Positions 1 through 64,000 of a DNA stretch of 64,000 bases are shown piece after piece (position 1 is the stretch's first letter; the number at the start of each line of letters is the position of its first letter). Under the pieces are notes generated by a model. That model searched no databases. It was not told the DNA's origin and saw only the letters and a list, made by a program, of their open reading frames with translations. A program made the translations under genes and the position numbers. Source of the DNA: Sphingomicrobium sp. (lineage in GTDB: Bacteria > Pseudomonadota > Alphaproteobacteria > Sphingomonadales > Sphingomonadaceae); assembly GCA_036563485.1 (NCBI GenBank), contig DATCMI010000001.1:1241501-1305500 (forward strand), in the 5' to 3' direction.

Positions 1-414
1 GGGCGAAGCCTGATCGAGGAGCTTCGCGCGCGCGATTACCGGCGCGTGTTCGCCGCCTCGGTGCGCGAGGGACTGCACTTGCTCAAGCGCGCCGACATCA
101 AGCCCGCCGCCGTGGGGTCGGTGTCTCCGGCGATGCTGCCGCGGGTGATCGGCGCGCCCGACTGGCTGTTCAACAATGTGTTCCTGAAGAAGTGGAAGAT
201 CGACGCCAAGGCGCGCTCGTCAATGGCCGATGACCTCGCCGCCGGGCGCAAGACCGAAGTCGATTATTTGAACGGCGAGCTGGTGCGGCTGGCCGAGCGG
301 CTACAGGTGGACGCGCCCGTCAACCGGCGGATCGTCGAGCTGGTGCGCAAGGCCGAAGGCGGCGCGAAGCCGCTCGGCCCACGCGAACTCCGGAACGCTG
401 TCTTAGGCGCCTAG
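1..414 (+). CDS. Ketopantoate reductase-like protein, C-terminal part (5' end outside window)
   Basis: The frame is open from base 1, so only the last ~137 residues are present. They match the C-terminal helical domain of the 2-dehydropantoate 2-reductase (PanE/ApbA) family: a run ending RSSMADDLAAGRKTEVDYLN, which in the family packs against the substrate site, followed by the typical 'APVNRRIVELV' helix. Family members reduce ketopantoate (pantothenate pathway) or related 2-keto acids with NADPH in the cytosol. The NADPH-binding half is not in the window, so the exact substrate cannot be judged. The stop codon overlaps the end of the convergent OPT gene by 12 bp. Confidence 0.8.
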   Translation, partial: GRSLIEELRARDYRRVFAASVREGLHLLKRADIKPAAVGSVSPAMLPRVIGAPDWLFNNVFLKKWKIDAKARSSMADDLAAGRKTEVDYLNGELVRLAERLQVDAPVNRRIVELVRKAEGGAKPLGPRELRNAVLGA

Positions 415-2376
415 CGGCTCGGCGGCCCGGCGGCGGGTCCAGCCGTAGAGCAAGGCGATCACCGCCGCGAAGGCGAGCAGGCCGAGCGGCATCTGCCACC
501 ATTGCGGCTCCAGCATTGCCAGCACCTCCGGATCGTCGGAACCGGCGACGAGACCGGCGAAGGCGACGTTGAACAGGCTGTCGCCGACGATCAGGCCGGT
601 CGCGGTGAGGACGCCCAGGCGCTCGGCGAAGGCGGGGTTCGCCTGGCGTTCCGCCCAGCGGTTGTAGAAGTGGCCGAGCACCGCGCCGACGATGATGAGC
701 CCGGTGACCGCGAACGGCAGATAGATGCCCATGCCCACGGCGAGCGCCGGGAGGGCGCCGCGCTTGGTGCGCCGAAGCAGCTCGTCAATGACGATGACGC
801 CGACGCCGATCAGCGCGCCAAGGCCGAGCAGGTCCCATTGCAGCGTGCCGCCGAGAACGCCCTGAGCAAGGGTCGAGATCAGGGCCGCCTGCGGGGCCGC
901 GAGCGCACCTTCGCCGGCGCCCGGCGCGCCCTGGAAGCCGAAGGTGCCGTTGAGCAGGTCGAGGACCGGCGGGATGACGAGCGCGCCGAACAGGACGCCG
1001 AAGATCAGCGAGAGCTGCTGCCGCCACGGGGTCGCGCCGACAAGCTGGCCGGTCTTGAGGTCCTGAAGATTGTCGTTCGAAATGGTCGCGACGCCGAAGA
1101 CGAGCGCGGTCACGAACAAAGCGAAGGCGATGAGCGCCTGCGTGGACGCGCCCGAAGCGGTCGGGAACAAAGCGGCCAGCAGCAGCGAGATGCCCAGCAC
1201 GGCAAGGATGCCGACGCCCGAAATCGGGCTGTTCGACGCGCCGATCAGGCCGGCCATGTAGCCGCAGACGGCGGCGATGAGGACGCCCGCAACGAGGATG
1301 TAGAGGACGCTGACGGCAAGCGTGGTGCCGGTCGCGCTGGAGATCGGCTCGGCATCGCCGAAGGCGGCGAGCAGCGCGGCGATCGGAATGACCGACAGCA
1401 GGATGGTGCCGCCGACGATGGTGATCGGAAGGTCGCGTTCGGTGATCGGGAGGCTCGCGCCTTCGCCGGCGCGGCGCGTGCGGTTGGCGGCAAGCGCGCC
1501 CTTGAGCCCGCTGACGATCGGGCCGAGCACTTTCAGCAGCGTCCAGATGGCGGCGACGCCGATCGCGCCGGCGCCGACCAGCCGGACCTGGCTACGGAAG
1601 GTGGTCGCGACGAAGTCGGCGAGCTCCGTCCCCGCGGGCGCGCCGCCGGCGGTGAAGATCGGCAGCAGAACGAGATAGCCGATGACCACGCCGACCAGCA
1701 TCGCCAGGCCGACGGTGATGCCGATCAGGTGACCGACGCCGATGTAAGCGAGGGACAGGCCGGCGGTGAGCGTGGTCGCGCCGGAGCCGAGCTTGAAGGT
1801 GGTGGTCGCTTCCTCCGCGAACAGGCGCATCTTGGCGAGCAGCACATAGCCCGCGGCGACCAGCGAGCCGAAGATGATCGCCGCAAGACCGCGGCGGTTT
1901 TCTTCCTCGCCGCCGACGCCGCCGCCGACCTTGAGCACTTCGGCGGCCGCGACGCCTTCCGGATAAGGAAGGGTCGAGCCGGTAACGAGCGCGCGCCTCA
2001 GCGGCACCGAATACATGACGCCGAGCACGCCGCCGGTGGCGATCACGGCGACCGACAGCCAATAGGGGAAGCCGGTCCACCAGCCGACCATGACGAGACC
2101 GGGGAGGACGAAGACGATCGCCGACAGCGTGCCCGCGGACGAGGCGATGGTCTGGACGATATTGTTTTCCTGGATCGTTGAATCGCGGAAGGCCTTCAGC
2201 ACCGCCATCGAGATGACGGCGGCGGGAATCGAGGTGGCGAAGGTGAGGCCGGCGCGAAGGCCGAGATAGACGTTCGCGGCGGTGAAGAGGATTGTCAGCA
2301 GGGCGCCGAGGATGACGCCGCGCAGCGTCAGTTCCTTGACATTGTCGCCGGTGCGCAGCGGAGCTTCGCTCGCCAT
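403..2376 (-). CDS. OPT family oligopeptide/metal-chelate transporter
   Basis: A 657-residue, very hydrophobic inner-membrane protein with about 14-16 predicted membrane segments from residue ~17 to the C-terminus. The N-terminal segment (VKELTLRGVILGALLTILF, then ANVYLGLRAGLTFATSIPAA) is typical of bacterial OPT transporters, which import short peptides or metal chelates using the proton gradient. The length fits bacterial OPT proteins (600-700 aa). The start follows a GGGGGAG ribosome site, 1 bp after the stop of the upstream NTF2-like gene, so the two are probably cotranscribed. The substrate cannot be read from sequence. Confidence 0.88.
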   Translation of the reverse strand: MASEAPLRTGDNVKELTLRGVILGALLTILFTAANVYLGLRAGLTFATSIPAAVISMAVLKAFRDSTIQENNIVQTIASSAGTLSAIVFVLPGLVMVGWWTGFPYWLSVAVIATGGVLGVMYSVPLRRALVTGSTLPYPEGVAAAEVLKVGGGVGGEEENRRGLAAIIFGSLVAAGYVLLAKMRLFAEEATTTFKLGSGATTLTAGLSLAYIGVGHLIGITVGLAMLVGVVIGYLVLLPIFTAGGAPAGTELADFVATTFRSQVRLVGAGAIGVAAIWTLLKVLGPIVSGLKGALAANRTRRAGEGASLPITERDLPITIVGGTILLSVIPIAALLAAFGDAEPISSATGTTLAVSVLYILVAGVLIAAVCGYMAGLIGASNSPISGVGILAVLGISLLLAALFPTASGASTQALIAFALFVTALVFGVATISNDNLQDLKTGQLVGATPWRQQLSLIFGVLFGALVIPPVLDLLNGTFGFQGAPGAGEGALAAPQAALISTLAQGVLGGTLQWDLLGLGALIGVGVIVIDELLRRTKRGALPALAVGMGIYLPFAVTGLIIVGAVLGHFYNRWAERQANPAFAERLGVLTATGLIVGDSLFNVAFAGLVAGSDDPEVLAMLEPQWWQMPLGLLAFAAVIALLYGWTRRRAAEPLGA

Positions 2377-2377
2377 C

Positions 2378-2779
2378 TTACTCCCCCTTCAGATTGTTGC
2401 ATTCGCCCGCTGCCGGCGTCGAATGGCGGCGGATCGCCAGCCAGCGGTCGCCCTCCCGCACCCAAACGTCGGTCAGCAGCACGCAGTCTTCGATGATGCG
2501 GCCGAGATATTTCAGGCGCCACCGCGCGTGGACGGTGCCGATCAACACATTGTCGAGCGCAGTGGCGTCGAGCACGTTGAACTCGATCGTGTCGACCTCG
2601 CGCCGCTGAATCGCTTCGATCCAATCGTCGCGGTGCATCATGAACGGCCCGGTCGAACGGGTGCCGATGAGCACGAAATCCCGGTGCACCATCGCGCTCA
2701 GGCGCTCCACGTCCTTGCTGCACAAGGCGTCGCGCCAATCGCGCTCGAGCTGTCCGATCACCTCACAAGTGTCAGCCAC
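2378..2779 (-). CDS. NTF2-like (SnoaL/DUF4440-type) small protein
   Basis: A 133-residue soluble protein with the one-domain cone fold pattern of the NTF2-like superfamily: an N-terminal helix (VIGQLERDWRDALCSKDVER), 'MVHRDFVLIGT' and later strands ending 'VWVREGDRWLAIRRHST', which is characteristic of DUF4440/SnoaL-like members. These are small enzymes or ligand-binding domains and no specific reaction can be assigned. The start is a GTG behind GAGAGGAG. It lies directly upstream of the OPT transporter gene on the same strand with a 1-bp gap, suggesting a two-gene unit. Confidence 0.72.
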   Translation of the reverse strand: MADTCEVIGQLERDWRDALCSKDVERLSAMVHRDFVLIGTRSTGPFMMHRDDWIEAIQRREVDTIEFNVLDATALDNVLIGTVHARWRLKYLGRIIEDCVLLTDVWVREGDRWLAIRRHSTPAAGECNNLKGE

Positions 2780-2851
2780 ACATGCTCCTCTCCCGCAGCT
2801 TCTTTACGGCTGCACGCGCACAAAGCGAATCCTCGTTCATGACCCCCGCCA

Positions 2852-4408
2852 TCATCGGCCGCGCAGCAGTCCCCCAAGAATGCCGCGAAGCAGCTGGTTG
2901 CCGAGCTGCCGGCCGATCGAGCTCGCCGCAGCGCGGCCGGCCGACTGGATCATCTTGTCGGCCATCGACGGCTTGGCGGCTTCGCGCCGCTGCTGGGCAT
3001 CGAGCTTTGCCTGTTCCTTGGCGGCCTGGGCGTCGCGCTTGGCCTGCTCTGCCGCGGCCTTGTCGGCTTCGGTCTTCGCCTTTGCCGCAGTCTCGGCGGC
3101 GGCGGCTTCCGCGGCCTTGGCGCCGAGCAGCTCCTTGGCCGATGCATTGTCGACGCGCGTGTCGTACTTCGCACCGACCAGGTCGCTTGCGGTCAGCACC
3201 TGCCGTTCCTGCGCGGACAGCGGCCCGATGCGGCTCGACGGCGCCTTGATCAGCACCCGCTGAACCGGGGCGGGCGCGCCGTCGGGCTGAAGCAGGGACA
3301 CGAGCGCTTCGCCAATGCGGAGCTCGGTGATCGCGCTTTCCACGTCGATCGCCGGGTTCGGGCGGAAGGTGTCGGCCGCGGCGCGGACGGCTTGCTGGTC
3401 GCGCGGGGTGAAGGCGTTGAGCTTGTGCTGCACGCGGTTGCCGAGCTGCGCCGCGACCTTGTCAGGAATGTCGATTGGGTTCTGGGTAATGAAGTAGACG
3501 CCGACGCCCTTGGAGCGGATCAGCCGCACGACCTGCTCGACCTTTTCGAGCAGCGCCGGCGGCGCGTCGGTGAAAAGGAGGTGGGCTTCGTCGAAGAAGA
3601 AGCAGAGCTTGGGCACGGCGACGTCGCCGACTTCCGGCAGGTCCTCGAACAGCTCCGAAAGCAGCCACAGAAGGAAGGTCGAATAGAGCCGTGGGCTCTG
3701 CATCAGCCGGTCGGCGGCAAGGATGTTGACGATGCCGCGGCCGCTGTCGTCGACCGTCAGGAAATCAGCGAGGTCGAGCGCGGGCTCACCGAAGAAATGG
3801 TCGCCGCCCTGCGCGCGAAGCTGCAGCAGCGAACGCTGGATGGCGCCGACGGACTGCTTCGAAACATTGCCATATTCGAGCGTCAGCTCGTTCGCGCGCT
3901 CGCCGACATTGACCAGCATCGCCTGCAAATCGTCGAGGTCAACGAGCGCCAGATGCTCCTTGTCGGCGACGTGGAAGGCGATGTTGAGCACGCCTTCCTG
4001 CACGTCGTTGAGGTTCATCAGCCGCGCGAGCAGCAGCGGGCCCATTTCGGTGACGGTGGTGCGGACGGCATGGCCCTGCTCCCCGAACAGGTCCCAAAGC
4101 TGGACCGGGCAATCGGCATATTGCCAGCCGGCCTGTCCGATCTCCTCGGCGCGGGCCTTGAAGATGTCGTGGGTCTTGGCGGTCGGCGAGCCCGGCATGG
4201 CGAGGCCGGCAAGGTCGCCTTTAACGTCGGCGACGAAGGTCGGGACGCCGGCGGCGGAGAAGCCCTCGACGATGCCCTGGAGGGTGACGGTCTTGCCGGT
4301 GCCGGTCGCGCCGGCGATCAAGCCATGGCGGTTGGCGCGGCCGAGCTCCAGCGATTGCGGGTTCGCTCCGCCGGCTTCGGCGCCGATGAAAATCCGGCTG
4401 TCGGTCAC
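2852..4408 (-). CDS. HerA-like P-loop ATPase, DUF853 family
   Basis: A 518-residue cytosolic ATPase. Walker A (GATGTGKT, residues 33-40) sits at the N-terminus, and a Walker B strand followed by DEAH (CFFFDEAHLLF) lies near residue 270. A 'FITQNPIDIP' sensor-like motif follows. This is the layout of the DUF853 branch of the HerA/FtsK superfamily, called 'helicase HerA-like' in many genomes. Residues ~430-490 form an Ala/Lys/Glu-rich coiled-coil tail. The GTG start follows GGAGG with 7-nt spacing. The biological role of DUF853 proteins is not established; DNA translocation is inferred only from the fold. Confidence 0.83.
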   Translation of the reverse strand: MTDSRIFIGAEAGGANPQSLELGRANRHGLIAGATGTGKTVTLQGIVEGFSAAGVPTFVADVKGDLAGLAMPGSPTAKTHDIFKARAEEIGQAGWQYADCPVQLWDLFGEQGHAVRTTVTEMGPLLLARLMNLNDVQEGVLNIAFHVADKEHLALVDLDDLQAMLVNVGERANELTLEYGNVSKQSVGAIQRSLLQLRAQGGDHFFGEPALDLADFLTVDDSGRGIVNILAADRLMQSPRLYSTFLLWLLSELFEDLPEVGDVAVPKLCFFFDEAHLLFTDAPPALLEKVEQVVRLIRSKGVGVYFITQNPIDIPDKVAAQLGNRVQHKLNAFTPRDQQAVRAAADTFRPNPAIDVESAITELRIGEALVSLLQPDGAPAPVQRVLIKAPSSRIGPLSAQERQVLTASDLVGAKYDTRVDNASAKELLGAKAAEAAAAETAAKAKTEADKAAAEQAKRDAQAAKEQAKLDAQQRREAAKPSMADKMIQSAGRAAASSIGRQLGNQLLRGILGGLLRGR

Positions 4409-4419
4409 TGCTTCACCTC

Positions 4420-4447
4420 CGCCGCCGCACTTTGCCTAGCGGCGGCG
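4420..4447. other. Perfect 9-bp inverted repeat between degP and the DUF853 gene
   Basis: CGCCGCCGC (4420-4428) and GCGGCGGCG (4439-4447) are exact reverse complements around a 10-nt loop. No T-tract follows on either strand, so it is not a standard terminator. The left arm abuts the GGAGG ribosome site of the DUF853 gene, so folding could limit access to that site. It may equally be a chance product of GC-rich trinucleotide runs. Confidence 0.35.
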
Positions 4448-4463
4448 AAGGCGCAAGAGCGGC

Positions 4464-6038
4464 TTAGCGGGTGCCGATGCCGATCGCGACGAAGGCTTCC
4501 GGCGAGTTGCCGCGCTTGATCAGCAGGAGCGCGCTCGAGCGGCCTGCCTTGCGTGCGGCATCGACGCCGGCAATGACCTGGGCCGGCGCAGTCACCGGCT
4601 GGTTGTTCACCGACATGATGAGGTCGCCGCGGCGGAGGCCCTGTTCGGCGGCGTCGCTGTTCGGGTCGACCGCGGTGATGATCACGCCGCGCGCGGTGGC
4701 CGGCAGGTTGGCCGAACGCGCAAGCTCCGGAGTCAGCGGCGCGAGCGAAAGGCCGAGCGTCTTCTGCGCGCTGACCGCGCTATTGCCCTGCTCGCTCGAA
4801 CCCTGCTCGCCGCCGGCGATGCGGTTGAGCGCTTCTTCCGTCGGACGGTCCGCCAGCGTGACCTGCAGCGTCATCGGCCGGCCATTGCGGATGATCTCGA
4901 GCGGGATGCGCGAGCCGACCTTGTTGTTGGCAATGAGGTAGGAAACCGTCTGCTCGGGCGTGACCTGCTCGCCATTGACCTTGGTGATCACGTCGCCCTG
5001 CTGAAGCCCGGCGCGCGCGGCGGGGCCGTTGGGGACGATCGTGCGGACGAGCTCGCCGCGATCCTTCTGGATGCCGATCGCGGGCGCCAGATCCTCGTCG
5101 ACCGACTGCAGGCCGACGCCGAGGTAGCCGCGCTGCGGGCGCTGGCCGCGAACGAGCGAATCGATGACCGGCTTCGCGGCTTCCGCCGGGATCGCCAGGC
5201 CGATGCCGACGGATGCGCCGTTCGGCGAGATCAGCGCCGAATTGACGCCGATGACATTGCCGTTGAGGTCGAACATCGGACCGCCGCTATTGCCCATGTT
5301 GATGGCGGCGTCGGTCTGAATGTAGCGGTCGTACGGGCCGGTCCCGGTAATGCCGCGGTGAAGCGCGGAAATGATGCCGGCCGTCACCGAGCCGCCGAGG
5401 CCGTAGGGATTGCCGATCGCCAGGACCCAGTCGCCCACGCGCGAGCGGGTGCTGTCGCCCCACTGGACGAACGGCAAGTTGCGGCCGTCGATCTTGAGCA
5501 CGGCGAGGTCCGAGGTCTCGTCGCGGCCGACGATGCGGGCGCGATATTCCTGGCCGTTGGTCATGGTGACCGTCACCGTGTCGACCGTCCCCGTGCCGCT
5601 GGCGCTCTGGATCAAATGGTTGTTGGTGACGATGTAGCCGTCGGGCGAAATGATGAAGCCGGAGCCGAGCGAGCCCGCTTCACGGGTGCGGCCCTGCTGC
5701 TGCTGGTTCTCGTTCTGGCCGCGTCCGCGGGGATCGTTCTGCGGCTGCGTCGGGTCGAACTGGCGGAAGAATTGTTCGAACGGGTCGGCCGATTGCGAGC
5801 GGACGGGCACGCGCTGCTTGGTCGAGATATTGACCACTGCGGGGCTCAGCCGCGCGACGAGATCCGCGAAGGACATGGGCGCGCCTGGGCGCGGCGCCAT
5901 CGCCTGGATGCCGGGACCGTTCTGCGCCACCTGCGCGCCGGCCTGGCCGGTCGCGAGCGAGAACGTCGTTCCGCCGAGAAGCAGGGCCATGGCGACCCCG
6001 TAGGCATAGCGCACTTTTCCTGACTCCTTCGAGCTCAT
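4464..6038 (-). CDS. degP: Periplasmic serine protease of the DegP/HtrA (Do) family
   Basis: A 524-residue protein from the chosen ATG, which has a GGAG ribosome site; a start 30 nt further upstream lacks one. It has an N-terminal signal peptide (hydrophobic core at ~12-30, cleavage likely after AGA). A trypsin-like domain follows with His141 (TNNHLI), Asp177 (TSDLAVLKID) and Ser251 (GNSGGP), and then two PDZ domains (about 285-380 and 420-510). The stretch at ~95-120 is rich in Gln, Asn and Asp. Family members degrade or refold misfolded envelope proteins. The gene lies downstream of hflK-hflC on the same strand, an arrangement common in alphaproteobacteria. Confidence 0.93.
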   Translation of the reverse strand: MSSKESGKVRYAYGVAMALLLGGTTFSLATGQAGAQVAQNGPGIQAMAPRPGAPMSFADLVARLSPAVVNISTKQRVPVRSQSADPFEQFFRQFDPTQPQNDPRGRGQNENQQQQGRTREAGSLGSGFIISPDGYIVTNNHLIQSASGTGTVDTVTVTMTNGQEYRARIVGRDETSDLAVLKIDGRNLPFVQWGDSTRSRVGDWVLAIGNPYGLGGSVTAGIISALHRGITGTGPYDRYIQTDAAINMGNSGGPMFDLNGNVIGVNSALISPNGASVGIGLAIPAEAAKPVIDSLVRGQRPQRGYLGVGLQSVDEDLAPAIGIQKDRGELVRTIVPNGPAARAGLQQGDVITKVNGEQVTPEQTVSYLIANNKVGSRIPLEIIRNGRPMTLQVTLADRPTEEALNRIAGGEQGSSEQGNSAVSAQKTLGLSLAPLTPELARSANLPATARGVIITAVDPNSDAAEQGLRRGDLIMSVNNQPVTAPAQVIAGVDAARKAGRSSALLLIKRGNSPEAFVAIGIGTR

Positions 6039-6131
6039 CGATACTCCATCAATCTTCTGGCGACGCAAGGCCGGATCGGCCCTGGCGCGCTAAATGTCCC
6101 CACCCGCTTAACGGTGATTGAACGCGAAAGA

Positions 6132-6995
6132 TCATCGCGCCGGGGCCGTGAATTCCTTCAGATATTCGTTCTGCGGCGACAGGATGATGTTGGTGGGCGG
6201 CGGCTTGTCGCCGCCATCGCCGACGAAGGTGGTCTGGTACGACTGCATCGCGCGGTAGAAATTGTAGAATTCCGGATCCTTGCCGAAGCTCGCCGCATAG
6301 GTCTTCGCGGCGTCGGCGTCGGCCTGGGCGCGGATGATCTGCGCCTGCTTCGCACCTTCGGCCAGGATCGAACGCGCTTCCTGTTCACGCGCCGTGCGCA
6401 TGCGGTCGAACGCGGCGTCGAGCGGCGCACCGTCGGGAAGGTCGGTGCGCTTGATCCGGACGTCGAGCACCTCGACGCCATATTGGCGCGCGATCTTGTT
6501 CAGCGACGTGCGGACGCTGTCCATGATGCCCTGCCGTTCCGGGGTCAGCAGCGAGGCGAAGTCGATGCGGCCAAGCTCGTTACGGACTTCCGAGCCGAGG
6601 ATCGGACGGAGCTGTTCGGTCAGCTGCTGCTCGTTGCCGGCGCGGATGTACATCAGCATCGGATCAACGATGCGATAGCGTGCGAAGGCATCGACCTGGA
6701 GGCGGCGCTGGTCGGTCGACAGCACCTGCTGGCGCTGCATGTCGACGTCCTGGACTCGCTTGTCGATCCACACCAGCTGCTCGGCGAAGGGCAGGCGGAA
6801 GTTGATGCCCGCCCCTGCGGCGCCGATCGGCCGGCCCGGCTGGTACTGGTTGTAGATGCGAACCGGCTTGCCGAAGCGGACGACGACCGCCTGCTTCGTT
6901 TCCGGAATGATCGGGAAACTGCTGACCAGAAGGAGCAGGAGGAGGAAGCCGACAATCGCCGCGGCGAGCGGGCGTCTGCGGATCAGGCCGATCAT
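6132..6995 (-). CDS. hflC: HflC, modulator of FtsH protease
   Basis: A 287-residue membrane-anchored protein with a single N-terminal membrane segment (residues ~10-30) and an SPFH/band-7 domain facing the periplasm. It forms the HflKC complex that encages and modulates the FtsH protease. Characteristic sequence includes 'TKQAVVVRFGKP', 'STDQRRLQVDAFARYRI' and the C-terminal helix rich in Ala/Gln (GAKQAQIIRAQADADAAKTY). The length is typical. The start codon overlaps the hflK stop by 4 bp (ATGA), so translation is coupled; degP follows 93 bp downstream. Confidence 0.94.
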   Translation of the reverse strand: MIGLIRRRPLAAAIVGFLLLLLLVSSFPIIPETKQAVVVRFGKPVRIYNQYQPGRPIGAAGAGINFRLPFAEQLVWIDKRVQDVDMQRQQVLSTDQRRLQVDAFARYRIVDPMLMYIRAGNEQQLTEQLRPILGSEVRNELGRIDFASLLTPERQGIMDSVRTSLNKIARQYGVEVLDVRIKRTDLPDGAPLDAAFDRMRTAREQEARSILAEGAKQAQIIRAQADADAAKTYAASFGKDPEFYNFYRAMQSYQTTFVGDGGDKPPPTNIILSPQNEYLKEFTAPAR

Positions 6996-8095
6996 TGCGC
7001 CGACCCTCCCTGCGACTGCCCCTGCGGCTGGTTCTTCAGCGTCGGCAGCGGCAGATAAGTGGTGACGCCGGGCGCCTCGACGATCGTCTTGTCGACCTTC
7101 GAAAGCACCTGCTCCATCGTTTCGTAGTACATGCGGCGGCGGGTGACTTCCGGCGCCAGCTTGTACTGCTCGTAGACCTTCTCGAACGCCGTCGCCTCGC
7201 CCTGCGCCTTCTGGCGCAGCTGAAGCGAATAAGCGTTGGCATTGTTGATGTAGGACTGCGCCTGCTGCTGTGCGGCCGTGACCTTCTTGAAGGCCTCGAT
7301 GACCGCGGCGGGCGGGTCCGCCTGCTTGATGGCGATGCCCTGCACCTGAACGCCGGCGCGATAGGAATTGAGGATCTGCTGCATCTTCTCGGCAACCTGA
7401 TTTTCAATTTCTGCGCGGCGGTCGCCCATGGCGTCGTTCAGCGTCACCTGGCTGATGACCGAGCGCATGGCGCTTTCCGCGACTTCGCGGATAGTCTCGT
7501 CGGGCTGCGCGAGCTGGTACAAATAAAGCTCCGGCGTGCGGATGTTCCAGCGAACGGAATAGCCGAGGTTGATGAGGTTCTGGTCGCCCGTCAGGATCAG
7601 GTCGTCGTCGCCCGACGAGCCGAGGTCGACGGTGCGGATGTTCTCGACGTCGATCTTGGTCACGCGGTCGATCGGAGAGGGCAGGGTCATGCCGACGCCG
7701 GGCCCGAGCGTGTAGCTGTAGCGGCCAAGCCGGCTGACGACGCCGCGCTGGCCGGGCGAAATGACGTGGAAGCTGCTGAAGATCAGCCACAGGAGGAAAA
7801 GCGCAAGCGCACCCCAAGCGATCAGCGAAGCGTCGGGACGCCCGCGGAAGCCGCCACCGCCACCACCGCCGCCGAAGCGAGCGCGGCTGCGGCGCAGAAG
7901 CTCATCGAGCTGGGGAACGTTGGGCCGGGAGCCGGCCGGCCGGCCGCCGCTCGGCGGAGGACCGCCCCACGGGCCGCTGCCATGGTCGTGACTGCCACTC
8001 GGCTCATCACCGGTGCTTCCGCTCGGGCCCCAGGGACCCTTATTATCGGCGAACAGGCCGTGGAAACGGCCGCCCCACCCCAAAATATTGCTCAT
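6992..8095 (-). CDS. hflK: HflK, modulator of FtsH protease
   Basis: A 367-residue partner of HflC. The first ~90 residues form a Gly/Pro/Ser-rich cytosolic tail ending in a poly-Gly run, as usual for HflK. A single membrane segment follows at 91-110 (LIAWGALALFLLWLIFSSFH), then a band-7/SPFH domain ('ISPGQRGVVSRLGRY', 'DVENIRTVDLGSSGDDDLIL', 'LTGDQNLINLGYSVRWNI'). An ATG at 8095 is preferred to a TTG just upstream. It is the first gene of the leftward hflK-hflC(-degP) unit and diverges from mrp across ~70 bp. Confidence 0.94.
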   Translation of the reverse strand: MSNILGWGGRFHGLFADNKGPWGPSGSTGDEPSGSHDHGSGPWGGPPPSGGRPAGSRPNVPQLDELLRRSRARFGGGGGGGGFRGRPDASLIAWGALALFLLWLIFSSFHVISPGQRGVVSRLGRYSYTLGPGVGMTLPSPIDRVTKIDVENIRTVDLGSSGDDDLILTGDQNLINLGYSVRWNIRTPELYLYQLAQPDETIREVAESAMRSVISQVTLNDAMGDRRAEIENQVAEKMQQILNSYRAGVQVQGIAIKQADPPAAVIEAFKKVTAAQQQAQSYINNANAYSLQLRQKAQGEATAFEKVYEQYKLAPEVTRRRMYYETMEQVLSKVDKTIVEAPGVTTYLPLPTLKNQPQGQSQGGSAQ

Positions 8096-8168
8096 CAACT
8101 GTGATTATAGGGAGCGGCCTGCCCGAAAAACAGTGGCAAGCGGTACGGGCCTTCTTATGTGGCTGCCG

Positions 8169-9107
8169 ATGGCAGACGATAATGACCCGCTTGCAGAATT
8201 GCCGCACGACGAGCGGATCCGCTCCCGGAAGCTGAACGGCGGCGTCGCGACGCTGATCGTCGAGGCGACGGGGCTGAGCGCCGGCGAGCGGGAGGCGGTC
8301 GAGAAGGAGCTTCGGTCGGCCCTGCTCGCAAGGAGCGGTGTCGAAGACGCGAGGATCGCGATGACGGCGGCAGAGCCGTCGCGGACATTGATCGCGATTG
8401 GCAGCGGCAAGGGCGGCGTCGGCAAATCGACCGTGTCGGTGAACGTCGCCATCGCGCTCGCTCGGATGGGCAAGAAGGTCGGGCTGATCGACGCCGACGT
8501 TTACGGACCGTCGCAGCCGACTTTGCTCGGTACTTACGCCAAGCCGACGGCCGAGGGCGAGCAGCTGATCCCGGTGGACGCGCATGGCATCAAATTCCTG
8601 TCGGTCGGGCAGCTCGTGTCGCAGGGGCATGCGCTCGCCTGGCGCGGGCCGATGGCGACGGGCGCTTTGGCGAAGCTCGTCGACGCAGATTGGGGCGACG
8701 CCGAGATCCTGGTCGTAGACATGCCGCCCGGGACCGGCGACGTGCAGCTGTCGCTGATCCAGCGGTCGCGGCCGGCGGGCGCGGTCATCGTGTCGACGCC
8801 GCAGGACCTGTCGCTGATCGACGCGCGGCGCGCGGTCGACCTCTTCAACAAGACCAGCGTCCCGGTGATCGGCCTGATCGAGAATATGGCCACTTACGCC
8901 TGCCCCCATTGCGGCGAGGTCTCGCACCCGTTCGGAAGCGGCGGCGCGGAGCATGCGGCCGCCGAGATGGGCGTGCCGTTCCTCGGCCGCCTGCCGCTGT
9001 CGCTCGACATTCGCGAGGCGTCCGACGCCGGGCGCCCGCCGGCAGCGGAGGGGTCCGACCTGTTCGATGCAATCGCCGCGAAACTGCTGGAGGCGGTCGC
9101 GCATTGA
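8169..9107 (+). CDS. Mrp/NBP35 family iron-sulfur carrier ATPase
   Basis: A 312-residue cytosolic P-loop protein that delivers Fe-S clusters to apo-enzymes. It has a deviant Walker A (GSGKGGVGKS, residues 78-87), 'LIDADVYGPSQPTLLG', 'VVDMPPGTGDVQLSLIQ' and the cluster-ligating CPHC pair (Cys245, Cys248). The first ~75 residues are a short, divergent MIP18/DUF59-like domain. The start is uncertain: ATG at 8169 gives MADDNDPL, another ATG lies at 8157, and longer frames would run into hflK. No strong ribosome site is visible for either. The CoA-binding gene follows 21 bp later. Confidence 0.9.
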   Translation: MADDNDPLAELPHDERIRSRKLNGGVATLIVEATGLSAGEREAVEKELRSALLARSGVEDARIAMTAAEPSRTLIAIGSGKGGVGKSTVSVNVAIALARMGKKVGLIDADVYGPSQPTLLGTYAKPTAEGEQLIPVDAHGIKFLSVGQLVSQGHALAWRGPMATGALAKLVDADWGDAEILVVDMPPGTGDVQLSLIQRSRPAGAVIVSTPQDLSLIDARRAVDLFNKTSVPVIGLIENMATYACPHCGEVSHPFGSGGAEHAAAEMGVPFLGRLPLSLDIREASDAGRPPAAEGSDLFDAIAAKLLEAVAH

Positions 9108-9128
9108 CGGCGGCAAAGGAGAGGGAAG

Positions 9129-9566
9129 ATGCCGCTGACGCGTGACGAGGATATTGCCGATTTGCTGCGCAATGCGCGCACCATCGCCATCGTCGGCGCT
9201 TCGGACCGGCCGGACCGCGCGTCCAACGGCGTGATGAAGTTCCTGCAGGATTGGGGCTATCGGGTGTTGCCGGTAAACCCGCAGATCACCGGCGAGCATA
9301 TTTACGGCGAGTTCGTGTGGCGCGAGCTTTCGCAGATCGGCGTGCCGATCGACATCGTCGACATCTTCCGCCGTCCCGAGATGGCGCTCGAAGCGGTCGA
9401 ACAGGCGATCTTCGTCGGCGCCAAGGCGGTGTGGATGCAATTAGGCGTCATCAACGAGGAAGCAGCCGCGCTGGCCGAGAACGCCGGGTTGAAAGTCGTG
9501 ATGGACCGCTGCCCGAAGATCGACATTCCGCGGCTTGGGGTGCCGAGGATCGCGGCCGAGGCCTAA
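9129..9566 (+). CDS. CoA-binding domain protein (YccU-like)
   Basis: A 145-residue single-domain Rossmann protein. 'TIAIVGASDRPDRASNGVM' near residue 19 is the nucleotide/CoA-binding loop of the CoA_binding_2 family, and 'GYRVLPVNPQITGEHIYGE' and 'VWMQLGVINEEAAALAENAG' are also diagnostic. The family is widespread and soluble, and its role is unknown beyond CoA binding. It has a good AGGAGAGG-like ribosome site and lies 21 bp downstream of mrp, so both are probably expressed together. Its end overlaps the convergent pmbA stop by 4 bp. Confidence 0.86.
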   Translation: MPLTRDEDIADLLRNARTIAIVGASDRPDRASNGVMKFLQDWGYRVLPVNPQITGEHIYGEFVWRELSQIGVPIDIVDIFRRPEMALEAVEQAIFVGAKAVWMQLGVINEEAAALAENAGLKVVMDRCPKIDIPRLGVPRIAAEA

Positions 9567-10909
9567 GCGGCGGCGACCACCATTTCAGGAACGAGGATGG
9601 TGGGGGCGTCGATGCCGCGCCGGAATTGGAGGTCGGACGCGGGCTCGAGGCTTGCGAACATGTCCAGCAGATTGCCGGCGATGGTGATCTCCGCCACCGG
9701 CTCCGCAATCTCGCCGCCGCGGACCATGAAGCCGGCGGCGCCGCGCGAATAATCGCCAGTGACGCCGTTCACGCCCTGGCCAATCAGCTCGATGACCATG
9801 ACCGCTTCGGGAACGCTCGCGAGCAATTCGGCGCGGCTGCGGCTGCCGGCGTCCATGTAGAAATTGCTCGGCGCCGCGCCCGGCGAGCCGCCGGTGCCGC
9901 GCGAGGCATTGCCGGTCGGCGCAATGCCGAGCTGGCGCGCCGAGGCGCTGTCCGCCATCCAGCCGGTCAGGATCCCGTCATCGATCAGCGCTCGCCGAGC
10001 GACGCGGACGCCTTCGCCGTCGAACGGGCGCGAGCGCATGCCACGCCGGCGCAGCGGATCGTCGATGATTGAGACGCCGCGCGCGAAGATCTGCTCGCCG
10101 AGCTTGTCGCGCAGGAAGCTCGTCTTGCGCGCGACGGACGCGCCGTTGGTCGCACCGGATAGATGGCCGAGCAAAGTGGCGGAGACGCGGCTGTCGAAGA
10201 TCACCGGGTACGTGCCGGGCTTCGGGCGCGACGGGTTGAGCCTGGCGGCTGCGCGCTCCCCGGCGCGGCGGCCGATCTCGGCGGCAGGTTCGAGGTCTTC
10301 GAGATGGCGGGCGCTGTGCCAGGCATGGTCGCGCTGCATCGACGCGCCTGCGCCGGCGATCACCGCGGCCGAACAGCCGTGGCCGCTGGTCCGGTAGGCA
10401 CCGGCAAAGCCGCCCGAAGTTGCGAGCGCGATCGTCGTTCCCGATGCGCTTGCTCCGGCGCCGCTCGAATTGGTGACGCCCGCGACGGCGAGCGCCGCTT
10501 GCTCGGCCTCCAGCGCGCGGGCGCGGAGTTCGGGCGGGTCGGGCTCGCGCGGGTCGTCGCTGTCGAGGAACGGCGGATCGCCAAGCTCCAGCAACTCGGT
10601 CGGGGCGAGGCCGGCAAAAGGGTCTTCGGGCGCCTGGTCGGCCATGGCGAGGCAGCGCTCGACCAGTACGGAGAGCGCCTCGTCGGACAGGTCCGACGAG
10701 GCGACGGTGGCGGAGCGCTGGCCGATGAAGAGTCGCAGGCCGATTTCCTCGCCTTCGGAACGGCCGACATTCTCGAGCTCGCCGAGCCGAACTTCGACGC
10801 TGGACGAGCGGTCGGCGGCATAGAGCACATCGGCGGCACTGGCGCCGGCGCGGGTCGCGCGCTCGACGAGGGAGGTGGCGATATCGCGGGCTTGGTCGGG
10901 GGTTCGCAT
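9563..10909 (-). CDS. pmbA: TldE/PmbA-type subunit of the TldD-TldE protease
   Basis: A 448-residue protein of the PmbA/TldE family; TldD-TldE heterodimers cleave modified peptides (microcin B17 maturation, CcdA turnover in E. coli). Typical features are an N-terminal domain with 'SSVEVRLGELENVGRSEGEEIGLRLFIG' divided over residues ~35-62, and a C-terminal barrel with 'FDSRVSATLLGHLSGATNG' and 'IIDDPLRRRGMRSRPFDGEG' (a variant of the family's DDP motif). TldE lacks the HExxxH metal site of TldD, and none is seen here. The start at 10909 (MRTPDQAR) is chosen because longer frames run back into ubiA, which ends 11 bp upstream. Confidence 0.9.
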   Translation of the reverse strand: MRTPDQARDIATSLVERATRAGASAADVLYAADRSSSVEVRLGELENVGRSEGEEIGLRLFIGQRSATVASSDLSDEALSVLVERCLAMADQAPEDPFAGLAPTELLELGDPPFLDSDDPREPDPPELRARALEAEQAALAVAGVTNSSGAGASASGTTIALATSGGFAGAYRTSGHGCSAAVIAGAGASMQRDHAWHSARHLEDLEPAAEIGRRAGERAAARLNPSRPKPGTYPVIFDSRVSATLLGHLSGATNGASVARKTSFLRDKLGEQIFARGVSIIDDPLRRRGMRSRPFDGEGVRVARRALIDDGILTGWMADSASARQLGIAPTGNASRGTGGSPGAAPSNFYMDAGSRSRAELLASVPEAVMVIELIGQGVNGVTGDYSRGAAGFMVRGGEIAEPVAEITIAGNLLDMFASLEPASDLQFRRGIDAPTILVPEMVVAAA

Positions 10910-10920
10910 CGCCAGCGCGA

Positions 10921-11835
10921 CTAGCGCGCTGAAAGCCCGACGACTAGCATCGCGAGCGCGACCAGCAGGCCGCAGCTGCGGTTGGAGCGGAACAGCTGGA
11001 GGGCGAGTGCGCCGTCCTTCGGATCGGCCCGGAGCGCCTGGTTCGCGAGATGGAGGGCGGCCGGGATCAAGGCGACCAGCGCCAGCCAGTCTGGCCGCAC
11101 GCTCCAGATCGCTGCGCCCCACAGCAGCAGGGCGATCGCGTAGAAGCCGCCGACGCCGAGCGCGGCCTTGTCTCCCAAGCGCCGGGCCGAGGATTTCACG
11201 CCGACCAGTGCGTCATCCTCGATGTCCTGGATCGCGTAGAGCGTGTCATAGCCGACCACCCAGGCGATGCTGCCGAGCCACAGGAGAAAGGGCGTCCACC
11301 CGAGGCTGCCGGTCACCGCGGGCCAGCCGACCAGCGCGCCCCATGAGAAGACGAGGCCGAGCCAGGCCTGCGGCCACCAGGTGATTCGCTTCATGAAGGG
11401 GTAAGCGGCGACGGGCGCGATGCTGGCGAGCGCGACGAGGGCGGCGGTGGGGCTGAGCTGCACGAGCACGAGCAGCCCGATCGCGCATAGCAGCGCGATC
11501 AGCAGCCACGCGGCGCGCAGCGACACGCGCCCGCTCGCCAGGGGCCGCAGGCGCGTGCGCTCCACCTTTCGATCAAGGTCACGGTCGACGATGTCGTTGT
11601 AGACGCAGCCGGCGCTGCGCATCGCGAAGGCACCGAGGCCGAGCCAGAGGAACAGGTCCCAGCGGCCGCCGACGCCGGCAAGCGCCACGCTCCACGCGCA
11701 CGGCCAGTAGAGCAGCCAGCTGCCGATCGGGCGGTCGATCCGCATCAGCGACGCGAATGGCCGAAGCCGCGGCGGCAGCGCGCCGATGAAGCCGCGCCGC
11801 TCGCTGTCCGGGACGATGTCGCTGGCCGCGGTCAT
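10921..11835 (-). CDS. ubiA: 4-hydroxybenzoate polyprenyltransferase
   Basis: A 304-residue inner-membrane prenyltransferase with about eight membrane helices. It attaches the polyprenyl chain to 4-hydroxybenzoate in ubiquinone synthesis. Both Asp-rich Mg-prenyl diphosphate motifs are present: NDIVDRDLDRKVERTR near residue 80 and 'YAIQDIEDDALVGVKSSARR' near residue 200. 'RPLASGRVSLRAAW' is also conserved. The length is typical. It lies 11 bp upstream of pmbA on the same strand. Confidence 0.93.
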   Translation of the reverse strand: MTAASDIVPDSERRGFIGALPPRLRPFASLMRIDRPIGSWLLYWPCAWSVALAGVGGRWDLFLWLGLGAFAMRSAGCVYNDIVDRDLDRKVERTRLRPLASGRVSLRAAWLLIALLCAIGLLVLVQLSPTAALVALASIAPVAAYPFMKRITWWPQAWLGLVFSWGALVGWPAVTGSLGWTPFLLWLGSIAWVVGYDTLYAIQDIEDDALVGVKSSARRLGDKAALGVGGFYAIALLLWGAAIWSVRPDWLALVALIPAALHLANQALRADPKDGALALQLFRSNRSCGLLVALAMLVVGLSAR

Positions 11836-12013
11836 GCCAAGCCTGTGCCAGCGCGCGCGGTGCGGCTCAAGCAGCCGAACTCTCTCCGGATCGGATTCAC
11901 ATTCCGCCGATGATTCCGGAACGGGAATAATCTTAAGAAGATCGAATGAAACCAGCGCTGTAAGTGGGCCGCATCAAACGAAAGGAAGCGATGGCAGCAG
12001 CGGAGGTGCGTTG

Positions 12014-12157
12014 ATGTATAGTGGTTACTTCAGGCAACGCCTGATGGAGGCGCTTTTGTCGGCAGAGCAAGCTCGAAGCGAGCAGGAGCGGCTCATCCAC
12101 CTTCGCACGTCGCGCTATTACCGGGACCTCTTCGAAGCGTCGGCCCGGCGCGGCTGA
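12014..12157 (+). CDS. Small conserved-looking protein of 47 residues
   Basis: An ATG preceded by an ideal ribosome site (GGAGG at 12002-12006, 7-nt spacing) opens a 47-residue frame, MYSGYFRQRLMEAL... ending FEASARRG. The product is highly charged and predicted mostly helical, with no signal peptide or membrane segment. I do not recognise its family. The ribosome site and the position in an otherwise empty 360-bp gap between divergent ubiA and rsmE argue that it is real. Confidence 0.6.
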   Translation: MYSGYFRQRLMEALLSAEQARSEQERLIHLRTSRYYRDLFEASARRG

Positions 12158-12202
12158 CGCCGCGGCATAGCCGAGCAGCGCCGCACGGGTTAAGCGGGCG
12201 CC

Positions 12203-12943
12203 ATGCCCGCGACGCCCGCCTGGCCGCCGAAAAGCCTGCCGCGCCTGTTCGTGCGCGATGCGCTGTCGCAAGCCGCGCGCGTCGAACTCGACGCGAACCA
12301 GGCCAACTATCTGGGCAATGTGATGCGGCTCGGGACGGGCGCGCAGGTGCTGTTGTTCGATGGCCATTCGGGCGAATGGCTGGCCACGGTCGCCGATGCC
12401 GGTAAGAAGCGCATGACCCTCGCCGTCGAGCAGCGGACGCGCGAGCCGGAGACGATCCCCGACGTATGGCTGGCCTTCGCGCCGGTGAAGCGCACGCAAA
12501 CCGACTGGCTGGTCGAGAAAGCGACCGAGCTGGGCGCGGCGCGGCTGGTCCCGGCCATCACCCAGCGCACCATCGCTGAGCGGGTGCGGCTCGACCGATT
12601 GCAGGGGATCGCCATCGAAGCGGCGGAGCAGTGCGGCCGCACGCGGGTGCCGGAAATTGCTGAGCCGGTCAGTCTCAAGCAGTTGCTTCAGCAGTGCGCC
12701 GAGCGAAGGCTCTACTTCGCCGACGAGACGGGTGGCGAAGAGGCCGCGGGCGCCTTCAAACCCGGACCCGCCCTGATCCTGACTGGCCCAGAAGGCGGGT
12801 TCACGGACGAGGAGCGGGCGCTGGTTCGCGCTGCGCCGAACGCGGTTGCGGTGTCGCTGGGCCCGCGAATCCTTCGGGCGGAGACCGCCGCCTTGGCTGC
12901 GCTCGCCGCCTTCATGGCGGTGGCCGGCGACTGGCGCTTATAG
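12203..12943 (+). CDS. rsmE: 16S rRNA (uracil-1498-N3)-methyltransferase
   Basis: A 246-residue SPOUT-fold enzyme that methylates U1498 of 16S rRNA. An N-terminal PUA-like domain (residues ~10-75, with 'NYLGNVMRLGTGAQVLLFDG') is followed by the trefoil-knot catalytic domain. Its SAM-binding signatures are 'LTGPEGGFTDEE' (~residue 195) and 'SLGPRILRAETAALAALA' at the C-terminus. 'KRTQTDWLVEKATELGAARL' is the family core. The length is normal. It is followed 57 bp later by gshA. Confidence 0.94.
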   Translation: MPATPAWPPKSLPRLFVRDALSQAARVELDANQANYLGNVMRLGTGAQVLLFDGHSGEWLATVADAGKKRMTLAVEQRTREPETIPDVWLAFAPVKRTQTDWLVEKATELGAARLVPAITQRTIAERVRLDRLQGIAIEAAEQCGRTRVPEIAEPVSLKQLLQQCAERRLYFADETGGEEAAGAFKPGPALILTGPEGGFTDEERALVRAAPNAVAVSLGPRILRAETAALAALAAFMAVAGDWRL

Positions 12944-13000
12944 GCCGATAAAGCAAAGCTGCTGGCGCGAAGCGGGAGGCGACGCTACGCCGCTCGGCCA

Positions 13001-14371
13001 ATGACTACGCGCACTGACGACAGCTATTCGCGCCCGATCGAAAGCCGCGCCGATTTGCTCGCGACCTTCTCCGGCGGCGAAAAGCCCCGCGAGAATTGGC
13101 GGATCGGCACCGAGCACGAGAAATTCGTCTATCGCACGCAGGACCATCGCGCGCCCGCTTATGACGAGCCCGGCGGCATTCGCGACCTGCTGATGGGGCT
13201 GACGGAGTTCGGCTGGGAGCCGGTGATCGAGAACGGCAATGTTATTGCGCTGGCCGGTCCCGACGGCACGATCAGCCTCGAACCCGCGGGCCAGTTCGAG
13301 CTGTCCGGCGCAGCGCTTCAGAACCTCCATCAGACCTGCTCGGAAGCGGCTCGGCACCTCGACCAGTGCAAGACGATCGGCGAGCGGCTGGGGCTCGGGT
13401 TCCTCGGCCTCGGCATGTGGCCCGACAAGGCACGAAGCGACCTGCCGATCATGCCCAAGGGCCGGTACGCGATCATGCTCAATTACATGCCCAAGGTCGG
13501 AAGCCTCGGGCTCGACATGATGCTGCGCACCTGCACCATCCAGACCAACCTCGATTATTCGAGCGAGGCTGACATGGTGAAGAAATTCCGCGTCGGCCTG
13601 GCGCTGCAGCCGGTGGCGACGGCGCTGTTCGCCAACTCGCCGTTCACCGAAGGCAAGCCGAACGGCTTCAAGAGCTTCCGCAGCCATATCTGGGAAGACA
13701 CGGACGCCGACCGCACCGGCATGCTGCCGTTCGTGTTCGAGGACGGGTTCGGGTACGAGCGCTACTGCGACTATGCGCTCGATGTGCCGATGTACTTCGT
13801 CTACCGCGACGGCCGGTACATCGACGTCGCCGGCGAAAGCTTTCGCGCTTTCATCGACGGCAAGCTGCCGCAACTGCCGGGCGAGAAGCCGCGGCTGACG
13901 GACTGGACCGACCATTTGTCCACCGCCTTCCCGGAAGTGCGGCTCAAGAGCTTCCTCGAAATGCGCGGCGCCGACGGCGGCCGCTGGAGCCGGATCTGCG
14001 CGCTTCCGGCTTTGTGGGTCGGGCTGCTCTATGACGACCAGGCGCTCGATGCCGCGTGGGAGCTGGTGAAGCATTGGACGATCGAGGAGCGCGAGAAGCT
14101 TCGCCACGAGGTGCCGCGGCTGGCGCTCGAAGCGGTGACGCCCGACGGCGAAAGCCTGCGCGCCTTTGCCGGCCGTGTGCTCGATGTCGCCGCCGACGGG
14201 CTGACGCGGCGCGCTGAGCTCAACAGCGCCGGCGACAATGAAGGCGGCTTCCTCGATCCGTTGCGCGATGTCGTCACGACCGGCATGACGCCCGCGGACC
14301 GGCTGCTCGCCAAATATCAAGGCGAGTGGGCAGGCGATCTGTCACGCATCTACGAGGAGTTCAGCTTCTGA
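13001..14371 (+). CDS. gshA: Glutamate-cysteine ligase (proteobacterial/plant type)
   Basis: A 456-residue enzyme that joins L-glutamate to L-cysteine with ATP, the first step of glutathione synthesis. It belongs to the GCS2 type found in alphaproteobacteria and plants: 'WRIGTEHEKFVYR' near residue 33, 'GRYAIMLNYMPKVGSLGLDM' near 155, 'CTIQTNLDY' and 'EMRGADGGRW' near 325. The length matches. The last base of its stop codon is the first base of the following ATG (TGATG), so translation of the peptidase gene is coupled. Confidence 0.94.
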   Translation: MTTRTDDSYSRPIESRADLLATFSGGEKPRENWRIGTEHEKFVYRTQDHRAPAYDEPGGIRDLLMGLTEFGWEPVIENGNVIALAGPDGTISLEPAGQFELSGAALQNLHQTCSEAARHLDQCKTIGERLGLGFLGLGMWPDKARSDLPIMPKGRYAIMLNYMPKVGSLGLDMMLRTCTIQTNLDYSSEADMVKKFRVGLALQPVATALFANSPFTEGKPNGFKSFRSHIWEDTDADRTGMLPFVFEDGFGYERYCDYALDVPMYFVYRDGRYIDVAGESFRAFIDGKLPQLPGEKPRLTDWTDHLSTAFPEVRLKSFLEMRGADGGRWSRICALPALWVGLLYDDQALDAAWELVKHWTIEEREKLRHEVPRLALEAVTPDGESLRAFAGRVLDVAADGLTRRAELNSAGDNEGGFLDPLRDVVTTGMTPADRLLAKYQGEWAGDLSRIYEEFSF

Positions 14372-15339
14372 TGGATACGACCGGCCGGCGCACGCTCTAT
14401 CCCGAGTTCGAGCCATACGAGACGGGGATGCTCGACGTCGGCGACGGTCATCTTTTGTATTGGGAGCTTTCCGGCAATCCGGGCGGCAAGCCGGTGGTGT
14501 TCCTTCACGGCGGACCGGGCGGCGGCACCAGCCCCGCGCACCGGCGGCAGTTCAACCCGGAAAAGTACAAGATCCTGGTGTTCGACCAGCGCGGGGCGGG
14601 CAAGTCGACGCCGCATGCCGGCCTCGAGGCGAATACGACCTGGGACCTGGTCGACGATATCGAAAAGCTGCGCACGCAGATCGCCAAGGTCGACAAATGG
14701 ATGGTGTTCGGCGGTAGCTGGGGATCGACCCTGTCGCTCGCTTATGCGCAGACCCATCCCGATCGTGTCACCGAGCTGGTGCTCCGCGGCATCTTCCTGT
14801 TCGATCCCTACGAGCTCGACTGGCTCTACCAGCCGGGCGGCGCGTCGAACCTGTACCCGGACGCCTGGGACGAGTTCGTCAGCGTGATCCCGGAAAGCGA
14901 GCCCGGCGATATGGTCGAGGCCTATCGCAAGCGCCTGACCGGCGACGACAAGGACGAGCAGCTGCGCGCCGCGAAAGCGTGGAGCGCGTGGGAAGCATCA
15001 ACCGTGACCTTGCTGCCGAGCCCGGAGACGCACGAGCAGTTCACGTCGCCCGATCTGGCGATCGCGCTGGCGCGGATCGAGAACCATTATATGGCGCACC
15101 GCGGCTGGCTGGAGGAAGGCCAGCTGCTGAGGGGCGCGGCCGAAAAGCTGCGCGGCATCCCGGGCGTGATCGTCCAGGGGCGGCACGATTGCTGCACGCC
15201 GCCGATGGCCGCGTGGAAGCTCAAGCAGGCGTGGCCGGAGGTGGAGCTCAATATCGTGCCCGACGGCGGGCACCTGTTCAACGAACCGGGGATCCTCGAC
15301 GGCCTGATCCGCGCGACGGACAAGTTCGCGGATCGTTGA
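14371..15339 (+). CDS. pip: Proline iminopeptidase (S33 alpha/beta hydrolase)
   Basis: A 322-residue cytosolic enzyme that removes N-terminal proline from peptides. The oxyanion loop HGGPGGG is near residue 49, the nucleophile elbow GGSWGST near residue 114, and 'DQRGAGKSTPHA' near 73 is diagnostic for the family. Catalytic Asp and His are expected in 'GRHDCCTPP' and 'GGHLFNEPG'. The start overlaps the gshA stop by one base. It ends directly against the convergent acylase gene with no spacer. Confidence 0.92.
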   Translation: MDTTGRRTLYPEFEPYETGMLDVGDGHLLYWELSGNPGGKPVVFLHGGPGGGTSPAHRRQFNPEKYKILVFDQRGAGKSTPHAGLEANTTWDLVDDIEKLRTQIAKVDKWMVFGGSWGSTLSLAYAQTHPDRVTELVLRGIFLFDPYELDWLYQPGGASNLYPDAWDEFVSVIPESEPGDMVEAYRKRLTGDDKDEQLRAAKAWSAWEASTVTLLPSPETHEQFTSPDLAIALARIENHYMAHRGWLEEGQLLRGAAEKLRGIPGVIVQGRHDCCTPPMAAWKLKQAWPEVELNIVPDGGHLFNEPGILDGLIRATDKFADR

Positions 15340-17586
15340 TTACTCGCCGGGGCGGTACACTCGCTCCGTATGGCCCTTCAGCTGGTCCGGGGTGAGATAG
15401 ACCGGCCGCAGATTGCCGGATGCGTAGCGGCCCGCCTGGTCGTTGAAGTGCGGCGACTTGGGGTCGCCGCTTTCCCCGCCGGCGGTAACGGCAATCGCCT
15501 GGACGCCGGACGGCTTGAACTCGACCGCGGCGACGAAGCTGTTGCCGCTGGTGCCGTACCATTTCTTCGTGCCGGGCTTCTGTGACGCGCCGAAGGAGGC
15601 GAGCGAGCCCCACCGCGCCGAGCTGAACGGTACGGGGATGCTCGGCCCGGCGTCGCTGAACGGATGGTCGATCGCCGGCGAGATCCGTTGGAAGCGATTC
15701 ACTTCACCCCAGGGCACATCCCAGCGGCCGAAATCGCGGACGAGTCGCGCGACCGCTTTGTCCAGCGCGCCGAGCTTTGCGTCGGGCTCAACGCGGTTGA
15801 GCCGTTCGTAGACGGGCAGGCCGTCGTCCCACTCATTGGTCGTCGCAAGCTTCCACAGCTCTTCGCCCCAAAAGTTCGCGACCGTGTTCGGGATCGAGGC
15901 GGCGCTCCAGCGATGGTCCCAGCTGCGCAGCGCGGACACGGGTCCGCCGAGGCGCTGCTTACGCGGGTCCGCGGTAGGCAAGGCATCCCAGGCCTGGATC
16001 AGGCCGGGCAGAAGTTGGGCGAAGCCCGGCTGGTCGGGATCGAAGGCCGCGGCGCGGAGCTTTTCGAGAGTCCAGCCGCTGCTTCCGGTCAGCAGATTGG
16101 TCGCATGAATGCCGCGCGGGTTCTCGCCGAACATGTCCATGTAGCGCGGGTAATCGGCCTGGCGCGCGCTGTACGGGCCAGCCGCGGAATAGGGCCAGTT
16201 ATTGGTGTTCATCGCCCAACCGGTCGGCGGGTTGATCACGCTCGGCAGCTCGGCGAGCTTGTGCAGCGGGCCCCAGTCGGTGCTCGGGTCGCTGCCGTTC
16301 ACCGTCTTCGTATAGTCGAAACGATTGTCGCGCTTCGGCATGAATTGCGGGATGAGGAAAGCGATCTCGCCCTTGCTGCTGGCGAAGAGCGTATTGTTGG
16401 AGCTGTTCGCCTTGAAGCGGTCGGCGAGGTCGAGGAAGGACGTCAGGTCCTTCGCCTTGGTGCGCAGGAAGCTTTGCTGAAGCGCCTCGACTGGCTTGTC
16501 CATCATGGCGAAGGCGATCCAGCAGACTCGCCGGTCTTCCGCTCCGCCGGCGATGGATATGGTCTTCGGCTCGGGCGCGCAGGCCGAACTCGTCTCGCTT
16601 CGGACGATCGGCCCGCGATGGGTGTGATAGGTCGTGAAGGTCCGCGGCTTCAGCCTGCCGTCGGGCTGGCGCACGCGGATGGTCACCGGTCGCTTGCTGA
16701 TTGCGCGCCAGTCGTTGCCCACGAGATAGCGCAAGCCGAGCTCCGGCCGGTCGATCTGATAAGCGAATTCATCGACATTATCGACGCCGCTCGACGTGTG
16801 CATCCAACCGACGTGGCGGTTGAAGCCCTGGTAGATGAAGAACTGGCCCCAGGTTGAAGCGCCGTATGCGTCGAGGCCCTCGTCGCTGCGCATCTGCAGC
16901 TCGGACCGGAAATAGAAGCTGGTGTGCGGGTTGATCAGGAGCAGCGCGCCGGTACCGGGCGCGGTGATCTTCGGCGCAATGGCGATGCCGTTGGACCCGC
17001 GCGGTTCGTTGTCGTCGTAAACGGACGCGACCTTCTTGATGGATACAATCTGAGGTTGCGCGCCGTAGAAGTCGGCGAGCTGCTTGAGATCGATCCGTTC
17101 GATGTCGCCGCCGATGCTGCCTTCGGTGAAGCTCAGCGCCATCCACGGCTCGAAGCGCTTGAGCACGCGCGGTTTCACCTGCGGGTGCGTCGCGAGATAA
17201 TAGTTCAGACCTGCGGCCCAGGCGTCCATCAGCCGCCGCATCGCTGGTGGGCTCTTGGCATAATAGGCCTTGAGCTGCGGCTCGCTGACGTAGAGCCGGG
17301 CGCGCAAATCCTGCCAGATCGCCTTTTCGCCGTCCGCTTCGGCGGTACGGCCAAGCGCGGTCAGATAATTAGCCTCGATGCGCGGGAAATCGTCTTCGGC
17401 CTGCGCGTAGATCGCGCCGAACACCGCGTCCGCGTCCGTCTTCCCATGCACATGGGCGATGCCCCAATCGTCCCGGGTGATCGTCACTTGGCTGGCCTGC
17501 GCGCGCCATCGCGACAGCTCGGCAGGTGCAGCGGCAGTGAGGAGGAAGAGGAGCGGGGCGAGGGCGGCAGCCGATCTCTTGTGCAT
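15340..17586 (-). CDS. Secreted penicillin-acylase family (Ntn) amidohydrolase
   Basis: A 748-residue precursor with an N-terminal signal peptide (MHKRSAAALAPLLFLLTAAA). It belongs to the self-processing N-terminal nucleophile acylases, which include penicillin, aculeacin A and acyl-homoserine-lactone acylases. 'GIAHVHGKTDADAVFGAIYA' near residue 44 is the family start. The new N-terminal Ser of the beta subunit is expected in 'RGSNGIAIAPK' (~residue 200), followed by 'LLINPHTSF'. The substrate cannot be decided from sequence; lactone quenching and peptide antibiotic hydrolysis are both possible. The ATG at 17586 is preferred over an upstream TTG. Confidence 0.88.
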   Translation of the reverse strand: MHKRSAAALAPLLFLLTAAAPAELSRWRAQASQVTITRDDWGIAHVHGKTDADAVFGAIYAQAEDDFPRIEANYLTALGRTAEADGEKAIWQDLRARLYVSEPQLKAYYAKSPPAMRRLMDAWAAGLNYYLATHPQVKPRVLKRFEPWMALSFTEGSIGGDIERIDLKQLADFYGAQPQIVSIKKVASVYDDNEPRGSNGIAIAPKITAPGTGALLLINPHTSFYFRSELQMRSDEGLDAYGASTWGQFFIYQGFNRHVGWMHTSSGVDNVDEFAYQIDRPELGLRYLVGNDWRAISKRPVTIRVRQPDGRLKPRTFTTYHTHRGPIVRSETSSACAPEPKTISIAGGAEDRRVCWIAFAMMDKPVEALQQSFLRTKAKDLTSFLDLADRFKANSSNNTLFASSKGEIAFLIPQFMPKRDNRFDYTKTVNGSDPSTDWGPLHKLAELPSVINPPTGWAMNTNNWPYSAAGPYSARQADYPRYMDMFGENPRGIHATNLLTGSSGWTLEKLRAAAFDPDQPGFAQLLPGLIQAWDALPTADPRKQRLGGPVSALRSWDHRWSAASIPNTVANFWGEELWKLATTNEWDDGLPVYERLNRVEPDAKLGALDKAVARLVRDFGRWDVPWGEVNRFQRISPAIDHPFSDAGPSIPVPFSSARWGSLASFGASQKPGTKKWYGTSGNSFVAAVEFKPSGVQAIAVTAGGESGDPKSPHFNDQAGRYASGNLRPVYLTPDQLKGHTERVYRPGE

Positions 17587-17682
17587 GCGCAAGGGCTAGG
17601 CCGCCGCCGGTGAAGCCGCAAGCGGTGGAAACGCGCGGCTCCCTGTGCTCAGGTGAGCGGAGCTAAGGTCGGGGGAACAGCA

Positions 17683-18756
17683 ATGCGGAGCAGCAAGAGC
17701 GCGGACGGCGGCGAGCAGCGGGGGCTGATCCTGTTCCTCGCGTTGATCACGCTCGCCTTTCTTTATGTCGCGGCGCCGTTCGCCTCGGCGCTTTTGTGGG
17801 CGGTGGTCGCCGCGATCATGTTCCAGCCGATGTATCGATGGATGTTGAGCAAGGTCGGCGGGCGGGAGAACCAGGCGGCGATCCTGACGCTGCTGGTCAT
17901 CACCATCGCCGTCGTCATCCCGGCGCTCGCGATCGGCAGTGCGGTGGTCGACCAGCTTATGCAGATCTATTTGGGGTTCCAGGGGCAACGGATCGGCGCG
18001 GAAGGCTATTTCGACCAGCTCCACGACAGCCTGCCGGCGAGGCTTCAGGCCATTCTCGACCAATCGGGATATGGCGAATTCGCCGTGCTGCAGGCGCGCG
18101 TGTCGCAATTCCTCAGCCAGAGCGCCGGCCTGCTTGCGCGCCACGCGGTCAACCTTGGCGGCAATGCGGTCGCGTTCGTCCTTTCCTTCGCGGTCGGCCT
18201 CTACGTCACCTACTTCCTGCTGCGCGACGGGCGACGGATCGGCCCGGCGGTCAGGGACGCACTGCCGCTCGACAAGGCCGTCGCCCAGGATCTCAGCACG
18301 CGTTTCGTCGCGATCGTGCGTGCGACGATCAAGGGATCGGTCGTCGTCGGTCTGGTGCAAGGTGCTCTGGGGGCGATCACTTTTTGGATCGTCGGTATTC
18401 CATCAGCGCTGCTGCTGGGCGTGGTGATGGCGATCCTGTCGCTGCTTCCGGCCGTGGGTCCGGCGATCGTCTGGGTGCCCGTGGCGGCCTATCTGCTGGT
18501 GACCGGGAGCATCTGGCAGGGGGTGGTCGTGATCATCTCCGGCGCGATGGTGATCGGGCTTGCGGACAACCTGCTGCGGCCGATCCTCGTCGGCCGCGAT
18601 ACCGGCATTCCCGACTGGATGATCCTGATCACGACCCTCGGCGGCATCGCCGCGTTCGGCTTCGGCGGCATCGTCATCGGCCCGCTCGTCGCCGGCCTGT
18701 TCCTGGCGAGCTGGTCGATCTTCCGCGACCAGCGGCCCGCGGCGCCGGCTGCTTAG
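17683..18756 (+). CDS. AI-2E family transporter (YdiK/PerM-like permease)
   Basis: A 357-residue inner-membrane protein with about eight membrane helices. A large hydrophilic loop lies at ~75-145, and the family's C-terminal signature follows: 'LLPAVGPAIVWVPVAAYLL', 'DNLLRPILVGRDTGIPDWM', 'LGGIAAFGFGGIVIGPL'. The family contains TqsA (autoinducer-2 export) but also sodium/proton antiporters, so the substrate is open. The ATG at 17683, with a GGGGGA site, is favoured over a GTG 30 nt upstream. Its stop overlaps the convergent ligD stop by 4 bp. Confidence 0.88.
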   Translation: MRSSKSADGGEQRGLILFLALITLAFLYVAAPFASALLWAVVAAIMFQPMYRWMLSKVGGRENQAAILTLLVITIAVVIPALAIGSAVVDQLMQIYLGFQGQRIGAEGYFDQLHDSLPARLQAILDQSGYGEFAVLQARVSQFLSQSAGLLARHAVNLGGNAVAFVLSFAVGLYVTYFLLRDGRRIGPAVRDALPLDKAVAQDLSTRFVAIVRATIKGSVVVGLVQGALGAITFWIVGIPSALLLGVVMAILSLLPAVGPAIVWVPVAAYLLVTGSIWQGVVVIISGAMVIGLADNLLRPILVGRDTGIPDWMILITTLGGIAAFGFGGIVIGPLVAGLFLASWSIFRDQRPAAPAA

Positions 18757-21257
18757 GCGTTCGGCAGCGCCTGCTTGGCTTCGCCCCAGCCTTTGAGCAG
18801 CTTGGAGTTCGCCCGCTCGAGTAGCTCGTCGGCGTCGCGGATCGTGAAGTGATTGCCGCCCTGGTATTTGTCGAGCTCGCCCCACGCGATCGGCGCCGAC
18901 ACCGGCGCGCCTTCGCGCGCGCGCGCCGAATAAGGCATGACGGCGGTCGATCCGCGCTGGTTGCGCAGCCAATCGAGGAAGATGCGCCCCTTGCGCTGCA
19001 CCTTGCGGATGTTGGCGGTGAACATGTCCGGCTCCGCTTCCGCGATCGCGCGGCTGAAGCGCTCGGCGAAGTCTGACACCTTCGGCCAGTCCGCCGACTG
19101 GTCGAGCGGCGCAACGACGTGCAGGCCCTTGCCGCCGGACAGAAGCGGGAAGGTTTCGAGTCCCAAGTCTTTCAGCAGGCCCCGCAGCTTGACTGCCGCT
19201 TCCTTGACCTTGGCGAAATCGAGCCCCTCGTCGGGATCGAGGTCGAAGACCAGCCGGTCGGGATGCTCGACATCGTCGCTGCGGCTGCCCCAGCCGTGGA
19301 ATTCGATCGTGCCCATCTGCACGCAGGCGAGCAGGCCGCGGATGTCGTCGAAGAACAGATAGTCCTGGACGATCCCCTTCCGCTCCTTGATCGGCACATG
19401 CTTGACGTGCTCGCCGAACGAGCCGGTGTCGTGCTTCTGGAAGAAGCACTTCTTGGACCGGCCCTGCGGGCAGCGGATCAGCGTCATCGGCCGCTTCGCG
19501 GCGTCGACCATGATCAGGTCCTGCAGCGCCATGTAGTAATTGGCGAGGTCGCCCTTGGTGAGGTTCGCGTCGGGGAAGATGATCCGTTCAGGGTTGCTGA
19601 TGGCGATGCCGAGACTCTCCGGCGTGGCAGCGGGCTTCTTAGGCTTCTTCGCGCCGGGCTTCTTCTTCTCGGCGGTCAGATGCGCCGGCTTTTCGACGAC
19701 GACCTGTGACGCGGGCTTGTCCTCGCGAAGGCCGATGAAGCTCGGGTGGCGAAGGATGCCGTCGCCGGTGAATTCGGTGAAGGCGATCTCCGCGACCAGT
19801 TCGGGCTTGATGAAGTGCGCGCCCTTGCGGTCGGCGCGCGGCACCTCGACCGGCGCCTTGTCGACCTCCAGCGGGCGCATCCGCTCCATCATCTCGTCGA
19901 TCAGCTTGGCCGAAAAGCCCGTGCCGACCTTGCCGACATAAGTGAGCTTGCCCTTGTCCTTGGCGGCGAGGAGCAGCGAGCGGAAGCCGATGCGCTTGTC
20001 GCTTTCAGACCAGCCGACGATCACGAATTCCTGGCGCTGGATGCATTTGATCTTGAGCCAGCAGCGGGTGCGCGTGCCCTTGTAGGGTGCGCTCGCTTTC
20101 TTCGCGATGATCCCTTCGCCGCCCTGCTTGCAGATCTGCTCGAGCAGCGCCTCGCCTCTGCCGATCACATGGTCGCCGTAGACGATCGGGGCATTGACGC
20201 CGGCAAGAAGCGACGCGAGCCGGTCCTTGCGTACGACATTGGGCAGGTGGCGGATGTCCTCGCCCCGGTCGATCAAAAGGTCGAAGGCGTAGAAGACGAG
20301 GTTGGCGCCTTTTTGGTCCTTGAGCGTCGACTGAAGCAGCTGGAAACTCGGCTTGCCGTTCTCGTCGAGCGCGGCGGCTTCGCCGTCGAGCAGGCAGCCG
20401 GCGGGCAGGTTCGCGGCGGCCTTGGTCAGCGCCTTGAACTTGTCGCTCCAGTCCTTGCCGTTGCGCGTCCAGGCGGTTGCGACCCCGTCGCCGACGGACA
20501 GCAGGAGCCGGTAGCCGTCATATTTATATTCGTAGAGCCAGTCGCTGCCCGTGGGGACATCGTCGACCAACGTGGCGAGCTGCGGCTCCTGAAACGGGGG
20601 CGGCGCCTTGCCCGCCTTCTTCTTGCCGCGCCCGCCCTTCTGGCCGCCGCGGTTGGAGCGCCACACGTCCTCGCCGGCCGCGATCTCCGCCATGGTCCGG
20701 CCGGTGGTGACGCTGGTGGTGCCTTCGTCGACGAGCGCGGTGCCGTGCTCGGGATCGGCATGGTCGTCCGTCACCTTCTTGAGCATCCACGGCTCGGCCT
20801 TCTCGCCGGGGCGCGGGTTGAGGCGGAATAGCACCCATTCGCCCTTCATCCGCTCGCCCTCGAGCGTGAAGTGGAGGTGGCCTTCCTCGATCGTCTTGCG
20901 GGGGTCCTTGCGCGGGTCGGGGATCCACCGGCCATGATCCCAAAGCATCACCGTGCCGCCGCCATATTCGCCGGCCGGGATGATGCCTTCGAAGTCGCCA
21001 TAATCGAGCGGGTGGTCCTCGGTCCGCATGGCGAGGCGCTTGTCGCCCGGATCGACGCTGGGGCCCTTGGGAACGGCCCAGCTCTTGAGGACGCCGTCCA
21101 TCTCGAGGCGAAAGTCCCAGTGCAGCCGCGAGGCTTCGTGCTTCTGGACGACGAAGCTGTCGCCCGAGCCCTTGAGCTTGCGCCCGCGGGGCTCCTTCGT
21201 TTTCGAGAAGTCGCGCTTCTCGTTGTAAGTATCGATGTCGAGTTTTTTGCTCGGCAC
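18753..21257 (-). CDS. ligD: Multidomain DNA ligase D of bacterial non-homologous end joining
   Basis: An 834-residue protein with three modules in the order phosphoesterase-ligase-polymerase. Residues ~30-170 are the 3'-phosphoesterase (ASRLHWDFRLEMDG, 'YGGGTVMLWDHGRW'). Residues ~225-530 are the ATP-dependent ligase, with the adenylated Lys in 'YEYKYDGYRLL' and 'DGEAAALDENGKP'. Residues ~545-834 are the primase-like polymerase, with metal-binding 'FDLDPDEGLDF'. It repairs blunt double-strand breaks together with Ku. It lies 91 bp downstream of ku on the same strand. The interdomain linker (~525-545) is Lys/Pro-rich. All catalytic motifs look intact. Confidence 0.95.
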   Translation of the reverse strand: MPSKKLDIDTYNEKRDFSKTKEPRGRKLKGSGDSFVVQKHEASRLHWDFRLEMDGVLKSWAVPKGPSVDPGDKRLAMRTEDHPLDYGDFEGIIPAGEYGGGTVMLWDHGRWIPDPRKDPRKTIEEGHLHFTLEGERMKGEWVLFRLNPRPGEKAEPWMLKKVTDDHADPEHGTALVDEGTTSVTTGRTMAEIAAGEDVWRSNRGGQKGGRGKKKAGKAPPPFQEPQLATLVDDVPTGSDWLYEYKYDGYRLLLSVGDGVATAWTRNGKDWSDKFKALTKAAANLPAGCLLDGEAAALDENGKPSFQLLQSTLKDQKGANLVFYAFDLLIDRGEDIRHLPNVVRKDRLASLLAGVNAPIVYGDHVIGRGEALLEQICKQGGEGIIAKKASAPYKGTRTRCWLKIKCIQRQEFVIVGWSESDKRIGFRSLLLAAKDKGKLTYVGKVGTGFSAKLIDEMMERMRPLEVDKAPVEVPRADRKGAHFIKPELVAEIAFTEFTGDGILRHPSFIGLREDKPASQVVVEKPAHLTAEKKKPGAKKPKKPAATPESLGIAISNPERIIFPDANLTKGDLANYYMALQDLIMVDAAKRPMTLIRCPQGRSKKCFFQKHDTGSFGEHVKHVPIKERKGIVQDYLFFDDIRGLLACVQMGTIEFHGWGSRSDDVEHPDRLVFDLDPDEGLDFAKVKEAAVKLRGLLKDLGLETFPLLSGGKGLHVVAPLDQSADWPKVSDFAERFSRAIAEAEPDMFTANIRKVQRKGRIFLDWLRNQRGSTAVMPYSARAREGAPVSAPIAWGELDKYQGGNHFTIRDADELLERANSKLLKGWGEAKQALPNA

Positions 21258-21278
21258 GAGCTAGCCCCTCGCGCTCTC

Positions 21279-21332
21279 GTTGAGCTTGTCGAAACGCGAG
21301 CGCTCGCCCTTCGACAGGCTCAGGGTGAGCGC
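21279..21332. repeat. Palindromic extragenic (REP-like) repeat, copy 1
   Basis: TGAGCTTGTCGAA (21281-21293) is inverted against TTCGACAGGCTCA (one mismatch) within 21307-21330. The same two half-sequences recur at 55800-55876, so this is a dispersed element rather than a local hairpin. It sits in the ku-ligD spacer and would fold in the polycistronic RNA. Confidence 0.75.
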
Positions 21333-21348
21333 GGATAAGGAAGGCATG

Positions 21349-22278
21349 TCAGCGCTTCCGTCCGCCCGAAGCGGCTTTCTTGGCGGGCGCTTTCTTGGGC
21401 GCGTGGCGCGGGGCGGGCTTTTTGGCCGCGCTCGTTTTCTTGGCGCCGCTTTTGTTCTCGTTGGCCGACTTGCCGTCGCCCTCGTCGGCATTGCCGAGGC
21501 TGCGCTTCAGCGCCGCCATCAGGTCGACCACGTTCGACCCCTTGGGCGGCGGCGCGTCGGCGTCGGGATCCTGGATCACCTTTTCGCCCTTGGCGCGCTG
21601 CTTTTCCTCGATCAGCTCGTGAAGCGCGTCGACATAGCGGTTGTGGAACTCGCTGGGATCGAACTTGCCGGTTTTCCGCTCGATCAGCATCGAGGCCATG
21701 TCGAGCAGGTCGGCGTCGGGCTCGCGGTCTTCGATCTCGCGGAAGTAGGTCTGCGAGCGATGGACTTCGTCCGAGTAGCGCAGCGTTTCCAGAAGCATGC
21801 CCCGGCCGCAGGGCTTCAGCGCCACCACATGTTCCTGCCCGCGCATCGCCAGCTGGCCGACGCCGATCTTCTTCGACGCGCGCAGCGCATCGCGAAGCAC
21901 CACGAACGCCTCTTCGGCGAGGTCGTCCGCGGGCACGACGTAATAGGGCTTCTCGTAATACATGGCGTCGATCTCGTTCACGTCGACGAACTGGACGAGG
22001 TCGAGCGTCTTGCGGCTTTCGAGCTTCACGCTTTCGATCTCTTCGGGGTCGAGCAGGACGTAATGGCCCTTCGACACCTCATAACCTTTGACGATCTCGT
22101 CGCGGTCGACCGGGCCGATGCCGGGCACGACCTTTTCATATTTGATGCGCTTGCCGGACGGCTCGTGAACCTGGTGGAACTGGATCGACGCCCCGCTCTT
22201 GGTCGCGGGGAACAGTTCGACCGGAATCGACACCAGCGCCAGCCGGATTTGCCCTCGCCAGATCGCGCGCGCGGCCAT
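21349..22278 (-). CDS. ku: Ku, double-strand-break end-binding protein
   Basis: A 309-residue protein whose homodimer rings DNA ends and recruits LigD. The start MAARAIWRGQIRLALVSIPV is typical of bacterial Ku, and AAGGGAG precedes the ATG at 22278. The Ku core (residues ~10-190) contains 'GIGPVDRDEIVKGYEVSKGH' and 'YYVVPADDLAEEAFVVLRDA'. A C-terminal Lys/Ala-rich tail from ~255 is a DNA-binding extension seen in some bacterial Ku proteins. It is first in the ku-ligD unit and lies 34 bp downstream of trpA on the same strand, so read-through from the trp operon is possible. Confidence 0.95.
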   Translation of the reverse strand: MAARAIWRGQIRLALVSIPVELFPATKSGASIQFHQVHEPSGKRIKYEKVVPGIGPVDRDEIVKGYEVSKGHYVLLDPEEIESVKLESRKTLDLVQFVDVNEIDAMYYEKPYYVVPADDLAEEAFVVLRDALRASKKIGVGQLAMRGQEHVVALKPCGRGMLLETLRYSDEVHRSQTYFREIEDREPDADLLDMASMLIERKTGKFDPSEFHNRYVDALHELIEEKQRAKGEKVIQDPDADAPPPKGSNVVDLMAALKRSLGNADEGDGKSANENKSGAKKTSAAKKPAPRHAPKKAPAKKAASGGRKR

Positions 22279-22312
22279 GAACAAAGTCTCCCTTCTTGCG
22301 AGGAGACTCAAA

Positions 22313-23083
22313 TCATTGCGGCGACGACTCGTTCCCTGTCGCTGACTTGAGCGAGCGGATGAGCGCCGCGACGTCGGCGTGCCTGTGGGCAGCATCGACG
22401 ATGGCCGATCCGCAGATGACCCCTCGCGCTCCGGCAGCGAGGGCAGCGCGGACGTGCTCGGGCTTTGAGATGCCGAAGCCGAAGACCGGCGGCGGCGCTC
22501 CGGCGCGGTTCAGGCGCTCGACCAGGCTGCGGTCGAACTCGCCGCTCGAGTGAGTGCCGGTGATCCCGGCGCGGCTGACGCAATAAGTGTAGCTTTTCGA
22601 CAGCCGGGCGATGCGCTGGAGCGCGGCGTCCGGCGTATTCGCGGCGGCGATCAGCACCGGTTCGATGCCGGCCTGCTCCATCTCCCGGGTGTAGGGCTCC
22701 GCCTCCAGCGAAGGAACGTCGGCGATCAGCAGGCTGTCGGCGCCGGCTTCGGCCGCACCGCGCATGAAGCCGGCGCGAGCGGCGACGATGTTTGCATAAG
22801 TCAGGATGCCGACCGGCACGTCCGGGTGACGGCCGCGGAAGTCGCGGATGAGATCGAGGCAGTCGCCGACGCGGACGCCGGCGCCAAGCGCGCGCTGCGC
22901 GGCAGCCTGGATCACCGGGCCGTCGGCGACCGGGTCGGAAAATGGAATGCCGACCTCGATCATGTCGGCGCCGGCTTCCACCAGCAGGTCGAGCGGCGGC
23001 GCGGCCGGGTCGCCGAGCATGAGGAAGGCGCCGAACGCACCCTCACCCCGCAAGCGATCGAACATGGCGGCATAGCGGCTCAT
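22313..23083 (-). CDS. trpA: Tryptophan synthase alpha subunit
   Basis: A 256-residue TIM-barrel enzyme that cleaves indole-3-glycerol phosphate to indole, which is channelled to TrpB. The catalytic acid pair is Glu43 and Asp54 in '[16 protein letters not shown]'. '[10 protein letters not shown]' and '[10 protein letters not shown]' form the phosphate-binding part. The start is set by the ATGA overlap with trpB; a longer frame exists but runs into trpB. It is the last gene of the trpD-CF-B-A operon. Confidence 0.95.
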
Positions 23084-24240
23084 GCCGAGGGGCCGATCAG
23101 CTGCTGCGCCTGGCCGACGTCCTTGTCGCCACGCCCTGAGAGACCGACGAGAATGATGCTGTCCGGCTCGGCTTGAGCAAGCTTCAGCGCATAAGCGAGG
23201 GCGTGCGCGGATTCGAACGCGCACAATATGCCCTCGTTCTTGGCGAGCGCGGTAAACGCCGCGAGCGCTTCGGCGTCGGTGACGCCGACATAATCGGCGC
23301 GGCCGCTTCCCTTCAGGTGCGCGTGCTCCGGGCCGACGGCGGGATAGTCGAGGCCGGCGGACACCGACCAGGTGTCGGCGACCTGCCCGTCCTCGTCCTG
23401 CAGCACCAGCGTTTCCGCGCCGTGCAGGATCCCGCGTGTGCCGCGCAGCAGGGTTGCGCCATGTTCGCTGCCGTCGAGCCCCTTGCCCGCGGCCTCGACG
23501 CCGATCAGCCGCACCGGATCGTCGATGAAATCGGCGAACAGGCCGATCGCGTTGGACCCGCCGCCGACGCAGGCGACGGCCGCATCGGGCAAGCGCCCGA
23601 CCTGCTCGATCATCTGCGCGCGCGCTTCCTTGCCGATGATCCGCTGGAACTCGCGGACGATGGTCGGGAAGGGGTGCGGGCCTGCTGCTGTACCAAGCAA
23701 ATAATGCGTATCGGCAAATGTTGCCGACCAATCAGCAAGCGCTTCGTTGATGGCGTCCTTGAGCGTCCGTCCGCCGCGCTCGACCGGCACGACCTTCGCC
23801 CCCATCAACTGCATGCGGAAGACGTTGAGCTGCTGCCGCTCGACGTCCTCCGCGCCCATGTAGATGATTGTCTCGAACCCGAAGAGGGCGCCGACGATCG
23901 CGGTGGCGACGCCGTGCTGGCCGGCGCCGGTCTCGGCGATCAGGCGCGTCTTGCCCATGCGCTTGGCGAGCAGCCCCTGTCCCAGCACCTGATTGGTCTT
24001 GTGCGCGCCGCCGTGGAGCAGGTCCTCGCGCTTCAAATAGATATTGTCCGGCAGGTTGCGGCATTGCGTGAGTGGGGTCGGACGGCCTGCGTAGTTCGCC
24101 AAAAGGGAGCCGAGTTCCACCGCGAACGCAGGATCGTCCTGCGCGTCGAGGAACGCCGCCTCGAGCTGCTCGAGCGCGGGGACGAGGATTTCGGGAACAT
24201 AGCAGCCGCCGAAGCGCCCGAACCGGCCGTCTAGGCGCAT
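23080..24240 (-). CDS. trpB: Tryptophan synthase beta subunit
   Basis: A 386-residue PLP enzyme that condenses indole with serine to tryptophan. The PLP lysine is Lys81 in '[16 protein letters not shown]', and '[12 protein letters not shown]' (~residue 230) binds the PLP phosphate. '[13 protein letters not shown]' is the substrate loop. The length is a little short of the usual 395-400. Its ATG lies inside the trpCF stop region (10-bp overlap), and its stop overlaps trpA by 4 bp, showing tight translational coupling. Confidence 0.96.
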
Positions 24241-25616
24241 GCACTGAGCCGTCGTCGCGCGGGCGGGCGAAGCGCCTCGAACAAGGCGGCGATCTTATCC
24301 GCGGACTTGCGGCCCGGCATCAGGTCGACCGACGATCCGACGTCGATCGCAAATGCACCGAGCCGTTGCGCACCGCGGGCGTTCCCGGCGCCGATGCCGC
24401 CGGCGACGATTCCCTGCCCAAGCTCCGGATGCCCTTCGATCGCGCTCCAGTCGAAGCTGCGGCCGCTGCCGCCATCGCCATTGTCGAACAGCAGCCGGTC
24501 GCCGCCGCGGCTCTTCAGCGGCTCGCGTCCGACGCTGAGAGCAGTCCAGATTTCGCAGCTCGGCGGCACTTCGCGCCGCACCCGGCGAATATAATCACTG
24601 TCCTCGCGCCCGTGCAGCTGGATCGCGTGAAGGTTCATCAGCACGGCGATGTCGCTGAGCGTCCTGAGCGGCGCGTCGCGGAACACGCCGACCGGGAGCA
24701 TGCCGGACTGTCGGGCCATGCCGGCGAGCGGTGCCGCTTCCTCGGCCGTGACGTGACGGGGGCTGCCGGGCACGAAGACGAATCCGGCATAGGACGCGGG
24801 AGCCGCGGCGCGCAGGTCGCCGGAGCGGTTGAGGCCGCAGAGCTTGGTGCGGCCGAACACCAGCTGACGCGCCGCCTGCGCCGGATCCGCGGCGTGCATC
24901 AGCGCCGACCCGATCAGGAACCCGTCGACCAAAGGCGCGAGCCGGTCGACGTCGGACCGGGTGGAGATGCCGGACTCCGACACCAGCACTGCGTCCGGCG
25001 CCATGCGGGCGAGCCACTCGGTGGTCGCGAGATCGATGGAAAGGTCGCGCAGGTCGCGGTTGTTGATGCCGATGAGGCTTGCGCCGAGCGCCTTCGCGCG
25101 CAGCATCTCCTCTTCGTCATGAACCTCGACCAGCGCGTCCATGCCGAAGCGCCGAGCTTCGGAGATCATCTCGCGCGCTGCGCGACCGTCGAGCAGCGAC
25201 AGCATGACGAGGATCGCGTCGGCCCCGGCGATCCGCGCCTCGGCGACCTGGCGGAGGTCGATGAAGAAATCCTTGGCGAGGACGGGCCCGTCGAACTCCG
25301 CGCGCGCGGCGGCGAGGTCCTTGAGCGACCCGCCGAAGAACGGGCCATCGCACAAGACGCTGAGCGCATCGGCGACGCCGGCATAGCCGCGGGCGAGCTG
25401 CGCGGGGTCGGCATTGGGCCGGATCGCTCCGGCTGACGGCGAGCCCTTCTTGATTTCGAGGATGAAGCGGGCGCCGTCCTGCGCGAGCGCGGCCGCGAGG
25501 CTGCGCCGCGTCGGCTTGGCGCGGCCGCGGAGGCTGTCGAGCGAAACGCCTTTGTAGCGCCGCTCCAGCTCCTCGCGCTTCGACGCTTCGATGCGGCCGA
25601 GGACGCCCTCAGCCAC
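24231..25616 (-). CDS. trpCF: Bifunctional indole-3-glycerol-phosphate synthase / phosphoribosylanthranilate isomerase
   Basis: A 461-residue fusion of two TIM barrels. Residues 1-~255 are TrpC: catalytic Glu54 and Lys56 in '[15 protein letters not shown]', 'VLAKDFFID', '[15 protein letters not shown]'-like sequence and 'VLVSESGI'. Residues ~256-461 are TrpF: '[14 protein letters not shown]' with the catalytic Cys, and '[16 protein letters not shown]' with the catalytic Asp. Order, linker and length match the enterobacterial fusion; most alphaproteobacteria encode separate trpC and trpF. The GTG start at 25616 has GGAGG six bases upstream and overlaps the end of trpD by 8 bp. Confidence 0.95.
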
Positions 25617-26685
25617 GGCTCGCCTCCACATAAGCGCCGAGCACCTTGCCGGCAGCGCCGGACAACAAAGCGTCGCGGGCGAGGACCGCGCCGTCACGCA
25701 GGCTCGCGGCTTTCCCGGCGGTGAGCAGGAGCGCGCCGGCATTGAGGATGGTCATGTCATTTTCCTCACCGCTGCCGCGGCCGGCCAGCAGCTGGCGAAG
25801 CCGCTGGGCATTCTCTTCCGGGTCGCCGCCGGCAACGGCGCTGAGCGGCGCGCGCTCCACGCCGGCGTCCTCGGGGCGGATCTCGATCTCGCGCATCTCG
25901 CCGCCGGAGAGCTGGATCGCGCGGGTGTCGCCGTGAAGCGCGATTTCGTCGAGCCCGGAGCCGTGGACGACCAGCGCTTCGCGCACGCCGAGCGCGTTCA
26001 GCGTCTGGGAGATGCGGCGGAGCATTTTGGGGTCGGCGACGCCGAGCAGCTGGACGGGCGGCCGCGCCGGATTGATGCAGGGTCCGAGCAGGTTCATCAC
26101 CGTGCGGACTGAAAGCTGCCGCCGCACCAAGGCGGCATGCTTCATCCCTGGATGATAGGCCGGCGCGAACAGGAAGCAGAAGCCGGTCTCGTCGAGCACG
26201 GCGCGGGCGCTTTCGGGCGAAAGCTCGATCCTGGCCCCGAGCGCTTCAAGCACGTCCGCCGATCCGCACCGCGAGCTGACGCTTCGGTTGCCGTGCTTGG
26301 CGATCGGCAGCCCTGCGGCCGCGGCGACGAACGCGGTTGCGGTCGAAACATTGATGATGCCCGACGAATCGCCGCCGGTGCCGCAGCAGTCGGCGAACAG
26401 ATAATCGGGCCGCTCGAACGGCAGCGCCGCGGCCGACAAGGCATGGGCGGCGCCGATCATCTCCTCGGCCGTCTCCCCCTTCATTCGAAGCGCGATGAGC
26501 ATGCCGGCGATCTCGGCCGGCTCGAGGCGGCCGAGGACGAGCCGTTCGAACAGATGCTCGGCATCCTCGGTCGGCAGGTCCTCGCCGGCGAGCAGGCGCG
26601 GCAGGGGATTGGGGACGGGGACGTCGGCCGGGACGCCGTCCTGACTGTTGGCGGGAAGGTCGGTCTTGAGGAGGGCAATGGTCAT
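25609..26685 (-). CDS. trpD: Anthranilate phosphoribosyltransferase
   Basis: A 358-residue enzyme that transfers phosphoribose from PRPP to anthranilate. The PRPP loop GTGGD is at residues 102-106, 'NVSTATAF' at 112-119 and 'KHGNRSVSS' at 130-138. 'LFADCCGTGGDSSG' and 'CFLFAPAYHPG' resemble the enterobacterial TrpD domain more than typical alphaproteobacterial ones. The first ~27 residues (Pro-rich) have no counterpart in stand-alone TrpD and could be a leftover of a TrpG-TrpD linker; this is inference. The ATG at 26685 has AGGTGA upstream and lies 18 bp past the attenuator terminator. Confidence 0.94.
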   Translation of the reverse strand: MTIALLKTDLPANSQDGVPADVPVPNPLPRLLAGEDLPTEDAEHLFERLVLGRLEPAEIAGMLIALRMKGETAEEMIGAAHALSAAALPFERPDYLFADCCGTGGDSSGIINVSTATAFVAAAAGLPIAKHGNRSVSSRCGSADVLEALGARIELSPESARAVLDETGFCFLFAPAYHPGMKHAALVRRQLSVRTVMNLLGPCINPARPPVQLLGVADPKMLRRISQTLNALGVREALVVHGSGLDEIALHGDTRAIQLSGGEMREIEIRPEDAGVERAPLSAVAGGDPEENAQRLRQLLAGRGSGEENDMTILNAGALLLTAGKAASLRDGAVLARDALLSGAAGKVLGAYVEASRG

Positions 26686-26703
26686 GAAAAGGTCACCTGA
26701 AAC

Positions 26704-26727
26704 AAAAAAGCCCGCCGGGTGGCGGGC
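26704..26727 (-). terminator. Rho-independent terminator acting as trp attenuator
   Basis: On the minus strand GCCCGCC-ACCC-GGCGGGC forms a perfect 7-bp stem with a 4-nt loop, followed by TTTTTT. It lies between the leader peptide gene and trpD, where a terminator makes sense only as a conditional one. Immediately upstream the leader RNA contains arms CGCCGC (26805-26810) and GCGGCG (26775-26780), which can pair with each other. Confidence 0.88.
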
Positions 26728-26759
26728 GGGCAGTCGAATGATCGTGTTGGCTAAGTCGA

Positions 26760-26849
26760 TCAGTCGCGCCATCGCGCCGCATGGGTCCGCGATCCGTGCC
26801 ACCAGCGGCGAACGGTCAGGGAAACGGCGATGGCATTCAGGTGCGTCAT
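26760..26849 (-). CDS. trpL: trp operon leader peptide (29 residues, tandem Trp codons)
   Basis: The frame reads MTHLNAIAVSLTVRRWWHGS, then RTHAARWRD and stop. It contains adjacent UGG codons 16-17 (26799-26804) and a third at 27. The Trp pair lies immediately 3' of arm CGCCGC (codons 14-15), which is exactly complementary to GCGGCG (codons 24-25). This is the layout needed for ribosome-stalling attenuation: a ribosome held at Trp codons would mask the first arm and free the second to compete with the terminator. The ATG has no clear ribosome site. A weak promoter with TTGACG at 26882-26887 would start transcription near the ATG, so a leaderless message is possible. Confidence 0.85.
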   Translation of the reverse strand: MTHLNAIAVSLTVRRWWHGSRTHAARWRD

Positions 26850-26880
26850 CAAGGGCTTGAGTAGGCGAGATTTTCTGTTG

Positions 26881-26903
26881 CCGTCAACCGGGTCTGTTGA
26901 CGG
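26881..26903. promoter_or_regulatory. 8-bp inverted repeat over candidate trpL promoter
   Basis: CCGTCAAC (26881-26888) and GTTGACGG (26896-26903) are perfect reverse complements with a 7-bp spacer. Each arm contains a TTGACG hexamer: one on the minus strand facing trpL, the other on the plus strand facing tRNA-Gly. The element may therefore be two overlapping divergent -35 boxes or a dimeric operator. The corresponding -10 sequences are poor (CTACTC/TACTCA toward trpL; CATTGG toward the tRNA), so the call is tentative. Confidence 0.45.
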
Positions 26904-26937
26904 TATCGGCGCCGTGGTGGCATTGGCGGCCGGCAGA

Positions 26938-27011
26938 GCGGGTGTAGCTCAATGGTAGAGCAGAAGCCTTCCAAGCTTACGACGAGGGTTCGATTCCCTT
27001 CACCCGCTCCA
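26938..27011 (+). tRNA. tRNA-Gly (anticodon UCC)
   Basis: A 74-nt tRNA with encoded CCA. The acceptor stem GCGGGTG pairs with CACCCGC, the D-arm is GTAGCTCAATGGTAGAGC, the anticodon loop CTTCCAA gives UCC, and the T-arm is GAGGGTTCGATTCCCTT. All four stems are well formed. It diverges from the trp leader. Confidence 0.96.
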
Positions 27012-27205
27012 GCCTAGCCAGTTCGGGGGACTGGCGTAGGGCTGGAGCGCCCGAGCGCCAGCGAGGGGCGACAACCGTCATGCCGGGGGCATGTCGAAGT
27101 TTTGGAGCGCTCGTGAGGCGTTCGGCCGAACGAGGCGACTGCAGCGCTTCACTTCCGTTGACACAGCGGACCCGCGCCGCCATTTGGCGCGCCTGCCGAG
27201 CACCT

Positions 27206-27291
27206 GGAGAGGTGGCCGAGTGGTTAAAGGCAGCAGACTGTAAATCTGCCCGCGCAAGCGTACGCTGGTTCGAATCCAGCCCTCTCCACCA
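27206..27291 (+). tRNA. tRNA-Tyr (anticodon GUA)
   Basis: An 86-nt class II tRNA with encoded CCA. The acceptor stem is GGAGAGG/CCTCTCC, the anticodon stem-loop is GCAGACTGTAAATCTGC with GUA, there is a long variable arm, and the T-loop is GGTTCGAATCC. It lies 194 bp downstream of tRNA-Gly in the same orientation. Confidence 0.96.
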
Positions 27292-27631
27292 CAGCATCGC
27301 CGTCGCGGAAGCGCTGCTTTTCCGCCGAAGCGCTCTGAAGGGAGGCGGTTTCTTCAGCATCGCCGAAGTGCGCGACGCCAAGAGCGCAGGTCGTGGGGTA
27401 CAAGGGCGACAAGAAGATCGAGCCGAAGTGTAACGCAAGTTGCATTTGGCGAGAGCCGCGCCGGTTTAGCTGACAGCAGTGCAAGTAGAAATCGCGGAAA
27501 ACTGCTAAAACTGGCTAATCCCTAGACTTTGGCTTAAGGACTTCGGACTCGTTGCTCGGGAGTTGCGTTGGATGTTCGCGGTGCAAGCCTCATCAGAGGA
27601 TACGAATAGCTTGCCGGAGGTTGGCGGTGGT
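27292..27631. other. Intergenic region after tRNA-Tyr with no gene seen
   Basis: About 340 bp between tRNA-Tyr and the LuxR-type regulator. Frames crossing it on either strand run through the tRNA genes and lack protein character. Its last part (about 27480-27560) is less GC-rich than the surroundings and probably holds the promoter of the regulator. No hairpin with a T-tract, repeat or RNA motif is evident. Confidence 0.5.
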
Positions 27632-28177
27632 ATGCCTTACGGCGGATCAGACGATGTTGCAGCCCGTGTGGCGCGGCTGACGCCCGGCCAGCTGGACTGC
27701 CTGCGCCTTGTCGACCAGCATATGAGTTCCAAGGAAATCGCGGTCGAGCTCGGCATTTCGCCGCACACCGTCGATCAGCGCATCCGCCAGTCGCTACAGA
27801 TTCTCGGCGTCGAGCGCCGGGCGCAGGCGGCGCGGCTCGTCGCCCGCACCAGCGGCCCATATCAACGGTTGATACATCAAGCGCCGCACATTCCCGCCGA
27901 TCCGCAATCCGGCCAAACCGAAGCCGCGGTCAGTCATCAGATTCGGCACGCTGACCGTGCAGGGGAGGTCGGGGGAACTGGTTTCCAAACCGAGCAGAGG
28001 GCCGTTTCATTCCGGCCTTCCCTGCAACCGCCGTTCGCAACCAGGAGCAACCCGCGGAATGAGATGAGTGTCGGCCAGAGGCTGTTCTGGGTCGCGGCAA
28101 TCGCGATCGGAGCGGCATTCTCGGCGGGTATGTATCTCGCCGGGCTGGAAAGCCTCGCAAGGCTTCTGGGCAACTAA
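27632..28177 (+). CDS. LuxR-type HTH regulator with C-terminal membrane segment
   Basis: A 181-residue protein. Residues ~8-70 form a GerE/LuxR-type helix-turn-helix (RLTPGQLDCLRLVDQHMSSK, then 'EIAVELGISPHTVDQRIRQS'). A ~65-residue hydrophilic linker follows, then one membrane helix at the extreme C-terminus (LFWVAAIAIGAAFSAGMYLAG). The HTH comes first and no sensor or receiver domain precedes it, so this would be a membrane-tethered DNA-binding protein. The start is uncertain: ATG 27632 (GGAGG 11 nt away) or ATG 27572 (GGGAG 9 nt away), which adds 20 residues. The target genes are unknown. Confidence 0.78.
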   Translation: MPYGGSDDVAARVARLTPGQLDCLRLVDQHMSSKEIAVELGISPHTVDQRIRQSLQILGVERRAQAARLVARTSGPYQRLIHQAPHIPADPQSGQTEAAVSHQIRHADRAGEVGGTGFQTEQRAVSFRPSLQPPFATRSNPRNEMSVGQRLFWVAAIAIGAAFSAGMYLAGLESLARLLGN

Positions 28178-28240
28178 GCCGACAATCACCGCCAGACCGC
28201 AGCAACTCCGGGCGCCACGCGCGCCGGAGAAGGAGCAGTC

Positions 28241-28582
28241 ATGCGCAAACAGATGATCGAAGACGCCGCTTTCGAGGTCGCAACCCAAGTCCGCGTGGTC
28301 GAGGACACGATCGACGCGGCAATGGCCGAGATCGCCGAGCTTCAGGCCCGCATCATGCGCGCCAATGCCGTCGCCCGCGTCGGCTTCGGCGCCGCCCATC
28401 CTTCGCTCGAACAACTCGCTTCGGCGGTCAGCGGCCTGGTCGCGACCCGCGGCGCGATGGTCGAATGCCATGCGGCGCTGGCGGACGCCAAGACCAAGGT
28501 CCCGGGCCTTCGCACGGTCGCCATCGGCGACGAGGAATGCCCGCCGAAGGTCGCGCGGACCGACCTTCGCGTCGTCGCCTAG
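28241..28582 (+). CDS. Hypothetical helical protein, 113 residues
   Basis: A strong GGAGAAGGAG site precedes the ATG. The product is soluble and mostly helical (QVRVVEDTIDAAMAEIAELQ, coiled-coil-like over residues ~15-40), Ala-rich, with one Cys in each half of the C-terminal region. I do not recognise a family. It lies 63 bp downstream of the LuxR-type regulator and may be expressed with it. Confidence 0.65.
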   Translation: MRKQMIEDAAFEVATQVRVVEDTIDAAMAEIAELQARIMRANAVARVGFGAAHPSLEQLASAVSGLVATRGAMVECHAALADAKTKVPGLRTVAIGDEECPPKVARTDLRVVA

Positions 28583-28631
28583 AGAAGAGCTTGCGGCACG
28601 GCACCTGCTGTGCTGCGTGGGCCGGGACGAC

Positions 28632-29072
28632 ATGGCGCCCATCCTCTTTCGCATCCTCCTCGCGTGCGTCGCGGTGGCAGCCTTCCTGTGGGGCCGCCGT
28701 GACGAACGCGTGGCGGGTGCCGTCCTCGTACTTGGCGTGATCGCCACCCACCTCGTCATCTCGCCACTCGCCAGCCGGTTCCATGGCTTCGAGACGAACG
28801 TGCTGGTGGTCGACCTGCTGGTGTTCGCCGGCTTCCTGTGGGTGGCGCTGCGTTCGGACCGGTTCTGGCCTTTGTGGATGGCGGGGCTGCAACTGACGGC
28901 GATCCTCGGCCATCTCCTCAAGGCGGTGCACGTCGACCTGTTCTTCAAGGCCTATGCCGCGGCGATGGTGTTCTGGAGCTATCCGATCGTCATCATCCTC
29001 GGCGTCGCCACATGGCGCGGCTATCGCCGCCGCCGGGCAAGCTCCAACTTTTCTGCCGCGACCGCCGTCTAG
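28632..29072 (+). CDS. Small integral membrane protein, 146 residues
   Basis: About four to five membrane helices (residues 4-20, 28-48, 55-72, 78-98, 105-122) with a basic C-terminal tail (GYRRRRASSNF). No catalytic motif is visible and the family is not recognised. The ATG at 28632 fits the position of the first membrane helix, although its ribosome site (GGGACGAC) is weak. rlmB follows after 33 bp. Confidence 0.62.
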   Translation: MAPILFRILLACVAVAAFLWGRRDERVAGAVLVLGVIATHLVISPLASRFHGFETNVLVVDLLVFAGFLWVALRSDRFWPLWMAGLQLTAILGHLLKAVHVDLFFKAYAAAMVFWSYPIVIILGVATWRGYRRRRASSNFSAATAV

Positions 29073-29105
29073 ACTCGCGGCGCAAGGCAGCTAAGCGGTG
29101 CAGCG

Positions 29106-29849
29106 ATGTCGCGCCGCAAGAGATCCCACCAAAGTCACGGCACGCCGAGCCGCCCGCGCTTCTGGGGCAAGCACGCGGTCGCCGCCGCGCTCGACAATCC
29201 CGATCGCAAGGTGCTGCGCGCCTGGGCGACGCGGGAGACCGCCGGCTTCATGCAATTTCCAAAGGACGTGCCGCTGACCCTTGCGGAGGCGCCGGACCTC
29301 GCCCGGCTCGTGCCCGGCGACGCGCCGCACCAAGGCGTCGTGATCGAAGTCGAGCCGCTGGACGATGTGTGGCTCGACGGCATCCTGTCCGAAGCACCTG
29401 ACCGCGCGATCATCCTCGTGCTGGACCAGGTCACCGACCCCCACAATGTCGGCGCGATCCTGCGTTCCGCCGCCGCATTCGGCGCGATCGCCATCGTTAC
29501 CCAAGACCGCCATTCGCCGCCGGAGAGCGGGGTCATCGCGAAAGCTTCGTCCGGCGCTCTCGAGCGCGTGCCGTGGGTGCGGACGGTGAACCTGGCCCGC
29601 GCCCTCGACGAGATCGGCGAAGCCGGCTTCTGGCGGATCGGGCTTGCCGGCGACGCGAACGCGGACCTGCGCGAAGCCTTGGGGCCGCAGCGCGTCGCTT
29701 TGGTGCTCGGCGCCGAAGGGACGGGAATGCGGCCGAATACGCGGGAGCATTGCGACGCGGTGGCGCGGCTGCCGATCACCGACGCCATCGAGAGCCTCAA
29801 CGTGTCCAACGCCGCCGCGGTCGCGCTCTACGCCGCGACCGTGGCCTGA
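29106..29849 (+). CDS. rlmB: 23S rRNA (guanosine-2251-2'-O)-methyltransferase (TrmH/SpoU family)
   Basis: A 247-residue SPOUT methyltransferase. A short N-terminal substrate-binding domain contains 'FWGKHAVAAALDNPDRKV'. The knot domain has motif 1 'LVLDQVTDPHNVGAILRSAA' (~residue 108), motif 2 'LVLGAEGTGMR' (~199) and motif 3 'DAIESLNVSNAAAVALYA' at the C-terminus. It probably methylates G2251 in the ribosomal P loop; other TrmH-family targets cannot be wholly excluded. Its stop shares a base with the next ATG (TGATG). Confidence 0.9.
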   Translation: MSRRKRSHQSHGTPSRPRFWGKHAVAAALDNPDRKVLRAWATRETAGFMQFPKDVPLTLAEAPDLARLVPGDAPHQGVVIEVEPLDDVWLDGILSEAPDRAIILVLDQVTDPHNVGAILRSAAAFGAIAIVTQDRHSPPESGVIAKASSGALERVPWVRTVNLARALDEIGEAGFWRIGLAGDANADLREALGPQRVALVLGAEGTGMRPNTREHCDAVARLPITDAIESLNVSNAAAVALYAATVA

Positions 29850-30466
29850 TGGTCCGCACTTCAAGCAGCATTCGCGATCATGTCGAAGCGCTCGCCGCCC
29901 GCGAGCCGGCCTTCGCCCGCGTCGTCGAACGGCACGGCATTCCGGAGCCGCGGAGCAGCGACCCGGGGGCTCACACCTTGCTGCGGACGATCGTCGGCCA
30001 GCAGGTCAGCGTCGCCGCCGCGCGGTCGATGTGGTCGAAGCTGGAGGCCGCTTACGGCGCGCCGCCGGACCTCGCCGCGATTCTCGATGCGAGCGACGAC
30101 GACCTTCGGCTTGCGGGCATTTCGCGGCAGAAAGCAGGATATGCCCGGAGCCTTGCCCAGCTCGTGCTCAGCGGCGAGCTCGACCTTCATGCCCTGCCCG
30201 AGGACGACGAAGAAGCGATAGCGCTGCTGACCCGGATCAAGGGGATCGGCCGCTGGTCGGCGGAAATCTATTTGCTGTTCGCGGAAGGGCGGCCGGATGT
30301 GTGGCCGGCGGGCGACCTCGCCGTGCAGATCGAGATTGGGCGGCTGTTGGAGTTGTCCGGCAAGCCGAGCGAGAAGCAGTTGCGCGAGCTTGCGGAGGGC
30401 TGGCGGCCCTATCGCGGCGCGGCCGCGATCCTGGCCTGGCACAGCTATAATTCGGCAGTGCTCTGA
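29849..30466 (+). CDS. alkA: DNA-3-methyladenine glycosylase II-like base-excision enzyme
   Basis: A 205-residue helix-hairpin-helix glycosylase. 'TLLRTIVGQQVSVAAARSMW' near residue 45 is the AlkA-type substrate pocket helix. The HhH-GPD motif is 'LLTRIKGIGRWSAEIYLLFA' with the catalytic Asp in 'VWPAGDLAVQ' (~residue 155). It lacks the N-terminal AlkA domain, as in the shorter MAG/Mag1-like forms. It removes alkylated purines. Translationally coupled to rlmB by a one-base overlap. Confidence 0.88.
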   Translation: MVRTSSSIRDHVEALAAREPAFARVVERHGIPEPRSSDPGAHTLLRTIVGQQVSVAAARSMWSKLEAAYGAPPDLAAILDASDDDLRLAGISRQKAGYARSLAQLVLSGELDLHALPEDDEEAIALLTRIKGIGRWSAEIYLLFAEGRPDVWPAGDLAVQIEIGRLLELSGKPSEKQLRELAEGWRPYRGAAAILAWHSYNSAVL

Positions 30467-30533
30467 GACAGATTTTTTGCTTGCGGCAGCTTCGCCGCAT
30501 GGCAAGCTGAACCACATATCGGGAGGGGAGCCC

Positions 30534-30923
30534 ATGAAACGCGTAGACGTCTATTTCCTGCTGCTTGCGACGATCCTGCTGGTCGTCGGAGCCGGCCTCG
30601 GCATCGTCATGGGCGCGAGCGAGGATTTCCGCCTGACGCCGGTGCACGCGCACCTGAACCTCGCCGGGTGGGCATCGCTCGGCCTCTTCGGCCTTACCTA
30701 TCGCGCTTACCCGCAGCTCTCGGCAACGCGGCTCGCACCCCTTCACCTCGTCCTTTCAGGAACCGCTTCGGTGCTGCTGCCGATCGGCATCGGTCTTGCG
30801 GTCCTCAGCGCGTCGCCCGGGCTGGCCATCGTCGCATCGATCCTGTGGCTTGCCGGCGTGCTGATTTTCCTGGCGCAACTGGTGCGCCTTCTCGGCCGCG
30901 ACCATCCGGCGGCTGCCGAATAG
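30534..30923 (+). CDS. Small membrane protein with VHAHLNLAGW motif
   Basis: A 129-residue protein with about four membrane helices and a very strong ribosome site (GGGAGGGGAG, 3 nt before ATG). The segment 'TPVHAHLNLAGWASLGLFGL' contains two His in a helix, reminiscent of heme-binding helices in heme-copper oxidase subunit I and NO reductase relatives. Whether it binds heme is inference. It stands alone, with a stem-loop-like stretch (30479-30509) in its leader. Confidence 0.62.
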   Translation: MKRVDVYFLLLATILLVVGAGLGIVMGASEDFRLTPVHAHLNLAGWASLGLFGLTYRAYPQLSATRLAPLHLVLSGTASVLLPIGIGLAVLSASPGLAIVASILWLAGVLIFLAQLVRLLGRDHPAAAE

Positions 30924-32147
30924 CTAGCGGCGCGCGGCCAGCTGCAATTGCCGCGCATGAAGGCCGCGAAAAATGCGCGGGCCAGCGTCGAGCCGGAACG
31001 GCCGCAGCTTGTCGCCCTCGCCTTCGCGGCCGAGCAGGAAGCTGGCGGAGGTCTGACCCTCGCCTGAGCTCCAGCGGTAGAGCACGGTGAAGGCGACCAG
31101 CGGCACGAACACTTGCTGGCCGCCGAGGTCGTACGGCTGGAGCATATCGCGCGGAATCGCCAACTGGAGCTGAAGAGCCGTTCGCTCGAGCGGCGGAAGC
31201 AGATCGATCCGCTCCCCCTGGTCGCGCGGGCTGCCGATGAAAGCGCCGATCTGCTCGTCCTGTGACGGGCCGGCGTTGAAAGCGGTGATGTCCACAGCGA
31301 TGTCGCGAGCAGGCATGCTCCCCGAGTTCGATAGTTCGACGGCAACCTCGATCGTGGCGCGCTGATCGTCCAGAACGCAGCGAAGCGGGCGGAAAGCCAC
31401 GTCGATCCAGGGACGCAGGCGCGTTGAAACGACGCCGGTGGACTTTGCCGGATCGGCGCCCCGGGGCTCCAAAGCGGGAGGTGGCGGTGCAGGAGAAAGC
31501 GGCGCAGGCTTGAGCGCGGCGGGGGGTCCGCGGCTCGGTTCGAGTTCGGGTGCGACGAACGCATCCATTTCCGGCCCGCCGGCGAGCGCCTCGCGTGATC
31601 TGCTCCGGTGGAACAGGAAGGCGCCACCGGCGCCGAGCGCGACGGCCGCGAGCAGCCAGGGGAGAAGGCCCAAACCGCCGCCGCTATCGTGAGTTGGGCG
31701 CGCCGGGCTCGGCGCGGCGCCCTCGGTGAATGACGGCGTGGGCGCTTCGACCGTCCCTCGTCCGCTGACGGGCGGGGTGGTAAAGCTCGGCAGAGCGGTC
31801 GAGGGAGTAGGGGTCGCGGTCGACGGAGCCGCGCTGGCGGATTGTTGCCGCCGCGGCTCAGGGGCCGGCGCGGGCCGTTCGCTGCGAAGCACCGGACGGG
31901 GGGCAGCTGTTGCAGGCTGGGTGGTCTCCGGCTGCGGCTGCGGTTGCGTCGGCTGGGCGGTTGCTGCGGGTTGATCGGCTCTGCGGGTGACAGTCCCCGG
32001 CAGGTTGAAGTTGCGCAACTCGCGCGGGCCGACGGTCTCGGGCGCAGGCGTGTTGGTGGCGGGCGCTTCTTGCGCGCCAGCCATTGCCGGAGCGAGCGCA
32101 AGCACTGCTGCAGCCAGAATTTGCCCCACGCGCGAAAGCGTCTTCAT
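30924..32147 (-). CDS. Membrane-spanning protein with long Pro/Thr/Gln-rich periplasmic stretch
   Basis: A 407-residue protein of unknown family. It has a signal peptide or anchor at 5-26 (cleavage after AGA). Residues ~27-155 are low-complexity Pro/Ala/Thr/Gln. A Gly-rich lead-in and a membrane helix follow at ~160-180 (GLLPWLLAAVALGAGGAFLF), then a second Pro-rich patch. A folded C-terminal domain (~245-407) contains 'RPWIDVAFRPLRCVLDDQRA' and beta-rich repeats ending 'GLHARQLQLAARR'. The C-terminal domain resembles Ig-like beta structures, but I cannot name it. It ends directly against the preceding plus-strand gene. Confidence 0.68.
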   Translation of the reverse strand: MKTLSRVGQILAAAVLALAPAMAGAQEAPATNTPAPETVGPRELRNFNLPGTVTRRADQPAATAQPTQPQPQPETTQPATAAPRPVLRSERPAPAPEPRRQQSASAAPSTATPTPSTALPSFTTPPVSGRGTVEAPTPSFTEGAAPSPARPTHDSGGGLGLLPWLLAAVALGAGGAFLFHRSRSREALAGGPEMDAFVAPELEPSRGPPAALKPAPLSPAPPPPALEPRGADPAKSTGVVSTRLRPWIDVAFRPLRCVLDDQRATIEVAVELSNSGSMPARDIAVDITAFNAGPSQDEQIGAFIGSPRDQGERIDLLPPLERTALQLQLAIPRDMLQPYDLGGQQVFVPLVAFTVLYRWSSGEGQTSASFLLGREGEGDKLRPFRLDAGPRIFRGLHARQLQLAARR

Positions 32148-32281
32148 CCGGTCCCGATTCTCATGTGCTGGGCGCGCTCGCTTCCCTGCGGCGCGCCAGC
32201 CCCATGCCTTCGACAGGCGGCGGTTTCAAGCATGGCCGGGATGAACAGGCCCGGAATTGCCGACGACCGGAGGCGATATGG

Positions 32282-32974
32282 TCAGCGGGCGTCGACCAGC
32301 ACCAGCTCCGCGTCATCGTCGGCCTCGATGCGGACATGCTCTTCGCCGGTGATTGCGACGCCATCGCGGGGGCCGGCCTCGACGCCGTTCACCCGCACCC
32401 GGCCGCTCGGCACGAGATAGAGGTGGCGGTCCGGGGCCGCATCGATGGCGATGCTCTCCCCGGCCTTCACGGTCGCGCCGAGCACCCGGGCGTCGGCGTT
32501 GATGGTCAGCGCGCCATCGTCGGGATCGCCGCTCGCAAGCAGCTGGAACGCGCCTTCGCGGCTGTCCTTCGGGAAGGGCTTCGCGCCCCAGCTCGGCGGC
32601 GCCGACGGACGGTCAGTCTCGATCCAAATCTGGAACAAGGTCGTCCGCTCGTCCTCGAGATTATATTCGGCATGCACCACACCGGTGCCGGCGCTCATCA
32701 CCTGCACGTCGCCAGCGCCAGTACGGCCCTTGTTGCCCATCGAATCCTGGTGAGTGATTGCGCCCGTGCGGACATAGGTGACGATTTCCATGTCGCGGTG
32801 CGGATGGGGCGGAAAGCCGCTCTTGGCTGCGATCTGGTCGTCGTTCCAAACGCGAATGCGCCCCCAGCTCACGCGCTTGGGGTCGTGATAGCTCGCGAAG
32901 GAGAAATGGTGGCGGGCGTTGAGCCAGCCGTGATCGGCGTGGCCGAGCGTGTCGAATTTGCGGATGTCGATCAT
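32282..32974 (-). CDS. Pirin family protein
   Basis: A 230-residue bicupin. The N-terminal cupin holds the metal-ligand pattern 'FPPHPHRDMEIVTYVRTG' (His-x-His ... Glu) near residue 55 and a further His in 'GVVHAEYN' near 105. The start 'MIDIRKFDTLGHADHGWLNA' is typical of YhhW-like pirins, which in some cases are quercetin 2,3-dioxygenases. The enzymatic role here is unproven. It stands alone between two leftward and rightward units. Confidence 0.9.
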   Translation of the reverse strand: MIDIRKFDTLGHADHGWLNARHHFSFASYHDPKRVSWGRIRVWNDDQIAAKSGFPPHPHRDMEIVTYVRTGAITHQDSMGNKGRTGAGDVQVMSAGTGVVHAEYNLEDERTTLFQIWIETDRPSAPPSWGAKPFPKDSREGAFQLLASGDPDDGALTINADARVLGATVKAGESIAIDAAPDRHLYLVPSGRVRVNGVEAGPRDGVAITGEEHVRIEADDDAELVLVDAR

Positions 32975-33192
32975 GCTTCCAAGGTGGCGAAGTGCCCGGC
33001 GCCTTCAAGTGTCATCGATGTGCCTCCGGGAAATGTCGGCTCGTCGACACGACATGGCAGCCCACCGCGTCTGAACCGTTGTTCATGCGCATCTTCACTG
33101 CTCATGCGTTGGGTGCGGGTTCCCTCAAGAGGAGGGTGCTTTGCGCTGCTTGTGCGGCGCATGCCTACCAAACTCAGAGATGGAGAATATGT

Positions 33193-33537
33193 ATGCGTAA
33201 ACTCATGATCGCTGCAAGCATTGCAGCCGCGACCGCCGCCAGCCCGGTCGTTGCCCAGAACGTCGACCTCAGCCAGGGTCTGGTCAACGTCACCGTCCGG
33301 GACGTGTCGGTCCTCAACAACTTCCTGAACGACACCCAGATTGCGGCGCTGAACAACCTCAATGTTCCCGTCACCGTCCAGGTGCCGGTCGGCATCGCCG
33401 CCAACGTCTGCGGCGTGACCGCCAACGTCCTCGCTTCGCAGAAGAAGGCCGGCGATGCGGCGTGCAACGCGACGTCCGGTTCGGGCGCCCTCGCCCGCGC
33501 CGTCAACGATCAGCTTCTTTCGCAGAAGAAGAAGTAA
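33193..33537 (+). CDS. Small secreted chaplin-like protein
   Basis: A 114-residue precursor with a clear signal peptide (MRKLMIAASIAAATAASPVV, cleavage after VAQ). The mature ~92 residues are rich in Val, Asn and Ala. The core 'PVTVQVPVGIAANVCGVTAN' followed by a second Cys 20 residues later (DAACNAT) resembles the chaplin pattern (VPVNVCG...NV...C) of streptomycete surface amyloids. That likeness is seen by eye only. A GGAG site precedes the ATG, and a terminator follows 30 bp after the stop, so it is a monocistronic unit. Confidence 0.72.
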   Translation: MRKLMIAASIAAATAASPVVAQNVDLSQGLVNVTVRDVSVLNNFLNDTQIAALNNLNVPVTVQVPVGIAANVCGVTANVLASQKKAGDAACNATSGSGALARAVNDQLLSQKKK

Positions 33538-33566
33538 GCAACTCCGCTCGCAAGAGCAGGGATCGG

Positions 33567-33597
33567 GAGCCCGGCTGGAAACGGCCGGGCTCTTTTC
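33567..33597 (+). terminator. Rho-independent terminator of the chaplin-like gene
   Basis: GAGCCCGGC (33567-33575) and GCCGGGCTC (33584-33592) form a perfect 9-bp stem with an 8-nt loop, followed by TTTT. It lies 30 bp after the stop codon and matches a plus-strand intrinsic terminator. Confidence 0.85.
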
Positions 33598-33677
33598 ATT
33601 GATCGCTCATGGCTTGCTCATGATTGACGCAGGCCCCGCATGCCATGAGGCTGCCCGCACCAGCGGGAGATGGGATC

Positions 33678-35090
33678 GTGATCAGATTTGATGGAGAGCG
33701 GAGCGCCGGGTTCAAGCTCGCACTGACGATCATCGTCGGACTGGTGCTCACCATCCCGCTCTTTTCGGTCTGGCTGCTCGTTTACGACCGCCAGTCGCAG
33801 CAGGAGCAGGCGCAAAGCTCGATCACCGCAGGCTGGGGCGGGCCGCAGGCGATCGCCGGACCCGTTCTCGTCATCCCGTACCGCACCACCGCGAGTCAAA
33901 CGGTCGTCGAGAATGGCGCCAGCGTGACGCGGACCAGCGAGGTAGCCAAGGAGCTGACGCTTGCGCCCGAAGTGGTGAACGTCGCGACCGACCTTCGCCC
34001 GGACGTCCGCCGGCGGTCCATCTATGAGGCGGTGGTCTATGCGGCGTCGGTCAGCGGGCATGCGCGCTTCCGCCTGCCGCAGGACCTTGCCCGCAGCGGC
34101 GTCGATCTGGCGCGGATGGACCTCAGCCGCGCCGAGCTCCGCTTCTCGCTCAGCGATCCGCGCGGCCTCGGCGAGAACCCGAAGGTCTCCGCGGCCGGCA
34201 AAGCGCTCAGCATGCTTCCGGGGAGCGGCAGCGGGGGCGGCCGCGGCTTCTTCGCCTGGCTCGATGCAACGGGGCTTCAGGCGCAGCCGCTGTCGGTCAA
34301 TTTCAGCTACGGCCTCCGCGGCAATGCGGCGATCAGCCTCGCGCCGCAGGCCGGGGATACGCGCTGGCTGGTCAAGTCGTCCTGGCCGAGCCCGAGTTTT
34401 GGCGGCGACTTCCTGCCGCAGAGCCGGTCGGTGACGGACAAGGGCTTCGAGGCGGGCTACCGGGTCGGCAACCTCGCGCTCGGAAGGTCGCTCGTCAGCA
34501 CCGGCGATGCCGGCGCGCCCGGCATTGCCGAGCGCATTCCGCCGCCGTCGCGCACTACTCCGGCTGTTGAGACGACGGGGCCGGCCGGGGACATCGGCCC
34601 GGTGCAGACCGCCTCGATCAGCCTGATCCAGCCGGTCGACGTCTATTCGCAGGTCAACCGCGCGACCAAATATGGCTTCCTGTTCATCGGCTTCACCTTC
34701 CTTGCGCTGCTGATGTTCGACGTGATCGGCGGCGCCCGCGTGTCGGCGGTCGAATATCTGCTGATGGGCGCCGCGCTCATCCTCTTCTTCGTGCTGCTGC
34801 TCGCGCTTGCCGAAGTGATCGGCTTCACGCCCGCTTATTTGATCGCTTCGGCCGCCATCGCCGGGCTCAATACCGCTTATTCGGCCGCGGTGCTGGGCAG
34901 TTGGCGGCGGGCGGCGATGATCGGCGGGTTGCTGTTCGGCCTTTATGCCGTGCTTTACGTCCTGCTCAGCCTCGAAGCCTATTCCTTGCTGATCGGATCG
35001 CTGCTGCTGTTCGCGGCGCTTGCTGGGGTCATGTACGCGACGCGTCGGATCGACTGGGGAGCGGCCAGAAGCGAGCGCGCTGTGGCGTGA
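33678..35090 (+). CDS. creD: CreD-like inner membrane protein
   Basis: About 470 residues from the GTG at 33678, which has GGGAG 8 nt upstream; ATG 33645 is an alternative adding 11 residues. There is one N-terminal membrane helix (FKLALTIIVGLVLTIPLFSV), then a large periplasmic domain (~40-325) with 'GWGGPQAIAGPVLVIPY'. About six membrane helices make up the C-terminal third, where 'DVYSQVNRATKYGFLFIGFT' is the family hallmark. CreD relates to envelope integrity and colicin E2 tolerance in enterics; the mechanism is unknown. Confidence 0.88.
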   Translation: MIRFDGERSAGFKLALTIIVGLVLTIPLFSVWLLVYDRQSQQEQAQSSITAGWGGPQAIAGPVLVIPYRTTASQTVVENGASVTRTSEVAKELTLAPEVVNVATDLRPDVRRRSIYEAVVYAASVSGHARFRLPQDLARSGVDLARMDLSRAELRFSLSDPRGLGENPKVSAAGKALSMLPGSGSGGGRGFFAWLDATGLQAQPLSVNFSYGLRGNAAISLAPQAGDTRWLVKSSWPSPSFGGDFLPQSRSVTDKGFEAGYRVGNLALGRSLVSTGDAGAPGIAERIPPPSRTTPAVETTGPAGDIGPVQTASISLIQPVDVYSQVNRATKYGFLFIGFTFLALLMFDVIGGARVSAVEYLLMGAALILFFVLLLALAEVIGFTPAYLIASAAIAGLNTAYSAAVLGSWRRAAMIGGLLFGLYAVLYVLLSLEAYSLLIGSLLLFAALAGVMYATRRIDWGAARSERAVA

Positions 35091-35122
35091 CGCTGCCCGG
35101 GTTTGCGGCTAGGCGGCTGGTC

Positions 35123-36022
35123 ATGAACGATCAGCCGCTACCCCCCAAACGCATTTTCCCCTCGTCCAAGGTCGACGCCATTTCGGCCGAACATGTGCCG
35201 TCGATTCCCCAGACCGAAAGCTCGGCCTACAAGCTGGCTTTCCAGGATACCGACTTCCTGCTTCGGGAGGACCTGCGCCCTGTCCGCTTCCAGCTCGAGC
35301 TCTTAAAGCCCGAGCTGCTGCTCAACGAGGCGAACATCGCCTCGACCTTCGTCTTCTACGGCTCAGCGCGAATCCCGGAGCCCGCGGCGGCCGACGCGCT
35401 GATCGCCGCCGCGACCAATCCGCAGCAGCGGGCGATCGCCGAGAGCTTGAAGGCGAAGTCGCATTATTATGACGTCGCGCGCGAGCTTGCGCGGCTCGCC
35501 AGCCGCTACGGCGCGGACGAACAGGGGCAGCGCCACTTCGTGGTCTGCTCGGGCGGCGGTCCGTCGATCATGGAGGCGGCCAACCGCGGCGCCGATGACG
35601 AGGGCGCCGAATCGATCGGCCTCAACATCGTGCTCGCGCACGAGCAAATGCCGAACCGCTATCTGACCCCCGACCTGAGCTTTCAGTTCCACTATTTTGC
35701 GCTTCGGAAGATGCACTTCCTGCTGCGCGCGCGAGCGGTCGCGGTGTTCCCGGGCGGCTTCGGGACATTCGACGAGATGTTCGAGCTTCTGACCCTGGTG
35801 CAGACGGGCAAGGTGCGGCCGCTACCGATCCTGCTGTTCGGCCGCGATTATTGGAACCGCGTGGTCAATCTGGAAGCGATGGTCGAGGAAGGCGTGATCG
35901 CGCCGCACGACCTCGACCTCATCCACTGGAGCGAGGATCCGCACGAGGCCTGGGACTTCGTGAAACGCTTCTATGCCGAAAATCCGGCCCCGGCGCGGCA
36001 GCAGAGCGCCCCGCCCGAATAA
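35123..36022 (+). CDS. LOG-family nucleotide phosphoribohydrolase-like protein
   Basis: A 299-residue member of the TIGR00730/LOG family ('lysine decarboxylase-like', in truth nucleoside monophosphate phosphoribohydrolases). The nucleotide-binding motif 'VCSGGGPSIMEAANRGADDE' (~residue 140) and the catalytic 'VFPGGFGTFDEMFELLTLVQ' (~209) are both intact. This is the longer form, with an ~85-residue N-terminal extension before the Rossmann domain (FVFYGSARIPEP). It follows creD by 32 bp. The substrate is unknown; AMP or cytokinin nucleotides are the family's usual ones. Confidence 0.86.
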   Translation: MNDQPLPPKRIFPSSKVDAISAEHVPSIPQTESSAYKLAFQDTDFLLREDLRPVRFQLELLKPELLLNEANIASTFVFYGSARIPEPAAADALIAAATNPQQRAIAESLKAKSHYYDVARELARLASRYGADEQGQRHFVVCSGGGPSIMEAANRGADDEGAESIGLNIVLAHEQMPNRYLTPDLSFQFHYFALRKMHFLLRARAVAVFPGGFGTFDEMFELLTLVQTGKVRPLPILLFGRDYWNRVVNLEAMVEEGVIAPHDLDLIHWSEDPHEAWDFVKRFYAENPAPARQQSAPPE

Positions 36023-36034
36023 GGCGGGGGCCGC

Positions 36035-36760
36035 TTAGCGGTTCGTGTCGCCGGTCTTCTTCATGCCGTCGCCTTCGCCGCCGCTGGTCTGCGGAAGCTT
36101 GCCCGAGGCGGCGGCGGGCGGCGTCGGCTCGGTCTCGGCCTTTTGCGCGCCGTCGTTGGTCCCGGCGCCGGGCGCCTTGCCGGCAGCAGCGGGCTGCGCC
36201 GCGGCATCCGCGGCTGCAGGCGCTCCCGCCGCCGGTGCGGCAGGAAGCGGCTTCGGCGCATCGCTGTGCGCGTTCAGGAAGGCGATGACGTTCGCACGAT
36301 CCTGCGGGTTGCTGAGGCCGGCAAAGGTCATCTTGGTGCCCGGTGCGAAGGCCTTGGGGCTGTTCAGCCACGCGTCCATCGTCTTCCAGTCCCAGGTGCC
36401 GCCCTTGCCGGACAGCGCGGGCGAAAAGGCGAAGCCGTGGCCCTTGCCGATCTCTTCGCCAATCACGCCCCAGAGGTTCGGGCCAAGCTGGTTGGCGCCG
36501 CCCTTGTTGGCGTTGTGGCAGGCGGTGCACTTGTTGAAGACCTGTTCGCCCTTGGCGGGATCGGCCTGGGCCAGGTAGAATTCAATCGGCTGCTCGGCGG
36601 CGCCGCCGCCTTCGCCTTCCTCGACCACGCCCTCGATCGGATAACCCATCTTTTCCGGACGGCCGCTGTGGAAATATTCGCCGGCGACGATTGACGAGCC
36701 GAGCGCGACGATCCCCGCGAACAGCACCCAGCCGGCGATGGTGTTGAAGCGATCGTCCAT
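36035..36760 (-). CDS. Membrane-anchored cytochrome c (CycM/c552 type)
   Basis: A 241-residue protein with an uncleaved N-terminal membrane anchor (residues ~8-28). A class I cytochrome c domain (~60-165) carries heme motif CTACH (KCTACHNAN) and axial Met in 'FAPGTKMTFAGL'. A low-complexity Ala/Pro/Gly tail of ~70 residues follows. Such anchored cytochromes shuttle electrons between the bc1 complex and terminal oxidases. It lies 70 bp downstream of mutY on the same strand. Confidence 0.9.
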   Translation of the reverse strand: MDDRFNTIAGWVLFAGIVALGSSIVAGEYFHSGRPEKMGYPIEGVVEEGEGGGAAEQPIEFYLAQADPAKGEQVFNKCTACHNANKGGANQLGPNLWGVIGEEIGKGHGFAFSPALSGKGGTWDWKTMDAWLNSPKAFAPGTKMTFAGLSNPQDRANVIAFLNAHSDAPKPLPAAPAAGAPAAADAAAQPAAAGKAPGAGTNDGAQKAETEPTPPAAASGKLPQTSGGEGDGMKKTGDTNR

Positions 36761-36830
36761 ATTTTCCCTGCAGCGATGGAGAAGGTCGGTGGAATTTGGT
36801 GCCGCTTCTTAGGGGCGGTTCCGCGCTTCA

Positions 36831-37823
36831 TCAAGCGGCCAGCCGCGCCTCGCTCATCAACTGCGCCGCCCTGGCGTAAAGGGTCGGAAGCCCGGCCTCG
36901 GAAAGCATGCCGATCGGCTGCCACCAGCCGTCGCCGATGGGCGCGCAGCGCGGCTCGATCGCGAGGTCGAGGCTGAAATGAGTGAAGATATGGCGGACGC
37001 TCGCGGCTGGCCGGCCGGCGGACGGCGCCGTTTCGGTCCACTCGGTGCCGGGCAGGGCCGCCATGCCGCCGAGCAGGCCTTTGGCCGGGCGGCGGACCAG
37101 CCAGACATGACCGTCGCGCTCGATCCACCAGGCGGTGCCATAGCGGTGAGGCCGGACCTTGCGTTTGCGCGGCGCGGGGAACGCTTCGGGCTCGCCGCTT
37201 GCGAGGGCGGCGCAGTCCTCGCGCAGCGGACAGGCGCCGCAGCGCGGCTGCCGCGGCCGGCACAGGCCGGCGCCCAGGTCCATCTGCGCCTGGACGACGT
37301 CGCCGGGGCGCTGCCCGTCCATGAGCCGCAGCAGATGCTGCTCGATTTCGCTCCGCTTCGGCTCGGCAAGGCCGTGGACCCGCGCCAGCACCCGCTCGAC
37401 ATTGGTATCGACGGCCGGCGCAGCCTCGCCGAACGCGATCGCCGCGATGGCGGCCGACGTATAGGCGCCGATCCCCGGCAAGGTGCGAAGTTCCGCAGCC
37501 GTTGTGGGGAAGCCGCCGCGCCGCACGACCTCGCGGGCGCAGGCGATCAAGTTGCGGGCCCGGGCATAATAGCCGAGCCCCGCCCACTCACTCAGCACCT
37601 CTTCATCGGCGGCGGCCGCTAGCGCCTCGACCGTTGGCCATCGCTCGATGAAGCGCGCGAATCGCGGGGTCACCGTTGCCACGGTCGTCTGCTGAAGCAT
37701 GACTTCGCTGAGCCAGACGCGATACGGCTCGGGCGGCGGCGCTCCCGGCGGCGAACGCCATGGCAGCACCCGCGACTTATCCACATAATGTTGGATCAGG
37801 CGGGTCGAGGCGTTGGCGGTCAC
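36831..37823 (-). CDS. mutY: A/G-specific adenine DNA glycosylase
   Basis: A 330-residue base-excision enzyme that removes adenine opposite 8-oxoguanine. 'WLSEVMLQQTTVATV' carries the catalytic Glu, 'LPGIGAYTSAAIAAIAF' is the HhH, and 'AVDTNVERVLARV' holds the catalytic Asp. The 4Fe-4S loop is 'CRPRQPRCGACPLREDC' (C-x6-C-x2-C-x5-C). The C-terminal NUDIX-like domain (~215-330) recognises 8-oxoG. The GTG start at 37823 is inferred because longer frames enter the divergent dciA-like gene. Confidence 0.93.
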   Translation of the reverse strand: MTANASTRLIQHYVDKSRVLPWRSPPGAPPPEPYRVWLSEVMLQQTTVATVTPRFARFIERWPTVEALAAAADEEVLSEWAGLGYYARARNLIACAREVVRRGGFPTTAAELRTLPGIGAYTSAAIAAIAFGEAAPAVDTNVERVLARVHGLAEPKRSEIEQHLLRLMDGQRPGDVVQAQMDLGAGLCRPRQPRCGACPLREDCAALASGEPEAFPAPRKRKVRPHRYGTAWWIERDGHVWLVRRPAKGLLGGMAALPGTEWTETAPSAGRPAASVRHIFTHFSLDLAIEPRCAPIGDGWWQPIGMLSEAGLPTLYARAAQLMSEARLAA

Positions 37824-37850
37824 ATGGCGGCTATGGCATGCTCCGCCGCC

Positions 37851-38399
37851 ATGGCGAAGGGGAAGAGCGACAAACCGGAGGCGGAGCGCAGCTGCCGCCC
37901 GCGCAGTGCGGGCGAGCTGGTCGGCGCGATCGGCGATCCGTCGTTCCGCCGCTTCGGCTTCGTCCAGAGCTCGATCGTCAGCCGCTGGCCGGAAATCGTC
38001 GGGGAGCGCTATTCCAAGGTCTCGTCGCCCGAATCGATCCGCTTCCCGGCGGGGAAGAAGTCTGGCGGAGTCCTGACCCTGCTGGTCGAAGGCGCGCATG
38101 CGCCGCTGGTCCAGCATCTCGCGCCGATGATCATCGAGAGGGTCAACCGCTTCTTCGGCCATCCGGCGATCGACCGCATCGTCTTCCGCCAGGGCAAGGC
38201 GCCGAGCCCGGCGCCTCCGCCGGCCCGGCCGCAGCTCGCTCCCGTGCCCAAGGAGCTCGGCCAGGGGCTTCGCGAGATCGCCGATCCGGAGCTTCGGGCA
38301 TGTCTGGAGTCGCTTGCGGGGCGAATCGCCGCTAGCAGTGGCCCGCCCGCGCTCGATGAGGGCGCCAAACCCATTCCCGTCATCAAGGGAGCGAAGTGA
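37851..38399 (+). CDS. DUF721 / DciA-like protein
   Basis: A 182-residue protein. Residues ~20-110 form the DUF721 (DciA) domain: 'VSRWPEIVGERYSKVSSPES' and 'LVEGAHAPLVQHLAPMIIER', then 'INRFFG'-type sequence. DciA helps load the replicative helicase in bacteria lacking DnaC/DnaI; assignment of that function here follows the family only. The tail is Pro/Ala-rich. It starts 27 bp from divergent mutY and heads a rightward run of four tightly spaced genes ending in smc. Confidence 0.8.
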   Translation: MAKGKSDKPEAERSCRPRSAGELVGAIGDPSFRRFGFVQSSIVSRWPEIVGERYSKVSSPESIRFPAGKKSGGVLTLLVEGAHAPLVQHLAPMIIERVNRFFGHPAIDRIVFRQGKAPSPAPPPARPQLAPVPKELGQGLREIADPELRACLESLAGRIAASSGPPALDEGAKPIPVIKGAK

Positions 38400-38403
38400 A
38401 CTG

Positions 38404-39159
38404 ATGAACCCCCGTGTTTTCCTCGCCTGCGCCGCGGCCGCGCTGGCGCTTGCCGGCTGCAACAAGGACAAGGGTCAGGCAAGCGGCTCGGCCGCGCCCG
38501 AAAGCGACGTGAAGATCACCATGGCCAGCCCGCCGCCGGGCGGCACCTGGGCCGATGTCGCCAACGCCACGACCGACGGCATCATGATGGGCAACCCCAA
38601 CGCCAAGGTGAAGCTGGTCGAGATCGGCTCCCTGTTCTGCCCGGTCTGCAAGCGCTTCGAGGAAGAAGGCGTCCCGACGCTCATCAACAAATATGTGAAG
38701 AGCGGCGACGTCAGCTGGGAATTCCGCCCGTACCTGATCCACGGCGCGGTCGACATGGCGGCGAACCTCGTTGCCCGCTGCAACGGCCCGAAGACCTTCT
38801 TCCCGCTGTCGCAGGCGCTTTATGCCGACCAGGAAAAGCTGCTGTCTGCCGTCCAGGGTGCGCCGCAGGAGAAGGTGACGCAGATCCAGAACCTGCCGAC
38901 CAACCAGGTGTTCGTCGAAATGGCGAAGCTGATGGGGCTGCAGGACTGGGCCGCCGCGCGCGGCGTTCCGGTGGCCAAGAGCAACCAGTGCCTGAGCAAC
39001 GAACAGATGATCAACCGCGAGGTCGAGATCACGTCGAACGTCAACAGCCAGTATCCGGAGTTCAAGGGCACGCCGTCGTTCATCCTCAACGGCAGCTTGC
39101 TTCCCGAAACATCGAACTGGGCGACGCTTCAGCCGAAGCTGGATGCCGCGCTGAAATGA
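38404..39159 (+). CDS. DsbA-family thiol-disulfide lipoprotein (CPVC)
   Basis: A 251-residue precursor. A lipoprotein signal peptide ends in the lipobox LAGC (Cys20). After a ~45-residue linker comes a DsbA/DsbG-like thioredoxin fold with active site 'GSLFCPVCKRFEEEG' and cis-Pro in 'FKGTPSFILNG' (~residue 227). Two further Cys (RCNGP, NQCLS) are present, as in DsbA-like thioredoxin_4 proteins. It would act in the periplasm, anchored to a membrane. It starts 4 bp after dciA-like and overlaps the next dsb gene by 4 bp. Confidence 0.86.
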   Translation: MNPRVFLACAAAALALAGCNKDKGQASGSAAPESDVKITMASPPPGGTWADVANATTDGIMMGNPNAKVKLVEIGSLFCPVCKRFEEEGVPTLINKYVKSGDVSWEFRPYLIHGAVDMAANLVARCNGPKTFFPLSQALYADQEKLLSAVQGAPQEKVTQIQNLPTNQVFVEMAKLMGLQDWAAARGVPVAKSNQCLSNEQMINREVEITSNVNSQYPEFKGTPSFILNGSLLPETSNWATLQPKLDAALK

Positions 39160-39866
39160 TCAGGGCAGCCGCTGTTGCTGTAGCTGCACTGGCGTTGGTG
39201 CCGATGGGCACGGCGGCGGTTGCGGCTCCGTCTAAGGCAGCCGCCGCTCGCGATTGGTCGCGGACGGTGGCCGTCACCGGCGCCGGCGGGGTGCGCATGG
39301 GCAATCCCGCGGCGCGCGTGAAGCTGATCGAATATGCTTCGCTCGCCTGCCCCCACTGCCGCCATTTTCACGAGACCGGGTTCGATCCGCTGGTCCAGCG
39401 CTACGTGCGCTCGGGCAAGGTCAGCTACGAATATCGCAACCTGCTGATCAACGGGCCGGACGTGTCGATGGCGGTGCTCGCCCATTGCGCGCCGACGGGG
39501 CAGTTCTTCGCCTTCGCGGACCGCGTCTATGCGACGCAGCCGCAGTGGCAGAAGCGCGTGCAGGACGCGAGCCAGAGCCGTGGGGCCGAGCTCGAGGCGA
39601 TGACCGACCAGCAGCGCGTCCTTCGCTACGCGCAGCTCGGCGGCTTCGCCCAGATCGCTGCGCGCTTCGGCGTTTCGCCCGTGCGCGCACGCCAGTGCCT
39701 GTCCGATCCCAAGCGCGTCGAGCGGTTGCTCGCCGTTGTCGAAAAGGCCTCTGAATTCGGGATCAACCGGACGCCGACGTTCGTCATCAACGGCAAGGTC
39801 AGCGGCGCGGCGACGTGGGAAGACCTGGAGCCGCAGCTCAAGAACGCGCTCGGCGGGCGCGGCTAG
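39156..39866 (+). CDS. DsbA-family thiol-disulfide oxidoreductase (CPHC)
   Basis: A 236-residue precursor with a classical signal peptide (residues 1-23). A DsbA-like domain follows with 'YASLACPHCRHFHETG' (CPHC, as in E. coli DsbA) and cis-Pro in 'INRTPTFVINGKV'. It resembles the preceding gene across its length (MGNPxAxVKLIE just before the active site in both), so the pair probably arose by duplication, with one copy becoming a lipoprotein. ATGA overlap with the upstream gene; smc follows after 24 bp. Confidence 0.88.
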   Translation: MIRAAAVAVAALALVPMGTAAVAAPSKAAAARDWSRTVAVTGAGGVRMGNPAARVKLIEYASLACPHCRHFHETGFDPLVQRYVRSGKVSYEYRNLLINGPDVSMAVLAHCAPTGQFFAFADRVYATQPQWQKRVQDASQSRGAELEAMTDQQRVLRYAQLGGFAQIAARFGVSPVRARQCLSDPKRVERLLAVVEKASEFGINRTPTFVINGKVSGAATWEDLEPQLKNALGGRG

Positions 39867-39890
39867 CGCCCGGGGCGGGGGGAGGAAAAG

Positions 39891-42800
39891 TTGAGGATCC
39901 GGCGGCTCAAGCTGAGCGGCTTCAAGAGCTTCGTCGAACCAGCGGAGCTTCGGATCGAGCCGGGGCTTACGGGTGTCGTTGGCCCGAACGGCTGCGGCAA
40001 GTCCAACCTTCTGGAAGCCATCCGCTGGACGATGGGCGAATCGAGCCCCAAGTCGCTGCGGGGCGGCGGCATGGACGACGTCATCTTCGCCGGCACCGCC
40101 AGCCGTCCGCCGCGCGACTTCGCTGAAGTCTCGATCCTGCTGGAAGTCGACACCGTCGGCGAGGAGCGCGGCGTTGGCGAAAGCGAAGTCACCCGCCGCA
40201 TCGAGCGCGGCGCCGGATCGGCCTACCGGATCGACGGCCGCGACGCCCGCGCCAAGGACGTGTCGCTGCTGTTCGCGGATGCGGCGACCGGTGCCCATTC
40301 CCCGGCTTTGGTCAGCCAGGGCAAGATCAGCTCGATCATCTCCGCCAAGCCGACTGAGCGGCGGCAGCTGCTCGAGGAAGCGGCCGGCATTTCCGGGCTC
40401 CACGCGCGGCGCAAGGATGCGGAACAGAAGCTTCGTGCCGCCGAGGCCAATCTCACGCGTCTCGACGAGATCCTGTCCGAACAGGAACAGCGCGCGGCGC
40501 AGCTTCGCCGCCAGGCCCGGGCCGCGGAACGCTACCGCAAGCTCAGCGACCAGATCCGCGTCGTCGAAGCGACGCTGCTTCACGCGCGCTGGGCCGAGGC
40601 GGAGGCGGCTGCCGAGCGCGCGACTGCGGAAGCCAAGGCCGCGGCCGAAGAGGTCGAAAAGATCCAGGAGGCGATCGCCGAGGCGCAGGCTGCGCACGAC
40701 AAGGCCGCCGAGGAGCTGAACGCGAAGCGTGCCGCCGTCGCTGAGCTCCGCGAGCAGGGCCATGCGCTGGCGCACCAGCTCGCCACTGCGCGTGCGCGGC
40801 GCGACACGGTGACGCGGCGCCTTGCCGAGCTCGACCGGCTCGACGCGTCGCTCACTGCCGACCTCGCCCGCGAAGAAGCGCTGCGGAGCGATGCGTCGCG
40901 CGCGATCGAGGCACTGGAGCAAGAGCGCGAAGCACTTGGCCGGCGGCTCGAGGATGCCGAAGGGCAGGCCGCGCGAATCGCGACCGAGCTGACCGCCGCG
41001 GAAGCCGCGTCGCGCGAAGCGGAAGCGGCGCTTGCCGAACTGCTCGCCCGGCAGGCTGCGATGCGGGCCGAGCGGCGTGTGGCTGAAGCGGCGCTGGAAG
41101 CGGCGCGCGCGCAACTGGCGCGGAGCGAGCAGGAACAATCGAAGCTGCGCGACCAGCTGGCGGCGCTCGGCGACGGAAGCGAGCAGGCCGAGGCCCGCAA
41201 GCAAGCGGAAGCCAAGGGCGCGGCGGCCGCCGAAGCACTGAGTGCCGCGGAAGCGACGCGCGTCGAAGCGGAGGAGGGCCGCGCTGCCGCCGCCGAACAG
41301 CGTGACGCAGCGGAGACGGCGCTGGCAGGAGCGCGTGCGGCATTTTCGGCCGCCAAGTCCGAACATGATGCGCTCGGCGCCGCGCTCGAACATGGCGGCG
41401 GGTCGGCGATCGCCAGCCTGTCGGCGGAGCCGGGCTACGAACGCGCGCTCGCCGCAGCGCTTGGCGAGGATGCCGATGCGGCGGTCGGCGGCGGGGATTC
41501 GCCGCGACGCTGGGCCGGAAGCGACGCTCAGGCGGGCGACCCTGGGCTCCCGTCGGGAACCGAATGCCTCGCGGATCATGTGCGCGCGCCGGCCGAGCTG
41601 ATGCGCCGCTTGCGGCAGATCGCCGTCGTTGAGGAGGATGCGGGGCAAGTGCTCGCCGTCGGGCAGCGGCTGGTCACGCGCGACGGGATCGTTCGTCGGT
41701 GGGACGGCTTTGTCGCGAAAGGCGCCGGCGCGGCGGCGGCGGAGCGGCTGCTTCGCGCCAACCGGCTCGCCCAGCTCGGGGGCGAGCTGCCGGCGCTGCA
41801 ATCCACGGTGGAGGGTGCAGCGGCGAGCCGCGACGCCGCGCTGCAGAGAATGGAGCAATGCCGCGCCGCAGCCGAGCGGGCGCGCCATGCGGCGCTTGCC
41901 GCTGAACGCGACGCACGGGATGCCGCTCGCGCTGCCGACGCAGCGGCTGCCGCGCTCGAGCGGATCGAGGCGCAGCGCAATAGCCTCATGCAAAGGCAGG
42001 CGGATTTGGACCCGGTACTCGCGGCATCGCGCGACGCGGTTGCGACGGCGGAGCGTGCGCTTGCCGCGCTGCCCGACCCGGCGGCGCTTGAGCACGAGGT
42101 AGAGGCAGCGCGAAGCCGCGCCGCTACGGCGGCGTCGGCGGTGGCGGACAAGCGCGCCGAAGCGGCGACGCGGGCGCGCGAGACGGCCGCGGACCGCGAG
42201 CGGCTGACCGCCGCGGCGCGCGAGGAAAGCGAATGGCGCAAGCGGCGCGAGAATGCCGAGGAGCGGCTCGCGCTCGGCAGCGAGCGCCAGAAGCAGCAGG
42301 CGAGCGAGCGCGACGAGCTGGCGAAGGAGCCCGGCGAACTCGACGCCAAGATCGCCGATCTCGAGCACCAGAATGACGGCAGCCAGGTCCGCATCGGCGA
42401 GGCCGCGGCTGCCGAGCGCGGCGCGGAGGAGAAAGTGGTCGCCGCCGCGCAGGCGGTCTCGGCGGCCAATGAACGCTCCGCCGATACGCGCGAGCGCCGG
42501 GCCGCCGCCGCCGTGCGTGCCGAAGCCCAGCAGGCGCGCAGCCAGGAGTTCGCCCGGGCGAGCGTCGAGAAGTTCGAATGCCTGCCGCACCGGCTGCCGG
42601 AAAAGCTCGGCTTCGATGCCGAGGAGCAGCGCAATGGCGACGAGGAGCAGGCGACGCTCGAGCGGCTGAGCGCCGAGCGCGAACGGATCGGGCCGGTCAA
42701 TCTCGTCGCGGAGCAGGAGCTTGCCGAGCTCGACGAGGCGCGCGGAAAGGGCGCAGAGGAAGCCGAGGAACTGACGCAAGCGATCCACCGCCTGCGCGGA

Positions 42801-43313
42801 TCGATCGGCAATCTCAACCGCGAAGGGCGGATCCGGCTGCTGGACGCCTATCGGCAGGTCGACACCCACTTCCGCCGCCTGTTCACGACCCTGTTCAACG
42901 GCGGCGAGGCCCACCTCGAACTGGTGGAAAGCGACGACCCGCTGGAAGCCGGGCTCGAGATCATGGCCCAGCCGCCGGGCAAGCGTCTGTCGACCCTGAC
43001 CTTGCTGTCGGGCGGCGAGCAGGCGCTGACCGCGATTGCTTTGATCTTTGCCTTGTTCCTGACCAACCCGGCGCCGATCTGCGTGCTCGACGAAGTCGAT
43101 GCGCCGCTCGACGACGCCAATGTCGAGCGCTTCTGCGACCTGCTCGACAAGATGACGCAGGAGACGGACACCCGCTATTTGATCGTCACCCACAATGCGG
43201 TGACGATGAGCCGCATGCACCGGCTCTACGGCGTGACGATGATCGAGAAGGGCGTGAGCCGGCTCGTCTCGGTCGATCTGCAAGGCGCGGAGACCCTGCT
43301 CGCGGCCGAATGA
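39891..43313 (+). CDS. smc: Chromosome segregation ATPase SMC
   Basis: A 1140-residue condensin subunit. The N-terminal head has Walker A 'VVGPNGCGKSNLLEAIRWTM'. Two long Ala/Glu/Arg-rich coiled coils (~165-490 and ~650-960) flank a hinge (~500-640, with 'GYERALAAALGEDADA'). The C-terminal head carries signature 'TLLSGGEQALTAIALIFAL' and Walker B 'PICVLDEVDAPLDDANVERF'. The TTG start has a GGGGAGGAAAAG site and no better ATG nearby. It ends the dciA-dsb-dsb-smc run. A 1384-codon antisense frame lies opposite, driven by coiled-coil codon bias. Confidence 0.95.
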   Translation: MRIRRLKLSGFKSFVEPAELRIEPGLTGVVGPNGCGKSNLLEAIRWTMGESSPKSLRGGGMDDVIFAGTASRPPRDFAEVSILLEVDTVGEERGVGESEVTRRIERGAGSAYRIDGRDARAKDVSLLFADAATGAHSPALVSQGKISSIISAKPTERRQLLEEAAGISGLHARRKDAEQKLRAAEANLTRLDEILSEQEQRAAQLRRQARAAERYRKLSDQIRVVEATLLHARWAEAEAAAERATAEAKAAAEEVEKIQEAIAEAQAAHDKAAEELNAKRAAVAELREQGHALAHQLATARARRDTVTRRLAELDRLDASLTADLAREEALRSDASRAIEALEQEREALGRRLEDAEGQAARIATELTAAEAASREAEAALAELLARQAAMRAERRVAEAALEAARAQLARSEQEQSKLRDQLAALGDGSEQAEARKQAEAKGAAAAEALSAAEATRVEAEEGRAAAAEQRDAAETALAGARAAFSAAKSEHDALGAALEHGGGSAIASLSAEPGYERALAAALGEDADAAVGGGDSPRRWAGSDAQAGDPGLPSGTECLADHVRAPAELMRRLRQIAVVEEDAGQVLAVGQRLVTRDGIVRRWDGFVAKGAGAAAAERLLRANRLAQLGGELPALQSTVEGAAASRDAALQRMEQCRAAAERARHAALAAERDARDAARAADAAAAALERIEAQRNSLMQRQADLDPVLAASRDAVATAERALAALPDPAALEHEVEAARSRAATAASAVADKRAEAATRARETAADRERLTAAAREESEWRKRRENAEERLALGSERQKQQASERDELAKEPGELDAKIADLEHQNDGSQVRIGEAAAAERGAEEKVVAAAQAVSAANERSADTRERRAAAAVRAEAQQARSQEFARASVEKFECLPHRLPEKLGFDAEEQRNGDEEQATLERLSAERERIGPVNLVAEQELAELDEARGKGAEEAEELTQAIHRLRGSIGNLNREGRIRLLDAYRQVDTHFRRLFTTLFNGGEAHLELVESDDPLEAGLEIMAQPPGKRLSTLTLLSGGEQALTAIALIFALFLTNPAPICVLDEVDAPLDDANVERFCDLLDKMTQETDTRYLIVTHNAVTMSRMHRLYGVTMIEKGVSRLVSVDLQGAETLLAAE

Positions 43314-43337
43314 GCAATAGCTAAGTTCCGCTATTGC
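43314..43337. repeat. 8-bp perfect inverted repeat after smc
   Basis: GCAATAGC (43314-43321) and GCTATTGC (43330-43337) flank an 8-nt spacer. It begins just after the smc stop and abuts a Fur-like site. No T-tract follows, so it is an operator candidate or a weak hairpin rather than a clear terminator. Confidence 0.55.
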
Positions 43338-43354
43338 GAATGACTATCAATAAC
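43336..43354 (+). promoter_or_regulatory. Fur-box-like site upstream of siderophore receptor
   Basis: GCGAATGACTATCAATAAC matches the 19-bp Fur consensus (GATAATGATAATCATTATC) at 13 positions, counted by eye. It lies 36 bp before the start of a TonB-dependent siderophore receptor, in an AT-richer pocket. Iron repression through Fur (or a related regulator) is therefore likely but inferred. Confidence 0.6.
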
Positions 43355-43389
43355 ACTAGAGAGCGTGGCGACCGTCCTAAGGGGAAACA

Positions 43390-45510
43390 ATGGACCGCCT
43401 GCCTTTCGTACTCGCTGCGGCGCTCGCCTGCGGCATCACTCCAGCTTACGCAGCCGAGGTGGATGAAGCTGCCGCTCCTGCTGCCGGCGCGGAGACCGAG
43501 GCCACCGACCAGCCCGACATCATCGTCACCGGCGTTCGCGAAAAGGGTTACAAGCGGGACCGCGCGAGCAGCGCGACCAAGATCGATGCGCCGCTTCGCG
43601 ATATCCCGCAGACCGTCAATGTCGTCACCCGCGAGGTGATCGAGGACCAGCGTGCCCTGTCGATCCAGGACGTGCTCAAGAACGTGCCCGGGGTCGGCTT
43701 CTCGTCGGGCGACGGCCAGCGCGACCAAGTGTCGATCCGCGGGTTCACCGCCATCGCCGATCAGTTCGTGGACGGCATGCGCGACGACGCGCTTTACTTC
43801 CGCGACCTGTCCAACATCGAACGGGTGGAGATCATCAAGGGCCCTGCATCCGTTCTTTATGGACGCGGGTCGTCGGGCGGGCTGATCAACCGCGTTCGCA
43901 AGATCCCGCGCGATACCCATGCGACCCTGATCGGCAGCTTCGGCTCGTTCGAGAACCGCCGCGGCGAGTTCGACGTCGGGGTTGCCAGCGGCATGGTCGC
44001 CGGCCGGCTGACCGGCGCCGTCGAGAAAGCGGACAGCTATCGCGACAAGGGCTTCCTCGACCGCAAGGCCATCGCGCCGTCGCTGTTGTTCAAGCCGGCG
44101 ACGAACCTCAGCCTGCTCCTCCAGGCCGATTATCTCGACGACGAGCGGATCACCGACTTCGGCATCCCGGCTTTTCAGGGCCGGCCCGTCGATGTCGACC
44201 CGTCGACCTATTATGGCGCCGCGAACGCGCGCGATGTCGACACCAGCCGCTCGAAAGTGTGGTCGGCCGGCGGCCAAATCGCCTACCAAATCGCGGCCGG
44301 CACCCAGCTGCGCAATTCCTTCCGCTATTATGATTACCAGCTGCGGCGGAACAACACGCTGGTCGGCTCGGTCAATGAGGTTGCGAAAACGGCCTCGCTC
44401 AACCGGTCGAACGTCAACCGCGACGAGCATGGCTGGTTCAACCAGACCGAGGTGACGCATGATGTGGAGCTCGGGTCGACCCGTCATCAACTGCTGGCCG
44501 GGGTCGAGTTCGGCCGGCAGGTGAAGGGCCAGTTCTTCGCCACGCAGAACAACATCGCCACGGTCGACCTGTTCAACCCGATGCTTCCGGTCCTGCCGCT
44601 GCTGGTGACGGTGGCGCCGTCGACCAACAACGTCGGCTACTTCAGGACGGCCGGCGTCTATGCCCAGGACCTCGTCAGCATCGGCGATCACCTGAAGGCG
44701 CTGGTCGGCGTCCGCTGGGACCGTTTCAGCCAGCGCACCGAACCGAGGATCGCGACCCAGCCGACGCTTTCGCGCACCGACCGCAAGGTCAGCCCGCGTG
44801 CAGGCCTGGTGTGGCAGCCGGACAGCCGGCAAGCTTATTATGCGTCGTGGAGCCGCTCCTTCCAGCCGTCGGGCGAATCCTTCCCGCTGGCGGCCAACAA
44901 CACGGACATCGAGCCGGAGCGCACGACCAATTACGAGCTCGGCGCCAAGTACGACTTCTTCGACAAGAAGCTGAGCGCGACGGTGTCCGTGTTCCGCCTG
45001 CAGCGCGAGGGTATCAAGACCACCGATCCGGTCACCAAGGTGCTGATCCCGATCGGTACACAGCGGACCGACGGCGTCGAGCTTTCTGCCACCGCGGACC
45101 TGAGCGACGGTTGGGCCGCGGTTGCCGGCTACGCTTTCCTCGATGCCAAGGTGATCAAGTCGATCGGCGTGGATTCCGGTCAGCCGATCGAGGGCAAGAG
45201 GGCCACGATCACGCCCAAGCACAGCGCAAACCTGTGGCTGACCAAGAGCTTCGGCGACCGCTACGGCTTCGGCTTCGGCGGCAATTATGTCGGCGAGCGC
45301 TTCGCCAATCCGGGGAATACGGTGCGCCTGCCGTCATACTTCACGGCGGACGCGATGGCCTGGACCCGCGTCGGCCCGGCGCGGCTGCAGCTCAACGCCA
45401 CCAACCTGCTCAACCGCCGCTACATCGTCTCCGGCCACGGCACGAACGGCAATCTCAACGTCCCCGGCGCGCCGCGCGCGGCGATGCTGACCGTACGGTT
45501 CGACCGCTAG
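43390..45510 (+). CDS. TonB-dependent siderophore receptor
   Basis: A 706-residue outer-membrane receptor. It has a signal peptide (1-22, ending AYA) and a TonB box-like 'PDIIVTGVREKG' near residue 39. The plug domain (~55-165) contains 'LRDIPQTVNVVTREVIEDQR' and 'IEIIKGPASVLYGRGSSGGL'-type sequence, and a 22-strand barrel ends 'AAMLTVRFDR'. It belongs to the ferrichrome/catecholate-like group; the actual siderophore is unknown. A Fur-like site precedes it, and a PepSY protein follows 4 bp later, so the two form one iron-uptake operon. Confidence 0.92.
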   Translation: MDRLPFVLAAALACGITPAYAAEVDEAAAPAAGAETEATDQPDIIVTGVREKGYKRDRASSATKIDAPLRDIPQTVNVVTREVIEDQRALSIQDVLKNVPGVGFSSGDGQRDQVSIRGFTAIADQFVDGMRDDALYFRDLSNIERVEIIKGPASVLYGRGSSGGLINRVRKIPRDTHATLIGSFGSFENRRGEFDVGVASGMVAGRLTGAVEKADSYRDKGFLDRKAIAPSLLFKPATNLSLLLQADYLDDERITDFGIPAFQGRPVDVDPSTYYGAANARDVDTSRSKVWSAGGQIAYQIAAGTQLRNSFRYYDYQLRRNNTLVGSVNEVAKTASLNRSNVNRDEHGWFNQTEVTHDVELGSTRHQLLAGVEFGRQVKGQFFATQNNIATVDLFNPMLPVLPLLVTVAPSTNNVGYFRTAGVYAQDLVSIGDHLKALVGVRWDRFSQRTEPRIATQPTLSRTDRKVSPRAGLVWQPDSRQAYYASWSRSFQPSGESFPLAANNTDIEPERTTNYELGAKYDFFDKKLSATVSVFRLQREGIKTTDPVTKVLIPIGTQRTDGVELSATADLSDGWAAVAGYAFLDAKVIKSIGVDSGQPIEGKRATITPKHSANLWLTKSFGDRYGFGFGGNYVGERFANPGNTVRLPSYFTADAMAWTRVGPARLQLNATNLLNRRYIVSGHGTNGNLNVPGAPRAAMLTVRFDR

Positions 45511-45514
45511 GCCG

Positions 45515-46660
45515 ATGCGGCGCGGGAAGCGCATCGCAGTCCAGGTCCACCTGTGGCTCGGCCTGATCGTCGGGCTGCTGTGGTCGCTGCAGGGGCTGAC
45601 CGGTGCGACGCTCGTCTTCCACCGCGAGCTCGACCGCATCGCCCACGCCGAATGGCGGGGCACGCCCGGACCGCCGCTCCCCGCCGACCGGCTGATCGCG
45701 TTGGCAGAGCAGCAGACCGGCCAGCCGGTAACCGCGCTCGGCATCCTCGATTCCGGCCGCGACCTGCGCACCGCCACCTACAAGGATGCGTCCGGCACGC
45801 AGCGCATGCTGCTGATGGATGCGGCGACGGGCCGCGTCGTCGGCGAACGGCTTCCGCAGCCCGGCAAGCCCGAGGACGGGTCGACCTCGCGCTTCATCTA
45901 CATGCTGCACGAGAAGCTCGTGTCCGGCGAAACGGGCGAGACGATCATCGGCACGTCGGGCATCCTGCTGCTGTCGAGCTCGCTGCTCGGCCTGTGGATC
46001 GCCTGGCCGCGGCCCGGCAATTGGCGCGCTTTGTTCTCCCCGCGCGGCTGGAAGACGCTGCAGCAGAAATTCTACAGCTGGCACCGGGTCGCGGGGCTCG
46101 TGTTCGGATTGCTCTACGTGCTGATCGCGATGGGTGGGGTCTACATGATCTTCACGGAATCGATCCGCCACGGCCTGGGCAAGGTCATCACCCTGCAGCA
46201 GCCGTACAAGGCGCCGGCTGACGCGCCAGCGGCGGGCGCGGCGGTGCCGGCGCAACAAGCGCTCGCCAGCGCCGAGAAGCTGTTCCCGAACGCGGAGTTC
46301 GTCCGCCTGGCAATGCCGGCGCCCGACAAGCCCTTCTACGTCATCCGCTTGCGCCAGCCGGGCGAGGTCCGCGCCTGGTCGGGCGCGACCAGCATCACGG
46401 TCGATGCTGCTAGCGGCAGGGTGGTGCAAGTGCAGGACGCGCTCGCCAAGCCGCCTGCCGACCGCCTCGCCGATGCGCAATATTCGATCCACAACGGCGA
46501 GATCCTCGGTCTCTTCGGGCGGCTGATGATCATGCTTGCGGGCTTGAGCCTGCCGACCTTCTACATCACCGGCGTATGGCTATGGTTCCGCAAGCGTCGG
46601 CTGACGCGGCAACGGCAGGCACCCGCAATCAGCGCGCGAGCTCAGCCGCTCGCTTCTTGA
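45515..46660 (+). CDS. PepSY-associated TM domain protein (iron uptake partner)
   Basis: A 381-residue inner-membrane protein with four main membrane helices (~12-35, ~140-165, ~190-215, ~335-355) and periplasmic PepSY modules between them ('FIYMLHEKLVSGETGETIIG', 'FYSWHRVAGLVFGLLYVLIA'). Several conserved His in the helices (VHLWLG, FHREL, LHEKL, WHRVAG) suggest heme or electron-transfer function, and relatives act as ferric-siderophore reductases. Translation probably follows the receptor gene (4-bp spacing). Its end overlaps convergent udgX by 32 bp. Confidence 0.87.
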   Translation: MRRGKRIAVQVHLWLGLIVGLLWSLQGLTGATLVFHRELDRIAHAEWRGTPGPPLPADRLIALAEQQTGQPVTALGILDSGRDLRTATYKDASGTQRMLLMDAATGRVVGERLPQPGKPEDGSTSRFIYMLHEKLVSGETGETIIGTSGILLLSSSLLGLWIAWPRPGNWRALFSPRGWKTLQQKFYSWHRVAGLVFGLLYVLIAMGGVYMIFTESIRHGLGKVITLQQPYKAPADAPAAGAAVPAQQALASAEKLFPNAEFVRLAMPAPDKPFYVIRLRQPGEVRAWSGATSITVDAASGRVVQVQDALAKPPADRLADAQYSIHNGEILGLFGRLMIMLAGLSLPTFYITGVWLWFRKRRLTRQRQAPAISARAQPLAS

Positions 46661-48047
46661 TCCTTTTGAGGTCGTCGACGAAGCGCGCGCGTTCCTCGTC
46701 GCGGCGCTCGGGGTCGGGCATGCGCAGCAGGAAGCTGGGGTGCACGGTGACCCAGCATTCGCCGCCGTCGGCGAGCTGCAGCGGCTCCCCGCGCACCTTG
46801 CTGATGGTCACTACCTTGCCGATCAGCGACCGCGCCGCGGTTGCGCCCAAGGCTACCGTCAGCGGCGGACGGATCAGCTCGCGCTCCTGTTCCTGCCACC
46901 AGCGGCAGGCTTCGATCTCGCCGGCATCGGGCTTGCTGTGGATGCGCCTTTTGCCCCGCCGCTCGAACTTGAAATGCTTGACTGCATTGGTGACGTATAC
47001 CGTGGCGCGGTCGATTCCGGCTTTCTCGAGTGAGGCGTCGAACAGCTGACCCGCAGGGCCGACGAACGGCCGTCCTTCCAGGTCTTCATTGTCGCCCGGT
47101 TGCTCGCCGACGAACATGATCGGCGCGTCGAGCGGGCCTTCGCCGAACACTGTCTGGGTTCCGCATTTGTAGAGCTCGCACCGGGTGCAATTGCGCGCGT
47201 CCTTCAGCAGCGCTTCCCACGCCGCGCGAAGGTTGCCGCCGGGCTGCACCGAGCGCTCCGCGGCCACGGCGTTCTCCAGGCCCTCCTTGGCCACCGAACG
47301 GTCGATCATCTCCAGCTCCCGTGCGCGCGCTCCGGCGATCAGCGGGGCAACGAGCGAGGTCTCGGGCATGTTGCGCCAATATTTCTTCGGCATCTCCTTC
47401 AGCATCGCGCCGACCTTCAGCCGCGCCGGGTTGAAGATGTTCGAATAATAGGTCCGCCAGGTCTCCTCGAGCGGATCCCCGTCGGGCGCATCGGCGCGGG
47501 TCGCGCCAGGGCCTTCCTCTAGGCTTTTGCCGTCCCAGTGCACGGACAGCTCCGGGGTCAGGATCGACCAGCACATGTTGGTGAAGCGGTTCACGAAGAA
47601 AGGCGCGGCGCGGCGGACGATATGATGGTCCGGCTCGAAGAAGGCGACGAAGCGGTCGTCGATTTCGCGGAAGCGGACGAAGGCATGCATCTTGTGCACG
47701 TCGCGCAGCACCTCCTTGGCGAGACCCTGAAGGCGCCGGACCAATGGATCGGCCTCGTCGTCGATGACGTGGCGGTCCGCCTTGATCCTGAGGAGGAGCG
47801 CGTAGAGCAGGGCGAACCGCTCGGGGTCCGAATGGCAGATGGCGGCCTTGGCCAGTTCGACGAACCCGCGCGGAACGGCGAAACTGGCGCCTTCGCGCGA
47901 CGGCGCCTCGCTGCCGAACAGGTCTCCGGCATCGCCCTGCACCTGCCAGACCACCTCGCTCGCCGGCACATCGGCGTCGGCGAGGCCGCGCGCAGCGTCA
48001 CGCCAGCCTTCGAAATCGTCGGGACGGGAGAGGCCGACGCGCCGCAC
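46629..48047 (-). CDS. udgX: UdgX-type uracil-DNA binding protein fused to DUF4130
   Basis: A 472-residue two-module protein. The N-terminal ~235 residues are DUF4130 (RFALLYALLLRIKADRHVID, 'MHAFVRFREIDDRFVAFFEP'). The C-terminal ~200 are a family 4-like uracil-DNA glycosylase with 'FVGEQPGDNEDLEGRPFVGP' and Fe-S Cys (NCTRCELYKC). It also has the KRRIH loop ('RGKRRIHSKPDAGEIEACRW') whose His forms a covalent bond with the abasic site in UdgX. The GTG start at 48047 lies 1 bp after the stop of the radical SAM gene. Known family pairing: radical SAM plus UdgX. SOS control is likely through the box upstream of the pair. Confidence 0.9.
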   Translation of the reverse strand: MRRVGLSRPDDFEGWRDAARGLADADVPASEVVWQVQGDAGDLFGSEAPSREGASFAVPRGFVELAKAAICHSDPERFALLYALLLRIKADRHVIDDEADPLVRRLQGLAKEVLRDVHKMHAFVRFREIDDRFVAFFEPDHHIVRRAAPFFVNRFTNMCWSILTPELSVHWDGKSLEEGPGATRADAPDGDPLEETWRTYYSNIFNPARLKVGAMLKEMPKKYWRNMPETSLVAPLIAGARARELEMIDRSVAKEGLENAVAAERSVQPGGNLRAAWEALLKDARNCTRCELYKCGTQTVFGEGPLDAPIMFVGEQPGDNEDLEGRPFVGPAGQLFDASLEKAGIDRATVYVTNAVKHFKFERRGKRRIHSKPDAGEIEACRWWQEQERELIRPPLTVALGATAARSLIGKVVTISKVRGEPLQLADGGECWVTVHPSFLLRMPDPERRDEERARFVDDLKRIKKRAAELAR

Positions 48048-48048
48048 G

Positions 48049-49293
48049 TCAGGCCGCGAACAGCTCCAGCTGCGTCTGCTTCGGCGCAATCAGCGAGCGC
48101 AAGTCGGCGCGGTCGGTGAGCAGTGTCGGCGCCCAATCGAGCGTGCTGATGAAGGGCCGCACCTTGGCGATCGACACGGTGAGCCGCGCGACATCGTCGA
48201 GCCGAAGCTTGCGCCAGCGCCGCGACGAGACGATCCGGTCGACCGCCTCGGTGCCGAGCCCCGGCACGCGCAGCAGCAGTTCCTTTGGGGCGCGGTTGAT
48301 GTCGACAGGGAAGCTGTCGCGGAACTTGAGCGCCCAGGCGAGCTTCGGGTCGATGTCGAGCGGCAGCATACCGTCGTCGCCGGTGGCGGACTGCACTTCC
48401 GCCGGCTTGAAGCCGTAAAAGCGCATCAGCCAGTCGGACTGGTAGAGCCGGTGCTCGCGCATCAGCGGCGGACGCTTGAGCGGGAGGACGGCGCTCGCGT
48501 CGGGGATCGGCGAGAAGGCCGAATAATAGACGCGGCGCAGGCTGAAGCGGTCGTAGAGCGTGCTTGCGCGCGCGACAATGTCGCGATCGTTGGCACTGTC
48601 GGCGCCGACGATCATCTGCGTCGACTGGCCTGCCGGCGCGAACTTTGGGGCGGACTTGAAGCGCTTCGTGGCGTCCTTCGCATCGGCGATGCTCGACTTC
48701 ATGTCGGCCATCGCGCCCTCGATTTGCGGCGCACTTTTTTCGGGCGCGAGGTCGGTAAGGCCGCGCTCGGTCGGAAGCTCGACGTTGATCGATACGCGGT
48801 CGGCATAAAGCCCCGCCTGCCGCACCAGCTCCGGATCGGCGTCGGGGATCGTCTTCAAATGGATGTAGCCGCGGAAGTCGTGGTCTTCGCGCAGGGACCG
48901 CGCCACCTCGACGATCTGCTCCATCGTATAGTTCGACGAGCGGATGATGCCGGACGAGAGGAACAGCCCCTCGATATAATTGCGCTTGTAGAAAGCGAGG
49001 GTGAGCTGAACGACCTCTTCAGCCGTGAAGCGGGCGCGCCGGACGTTCGAGCTCTTGCGATTGATGCAATAGGCGCAGTCGAAGATGCAGCTGTTGGTCA
49101 GCAGAATCTTCAGCAGCGAGATGCAGCGGCCGTCCGGCGCATAGGCATGGCAGATGCCCATGCCTTCGGACGAGCCCATGCCCTGGCCGCCGCGGCTGTC
49201 GCGCTTGCTCGTGCCCGACGACGCGCACGAAGCGTCATATTTCGCGGCATCGGCGAGAATCGCGAGCTTGGAACGGGTATCGAGCTGCGCCAC
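48049..49293 (-). CDS. UDG-linked radical SAM protein (putative DNA modification/repair)
   Basis: A 414-residue protein from GTG 49293. The radical SAM cluster motif CxxxCxxC is at Cys69, Cys73 and Cys76 (TNSCIFDCAYCINR). 'KLAILADAAKYDASCASSG' near the start and a C-terminal helix-hairpin-helix ('LLLRVPGLGTEAVDRIVSSR') are hallmarks of the radical SAM family found next to UDG. Its reaction is unknown. A frame beginning at ATG 49329 is 12 residues longer but would contain the LexA-type operator in its coding part, so the GTG, which also matches the usual family N-terminus, is preferred. Confidence 0.88.
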   Translation of the reverse strand: MAQLDTRSKLAILADAAKYDASCASSGTSKRDSRGGQGMGSSEGMGICHAYAPDGRCISLLKILLTNSCIFDCAYCINRKSSNVRRARFTAEEVVQLTLAFYKRNYIEGLFLSSGIIRSSNYTMEQIVEVARSLREDHDFRGYIHLKTIPDADPELVRQAGLYADRVSINVELPTERGLTDLAPEKSAPQIEGAMADMKSSIADAKDATKRFKSAPKFAPAGQSTQMIVGADSANDRDIVARASTLYDRFSLRRVYYSAFSPIPDASAVLPLKRPPLMREHRLYQSDWLMRFYGFKPAEVQSATGDDGMLPLDIDPKLAWALKFRDSFPVDINRAPKELLLRVPGLGTEAVDRIVSSRRWRKLRLDDVARLTVSIAKVRPFISTLDWAPTLLTDRADLRSLIAPKQTQLELFAA

Positions 49294-49295
49294 AC

Positions 49296-49310
49296 GTTCG
49301 ATATATGTTC
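49296..49310 (-). promoter_or_regulatory. LexA (SOS) box, alphaproteobacterial type
   Basis: The sequence is GTTC-GATATAT-GTTC, an exact match to the alphaproteobacterial LexA operator GTTC-N7-GTTC; on the minus strand it reads GAAC-N7-GAAC. It lies 2 bp upstream of the preferred GTG of the radical SAM gene, in the position of a promoter core (TATAT inside the spacer). Confidence 0.75.
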
Positions 49311-49384
49311 CAGAACTTCTGCTGTCCATACAGGCATTTAGCGGTACGCTTGCCGCGCTCCTCCGCGGCTCCTACCAAGCAGCA

Positions 49385-51289
49385 ATGACCAAGCTCCCGC
49401 TGCGCCTCGCCGCCTCCGTCCTCCCCGTCTTCGCGCTTGCCGCCGGCCAGCCGCAGGCGCGCGTCACGCCGATGACGCCGGACGTCTATGCGAAGTACGA
49501 GAGCATTCGGCCGGAAGCGGACTTCATCCGCCGCGAAGCAATGGTGCCGATGCGCGACGGGACCAAGCTCTACACGGTCATCTTCATGAAAAAGGGCACG
49601 CGGAACGGGCCGATCCTGCTGTCGCGGACGCCCTACAACGCCGGCGGCAGCACCAATCGGACGGCGAGTCAGTCGCTCGTCGACGTGCTTCCGATCATGT
49701 ACCGCGAGTTCGTCAACGACGGTTACATCATCGTCCAGCAGGACATTCGCGGGCTGCACAACAGCGAAGGCGAGTTCGTGATGAACCGCCCGATCGTGGG
49801 GCCGCTGAACAACACGGGCATCGACGAGAGTACCGATGCTTATGATGCCATCGACTGGCTGGTGAAGAATGTGCCGGAGTCGAACGGCCGTGTCGGCACG
49901 ATCGGCTCTTCCTACCTCGGCTTCCTGACGTTGGCTTCGGAGATCAATCCGCATCCCGCGCTCAAGGCCGCGGTTCCGCAGAGCCCGATGGTCGACGGCT
50001 GGATGGGCGACGACTGGTTCCACAACGGCGCCTTCCGCACCAGCAGCCTCGACTTCGCGCTGGGGCAGAGCACCGGCAAGGCCGACGCGGGCGCGCAAGT
50101 CCCGCTTCATACCGGCGACGATTATACCCGCTACCTCGAAGCCGGCTCGATCGCCGATTATGCGCGCAAGTGGGACTTCGAGGACGTGCCTTTCGTCCAG
50201 AAGCTGTTCCAGAACCCGGCCTACACCGATTTCTGGCGGCTGCAGGCGGTGGACCAATGGCTCGCCGCTCGGCCGCTGACCGTGCCGACCATGCTCGAAG
50301 TGGGGCAGTGGGACCAGGAGGACAGCTACGGCGCCCCGGCCGTCTACAAGGCGCTCAAGGACAAATATGAAGGCAGCGGCCTTCTTCACCTGGTGATCGG
50401 CCCGTGGCGGCATTCCGGCGCCAACCATTATGGCTATGACCTCGGCGACCTGACCTTCGCCGGCGACACCGCGCTCGAGTGGCGCCGCGACTATCTCAAG
50501 CCCTGGCTCGATCATCATCTGAAGGGAAGCGCCGACCCCAAGCATCCGCCGGTGCTCACTTACGCGACCGGCATCGACAAATGGGAAGGCAGTCCGCGCT
50601 GGCCGATGGGCACGCCGACGCCCCTATTCCTGGGGGCGGGCATGACGGCGAGCTTCGCAAAGCCCGCGCAGGCCGGGCGCGACGATTATGTTTCAGATCC
50701 GGCAAGCCCGGTCCCGTACCTGCCGCGGCCGATCACCGGCGAGGGCTGGCGCAGCTGGCTGGTGCAGGACCAGCGCTTCGCGGACGGCCGCCCCGACGTG
50801 ATCAGCTACACCACCGCGCCGCTCACCAAGCCGGTGCACATCATGGGGGCGCCCAAGGTCCAGCTGTTCGCCGCCACCAGCGGCACCGACAGCGACTGGG
50901 TCGTCAAGCTGATCGACGTCTATCCGAACGAGAATCCTGAGGATGCCGGCCAAGGTGCCAAGCGGGACATGTCCGGCTTCCAGCTGCCGATCGGCATCGA
51001 GATCTTCCGCGGCCGCTATGTCGACAGCTTCGCCAAGCCGAGAGCGCTCCGCCCCAGCAAGCCCGAACAATTTAATTTCGAGCTTCCGAACGTCGATCAT
51101 GTGTTCCTTCCGGGGCACAAGATCATGGTCCAGGTGCAGTCGAGCCTGTTCCCCGTCTACGACCGGAACCCGCAGACCTTCGTACCGAACATCTTCTACG
51201 CAAAGCGCAGCGACTACCGCGCCGCGCGGCAGAGCGTCTTCACCGGTGGAGCGACGGCCAGCGCGGTCTACCTGCCGATCGTCCCGTAA
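49385..51289 (+). CDS. CocE/NonD family hydrolase (X-Pro dipeptidyl-peptidase S15-like)
   Basis: A 634-residue secreted hydrolase with a signal peptide (residues 1-~24). The alpha/beta-hydrolase domain has 'FIRREAMVPMRDGTKLYTVI', 'VQQDIRGLHNSEGEF' and nucleophile Ser in 'VGTIGSSYLGFLTLAS' (~residue 180). The C-terminal jelly-roll (~430-634) is typical of cocaine esterase and glutaryl-7-ACA acylase. His in 'GPWRHSGANHYGY' (~residue 340) completes the triad. The true substrate is unknown. It starts 91 bp from the divergent radical SAM gene. Confidence 0.88.
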   Translation: MTKLPLRLAASVLPVFALAAGQPQARVTPMTPDVYAKYESIRPEADFIRREAMVPMRDGTKLYTVIFMKKGTRNGPILLSRTPYNAGGSTNRTASQSLVDVLPIMYREFVNDGYIIVQQDIRGLHNSEGEFVMNRPIVGPLNNTGIDESTDAYDAIDWLVKNVPESNGRVGTIGSSYLGFLTLASEINPHPALKAAVPQSPMVDGWMGDDWFHNGAFRTSSLDFALGQSTGKADAGAQVPLHTGDDYTRYLEAGSIADYARKWDFEDVPFVQKLFQNPAYTDFWRLQAVDQWLAARPLTVPTMLEVGQWDQEDSYGAPAVYKALKDKYEGSGLLHLVIGPWRHSGANHYGYDLGDLTFAGDTALEWRRDYLKPWLDHHLKGSADPKHPPVLTYATGIDKWEGSPRWPMGTPTPLFLGAGMTASFAKPAQAGRDDYVSDPASPVPYLPRPITGEGWRSWLVQDQRFADGRPDVISYTTAPLTKPVHIMGAPKVQLFAATSGTDSDWVVKLIDVYPNENPEDAGQGAKRDMSGFQLPIGIEIFRGRYVDSFAKPRALRPSKPEQFNFELPNVDHVFLPGHKIMVQVQSSLFPVYDRNPQTFVPNIFYAKRSDYRAARQSVFTGGATASAVYLPIVP

Positions 51290-51313
51290 GCCTACCGGCT
51301 TAAGGCCGTAGCC

Positions 51314-51339
51314 GGAACGCAGCCTCGCGCGCGCCCGTT
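51314..51339 (+). promoter_or_regulatory. EcfG-type general stress promoter
   Basis: GGAAC (51314-51318), a 17-bp spacer and CGTT (51336-51339) match the consensus recognised by alphaproteobacterial sigma factor EcfG. The predicted start of transcription is about 20-25 bp before the ATG of a pyridoxamine-oxidase-fold stress protein, which fits a general stress response gene. Confidence 0.7.
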
Positions 51340-51340
51340 T

Positions 51341-51358
51341 CCACTTGGAACCAAGTGG
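51341..51358. repeat. Perfect 18-bp palindrome at stress-gene leader
   Basis: CCACTTGG-AA-CCAAGTGG reads identically on both strands apart from the AA/TT centre. It spans the likely transcription start of the EcfG-type promoter and ends just before the GGAG ribosome site (51357-51360), so it could serve as an operator or as a hairpin that hides the ribosome site. Confidence 0.6.
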
Positions 51359-51367
51359 AGAGTGATC

Positions 51368-51862
51368 ATGGCGGACGACCGCGAAATCGAAGAGAAATTC
51401 TGGGAGGAGCTGAAGGGCAGCCCGTTCATCATGCTCGGCGTCGAAGGCGAGCGCGACGGCGCGACCCAGCCGATGACGGCGAACTTCGAAGACCAGGACC
51501 GCGAGGCCGGCATCCTGTGGATCTTCACCGACAACACGCACGACCTCGTCAAGGCGATGGGCCAGTCGAGCCGAGCGCTCGCATCCTACACCGCCAAGGG
51601 CCACGACCTGTTCGCCAGCCTGCGCGGCACGCTGACAATCGACAACGACCGCGCGACCATCGATCGGCTGTGGAACCCGATGGTGGCCGAATGGTACGAA
51701 GGCAAGGACGACCCCAAGCTGACTCTGATCCGGTTCGACGTGGAGAACGCCAAAGTCTGGCTGAGCGACGTGGAAGGCTTCCTGAAGCCGGCGATCAACA
51801 AGCTGTTCGGCCGCAAACCGGAAAGCGGGATGGGCGAGAAGGTGGCCGAGCTCAGCCTCTAG
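51368..51862 (+). CDS. Pyridoxamine 5'-phosphate oxidase-fold general stress protein
   Basis: A 164-residue split-barrel flavin-binding-type protein of the 'general stress protein 26' group. Typical sequence is 'FWEELKGSPFIMLGVEGERD', 'AGILWIFTDNTHDLVKAMG' and 'ASYTAKGHDLFASLRGTLTI', ending with 'LTLIRFDVENAKVWLSD'. No catalytic residue set defines a reaction; FMN or F420-like cofactor binding is inferred. The ATG at 51368 has GGAG 7 nt upstream. An EcfG-type promoter lies upstream. Its stop overlaps the convergent DUF1206 gene by 4 bp. Confidence 0.88.
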   Translation: MADDREIEEKFWEELKGSPFIMLGVEGERDGATQPMTANFEDQDREAGILWIFTDNTHDLVKAMGQSSRALASYTAKGHDLFASLRGTLTIDNDRATIDRLWNPMVAEWYEGKDDPKLTLIRFDVENAKVWLSDVEGFLKPAINKLFGRKPESGMGEKVAELSL

Positions 51863-52662
51863 GAAGCGACCGCTTCTTCGACCTTATTCTTGATGTGATC
51901 CGTCGGCGGCTTGTGAATCGAGCGGTAACGCGCTTCGACGATGCTGAACAATCCGAACAGCAGCAGGCCGCCGGCCACCCCATATTCGACCGGCCCGCGA
52001 AGCGCGTCGAGCGCCTCCTCGAGCCCGCCGGCCCCGGCCGCATCGTGGTTGAGCGCCGAGCGGGCGAGTAACCAGCCGACGGTGAGGAAGACGATCCCGC
52101 GCGCGGCATAGCCGGCGCGGCCCATCCACCTGACCCAGCTCTCGCGCGCCCTGGTGTCGAGATTGTCGAGGAAGGAGCAACTCCACACCTTGTACAGCTG
52201 GACCAGGCCGGCACCGATCAGCACCGCGGCTGCGACAATCAGGACCAAGGTCCCCGCGGGCATTTCCAGCGCATCGGCGGCATGCTTGTGCGCATCACCG
52301 GAGTCCGAGCGGCCCTGCGTCATGATCCGGGCTGCTTTATAGCCGAGGAACAGGTAGATGCCGCCGCTGAAACCGGCGGCAATCCGCTTGCGCGTCGACT
52401 TGGCGTTGTGGCGGCCGCTGTCCATGCCGAACGCGGCATCGCTCAGCCGCCACAGGCCGTAGCCGGCCATGCCGACGACGAGCACGACCATCAGCGTCGC
52501 GCCGAACCCGCGCTGCAGATATTCGAGCGCGCCCGTTACGTCCTCGGTGCGGCCGCTGACGAGCGCCAGCCAGGCGATGACGATGTACAGGATTCCCCGG
52601 ACCACGAACCCGAACCGCGCCCACCACTGGAACTTGCTTTCGCGGGCGAGGTCGTCTGGCAT
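51859..52662 (-). CDS. DUF1206 membrane protein
   Basis: A 267-residue protein with six membrane helices arranged as three repeats of a ~85-residue unit, each with a 'R.G..ARGIVF' or 'G.RGILYIVIAWLAL'-like start. The repeats begin near residues 14, 95 and 180. This triplicated pattern is the DUF1206 family, whose function is unknown. The ATG at 52662 (MPDDLARESKFQWW) is chosen. A terminator for carD lies 40 bp upstream, so this gene has its own promoter. Confidence 0.87.
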   Translation of the reverse strand: MPDDLARESKFQWWARFGFVVRGILYIVIAWLALVSGRTEDVTGALEYLQRGFGATLMVVLVVGMAGYGLWRLSDAAFGMDSGRHNAKSTRKRIAAGFSGGIYLFLGYKAARIMTQGRSDSGDAHKHAADALEMPAGTLVLIVAAAVLIGAGLVQLYKVWSCSFLDNLDTRARESWVRWMGRAGYAARGIVFLTVGWLLARSALNHDAAGAGGLEEALDALRGPVEYGVAGGLLLFGLFSIVEARYRSIHKPPTDHIKNKVEEAVAS

Positions 52663-52701
52663 GCAGGCGTAACGACCCGCGCGCCACCTATGTTGCACAA
52701 C

Positions 52702-52736
52702 AAAAAAGCGGCGCCCCCGGAGGGACGCCGCCTTTT
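52702..52736 (-). terminator. Rho-independent terminator downstream of carD
   Basis: On the minus strand GCGGCGTCCC-TCC-GGGGGCGCCGC folds into a ~10-bp stem (one G-T pair) followed by TTTTTT. It starts 24 bp after the carD stop. On the plus strand the stem is followed by only CTTTTG, so activity is mainly leftward. Confidence 0.88.
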
Positions 52737-52760
52737 GATGTTCAGCTCAGGAGCGGACGC

Positions 52761-53294
52761 TTATGCGTCTTCCTTCGCCTTGTGATGAATGACGGCCGCC
52801 TTGTTCAGGATCTCGAGGATCTTGGCGAGCGCCGCCTTCTCGTCGGTCTGCTCCATCGCGGCCAGCTCGCGCGCCAGGCGCGAGGAAGCGGCTTCGAAGA
52901 TCTGCCGCTCGGAATAGCTCTGCTCCGGCGCATCGTCGGGACGGAACAGGTCGCGGGTCACTTCGGCGATCGAGGTCAGGTCGCCCGAGTTGATCTTGGC
53001 TTCATATTCCTGGGCCCGGCGCGACCACATGGTGCGCTTGACCTTCGGCTTGCCCTTCAGCGTTTCGAGCGCATCCTTCATGGTCTTGTCCGACGACAGC
53101 TTGCGCATGCCGACCGAGTCCGCCTTGGCGACGGGAACCCGAAGGGTCATCTTCTCCTTCTCGAACCGGAGCACGTAGAGCTCCAGGCTGGTCCCGGCGA
53201 TTTCGGTGCTTTGGAGTTCGATGACCCGGCCTACGCCATGCTTGGGGTAAACAACATAATCGCCGACATCGAAGCTAAGCGCCTTAGTAGCCAT
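52761..53294 (-). CDS. carD: CarD family transcriptional regulator
   Basis: A 177-residue RNA-polymerase-binding protein. The N-terminal Tudor-like RID domain (residues ~6-65) has 'FDVGDYVVYPKHGVGRVIEL', and the C-terminal helical DNA-binding part has 'TMWSRRAQEYEAKINSGDLT' and 'SERQIFEAASSRLARELAAM'. CarD stabilises open complexes at many promoters, notably rRNA. The length is typical of alphaproteobacterial forms. It is preceded by a 179-bp AT-richer gap that should hold its own promoter, and followed by a strong terminator. Confidence 0.94.
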   Translation of the reverse strand: MATKALSFDVGDYVVYPKHGVGRVIELQSTEIAGTSLELYVLRFEKEKMTLRVPVAKADSVGMRKLSSDKTMKDALETLKGKPKVKRTMWSRRAQEYEAKINSGDLTSIAEVTRDLFRPDDAPEQSYSERQIFEAASSRLARELAAMEQTDEKAALAKILEILNKAAVIHHKAKEDA

Positions 53295-53473
53295 TGAGTA
53301 CCTTTCCAGTTGCGGCGAGCGGAGCCGACACGTTTCGCATCGTCCCCCAAAACGACCCTTGCGGCCGTGGCTCTGCTGCCTGTTCTTGGCTTCCCTTGAA
53401 GATGGGCCGTGAATTTAGGGCCGCAGCTGAATCGCTGGCGGCCCCGTGTGACGATTTTATATCACAACTGACT

Positions 53474-54556
53474 TCAAATTGCGAGTCCGAGCTGGAGCGG
53501 CTGGCTCTGCGCGTCTTCACACAGATTATGAAGGCCAAGGCCAAGCAGCCTGATGCCTTTCGGCAGCGGATGAAGCGCGGCCAGCAGCGCCTGTCCAGCA
53601 GCGGTGAAAGCCGTAAGATCCTGAACCGGCGTGGAAAAGCTTCTTGACCGGGTGATCAGGGTGAAGTCGCCATATTTGACCTTGAGCGTCACGGTCCGGC
53701 CGGTGACGTCGGCGCGCTTCACCCGGTCCCACGCATAGCCGGCGATGCGCTCCAGCTCGGCCGCCAGCCGCTTGGGATCGGACAAGTCCTCGTCGAAGGT
53801 GCGTTCGGCGCTCACTGACTTGTACGGCCGGTCGGGCTTCACTTCCCGCTCATCGATCCCCCGGCAGATCCGATAGTACCAGCTGCCCGAGCTTCCGAAC
53901 TGTGCTTCGAGCGCCGGCAGGCTCCACTCGCGAAGGTCGGCGCCGGTGACGATGCCCAGCCGCTCCATCTTGCTCGCGGTGACGGGGCCAACGCCGTGGA
54001 AGCGCGCGACGGGCAGGCTGGCGACGAACTCCGGTCCTTTTTCCGGCGTGATCACGCACAGCCCGTCGGGCTTGCGGTGATCGGAGGCGAGCTTGGCGAT
54101 GAACTTGCAATAGGACACGCCCGCCGAGGCGGTGAGGCCCGTCTCCTCGCGAATGCGGCGGCGGATGTCCTCGGCGATGGCGCGCGCGGTGCCGAGCCCG
54201 CGCCGATCCTCCGTCACGTCGAGATAGGCCTCGTCGAGGCTCAACGGTTCGATGAGGTCGGTGTAGTCGGCGAAAATGGCGCGGATCTGGTGCGAGACGG
54301 CGCGATAGACGTCGAAGCGCGGCTTGACGAAGACCAGGTCCGGGCAGCGGCGCTTGGCGGTGACCGACGGCATGGCCGAACGGACGCCGAACTTGCGCGC
54401 TTCGTAGCTCGCGGCAGCGACGACTCCGCGATGGCCGCCGCCGACGGCGACCGGCTTGCCCTTCAGCGACGGATCGTCGCGCTGCTCCACCGACGCGTAG
54501 AAGGCGTCCATGTCGACATGGATGATCTTGCGTACGGGGCGGTCCACGCTTTGCAT
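53474..54556 (-). CDS. dinB: DNA polymerase IV (Y family)
   Basis: A 360-residue translesion polymerase. Metal-binding acidic residues are in 'IHVDMDAFYASVEQRDDPSL' and 'LSLDEAYLDVTEDRRG'. 'CKFIAKLASDHRKPDGLCVI' is the thumb entry, and 'FHGVGPVTASKMERLGI' is the HhH. The little-finger domain begins near residue 240, and the C-terminal 'QPLQLGL' could be a beta-clamp motif. The ATG at 54556 gives MQSVDRPVRK. No LexA box is seen upstream. It starts 31 bp from divergent sucC. Confidence 0.93.
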   Translation of the reverse strand: MQSVDRPVRKIIHVDMDAFYASVEQRDDPSLKGKPVAVGGGHRGVVAAASYEARKFGVRSAMPSVTAKRRCPDLVFVKPRFDVYRAVSHQIRAIFADYTDLIEPLSLDEAYLDVTEDRRGLGTARAIAEDIRRRIREETGLTASAGVSYCKFIAKLASDHRKPDGLCVITPEKGPEFVASLPVARFHGVGPVTASKMERLGIVTGADLREWSLPALEAQFGSSGSWYYRICRGIDEREVKPDRPYKSVSAERTFDEDLSDPKRLAAELERIAGYAWDRVKRADVTGRTVTLKVKYGDFTLITRSRSFSTPVQDLTAFTAAGQALLAALHPLPKGIRLLGLGLHNLCEDAQSQPLQLGLAI

Positions 54557-54587
54557 CACGGCGCTTACCTGATTAAGGCCCGCGGCC

Positions 54588-55793
54588 ATGAACATCCACG
54601 AATATCAGGCGAAAGAGCTACTCGCGAAATATGGCGTGCCGGTCCCGGCCGGCCATGCGGCAATGAGCGTTGACGAGGCGGTCGAAGCGGCATCGAAGCT
54701 TCCCGGGCCCTTGTGGGTCGTCAAGGCGCAGATCCACGCCGGCGGCCGCGGCAAGGGCAAGTTCAAGGAGTTGGGCGACCAGGCCAAGGGCGGCGTCCGC
54801 CTCGCCCACTCGGTCGACGAAGTTCGCGAGCATGCGCAGGAGATGCTCGGCAAGACCCTGGTCACGGTGCAGACCGGGCCGCAGGGCAAGGAAGTCCAGC
54901 GCCTCTACATCACCGACGGCGTCGACATCGACAAGGAATTCTATCTCGCATTGCTGGTCGACCGGGAGACTGGGCGGATCGCCGTCGTCGCGTCGACGGA
55001 AGGCGGGATGAACATCGAGGATGTCGCCCACGAAACGCCGGAGAAGATCGAGACCATCACCATCGATCCGGCGACCGGGCTGATGCCGCACCACGGCCGC
55101 GCAGTCGCCGGCGCGCTCGGCTTGTCGGGTGACCTCGCCAAGCAGGCGGCTCGGGTGCTCGCGGAGGTCTATGATGCGTTCCTCGGCACCGACGCCTCGC
55201 AGATCGAGATCAATCCGCTGGCGGTCACGGACAAGGGTCAGCTGATGGTGCTCGACGCCAAGGTCGGGTTCGACAGCAATGCCGGCTTCCGCCACCCCGA
55301 CCTCGAAGAGCTTCGCGACCTCACCGAAGAGGACCCGATGGAGGTCGAAGCGTCGAAATACGACCTTTCGTACATCAAGCTCGACGGGTCGATCGGCTGC
55401 ATGGTCAATGGCGCAGGCCTGGCGATGGCGACGATGGACATCATCAAGCTGAACGGCGCCGAGCCCGCCAACTTCCTCGATGTCGGCGGCGGCGCCAACA
55501 AGGAGAAGGTCACTGCGGCGTTCAAGATCATCCTCAGCGACCCGGCCGTCAAAGGCATATTGGTGAACATTTTCGGCGGGATCATGCGCTGCGACATCAT
55601 CGCCGACGGCATCGTCGCCGCCGCCCGGGAGGTTCAGCTCAACGTCCCGCTGGTCGTCCGCCTCGAAGGGACCAACGTGCAGCAGGGCAAGGACATCCTC
55701 GCCAACTCGGGCCTGCCGATCATCGCCGCCAACGACCTCGGCGACGCCGCCAGGAAGATCGTTGCCGAAGTGAAGCAGGTGGAACCCGCATAA
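54588..55793 (+). CDS. sucC: Succinyl-CoA synthetase beta subunit (ADP-forming)
   Basis: A 401-residue ATP-grasp TCA-cycle subunit. The N-terminus '[20 protein letters not shown]' is diagnostic. The ATP-grasp region contains '[20 protein letters not shown]', metal ligands are in '[10 protein letters not shown]', and the CoA-ligase-type C-terminal domain holds '[20 protein letters not shown]' and '[17 protein letters not shown]'. The length is slightly above the usual 386-400. The partner sucD does not follow; the next genes are etfB and etfA after a repeat-filled spacer. Confidence 0.95.
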
Positions 55794-55799
55794 TCGTTT

Positions 55800-55876
55800 C
55801 CGTTCGGGCTGAGCTTGTCGAAGCCCTGCATTTCTTGAAGTGAAGGACAGCCCTTCGACAGGCTCAGGGCGAACGG
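55800..55876. repeat. Palindromic extragenic (REP-like) repeat, copy 2
   Basis: CCGTTCGGGCTGAGCTTGTC (from 55800) and, inverted, CCCTTCGACAGGCTCAGGGC (from 55851) are imperfect reverse complements ~25 bp apart. The core shared with the copy at 21279-21332 is GAGCTTGTCGAA / TTCGACAGGCTCAGGG. It fills the sucC-etfB spacer and would form a long stem-loop in RNA. Confidence 0.78.
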
Positions 55877-55891
55877 TTGGAGAGTGAACGA

Positions 55892-56644
55892 ATGAAGCTA
55901 CTCGTCGCCGTCAAAAGGGTGATCGACTATAACGTGAAGCCGCGGGTGAAGATGGACGGCTCCGGCGTCGATCTCGCCAACGTCAAGATGAGCATGAACC
56001 CGTTCGACGAGATTGCCGTCGAAGAGGCGATCCGGCTCAAGGAAAAAGGCGTCGCGACGGAGATCGTCGCTGTGTCGATCGGCCCGGCCAAGGCGCAGGA
56101 GACTTTGCGTACCGCGCTGGCGATGGGCGCCGACCGCGCCATTCTCATCCAGACGGACGAAGAGGTGGAACCGCTCGCGGTCGCCAAGATCCTCGCGAAG
56201 GTCGCGGCCGAAGAGCAGCCGCAGATGATCATCCTCGGCAAGCAGGCCATCGACGACGACAATAATGCGACCGGGCAGATGCTCGCCGCTCTGCTCGGCT
56301 GGCCGCAGGGCACCTTCGCGTCGAAGGTCGAGCCGGCGAACGACAATGTCACCGTCACGCGCGAAGTCGACGGTGGCCTCGAAACCGTGAAGCTGAACCT
56401 GCCGGCGGTCGTCACCACCGACCTCCGCTTGAACGAGCCGCGCTACGCCTCGCTGCCGAACATCATGAAGGCGAAGTCGAAGCCGCTCGCGACCAAGACG
56501 CCGGACGATTATGGCGTCGACATTGCGCGGCGGCTGCAGACGGTCAGCGTCGCCGAGCCGGCCAAGCGCCAGGCCGGGATCAAGGTGGGCAGCGTCGACG
56601 AACTCGTCGAGCGCCTGAAGGGCATGGGGATCACCAAGTCATGA
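55892..56644 (+). CDS. etfB: Electron transfer flavoprotein beta subunit
   Basis: A 250-residue AMP-binding subunit of the ETF heterodimer, which carries electrons from acyl-CoA dehydrogenases to ETF-ubiquinone oxidoreductase. '[20 protein letters not shown]' and '[20 protein letters not shown]' open the fold; '[20 protein letters not shown]' and '[20 protein letters not shown]' are the signature. The ATG at 55892 has GGAG 9 nt upstream. The etfA start overlaps its stop by 4 bp (ATGA). Confidence 0.96.
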
Positions 56645-57570
56645 GCGTACTCGTTCTCGTCGAACATGACGGCAGCGCCATCAAGGATGCGACGCTCGCC
56701 ACCGTCACCGCCGCAGCCAAGCTGGGCGATGTTCACGCGCTTGTCGTCGGCAACAATGTCGATGCGGTCGCGCAGGCCGCTGCAAAGATCGCGGGCGTCG
56801 GCAAGGTGCTTACGGCGAGCAGCGCCGCGCTCGAGCATCAGTTGCCCGAAGCCGCCGCGCCGGTCGTCGCCAAGCTGATGGACGGTTACGACGCTTTCCT
56901 CGCGCCTGCGACCACGACCGGAAAGAACATCGCGCCGCGCGTCGCCGCCTTGCTCGACGTCATGCAGATCAGCGACGTGCTGACCATCGAGAGCGCGGAC
57001 ACGTTCACGCGCCCGATCTACGCCGGCAACGCGATCGCGACGGTGAAGTCGAGCGACGCGAAGAAAGTGCTCACCGTCCGCACCACGGGCTTCGATAAGG
57101 CTGCTGCCGACGGCGGCTCCGCCTCGGTGGAGCAGGTCGATGCAGGTCAGGACAGCGGCGGCAGCACGTTCGTCTCCCTCGAGGCTTCGGAAAGTGAACG
57201 GCCGGAACTGACCAGCGCCGGCGTCATCGTTTCCGGCGGCCGCGCGCTCGGCAGTAGCGAGCAGTTCCATGCCTTGATCGATCCGCTCGCCGACAAGCTC
57301 GGCGCCGCCGTCGGCGCATCGCGGGCCGCCGTCGATGCCGGCTATGCGCCCAACGATTATCAGGTCGGCCAGACCGGCAAGATCGTCGCGCCCAACGTCT
57401 ATATCGCGGTCGGCATTTCCGGCGCGATCCAGCACCTCGCGGGCATGAAGGATTCAAAGACGATCATCGCCATCAACAAGGACGAAGAAGCGCCGATCTT
57501 TCAGGTCGCGGACATCGGCCTCGTCGGCGACCTGTTCAAGATCATCCCGGAGCTGACCGAGAAGCTCTGA
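56641..57570 (+). CDS. etfA: Electron transfer flavoprotein alpha subunit
   Basis: A 309-residue FAD-binding subunit. The N-terminal domain (1-~190) begins '[20 protein letters not shown]'. The C-terminal FAD domain has '[20 protein letters not shown]', '[20 protein letters not shown]' and '[20 protein letters not shown]'. The length is typical. It is coupled to etfB by an ATGA overlap and ends the sucC-etfBA run. Confidence 0.96.
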
Positions 57571-57639
57571 CGCTGGACGGCTGACGCGCCCTGGGATAGC
57601 CTGAGCTTCGCTCGGTGCTCACAGGGGGAGTGTGCGGTC

Positions 57640-58554
57640 GTGCGTCGAAGAAATTTGATAGCGGGGTCGATCGTCGCGCCATTGCTGTTGGGCGCGTCGG
57701 AGCCGCTGCGCCTGCAGCCGTCCAGTCCGTGGGTGGTCGACTACGCCGACCAGAGCTGTCGACTGATTCGCACCTTCGGGGAGGGCAAGCAGCTGACGAA
57801 GCTTTTGTTCCAAAGCGAGGGACCGGGCTCAATCGAAATGATCGTGATCGGCGAGCCAATGCGAAGTTCTGGTCCGGTGATGCGGGCGAAGCTGATGCCC
57901 GTCGACAACAAGCTAAAACCGGGCGCGACCGCTATGACAGCCGATCGCAGGCAGACTGCAGCACTATGGTCAGATGTTGATTTTCTGCCGTCCGAGGCGA
58001 TGGAGCGGGACGAGCAGGCGGCGCGCTATTACGCCGCAACGGGCATTCGCCCGCCGGCCGAGCCGCTGCCAATGCAAGCTGCGAAGAAGGCTGAGAGGCA
58101 GAGGTTTGCGAACTAAACGGTCGCCATCTCATTTGAGCCGGGGAAAGGCCGCAATGTCATTCTCGAAACGGGTTCCATGGGCGAACCGCTACAGGCTTTT
58201 GATCAGTGCGCTCGCGACTCACTGAAGGATTGGGGGGTTGATCCTGATCTGCAAGAGAAGATCGTGCGGCCACTTTGGGCCGCAGCATCACGCAATTGGA
58301 TCGGTGCAGACGACTACCCAACGAAACTGGCGGTGCAAGGGGAGGAGTCGACAGTTGCAATTCGGCTTCTCGTCGATGCCACCGGCAAGCCCACAAAGTG
58401 CACAAGTCTGACGCACTACAGAGAAAAAGAATTCAATGAGATCACGTGCGCCAAGGCGATGGAGAGGCTGCGTTTCGAGCCGGCCGAGCTATCCGACGGC
58501 ACAAAGGTACCAAGCTACTATACCCAGCACATCACATTCCGCTTGATGAACTGA
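57640..58554 (+). pseudogene. Secreted TonB-C-like protein gene interrupted by one in-frame stop (TAA at 58114-58116)
   Basis: Two frames, 57640-58116 and one resuming immediately afterwards to 58554, lie in the same reading frame and are separated only by TAA at 58114. The first encodes a signal peptide (MRRRNLIAGSIVAPLLLGAS) and 'WVVDYADQSCRLIRTFGEGK'. The bases after the stop continue as TVAISFEPGKGRNVILETGS, then MGEPLQAFDQCARD and a C-terminal domain with 'AIRLLVDATGKPTKCTSLTH', like the TonB C-terminal fold. Together they would make a 304-codon gene; as recalled, homologues are single proteins. The GTG start has GGGGGAG 9 nt upstream. Sequencing error or read-through are alternatives. 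Confidence 0.8.
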
Positions 58555-58599
58555 ATAGGCGCCGGCGCACGATCTTCGCCGCCGGTATCCGCCTCCCGA

Positions 58600-58788
58600 T
58601 TAATCGCCGCTGACGTGCTCGGGTTTGCCCTTGCGCTTGGTCGAGGCCATTTTCTCGAGTTCTTTCTCGCTCATCGATTCGGCCATCGACTTTGACGCGC
58701 CCTTGAGTTTGCTCTTGGGCGTGTCGCCCCGCTTGGCGGACAAAGCGGCGCCGGCGGCTTTCTGCTGCGCTCCGGACTTAGCTGGCAT
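58600..58788 (-). CDS. DUF3008 small basic protein
   Basis: A 62-residue Lys/Ala/Ser-rich protein beginning MPAKSGAQQKAAGAALSAKR and ending KRKGKPEHVSGD. The whole chain matches the DUF3008 family pattern (KGASKSMxESMSEKELEKxA, TKRKGxPEHV). The function is unknown and it is probably disordered or helical. It is 18 bp downstream of the inositol-phosphate synthase gene on the same strand, with an AGGAGATG ribosome site. Confidence 0.85.
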   Translation of the reverse strand: MPAKSGAQQKAAGAALSAKRGDTPKSKLKGASKSMAESMSEKELEKMASTKRKGKPEHVSGD

Positions 58789-58806
58789 GATCGCATCTCC
58801 TGTTGG

Positions 58807-59925
58807 TCAGGCTCCGCGAATGAAACGCTCCAGCTCCGCGAAGGCTTCGTCGTCCGGCACCTGACGCGGCGGGTGCTTGCAGAAGGCGGTCGACGGCGCG
58901 TGGATCGGTCCGGCCATGCCGCGGTCGAGCGCGACGCGGGCGCAGCGGATCATGTCGATGGCGACGCCGGCGCTGTTGGGCGAATCCTCAACCGACAGGC
59001 GCATCTCCAGGTTCATCGGTACGCCGCCGAACAGCTGCCCTTCCATGCGCAGGAAGCAGACCTTGTTGTCGTTCTGCCAGGCGACATAGTCGCTTGGGCC
59101 GACGTGGATGTTCTCGTCGTCGAGGCGGCGGTGGGCGACGGACTGGACGGCTTCGGTCTTGCTGACCTTCTTCGACGCCAGGCGCGAGCGTTCGAGCATG
59201 TTGAGGAAGTCGGTATTGCCGCCGGTGTTGAGCTGATAGGTGCGGTCGAGCTTCACGCCGCGCTTCTTGAACAAATCGGTGAGCACGCGGTGGACGATAG
59301 TGGCGCCGAGCTGGGCCTTGATGTCGTCGCCGATGATCGGGACGCCGGCATCCTCGAAGCGCTTCGCCCAGGTCTCGTCGCTGCCGATGAAGACCGGCAT
59401 GCAATTGACGAACGCGACGCGGGCTTCGAGCGCGCATTCGGCGTAGAATTCGGTCGCCTGCTGCGATCCCACCGGGAGATAATTGACCAGCACGTCCGTG
59501 TCGGTCTCGCGCAGGACTTCAACGACCTCTTCCTTGGTCGGCTCGCGCTCCGCGTCGGCAAGCAGGAAGGTCCGCTCCTCGTGGAAGTTCGCCATATGGT
59601 CGGCGACACCGTCGAGCACCTTGCCCATGCGCACCTTGGCGCCCGTCTCGCCGACATGATCGCAGAAGACCGCCGTGCAATTGGGCGGTGCGAAGATCGC
59701 GTCGGCGACGTCCTTGCCGACCTTGCGGCTGTCGATGTCCCAGGCCGCGACTATCTTCAGATCCTTCGGCCGGTATCCGCCGAGGTCCCAGTGAGACAAA
59801 CCGATCTGCTCGTTGGCGCCGCCGTTCGAATAATGGGCGATGCCCTGCACCAGCGAGCTGGCGCAATTGCCGACGCCGACCAGGGCGACGTTGATGTCGG
59901 TACGTTTCGGGTCGTGAAGGCTCAT
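58807..59925 (-). CDS. ino1: Inositol-3-phosphate synthase (short, actinobacterial-type)
   Basis: A 372-residue NAD-dependent enzyme converting glucose 6-phosphate to inositol 3-phosphate. The NAD motif is 'VALVGVGNCASSLVQGIAHY' (~residue 13). 'LVNYLPVGSQQATEFYAECA', 'IGDDIKAQLGATIVHRVLTD' and 'YQLNTGGNTDFLNMLERSRL' are active-site signatures, with 'VAWQNDNKVCFLRMEGQLFG' near the C-terminus. The ~370-residue length matches the short bacterial form. Its ATG overlaps the stop of the glycoside hydrolase gene (ATGA), so the product is probably made together with that enzyme and the methyltransferase. Confidence 0.94.
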   Translation of the reverse strand: MSLHDPKRTDINVALVGVGNCASSLVQGIAHYSNGGANEQIGLSHWDLGGYRPKDLKIVAAWDIDSRKVGKDVADAIFAPPNCTAVFCDHVGETGAKVRMGKVLDGVADHMANFHEERTFLLADAEREPTKEEVVEVLRETDTDVLVNYLPVGSQQATEFYAECALEARVAFVNCMPVFIGSDETWAKRFEDAGVPIIGDDIKAQLGATIVHRVLTDLFKKRGVKLDRTYQLNTGGNTDFLNMLERSRLASKKVSKTEAVQSVAHRRLDDENIHVGPSDYVAWQNDNKVCFLRMEGQLFGGVPMNLEMRLSVEDSPNSAGVAIDMIRCARVALDRGMAGPIHAPSTAFCKHPPRQVPDDEAFAELERFIRGA

Positions 59926-60935
59926 GCGGCGTTCCGTTCGGCGGCGAGGCGTTCGTCGCGGTTGAAGTGCAAGGGCGAAAGCTCCGGGGCTTGAACCTCG
60001 ACCCCCTCAGGCAGTTGCGGCGCGGCGACCCTGCTGTTGCTGTTGGCTGGCGCGTAGCGGTCGATCATCCACGCGCAGAAGTCCGCAAATGCCTGCGGGT
60101 CCCTGGCGGGACTGGTGTGGTGCGGGGCGATGCCGAGATGCTCGGGCGTGAAGCAGAAGGTGACGGTCACGTCGAAATCTTCGAGCGCGCCCATCATCCG
60201 GTCGAACCAATCGACCGCATTGGGGCGGAAGCTGTCCGCCCAGCTGAGCCCGGTGCGGATGCGCCGCGTGCCCAGCCGCTTCATCGTCGCGACCGCTTCG
60301 TCGAGCCGCGGGTCGTGAAAGTGGAACCACTGCATCAGACCGATGTCGGCGGCGTGCTTGGCATAGATGTCGAGCGCCGGCTTGGGCGTGCCGTCCTCGC
60401 GGATCAGGCCGAGGTAGAAATGGCGGTAATAAGACGAACCCTCCGCCTCGCGGTGGCGGGTTTCCGCGCCCCAGCTCTGCGGCAGGTCGAACAGCGAATA
60501 CCAGAAGACGCGCGGGACGCCCGCGGCCTTCAGGAGCTCGATCGTGCGCTCGATCCCGAATGCCTGCACCTCTTCGGCGCCGAAGCTGCTGACGCCCACT
60601 TCGGTGACCCACACGGGCTTGTCGGTGACGGCCTTGATCTCCGCGATCTTGTCGGGCCAGGCGCTGAGCGGCCACAGGTTCCAATCGAGCGGGAAACCAT
60701 GAACGGCGACCACGTCGACCGCGTCGAGCGCGCCGTGCCGTTCCATCCGCCGCAGCCAGTGGGTGTCGATCGGCGACATGCCGCCAAGCACCCGCGTCAT
60801 TGCCGGATTGACGCTGCGGATCGCTTTGCCGGCCGCGATCACATGATCCGCGAACATCCGCCACTCGGGGTCGATCTCCGGGTCCCAGTGCGACTTGTTG
60901 TTCGGCTCGTTCCAGATCATCGCCGCTTCGATCAT
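59922..60935 (-). CDS. Clan GH-A-like glycoside hydrolase with permuted barrel order
   Basis: A 337-residue protein without signal peptide. The acid/base motif comes first (IWNEPNNKSHW, Glu10), the likely nucleophile is Glu112 in 'KPVWVTEVGVSSFG', and barrel sequence runs on to ~195. Residues ~196-297 (IGLMQWFHFHDPRLDEAVAT, 'LGTRRIRTGLSWADSFRPNA', 'FDVTVTFCFTPEHLGIAPHH') look like the first three beta-alpha units that normally precede WNEPN. The barrel therefore seems circularly permuted. GH39/beta-xylosidase-like proteins are nearest by eye; the substrate is unknown. ATGA overlaps join it to both neighbours. The start at 60935 is set by the overlap. Confidence 0.72.
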   Translation of the reverse strand: MIEAAMIWNEPNNKSHWDPEIDPEWRMFADHVIAAGKAIRSVNPAMTRVLGGMSPIDTHWLRRMERHGALDAVDVVAVHGFPLDWNLWPLSAWPDKIAEIKAVTDKPVWVTEVGVSSFGAEEVQAFGIERTIELLKAAGVPRVFWYSLFDLPQSWGAETRHREAEGSSYYRHFYLGLIREDGTPKPALDIYAKHAADIGLMQWFHFHDPRLDEAVATMKRLGTRRIRTGLSWADSFRPNAVDWFDRMMGALEDFDVTVTFCFTPEHLGIAPHHTSPARDPQAFADFCAWMIDRYAPANSNSRVAAPQLPEGVEVQAPELSPLHFNRDERLAAERNAA

Positions 60936-61726
60936 GCGGCATTCCCCTTGGCCGGATAGACGGCCGCTGGACCGTACTGCGCGTATGGCCGGTCCGCGAC
61001 GCGGCAGAGATAGACTTCCTCTTCGATGCGGCTGTCGATGGAGAAGCCCGATGCGCGAAGCATCGCCTCGGTGCAGGCGCGGTTCGGCGCCCACCAATTG
61101 GTCCAGTCGTGGGAATATTGCCGCTCGATGAAGTGCAGCTTGGGATAGCCGGATTCGAAGAACATCTCGGTGTCGGTGAACTCGTAATCCTCTTTCAGCT
61201 CCAGAACCTGCTTCGATCCGCGCTGCATCGACTGGAACAGCATCAAATCCTTGGCGACGTGCTCGCGAATGAGGTCGAGCGCGAGCAAGGGGTGACGGAG
61301 GTGGTAGAGAACCCCCATGAAAATGACGAAGTCGAACTTCTCGCCGATCGCGCCGACTTCGTAGACGTCCATCTTCGCAAATTCGATGTCGGCGAAGCCG
61401 AGCGTCTCGGTCGCGAGCCGGGCCTGGGCGAGATAGCGGTCATCGCTGTCGATACCGAACACGCGGCTGGCACCGCGCCGCTTCATCTCGATCGAGTAGA
61501 AACCGGCGTTGCAGCCGATGTCGAGCACGCTCTTGCCAGACATATCCTCCGGCAGGTGCGGTGCGAACCTCTTGAACTTCGATCCCGGATAGTCGCCCAG
61601 GAAATGATCGGGCGCGGTCCACACGCCGTGCAGGTTCATGTTGTGGAACCAGGGCGCGAGCTCGTCGATGCGCCGCTTCAGATCGCGGTCGGCAACAGGT
61701 TCGATCCTTCGCTCAGCGACGTTCAT
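60932..61726 (-). CDS. SAM-dependent methyltransferase, CmoB/DUF1698-like (TIGR04290 type)
   Basis: A 264-residue class I methyltransferase. SAM motif I is 'VLDIGCNAGFYSIEMKRRG' (residues ~68-86), the acidic loop is 'VFGIDSDDRYLAQARLA', and post-motif 'FDFVIFMGVLYHLRHPLLAL' is very like the tRNA-modifying CmoB family. 'NLHGVWTAPDHFLGDYPGSK' precedes the domain. It resembles a CmoB-like family (recalled as TIGR04290) found beside sugar genes rather than tRNA genes. It is the first gene of the leftward unit with the permuted hydrolase and ino1; the real substrate is unknown. Confidence 0.8.
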   Translation of the reverse strand: MNVAERRIEPVADRDLKRRIDELAPWFHNMNLHGVWTAPDHFLGDYPGSKFKRFAPHLPEDMSGKSVLDIGCNAGFYSIEMKRRGASRVFGIDSDDRYLAQARLATETLGFADIEFAKMDVYEVGAIGEKFDFVIFMGVLYHLRHPLLALDLIREHVAKDLMLFQSMQRGSKQVLELKEDYEFTDTEMFFESGYPKLHFIERQYSHDWTNWWAPNRACTEAMLRASGFSIDSRIEEEVYLCRVADRPYAQYGPAAVYPAKGNAA

Positions 61727-61761
61727 CCAGCCCCCTGATCAGTGGGTTCTCTCAACCACCA

Positions 61762-61787
61762 AACGTCCTGCCGGGCAGATCGGTTCG
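61762..61787 (-). promoter_or_regulatory. EcfG-like promoter candidate for the methyltransferase unit
   Basis: On the minus strand CGAAC (61787-61783), 17 bp, CGTT (61765-61762): one mismatch from the EcfG consensus GGAAC-N16/17-CGTT. Transcription would start ~30 bp before the methyltransferase ATG, a sensible distance. One mismatch in a 9-bp motif makes this only suggestive. Confidence 0.4.
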
Positions 61788-61850
61788 GGGTTGGAATGAC
61801 CCGTTCATGTGAGGCGCAACCGTTCAGCGCACAGGTTTGTTCCTTTGGGG

Positions 61851-61875
61851 GAACAACAAAGCTCTCCTGTTGTTC
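61851..61875. repeat. 8-bp perfect inverted repeat upstream of phosphatase gene
   Basis: GAACAACA (61851-61858) and TGTTGTTC (61868-61875) are exact reverse complements with a 9-bp spacer, ending 10 bp before the phosphatase ATG. It could be a dimeric repressor site or an RNA hairpin near the start codon. It also overlaps a weak EcfG-like pair (GGAAC-N16-TGTT). Confidence 0.55.
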
Positions 61876-61885
61876 AGCCGGAACG

Positions 61886-62440
61886 ATGGCGGATGGACAA
61901 AAGGCGGTAGGGGGTGCGGCCGCGCAAGAGGCGCCTTGGGAAGCCGATGTCAGCTGGCTGACGGACGATGTGGCGCTCGGCGGCTGCTTCCCGATGGAAC
62001 GCGCCGACCATCTCGCGCGGGAGCACGGCATCGGCGCTGTCGTCGACCTGCGCAAGGAAGACCGGGACGATGAGGAGCGGCTTGACGCCGCGGGAATCCG
62101 CTTCCTGCACCTGCCGACCCCGGACCTGGAACCAGTGACGGTCGAAATGCTCGACGAAGGCGTCCGCTTCACGCGCGCGCACACGGACGCGGGCATCAAG
62201 GTGCTGATCCACTGCCAGCACGGGATCGGCCGCTCGGCCCTGCTGGCGCTGTGCGTGCTGGTCGACCGCGGATGGGAGCCGCTCGACGCGCTCAACCATG
62301 CCAAGGACAGGCGCTGGCGCGTGTCGCCGAGCCGCTCGCAATATGAGGGCTGGGCGCGCTGGCTCGCCTCGCGCGGCAAGCAGGCGCCCGATTACCACAC
62401 GTTCGGCTGCATCGCTTACCGTCACCTCGCCGGGCAGTAG
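61886..62440 (+). CDS. Dual-specificity/tyrosine-type protein phosphatase family
   Basis: A 184-residue cytosolic protein. The Cys-based phosphatase signature HCxxGxxR is 'LIHCQHGIGRSALLALCVLV' with Cys110 and Arg116. The likely general acid is Asp80 in 'LHLPTPDLEPVT', and the N-terminal 'GAVVDLRKEDRDDEER' fits DSP folds. The target may be a phosphoprotein, an inositol phosphate or a phospholipid; the sequence does not say. It diverges from the methyltransferase gene and is followed at once by the long PRTase/kinase-like frame. The ATG at 61886 is chosen because upstream frame sequence looks non-coding. Confidence 0.82.
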   Translation: MADGQKAVGGAAAQEAPWEADVSWLTDDVALGGCFPMERADHLAREHGIGAVVDLRKEDRDDEERLDAAGIRFLHLPTPDLEPVTVEMLDEGVRFTRAHTDAGIKVLIHCQHGIGRSALLALCVLVDRGWEPLDALNHAKDRRWRVSPSRSQYEGWARWLASRGKQAPDYHTFGCIAYRHLAGQ

Positions 62441-62447
62441 CGCGCGG

Positions 62448-64000
62448 GTGCTGGTCTACGGGGATCATGAAGAGCGCGCGGGCCCGCGCCGCCTGACTGC
62501 GGAAATCAACGCGCGCCTCGATGCAGTGGCGGCCATGCCGGCGGGCATCGGGCGGCATGCCGCGCTGGTCGCTGCGCTGATCGACGCCGGGCAGCTGCAG
62601 CAGGGCATCGCCGACCATTTGTTTGCCGAGGCCCGAAAGTGCGATCGCAAGCACCCGCTGGTCGAGGACCTCGGGGCCGCATTGCTGCAGCTTGGCCGCG
62701 CCGTGTGCCGATCCTGGGACAGCGGGTTTACGGAAGTGGGGGCGCTGCCGCGCTTCGACGTCGGCAACGGCGCGCCGGATGAGGTCACCATCCGCGTGCC
62801 CGAGGGGTTCGCCTTCTACGCGCTCTACCCGGAAGCTTATGCGGATGCGGCGCGGCGGCTCGACCTTGCGGCGCCGCCGCGGGTGATCGGGTTGCGCAGC
62901 ATCGGGACCAGCTTAGCCGCCGTCGTCGCCGCAGCACTGGGTGCGCCGCCGCCGGTCAGCGTCAGGCCGTTTGGGCACCCGGCGGAGCGTGAGATCGACA
63001 TCGACGAGTGCCTGGCCCGCGAGTTGCTGGACGGCGAGGCGCACTATGTGATCGTCGACGAGGGGCCGGGGCAGTCGGGCAGCTCCTTCGCCGCCGTCGC
63101 CCGCTGGTTGCGGGAGCGCGGGGTAAGCGACGAGCGGGTTGCGCTGCTTCCCAGCCATGCGGGGTCGCCGGGCGCGGCAGCGACGGACGAGCGGCGACGC
63201 TGGTGGCGCAGCACGCAGCGGCAGGTGGCCGACCATGGCGACAGGCTTGGCGAGCTGGCCGGCGAATGGGCGGCGAGCCTGGTCGGACCCCTGGACGGCC
63301 CCGCGCGTGAGATCACCGGCGGTGGCCCATGGGAGCGGCGCAAGTTCCTCGTCGCCGCCAACGGGGAGCGCTTCTTGATCAAGTTCGCCGGCCTCGGCGC
63401 GATCGGGGAGGCAAAGCTCGCCATTGCCCGGGCGCTGCACGTCGATCGCCTGAACGCCGAGCCCGTTGGACTTGTGCACGGCTTCCTCATCGAACGCTGT
63501 TGCGAGGGAGCGCCCCTGGCACGCGGAGAAAAGCCGATCGGCGAAATCGCACGCTACATCGGCACCCGCGCTCGGCTGCTCCCGGCGATGCGGGAGAGCG
63601 GCGCAAGTATCGAGCTCCTGCTGACGATGGTGCGCCGGAACCTATCCTTGGAGTTCGGCGATAGGTTCGAGGCCGCGACCGACCGCTTCGAACCGGCGGA
63701 ACTCGAAAGGCGCGTGGTGCGCGTCTGCACCGACAACAAGCTCCAGCCGCACGAATGGCTGAGGACGCCTGACGGGCGCCTGCTCAAGGTGGATGCGCTG
63801 GATCATCATCGCGCGCATGACCTGATCGGCTGCCAGGACTTTGCGTGGGACGTCGCCGGCGCGATCGTCGAGTTCGGTCTGAGCGAAAGCGAGGCGGCAA
63901 GGCTGATCGAAGCCGCCGAGGAACAAGCGTTCCGGTCGGTCGATTCGCAGCTGCTCGACTTCTATCGTCTTGCCTATCTCGCATTCCGGGTCGGGCAGGC
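62448..64000 (+). CDS. Large protein with phosphoribosyltransferase-like and APH/kinase-like parts (3' end outside window)
   Basis: Translation from 62448 stays open to the window end (517 codons so far). Residues ~125-235 resemble a type I phosphoribosyltransferase: 'RVIGLRSIGTSLAAVVAAAL' then 'HYVIVDEGPGQSGSSFAAVA' (Asp204-Phe214, a PRPP-loop-like motif). From ~295 the pattern suggests an APH-like kinase: Lys312 in 'RFLIKFAGLG', 'HGFLIERCCEGAPL', then Asp429 in 'CTDNKLQPHEWL' and Asp449 in 'LLKVDALDHH'. The N-terminal ~120 residues are unassigned. The GTG start is tentative with no ribosome site seen; the frame stays open upstream into the phosphatase gene. I know of no named family with this order. 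Domain calls are by eye. Confidence 0.62.
   Translation, partial: MLVYGDHEERAGPRRLTAEINARLDAVAAMPAGIGRHAALVAALIDAGQLQQGIADHLFAEARKCDRKHPLVEDLGAALLQLGRAVCRSWDSGFTEVGALPRFDVGNGAPDEVTIRVPEGFAFYALYPEAYADAARRLDLAAPPRVIGLRSIGTSLAAVVAAALGAPPPVSVRPFGHPAEREIDIDECLARELLDGEAHYVIVDEGPGQSGSSFAAVARWLRERGVSDERVALLPSHAGSPGAAATDERRRWWRSTQRQVADHGDRLGELAGEWAASLVGPLDGPAREITGGGPWERRKFLVAANGERFLIKFAGLGAIGEAKLAIARALHVDRLNAEPVGLVHGFLIERCCEGAPLARGEKPIGEIARYIGTRARLLPAMRESGASIELLLTMVRRNLSLEFGDRFEAATDRFEPAELERRVVRVCTDNKLQPHEWLRTPDGRLLKVDALDHHRAHDLIGCQDFAWDVAGAIVEFGLSESEAARLIEAAEEQAFRSVDSQLLDFYRLAYLAFRVGQ

Follow-up and report, generated by a model that had tools for sequence, protein, structure and literature searches.

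A bacterial protein family combining PRTase-like and kinase-like folds, and its co-occurrence with a TIGR04290-marked gene cassette

The window, a 64,000-nucleotide stretch of Sphingomicrobium DNA, ends within a gene (62448..64000, + strand) which raises the question of whether the fold of a type I phosphoribosyltransferase (PRTase) and that of a choline-kinase/APH-like phosphotransferase are joined in a single chain and, if so, what such a protein might do. The gene continues outside the window, its end lying at window coordinate 64139 in the surrounding genome, and encodes 563 amino acids, 517 of them inside the window. The open frame, the GTG codon at 62448, the 7-bp gap to the stop of the upstream phosphatase gene and the peptide HYVIVDEGPGQSGSSF are all as read in an earlier note on this DNA. 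The GTG is probably the correct start, since 79 of 80 related loci can be aligned from residue 1 or 3 onwards and carry an ATG or GTG at that point; the exception, L029, aligns only from residue 26.

A protein family without a name

No family name was obtained for the fusion protein from Pfam, NCBIfam, PADLOC or PHROGs, its sole sub-threshold Pfam match being DUF732 (E 0.36), and sequence searches of the PDB with it gave nothing meaningful. Pfam scans of 17 family members yielded seven families at E<=1, each in one member only; neither PF00156 nor any other PRTase model was among them, and no APH or choline-kinase model matched these members or the window protein, which is also without an NCBIfam match. 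The product name of the relatives is 'hypothetical protein' wherever seen, many plasmid entries being without annotation.

Relatives are nonetheless numerous, 346 having turned up when bacterial and archaeal genomes were scanned. The fusion forms a protein family, as yet unnamed, that is widely conserved in bacteria and has hundreds of members, most of them from Alphaproteobacteria of environmental or plant-associated origin and from Sinorhizobium plasmids. The two halves lie in one frame in each of the best 80 of the 346, a ranking that favours full-length matches; in a less biased set, the 90 plasmid records with relatives, at least 80% of the query is covered in 89. Within the organism's own family 7 of 199 genomes carry the fusion, and within the phylum sample 9 of 398, or 8 of 398 after leaving out G543, whose match (L022; 113 residues at 36%, within a frame of 259 aa) was judged to be chance. 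As regards free-standing halves, separate profiles of each half match the same 3 of 337 genomes of the class, matches so few as to make this a weak test. Among viral contigs no relative turned up with the patterns used, and matches of the N-terminal half to BFVD were not significant; a viral origin was accordingly set aside.

Three partial matches may be recorded here. A Comamonadaceae plasmid (L186:8001-8285) carries an 88-codon gene matching the C-terminal 17%, either a relic or chance. In one draft genome (G663:C108:27732-28655; L189, L190 and L192) a fusion relative has its kinase half divided among several reading frames, through frameshifts or decay of the gene. Just downstream of a full fusion at G685:C589, a second, convergent match to the kinase half (L191, 4760-4933, - strand) falls in a 462-aa frame and is possibly a second copy.

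Two folds in one chain

The structural reading was based on AlphaFold models covering 517 of the 563 residues, with 79 relatives as alignment. The resulting mean pLDDT was 93.8 and pTM 0.92 for the 517-residue window part, while the first 262 residues alone gave values of 94.6 and 0.93. In the models an N-terminal region of three long helices (residues 1-112, 62448..62783, +) precedes a type I PRTase-like core (residues ~113-262, 62784..63233, +), assigned through fold searches, and this is followed by a choline-kinase/APH-like domain of protein-kinase-like (PKL) fold (residues ~262-517 in the window and continuing outside it, 63234..64000, +). Since the predicted structures show both folds, the earlier note's reading of the protein as a fusion is right; at the level of these models the fusion is real, its PRTase half carrying less statistical weight. 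The same check gave no preference for the HGPRT/ComF-like membership that had been expected, the matches being spread over APRT, UPRT, OPRT, XPRT, PyrR and PRPP synthetase.

For the PRTase half, 46 of the 50 VIA matches listed are by name PRTases, PyrR or PRPP synthetases (counting Fur1p), the other four having uninformative names. The top match is a PRPP synthetase, with a Z of 8.9 (2.6 Å over 120 residues), followed by APRT (8.3), UPRT and OPRT (both 8.1) and PyrR (7.9), the matches listed spanning 7.1-8.9; just 6 of 1000 chains reach a Z of 8 and, as the tool itself warns, values below 8 may reflect a common structural arrangement. The best Foldseek match is UPRT (E 2.2e-3), and 14 of the 50 Foldseek matches listed are eIF2B, ribose-bisphosphate isomerase or aminotransferase, at probabilities of 0.47 or less. 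When the profiles of the two halves were compared by hhalign with 24 APH and 12 PRTase proteins no pairing gave a significant match: the PRTase half scored a probability of 0.2% against the 12 local PRTases, and an equally insignificant but higher 12.6% against the 24 APH kinases. The non-significant alignment to PRTases still pairs the PRPP loops.

Conservation was measured over 80-row alignments comprising the window and 79 of the 80 loci (A2 and A3, L029 omitted), a further alignment (A4) holding the window and 37 of the 80. The segment that the earlier note likened to a PRPP loop, D204-E-G-P-G-x-S-G-S-S213 (63057..63086, +), proved strongly conserved: D204, G206-P207-G208 and G211-S212-S213 are found in 80/80 rows and E205 in 79/80. 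The acidic pair and Gly/Ser-Thr loop following a hydrophobic strand are thus present, the loop DEGPGLSGSS being, presumably, one residue longer than the usual PRPP motif. Upstream, R150-S-I-G153 (62895..62906, +; R and G 80/80) is taken here to be the equivalent of the PPi loop, on the strength of known PRTase motifs and the non-significant profile alignment. Between the two lies a loop R173-P174-x-G-H-P178-x-x-R181 (62964..62990, +) in which R173, P174, P178 and R181 are each 80/80. E119, Y124, P128, E129, H237 and G242 are also invariant.

The PKL half matches several kinases in fold. Foldseek places the choline kinase LicA first (E 1.8e-9), and VIA gives Z values of 17.1 for LicA (4.6 Å over 233 residues), 15.7 for CcrZ (3.2 Å over 213), 15.6 for glucosamine kinase (3.4 Å over 239) and 15.0 for maltokinase (3.8 Å over 247), with aminoglycoside kinases matching after these. 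The motifs that the earlier note had cited in favour of a kinase fared unevenly. Two of them hold: the residue of the lysine strand, K312, is Lys in 75 rows and Arg in 5, and the late Asp, D449, is found in 80/80. The proposed D-N-x4-H loop dissolves on alignment: although D429 never varies, Asn occupies position 430 in 62/80, and at position 435 Trp (69/80) far outnumbers His (7/80). With neither N nor H conserved, that pattern was rejected as the catalytic loop in favour of D429-x-[R/K]431-x4-E436, which in the window reads D429-x-K431-x4-E436 (63732..63755, +) and, judged by its spacing, takes the place of the H-x-D-x4-N of ordinary kinases. It is followed by K447-x-D449 (63786..63794, +), both residues invariant, in which D449 is the equivalent of the DFG Asp.

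Across the 80 aligned sequences, Arg (75) or Lys (5) would thus stand in place of the Brenner Asp (431), Glu (78) or Lys (2) in place of the HxDxxxxN Asn (436), and Asp (all 80) in place of the His (429). This mapping rests on the spacing back from D449, on the 24 local APH proteins, themselves selected by the HxDxxxxN motif, and on the model strands 437-439 and 445-447. E436 and D449 stand 13 residues apart in 60 rows and 12 apart in 20; of the 24 APH proteins, 7 have a corresponding Asn-to-DFG spacing of 13 and 12 one of 15. The alternative of taking D429 itself as the Brenner Asp was rejected, since the Asn place would then fall at 434 and, 13 residues further on, K447 would occupy the DFG place. 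D429, K447, D452, H453, H457, D458, Q463 and W467 are invariant in the kinase half.

Thus the fold claimed earlier for this half stands, while the case for kinase activity becomes weaker: with the metal-binding Asp kept and the Brenner Asp replaced by Arg or Lys in 80/80, ordinary kinase activity is, as judged from sequence, doubtful. In CcrZ, alanine at the Brenner Asp, D166, is reported to abolish an ATPase activity that ribose stimulates (PMC9135335). Given the replacement of the Brenner Asp here and the need for D166 in CcrZ, the kinase half is either atypical or a pseudokinase.

The surrounding gene cassette

Directly upstream of the fusion, across the 7-bp gap, lies a gene for a dual-specificity phosphatase bearing HCQHGIGRS (61886..62440, +, predicted start). 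Beyond it, on the opposite strand, are a TIGR04290 methyltransferase, which we use as the cassette marker (60932..61726, -; 377.9 bits against a cut-off of 300), the catalytic core of a glycosyl hydrolase (59922..60935, -, predicted start), given as beta-xylosidase in the annotation of relatives, and inositol-phosphate synthase (INO1; 58807..59925, -), which passes the Pfam cut-off and falls short of the NCBIfam one for the mycothiol-type model. On the strand of the fusion itself lie the phosphatase, epimerases and glycosyltransferases of the window cassette. Just past the window, at L002:13223-15334 (+), a single 703-aa frame holds a CgeB-like glycosyltransferase (residues 199-342) together with an NAD-dependent epimerase (371-675), which in annotated relatives are separate genes.

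The composition of the cassette was assessed over 80 loci (the best of 346) taken with at most 10 kb of flanking DNA, 63 of the loci being more than 21 kb long. INO1 was found in 46 of them, the glycosyl hydrolase (GH) and a histidine phosphatase in 41 each, SDR1, SDR2 and SDR3 in 39, 38 and 28, glycosyltransferases in 36-38, TIGR04290 in 34, Gfo/Idh in 31, a Zn-dehydrogenase in 30, a radical SAM protein in 12 and the dual-specificity phosphatase in 9. The nearest cassette gene upstream on the same strand, within 300 bp, is SDR3 in 12 loci, the dual-specificity phosphatase in 7 (spacing -1 to 13 bp), a glycosyltransferase in 6 and GH in 5, while 50 have none. The suggestion made from the 7-bp spacing, that kinase and phosphatase activities oppose one another, is therefore not supported for the family in general: the dual-specificity phosphatase is present in 9/80 loci only, so that the pair was rejected as a conserved unit, and the more frequent phosphatase (41/80) is of the histidine type.

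In 26 of the 80 loci at most one core cassette gene lies within reach. Each of the 26 genomes concerned nevertheless carries TIGR04290 above its cut-off, whereas none of 14 control genomes does. In 13 of the 26 its coordinates fall 0.6-2.5 kb outside the fetched stretch, the same contig being assumed, and about half of these cassette-poor loci are therefore probably linked to TIGR04290. In the family sample (199 genomes) TIGR04290 occurs over the cut-off in 26, the fusion in 7 and both in 6; in the phylum sample (398 genomes, G543 dropped) the figures are 14, 8 and 8. The corresponding hypergeometric values of 1.8e-5 and 2.1e-13 are inflated by the relatedness of the genomes and the inclusion of the window genome in both samples, and are not true probabilities. 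The exception in the family sample, G063, is a draft genome with the fusion and without TIGR04290 over the cut-off, its fusion lying on a 4.7-kb contig (C63, L005). A further record, L045, to judge by its length probably that same contig, carries other cassette genes.

The converse does not hold: 20 of the 26 TIGR04290-positive family genomes have no fusion. Sixteen of these 20 fusion-free TIGR04290 regions hold INO1 and several of the cassette glycosyltransferases, from which it follows that the fusion enzyme is dispensable for the core product of the cassette. Three profiles found no relative of either half, split or whole, in the 20 regions; as a control the same profiles matched 80/80 loci with both halves in one frame, most of these loci having been used to build them. 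Nor did a simple gene caller, which also called antisense frames, reveal any consistent replacement gene.

Possible roles and relation to known systems

The cassette appears to build an inositol-containing sugar compound, and our preferred reading, held tentatively and with rather less than even confidence, is that the fusion is an optional biosynthetic enzyme of the glycan cassette whose markers are TIGR04290 and inositol-phosphate synthase. It draws on the two folds, the conserved residues resembling a PRPP site, the altered loop, the constancy with which the halves occur together and the co-occurrence with the cassette. The PRTase half would use PRPP to phosphoribosylate a cyclitol or sugar that the cassette produces, and a cassette phosphatase would then take off the phosphate; the PKL half may bind Mg-ATP through K312, E436 and D449, and would either perform an atypical transfer or position the substrate. 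Weighing against this optional enzyme are the modest PRTase match, the missing Brenner Asp and the 20/26 TIGR04290 genomes without the fusion. A more ambitious version, somewhat unlikely in our view, is a new bifunctional class in which an undescribed PRTase family and an atypical PKL phosphotransferase (D429, R/K431, E436, D449), devoid of a Brenner Asp and stably fused to it, would jointly install a phosphoribosyl-type modification on a glycan or natural product based on inositol.

Some PRTase folds serve as sensors, as in PyrR, and PyrR is among the best structural matches of the PRTase half. Together with the optional presence of the fusion in cassettes, this would fit a regulatory protein whose PRTase half acts as a sensor of PRPP (or of a nucleotide) and governs the kinase-like half or the cassette, no ribose being transferred; yet the many residues invariant beyond the PRPP loop (E119, Y124, P128, E129, R173, P174, P178, R181, H237 and G242) suggest a dedicated substrate site, and we regard a regulator as unlikely. 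Of comparably low probability is a catalytically dead PKL half serving as a scaffold that holds substrate or partner for the PRTase half: Arg or Lys at the Brenner Asp place and Glu or Lys at the Asn place, both in 80/80, speak for it, whereas K312, D449 and the invariant polar D429, K447, D452, H453, H457, D458 and Q463 suggest chemistry or at least ATP binding. An ordinary APH-type kinase joined to a PRTase and opposed by the neighbouring phosphatase would account for the PKL fold, the 7-bp spacing in the window and the 7/80 loci where the phosphatase is nearest upstream, but is very unlikely given a catalytic Asp missing in 80/80 and a dual-specificity phosphatase in only 9/80 loci. Finally, the N-terminal half could be some other Rossmann-like fold bearing a chance resemblance, as the lack of PRTase profile matches (Pfam, PDB; 0.2% in hhalign) and the middling structural Z of 7-9 would allow. 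We consider this highly improbable in view of the high-confidence model, the 46 PRTase-superfamily names among the 50 VIA matches listed, the motif at its expected place and the pairing of PRPP loops even in the insignificant hhalign alignment.

The family is of wider interest: an unnamed group of hundreds of proteins is tied to an uncharacterised inositol-glycan cassette, and makes testable both whether that pathway includes a PRPP-dependent step and what role is played by a kinase fold whose catalytic Asp has given way to Arg or Lys. No description of the fusion, of the cassette or of TIGR04290/TIGR04295 was found in an open-access collection, which leaves out most subscription journals.

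Comparison with known systems places each half among familiar proteins. Residues ~262-517 share the fold of LicA and other choline kinases, CcrZ, glucosamine kinase and maltokinase, along with the beta3-type Lys and DFG-type Asp, but differ in having DxRxxxxE for HxDxxxxN, in an identity of 13-17% to these four and in the attached PRTase-like half. Residues ~120-262 resemble the core fold of the type I PRTases (APRT, UPRT, OPRT, XPRT and PyrR) and of PRPP synthetase, with the acidic pair and Gly/Ser loop, and are set apart by the conserved RPxGHPFxR loop, the extra helical N-terminus and the lack of a PF00156 match. Inositol polyphosphate kinases bear a PxxxDxKxG motif, and their D-x-K/R pattern in a PKL-type fold may be analogous to the loop of the fusion, fold and sequence searches giving no match. 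In butirosin biosynthesis (BtrL/BtrP) an O-ribosylation that depends on PRPP precedes a phosphatase step; the fusion and its cassette would, again by analogy, share this logic of phosphoribosyl transfer to a cyclitol-type acceptor and subsequent dephosphorylation. Both folds are already known; what seems new is the fusion of PRTase-like and PKL halves, with its altered loop.
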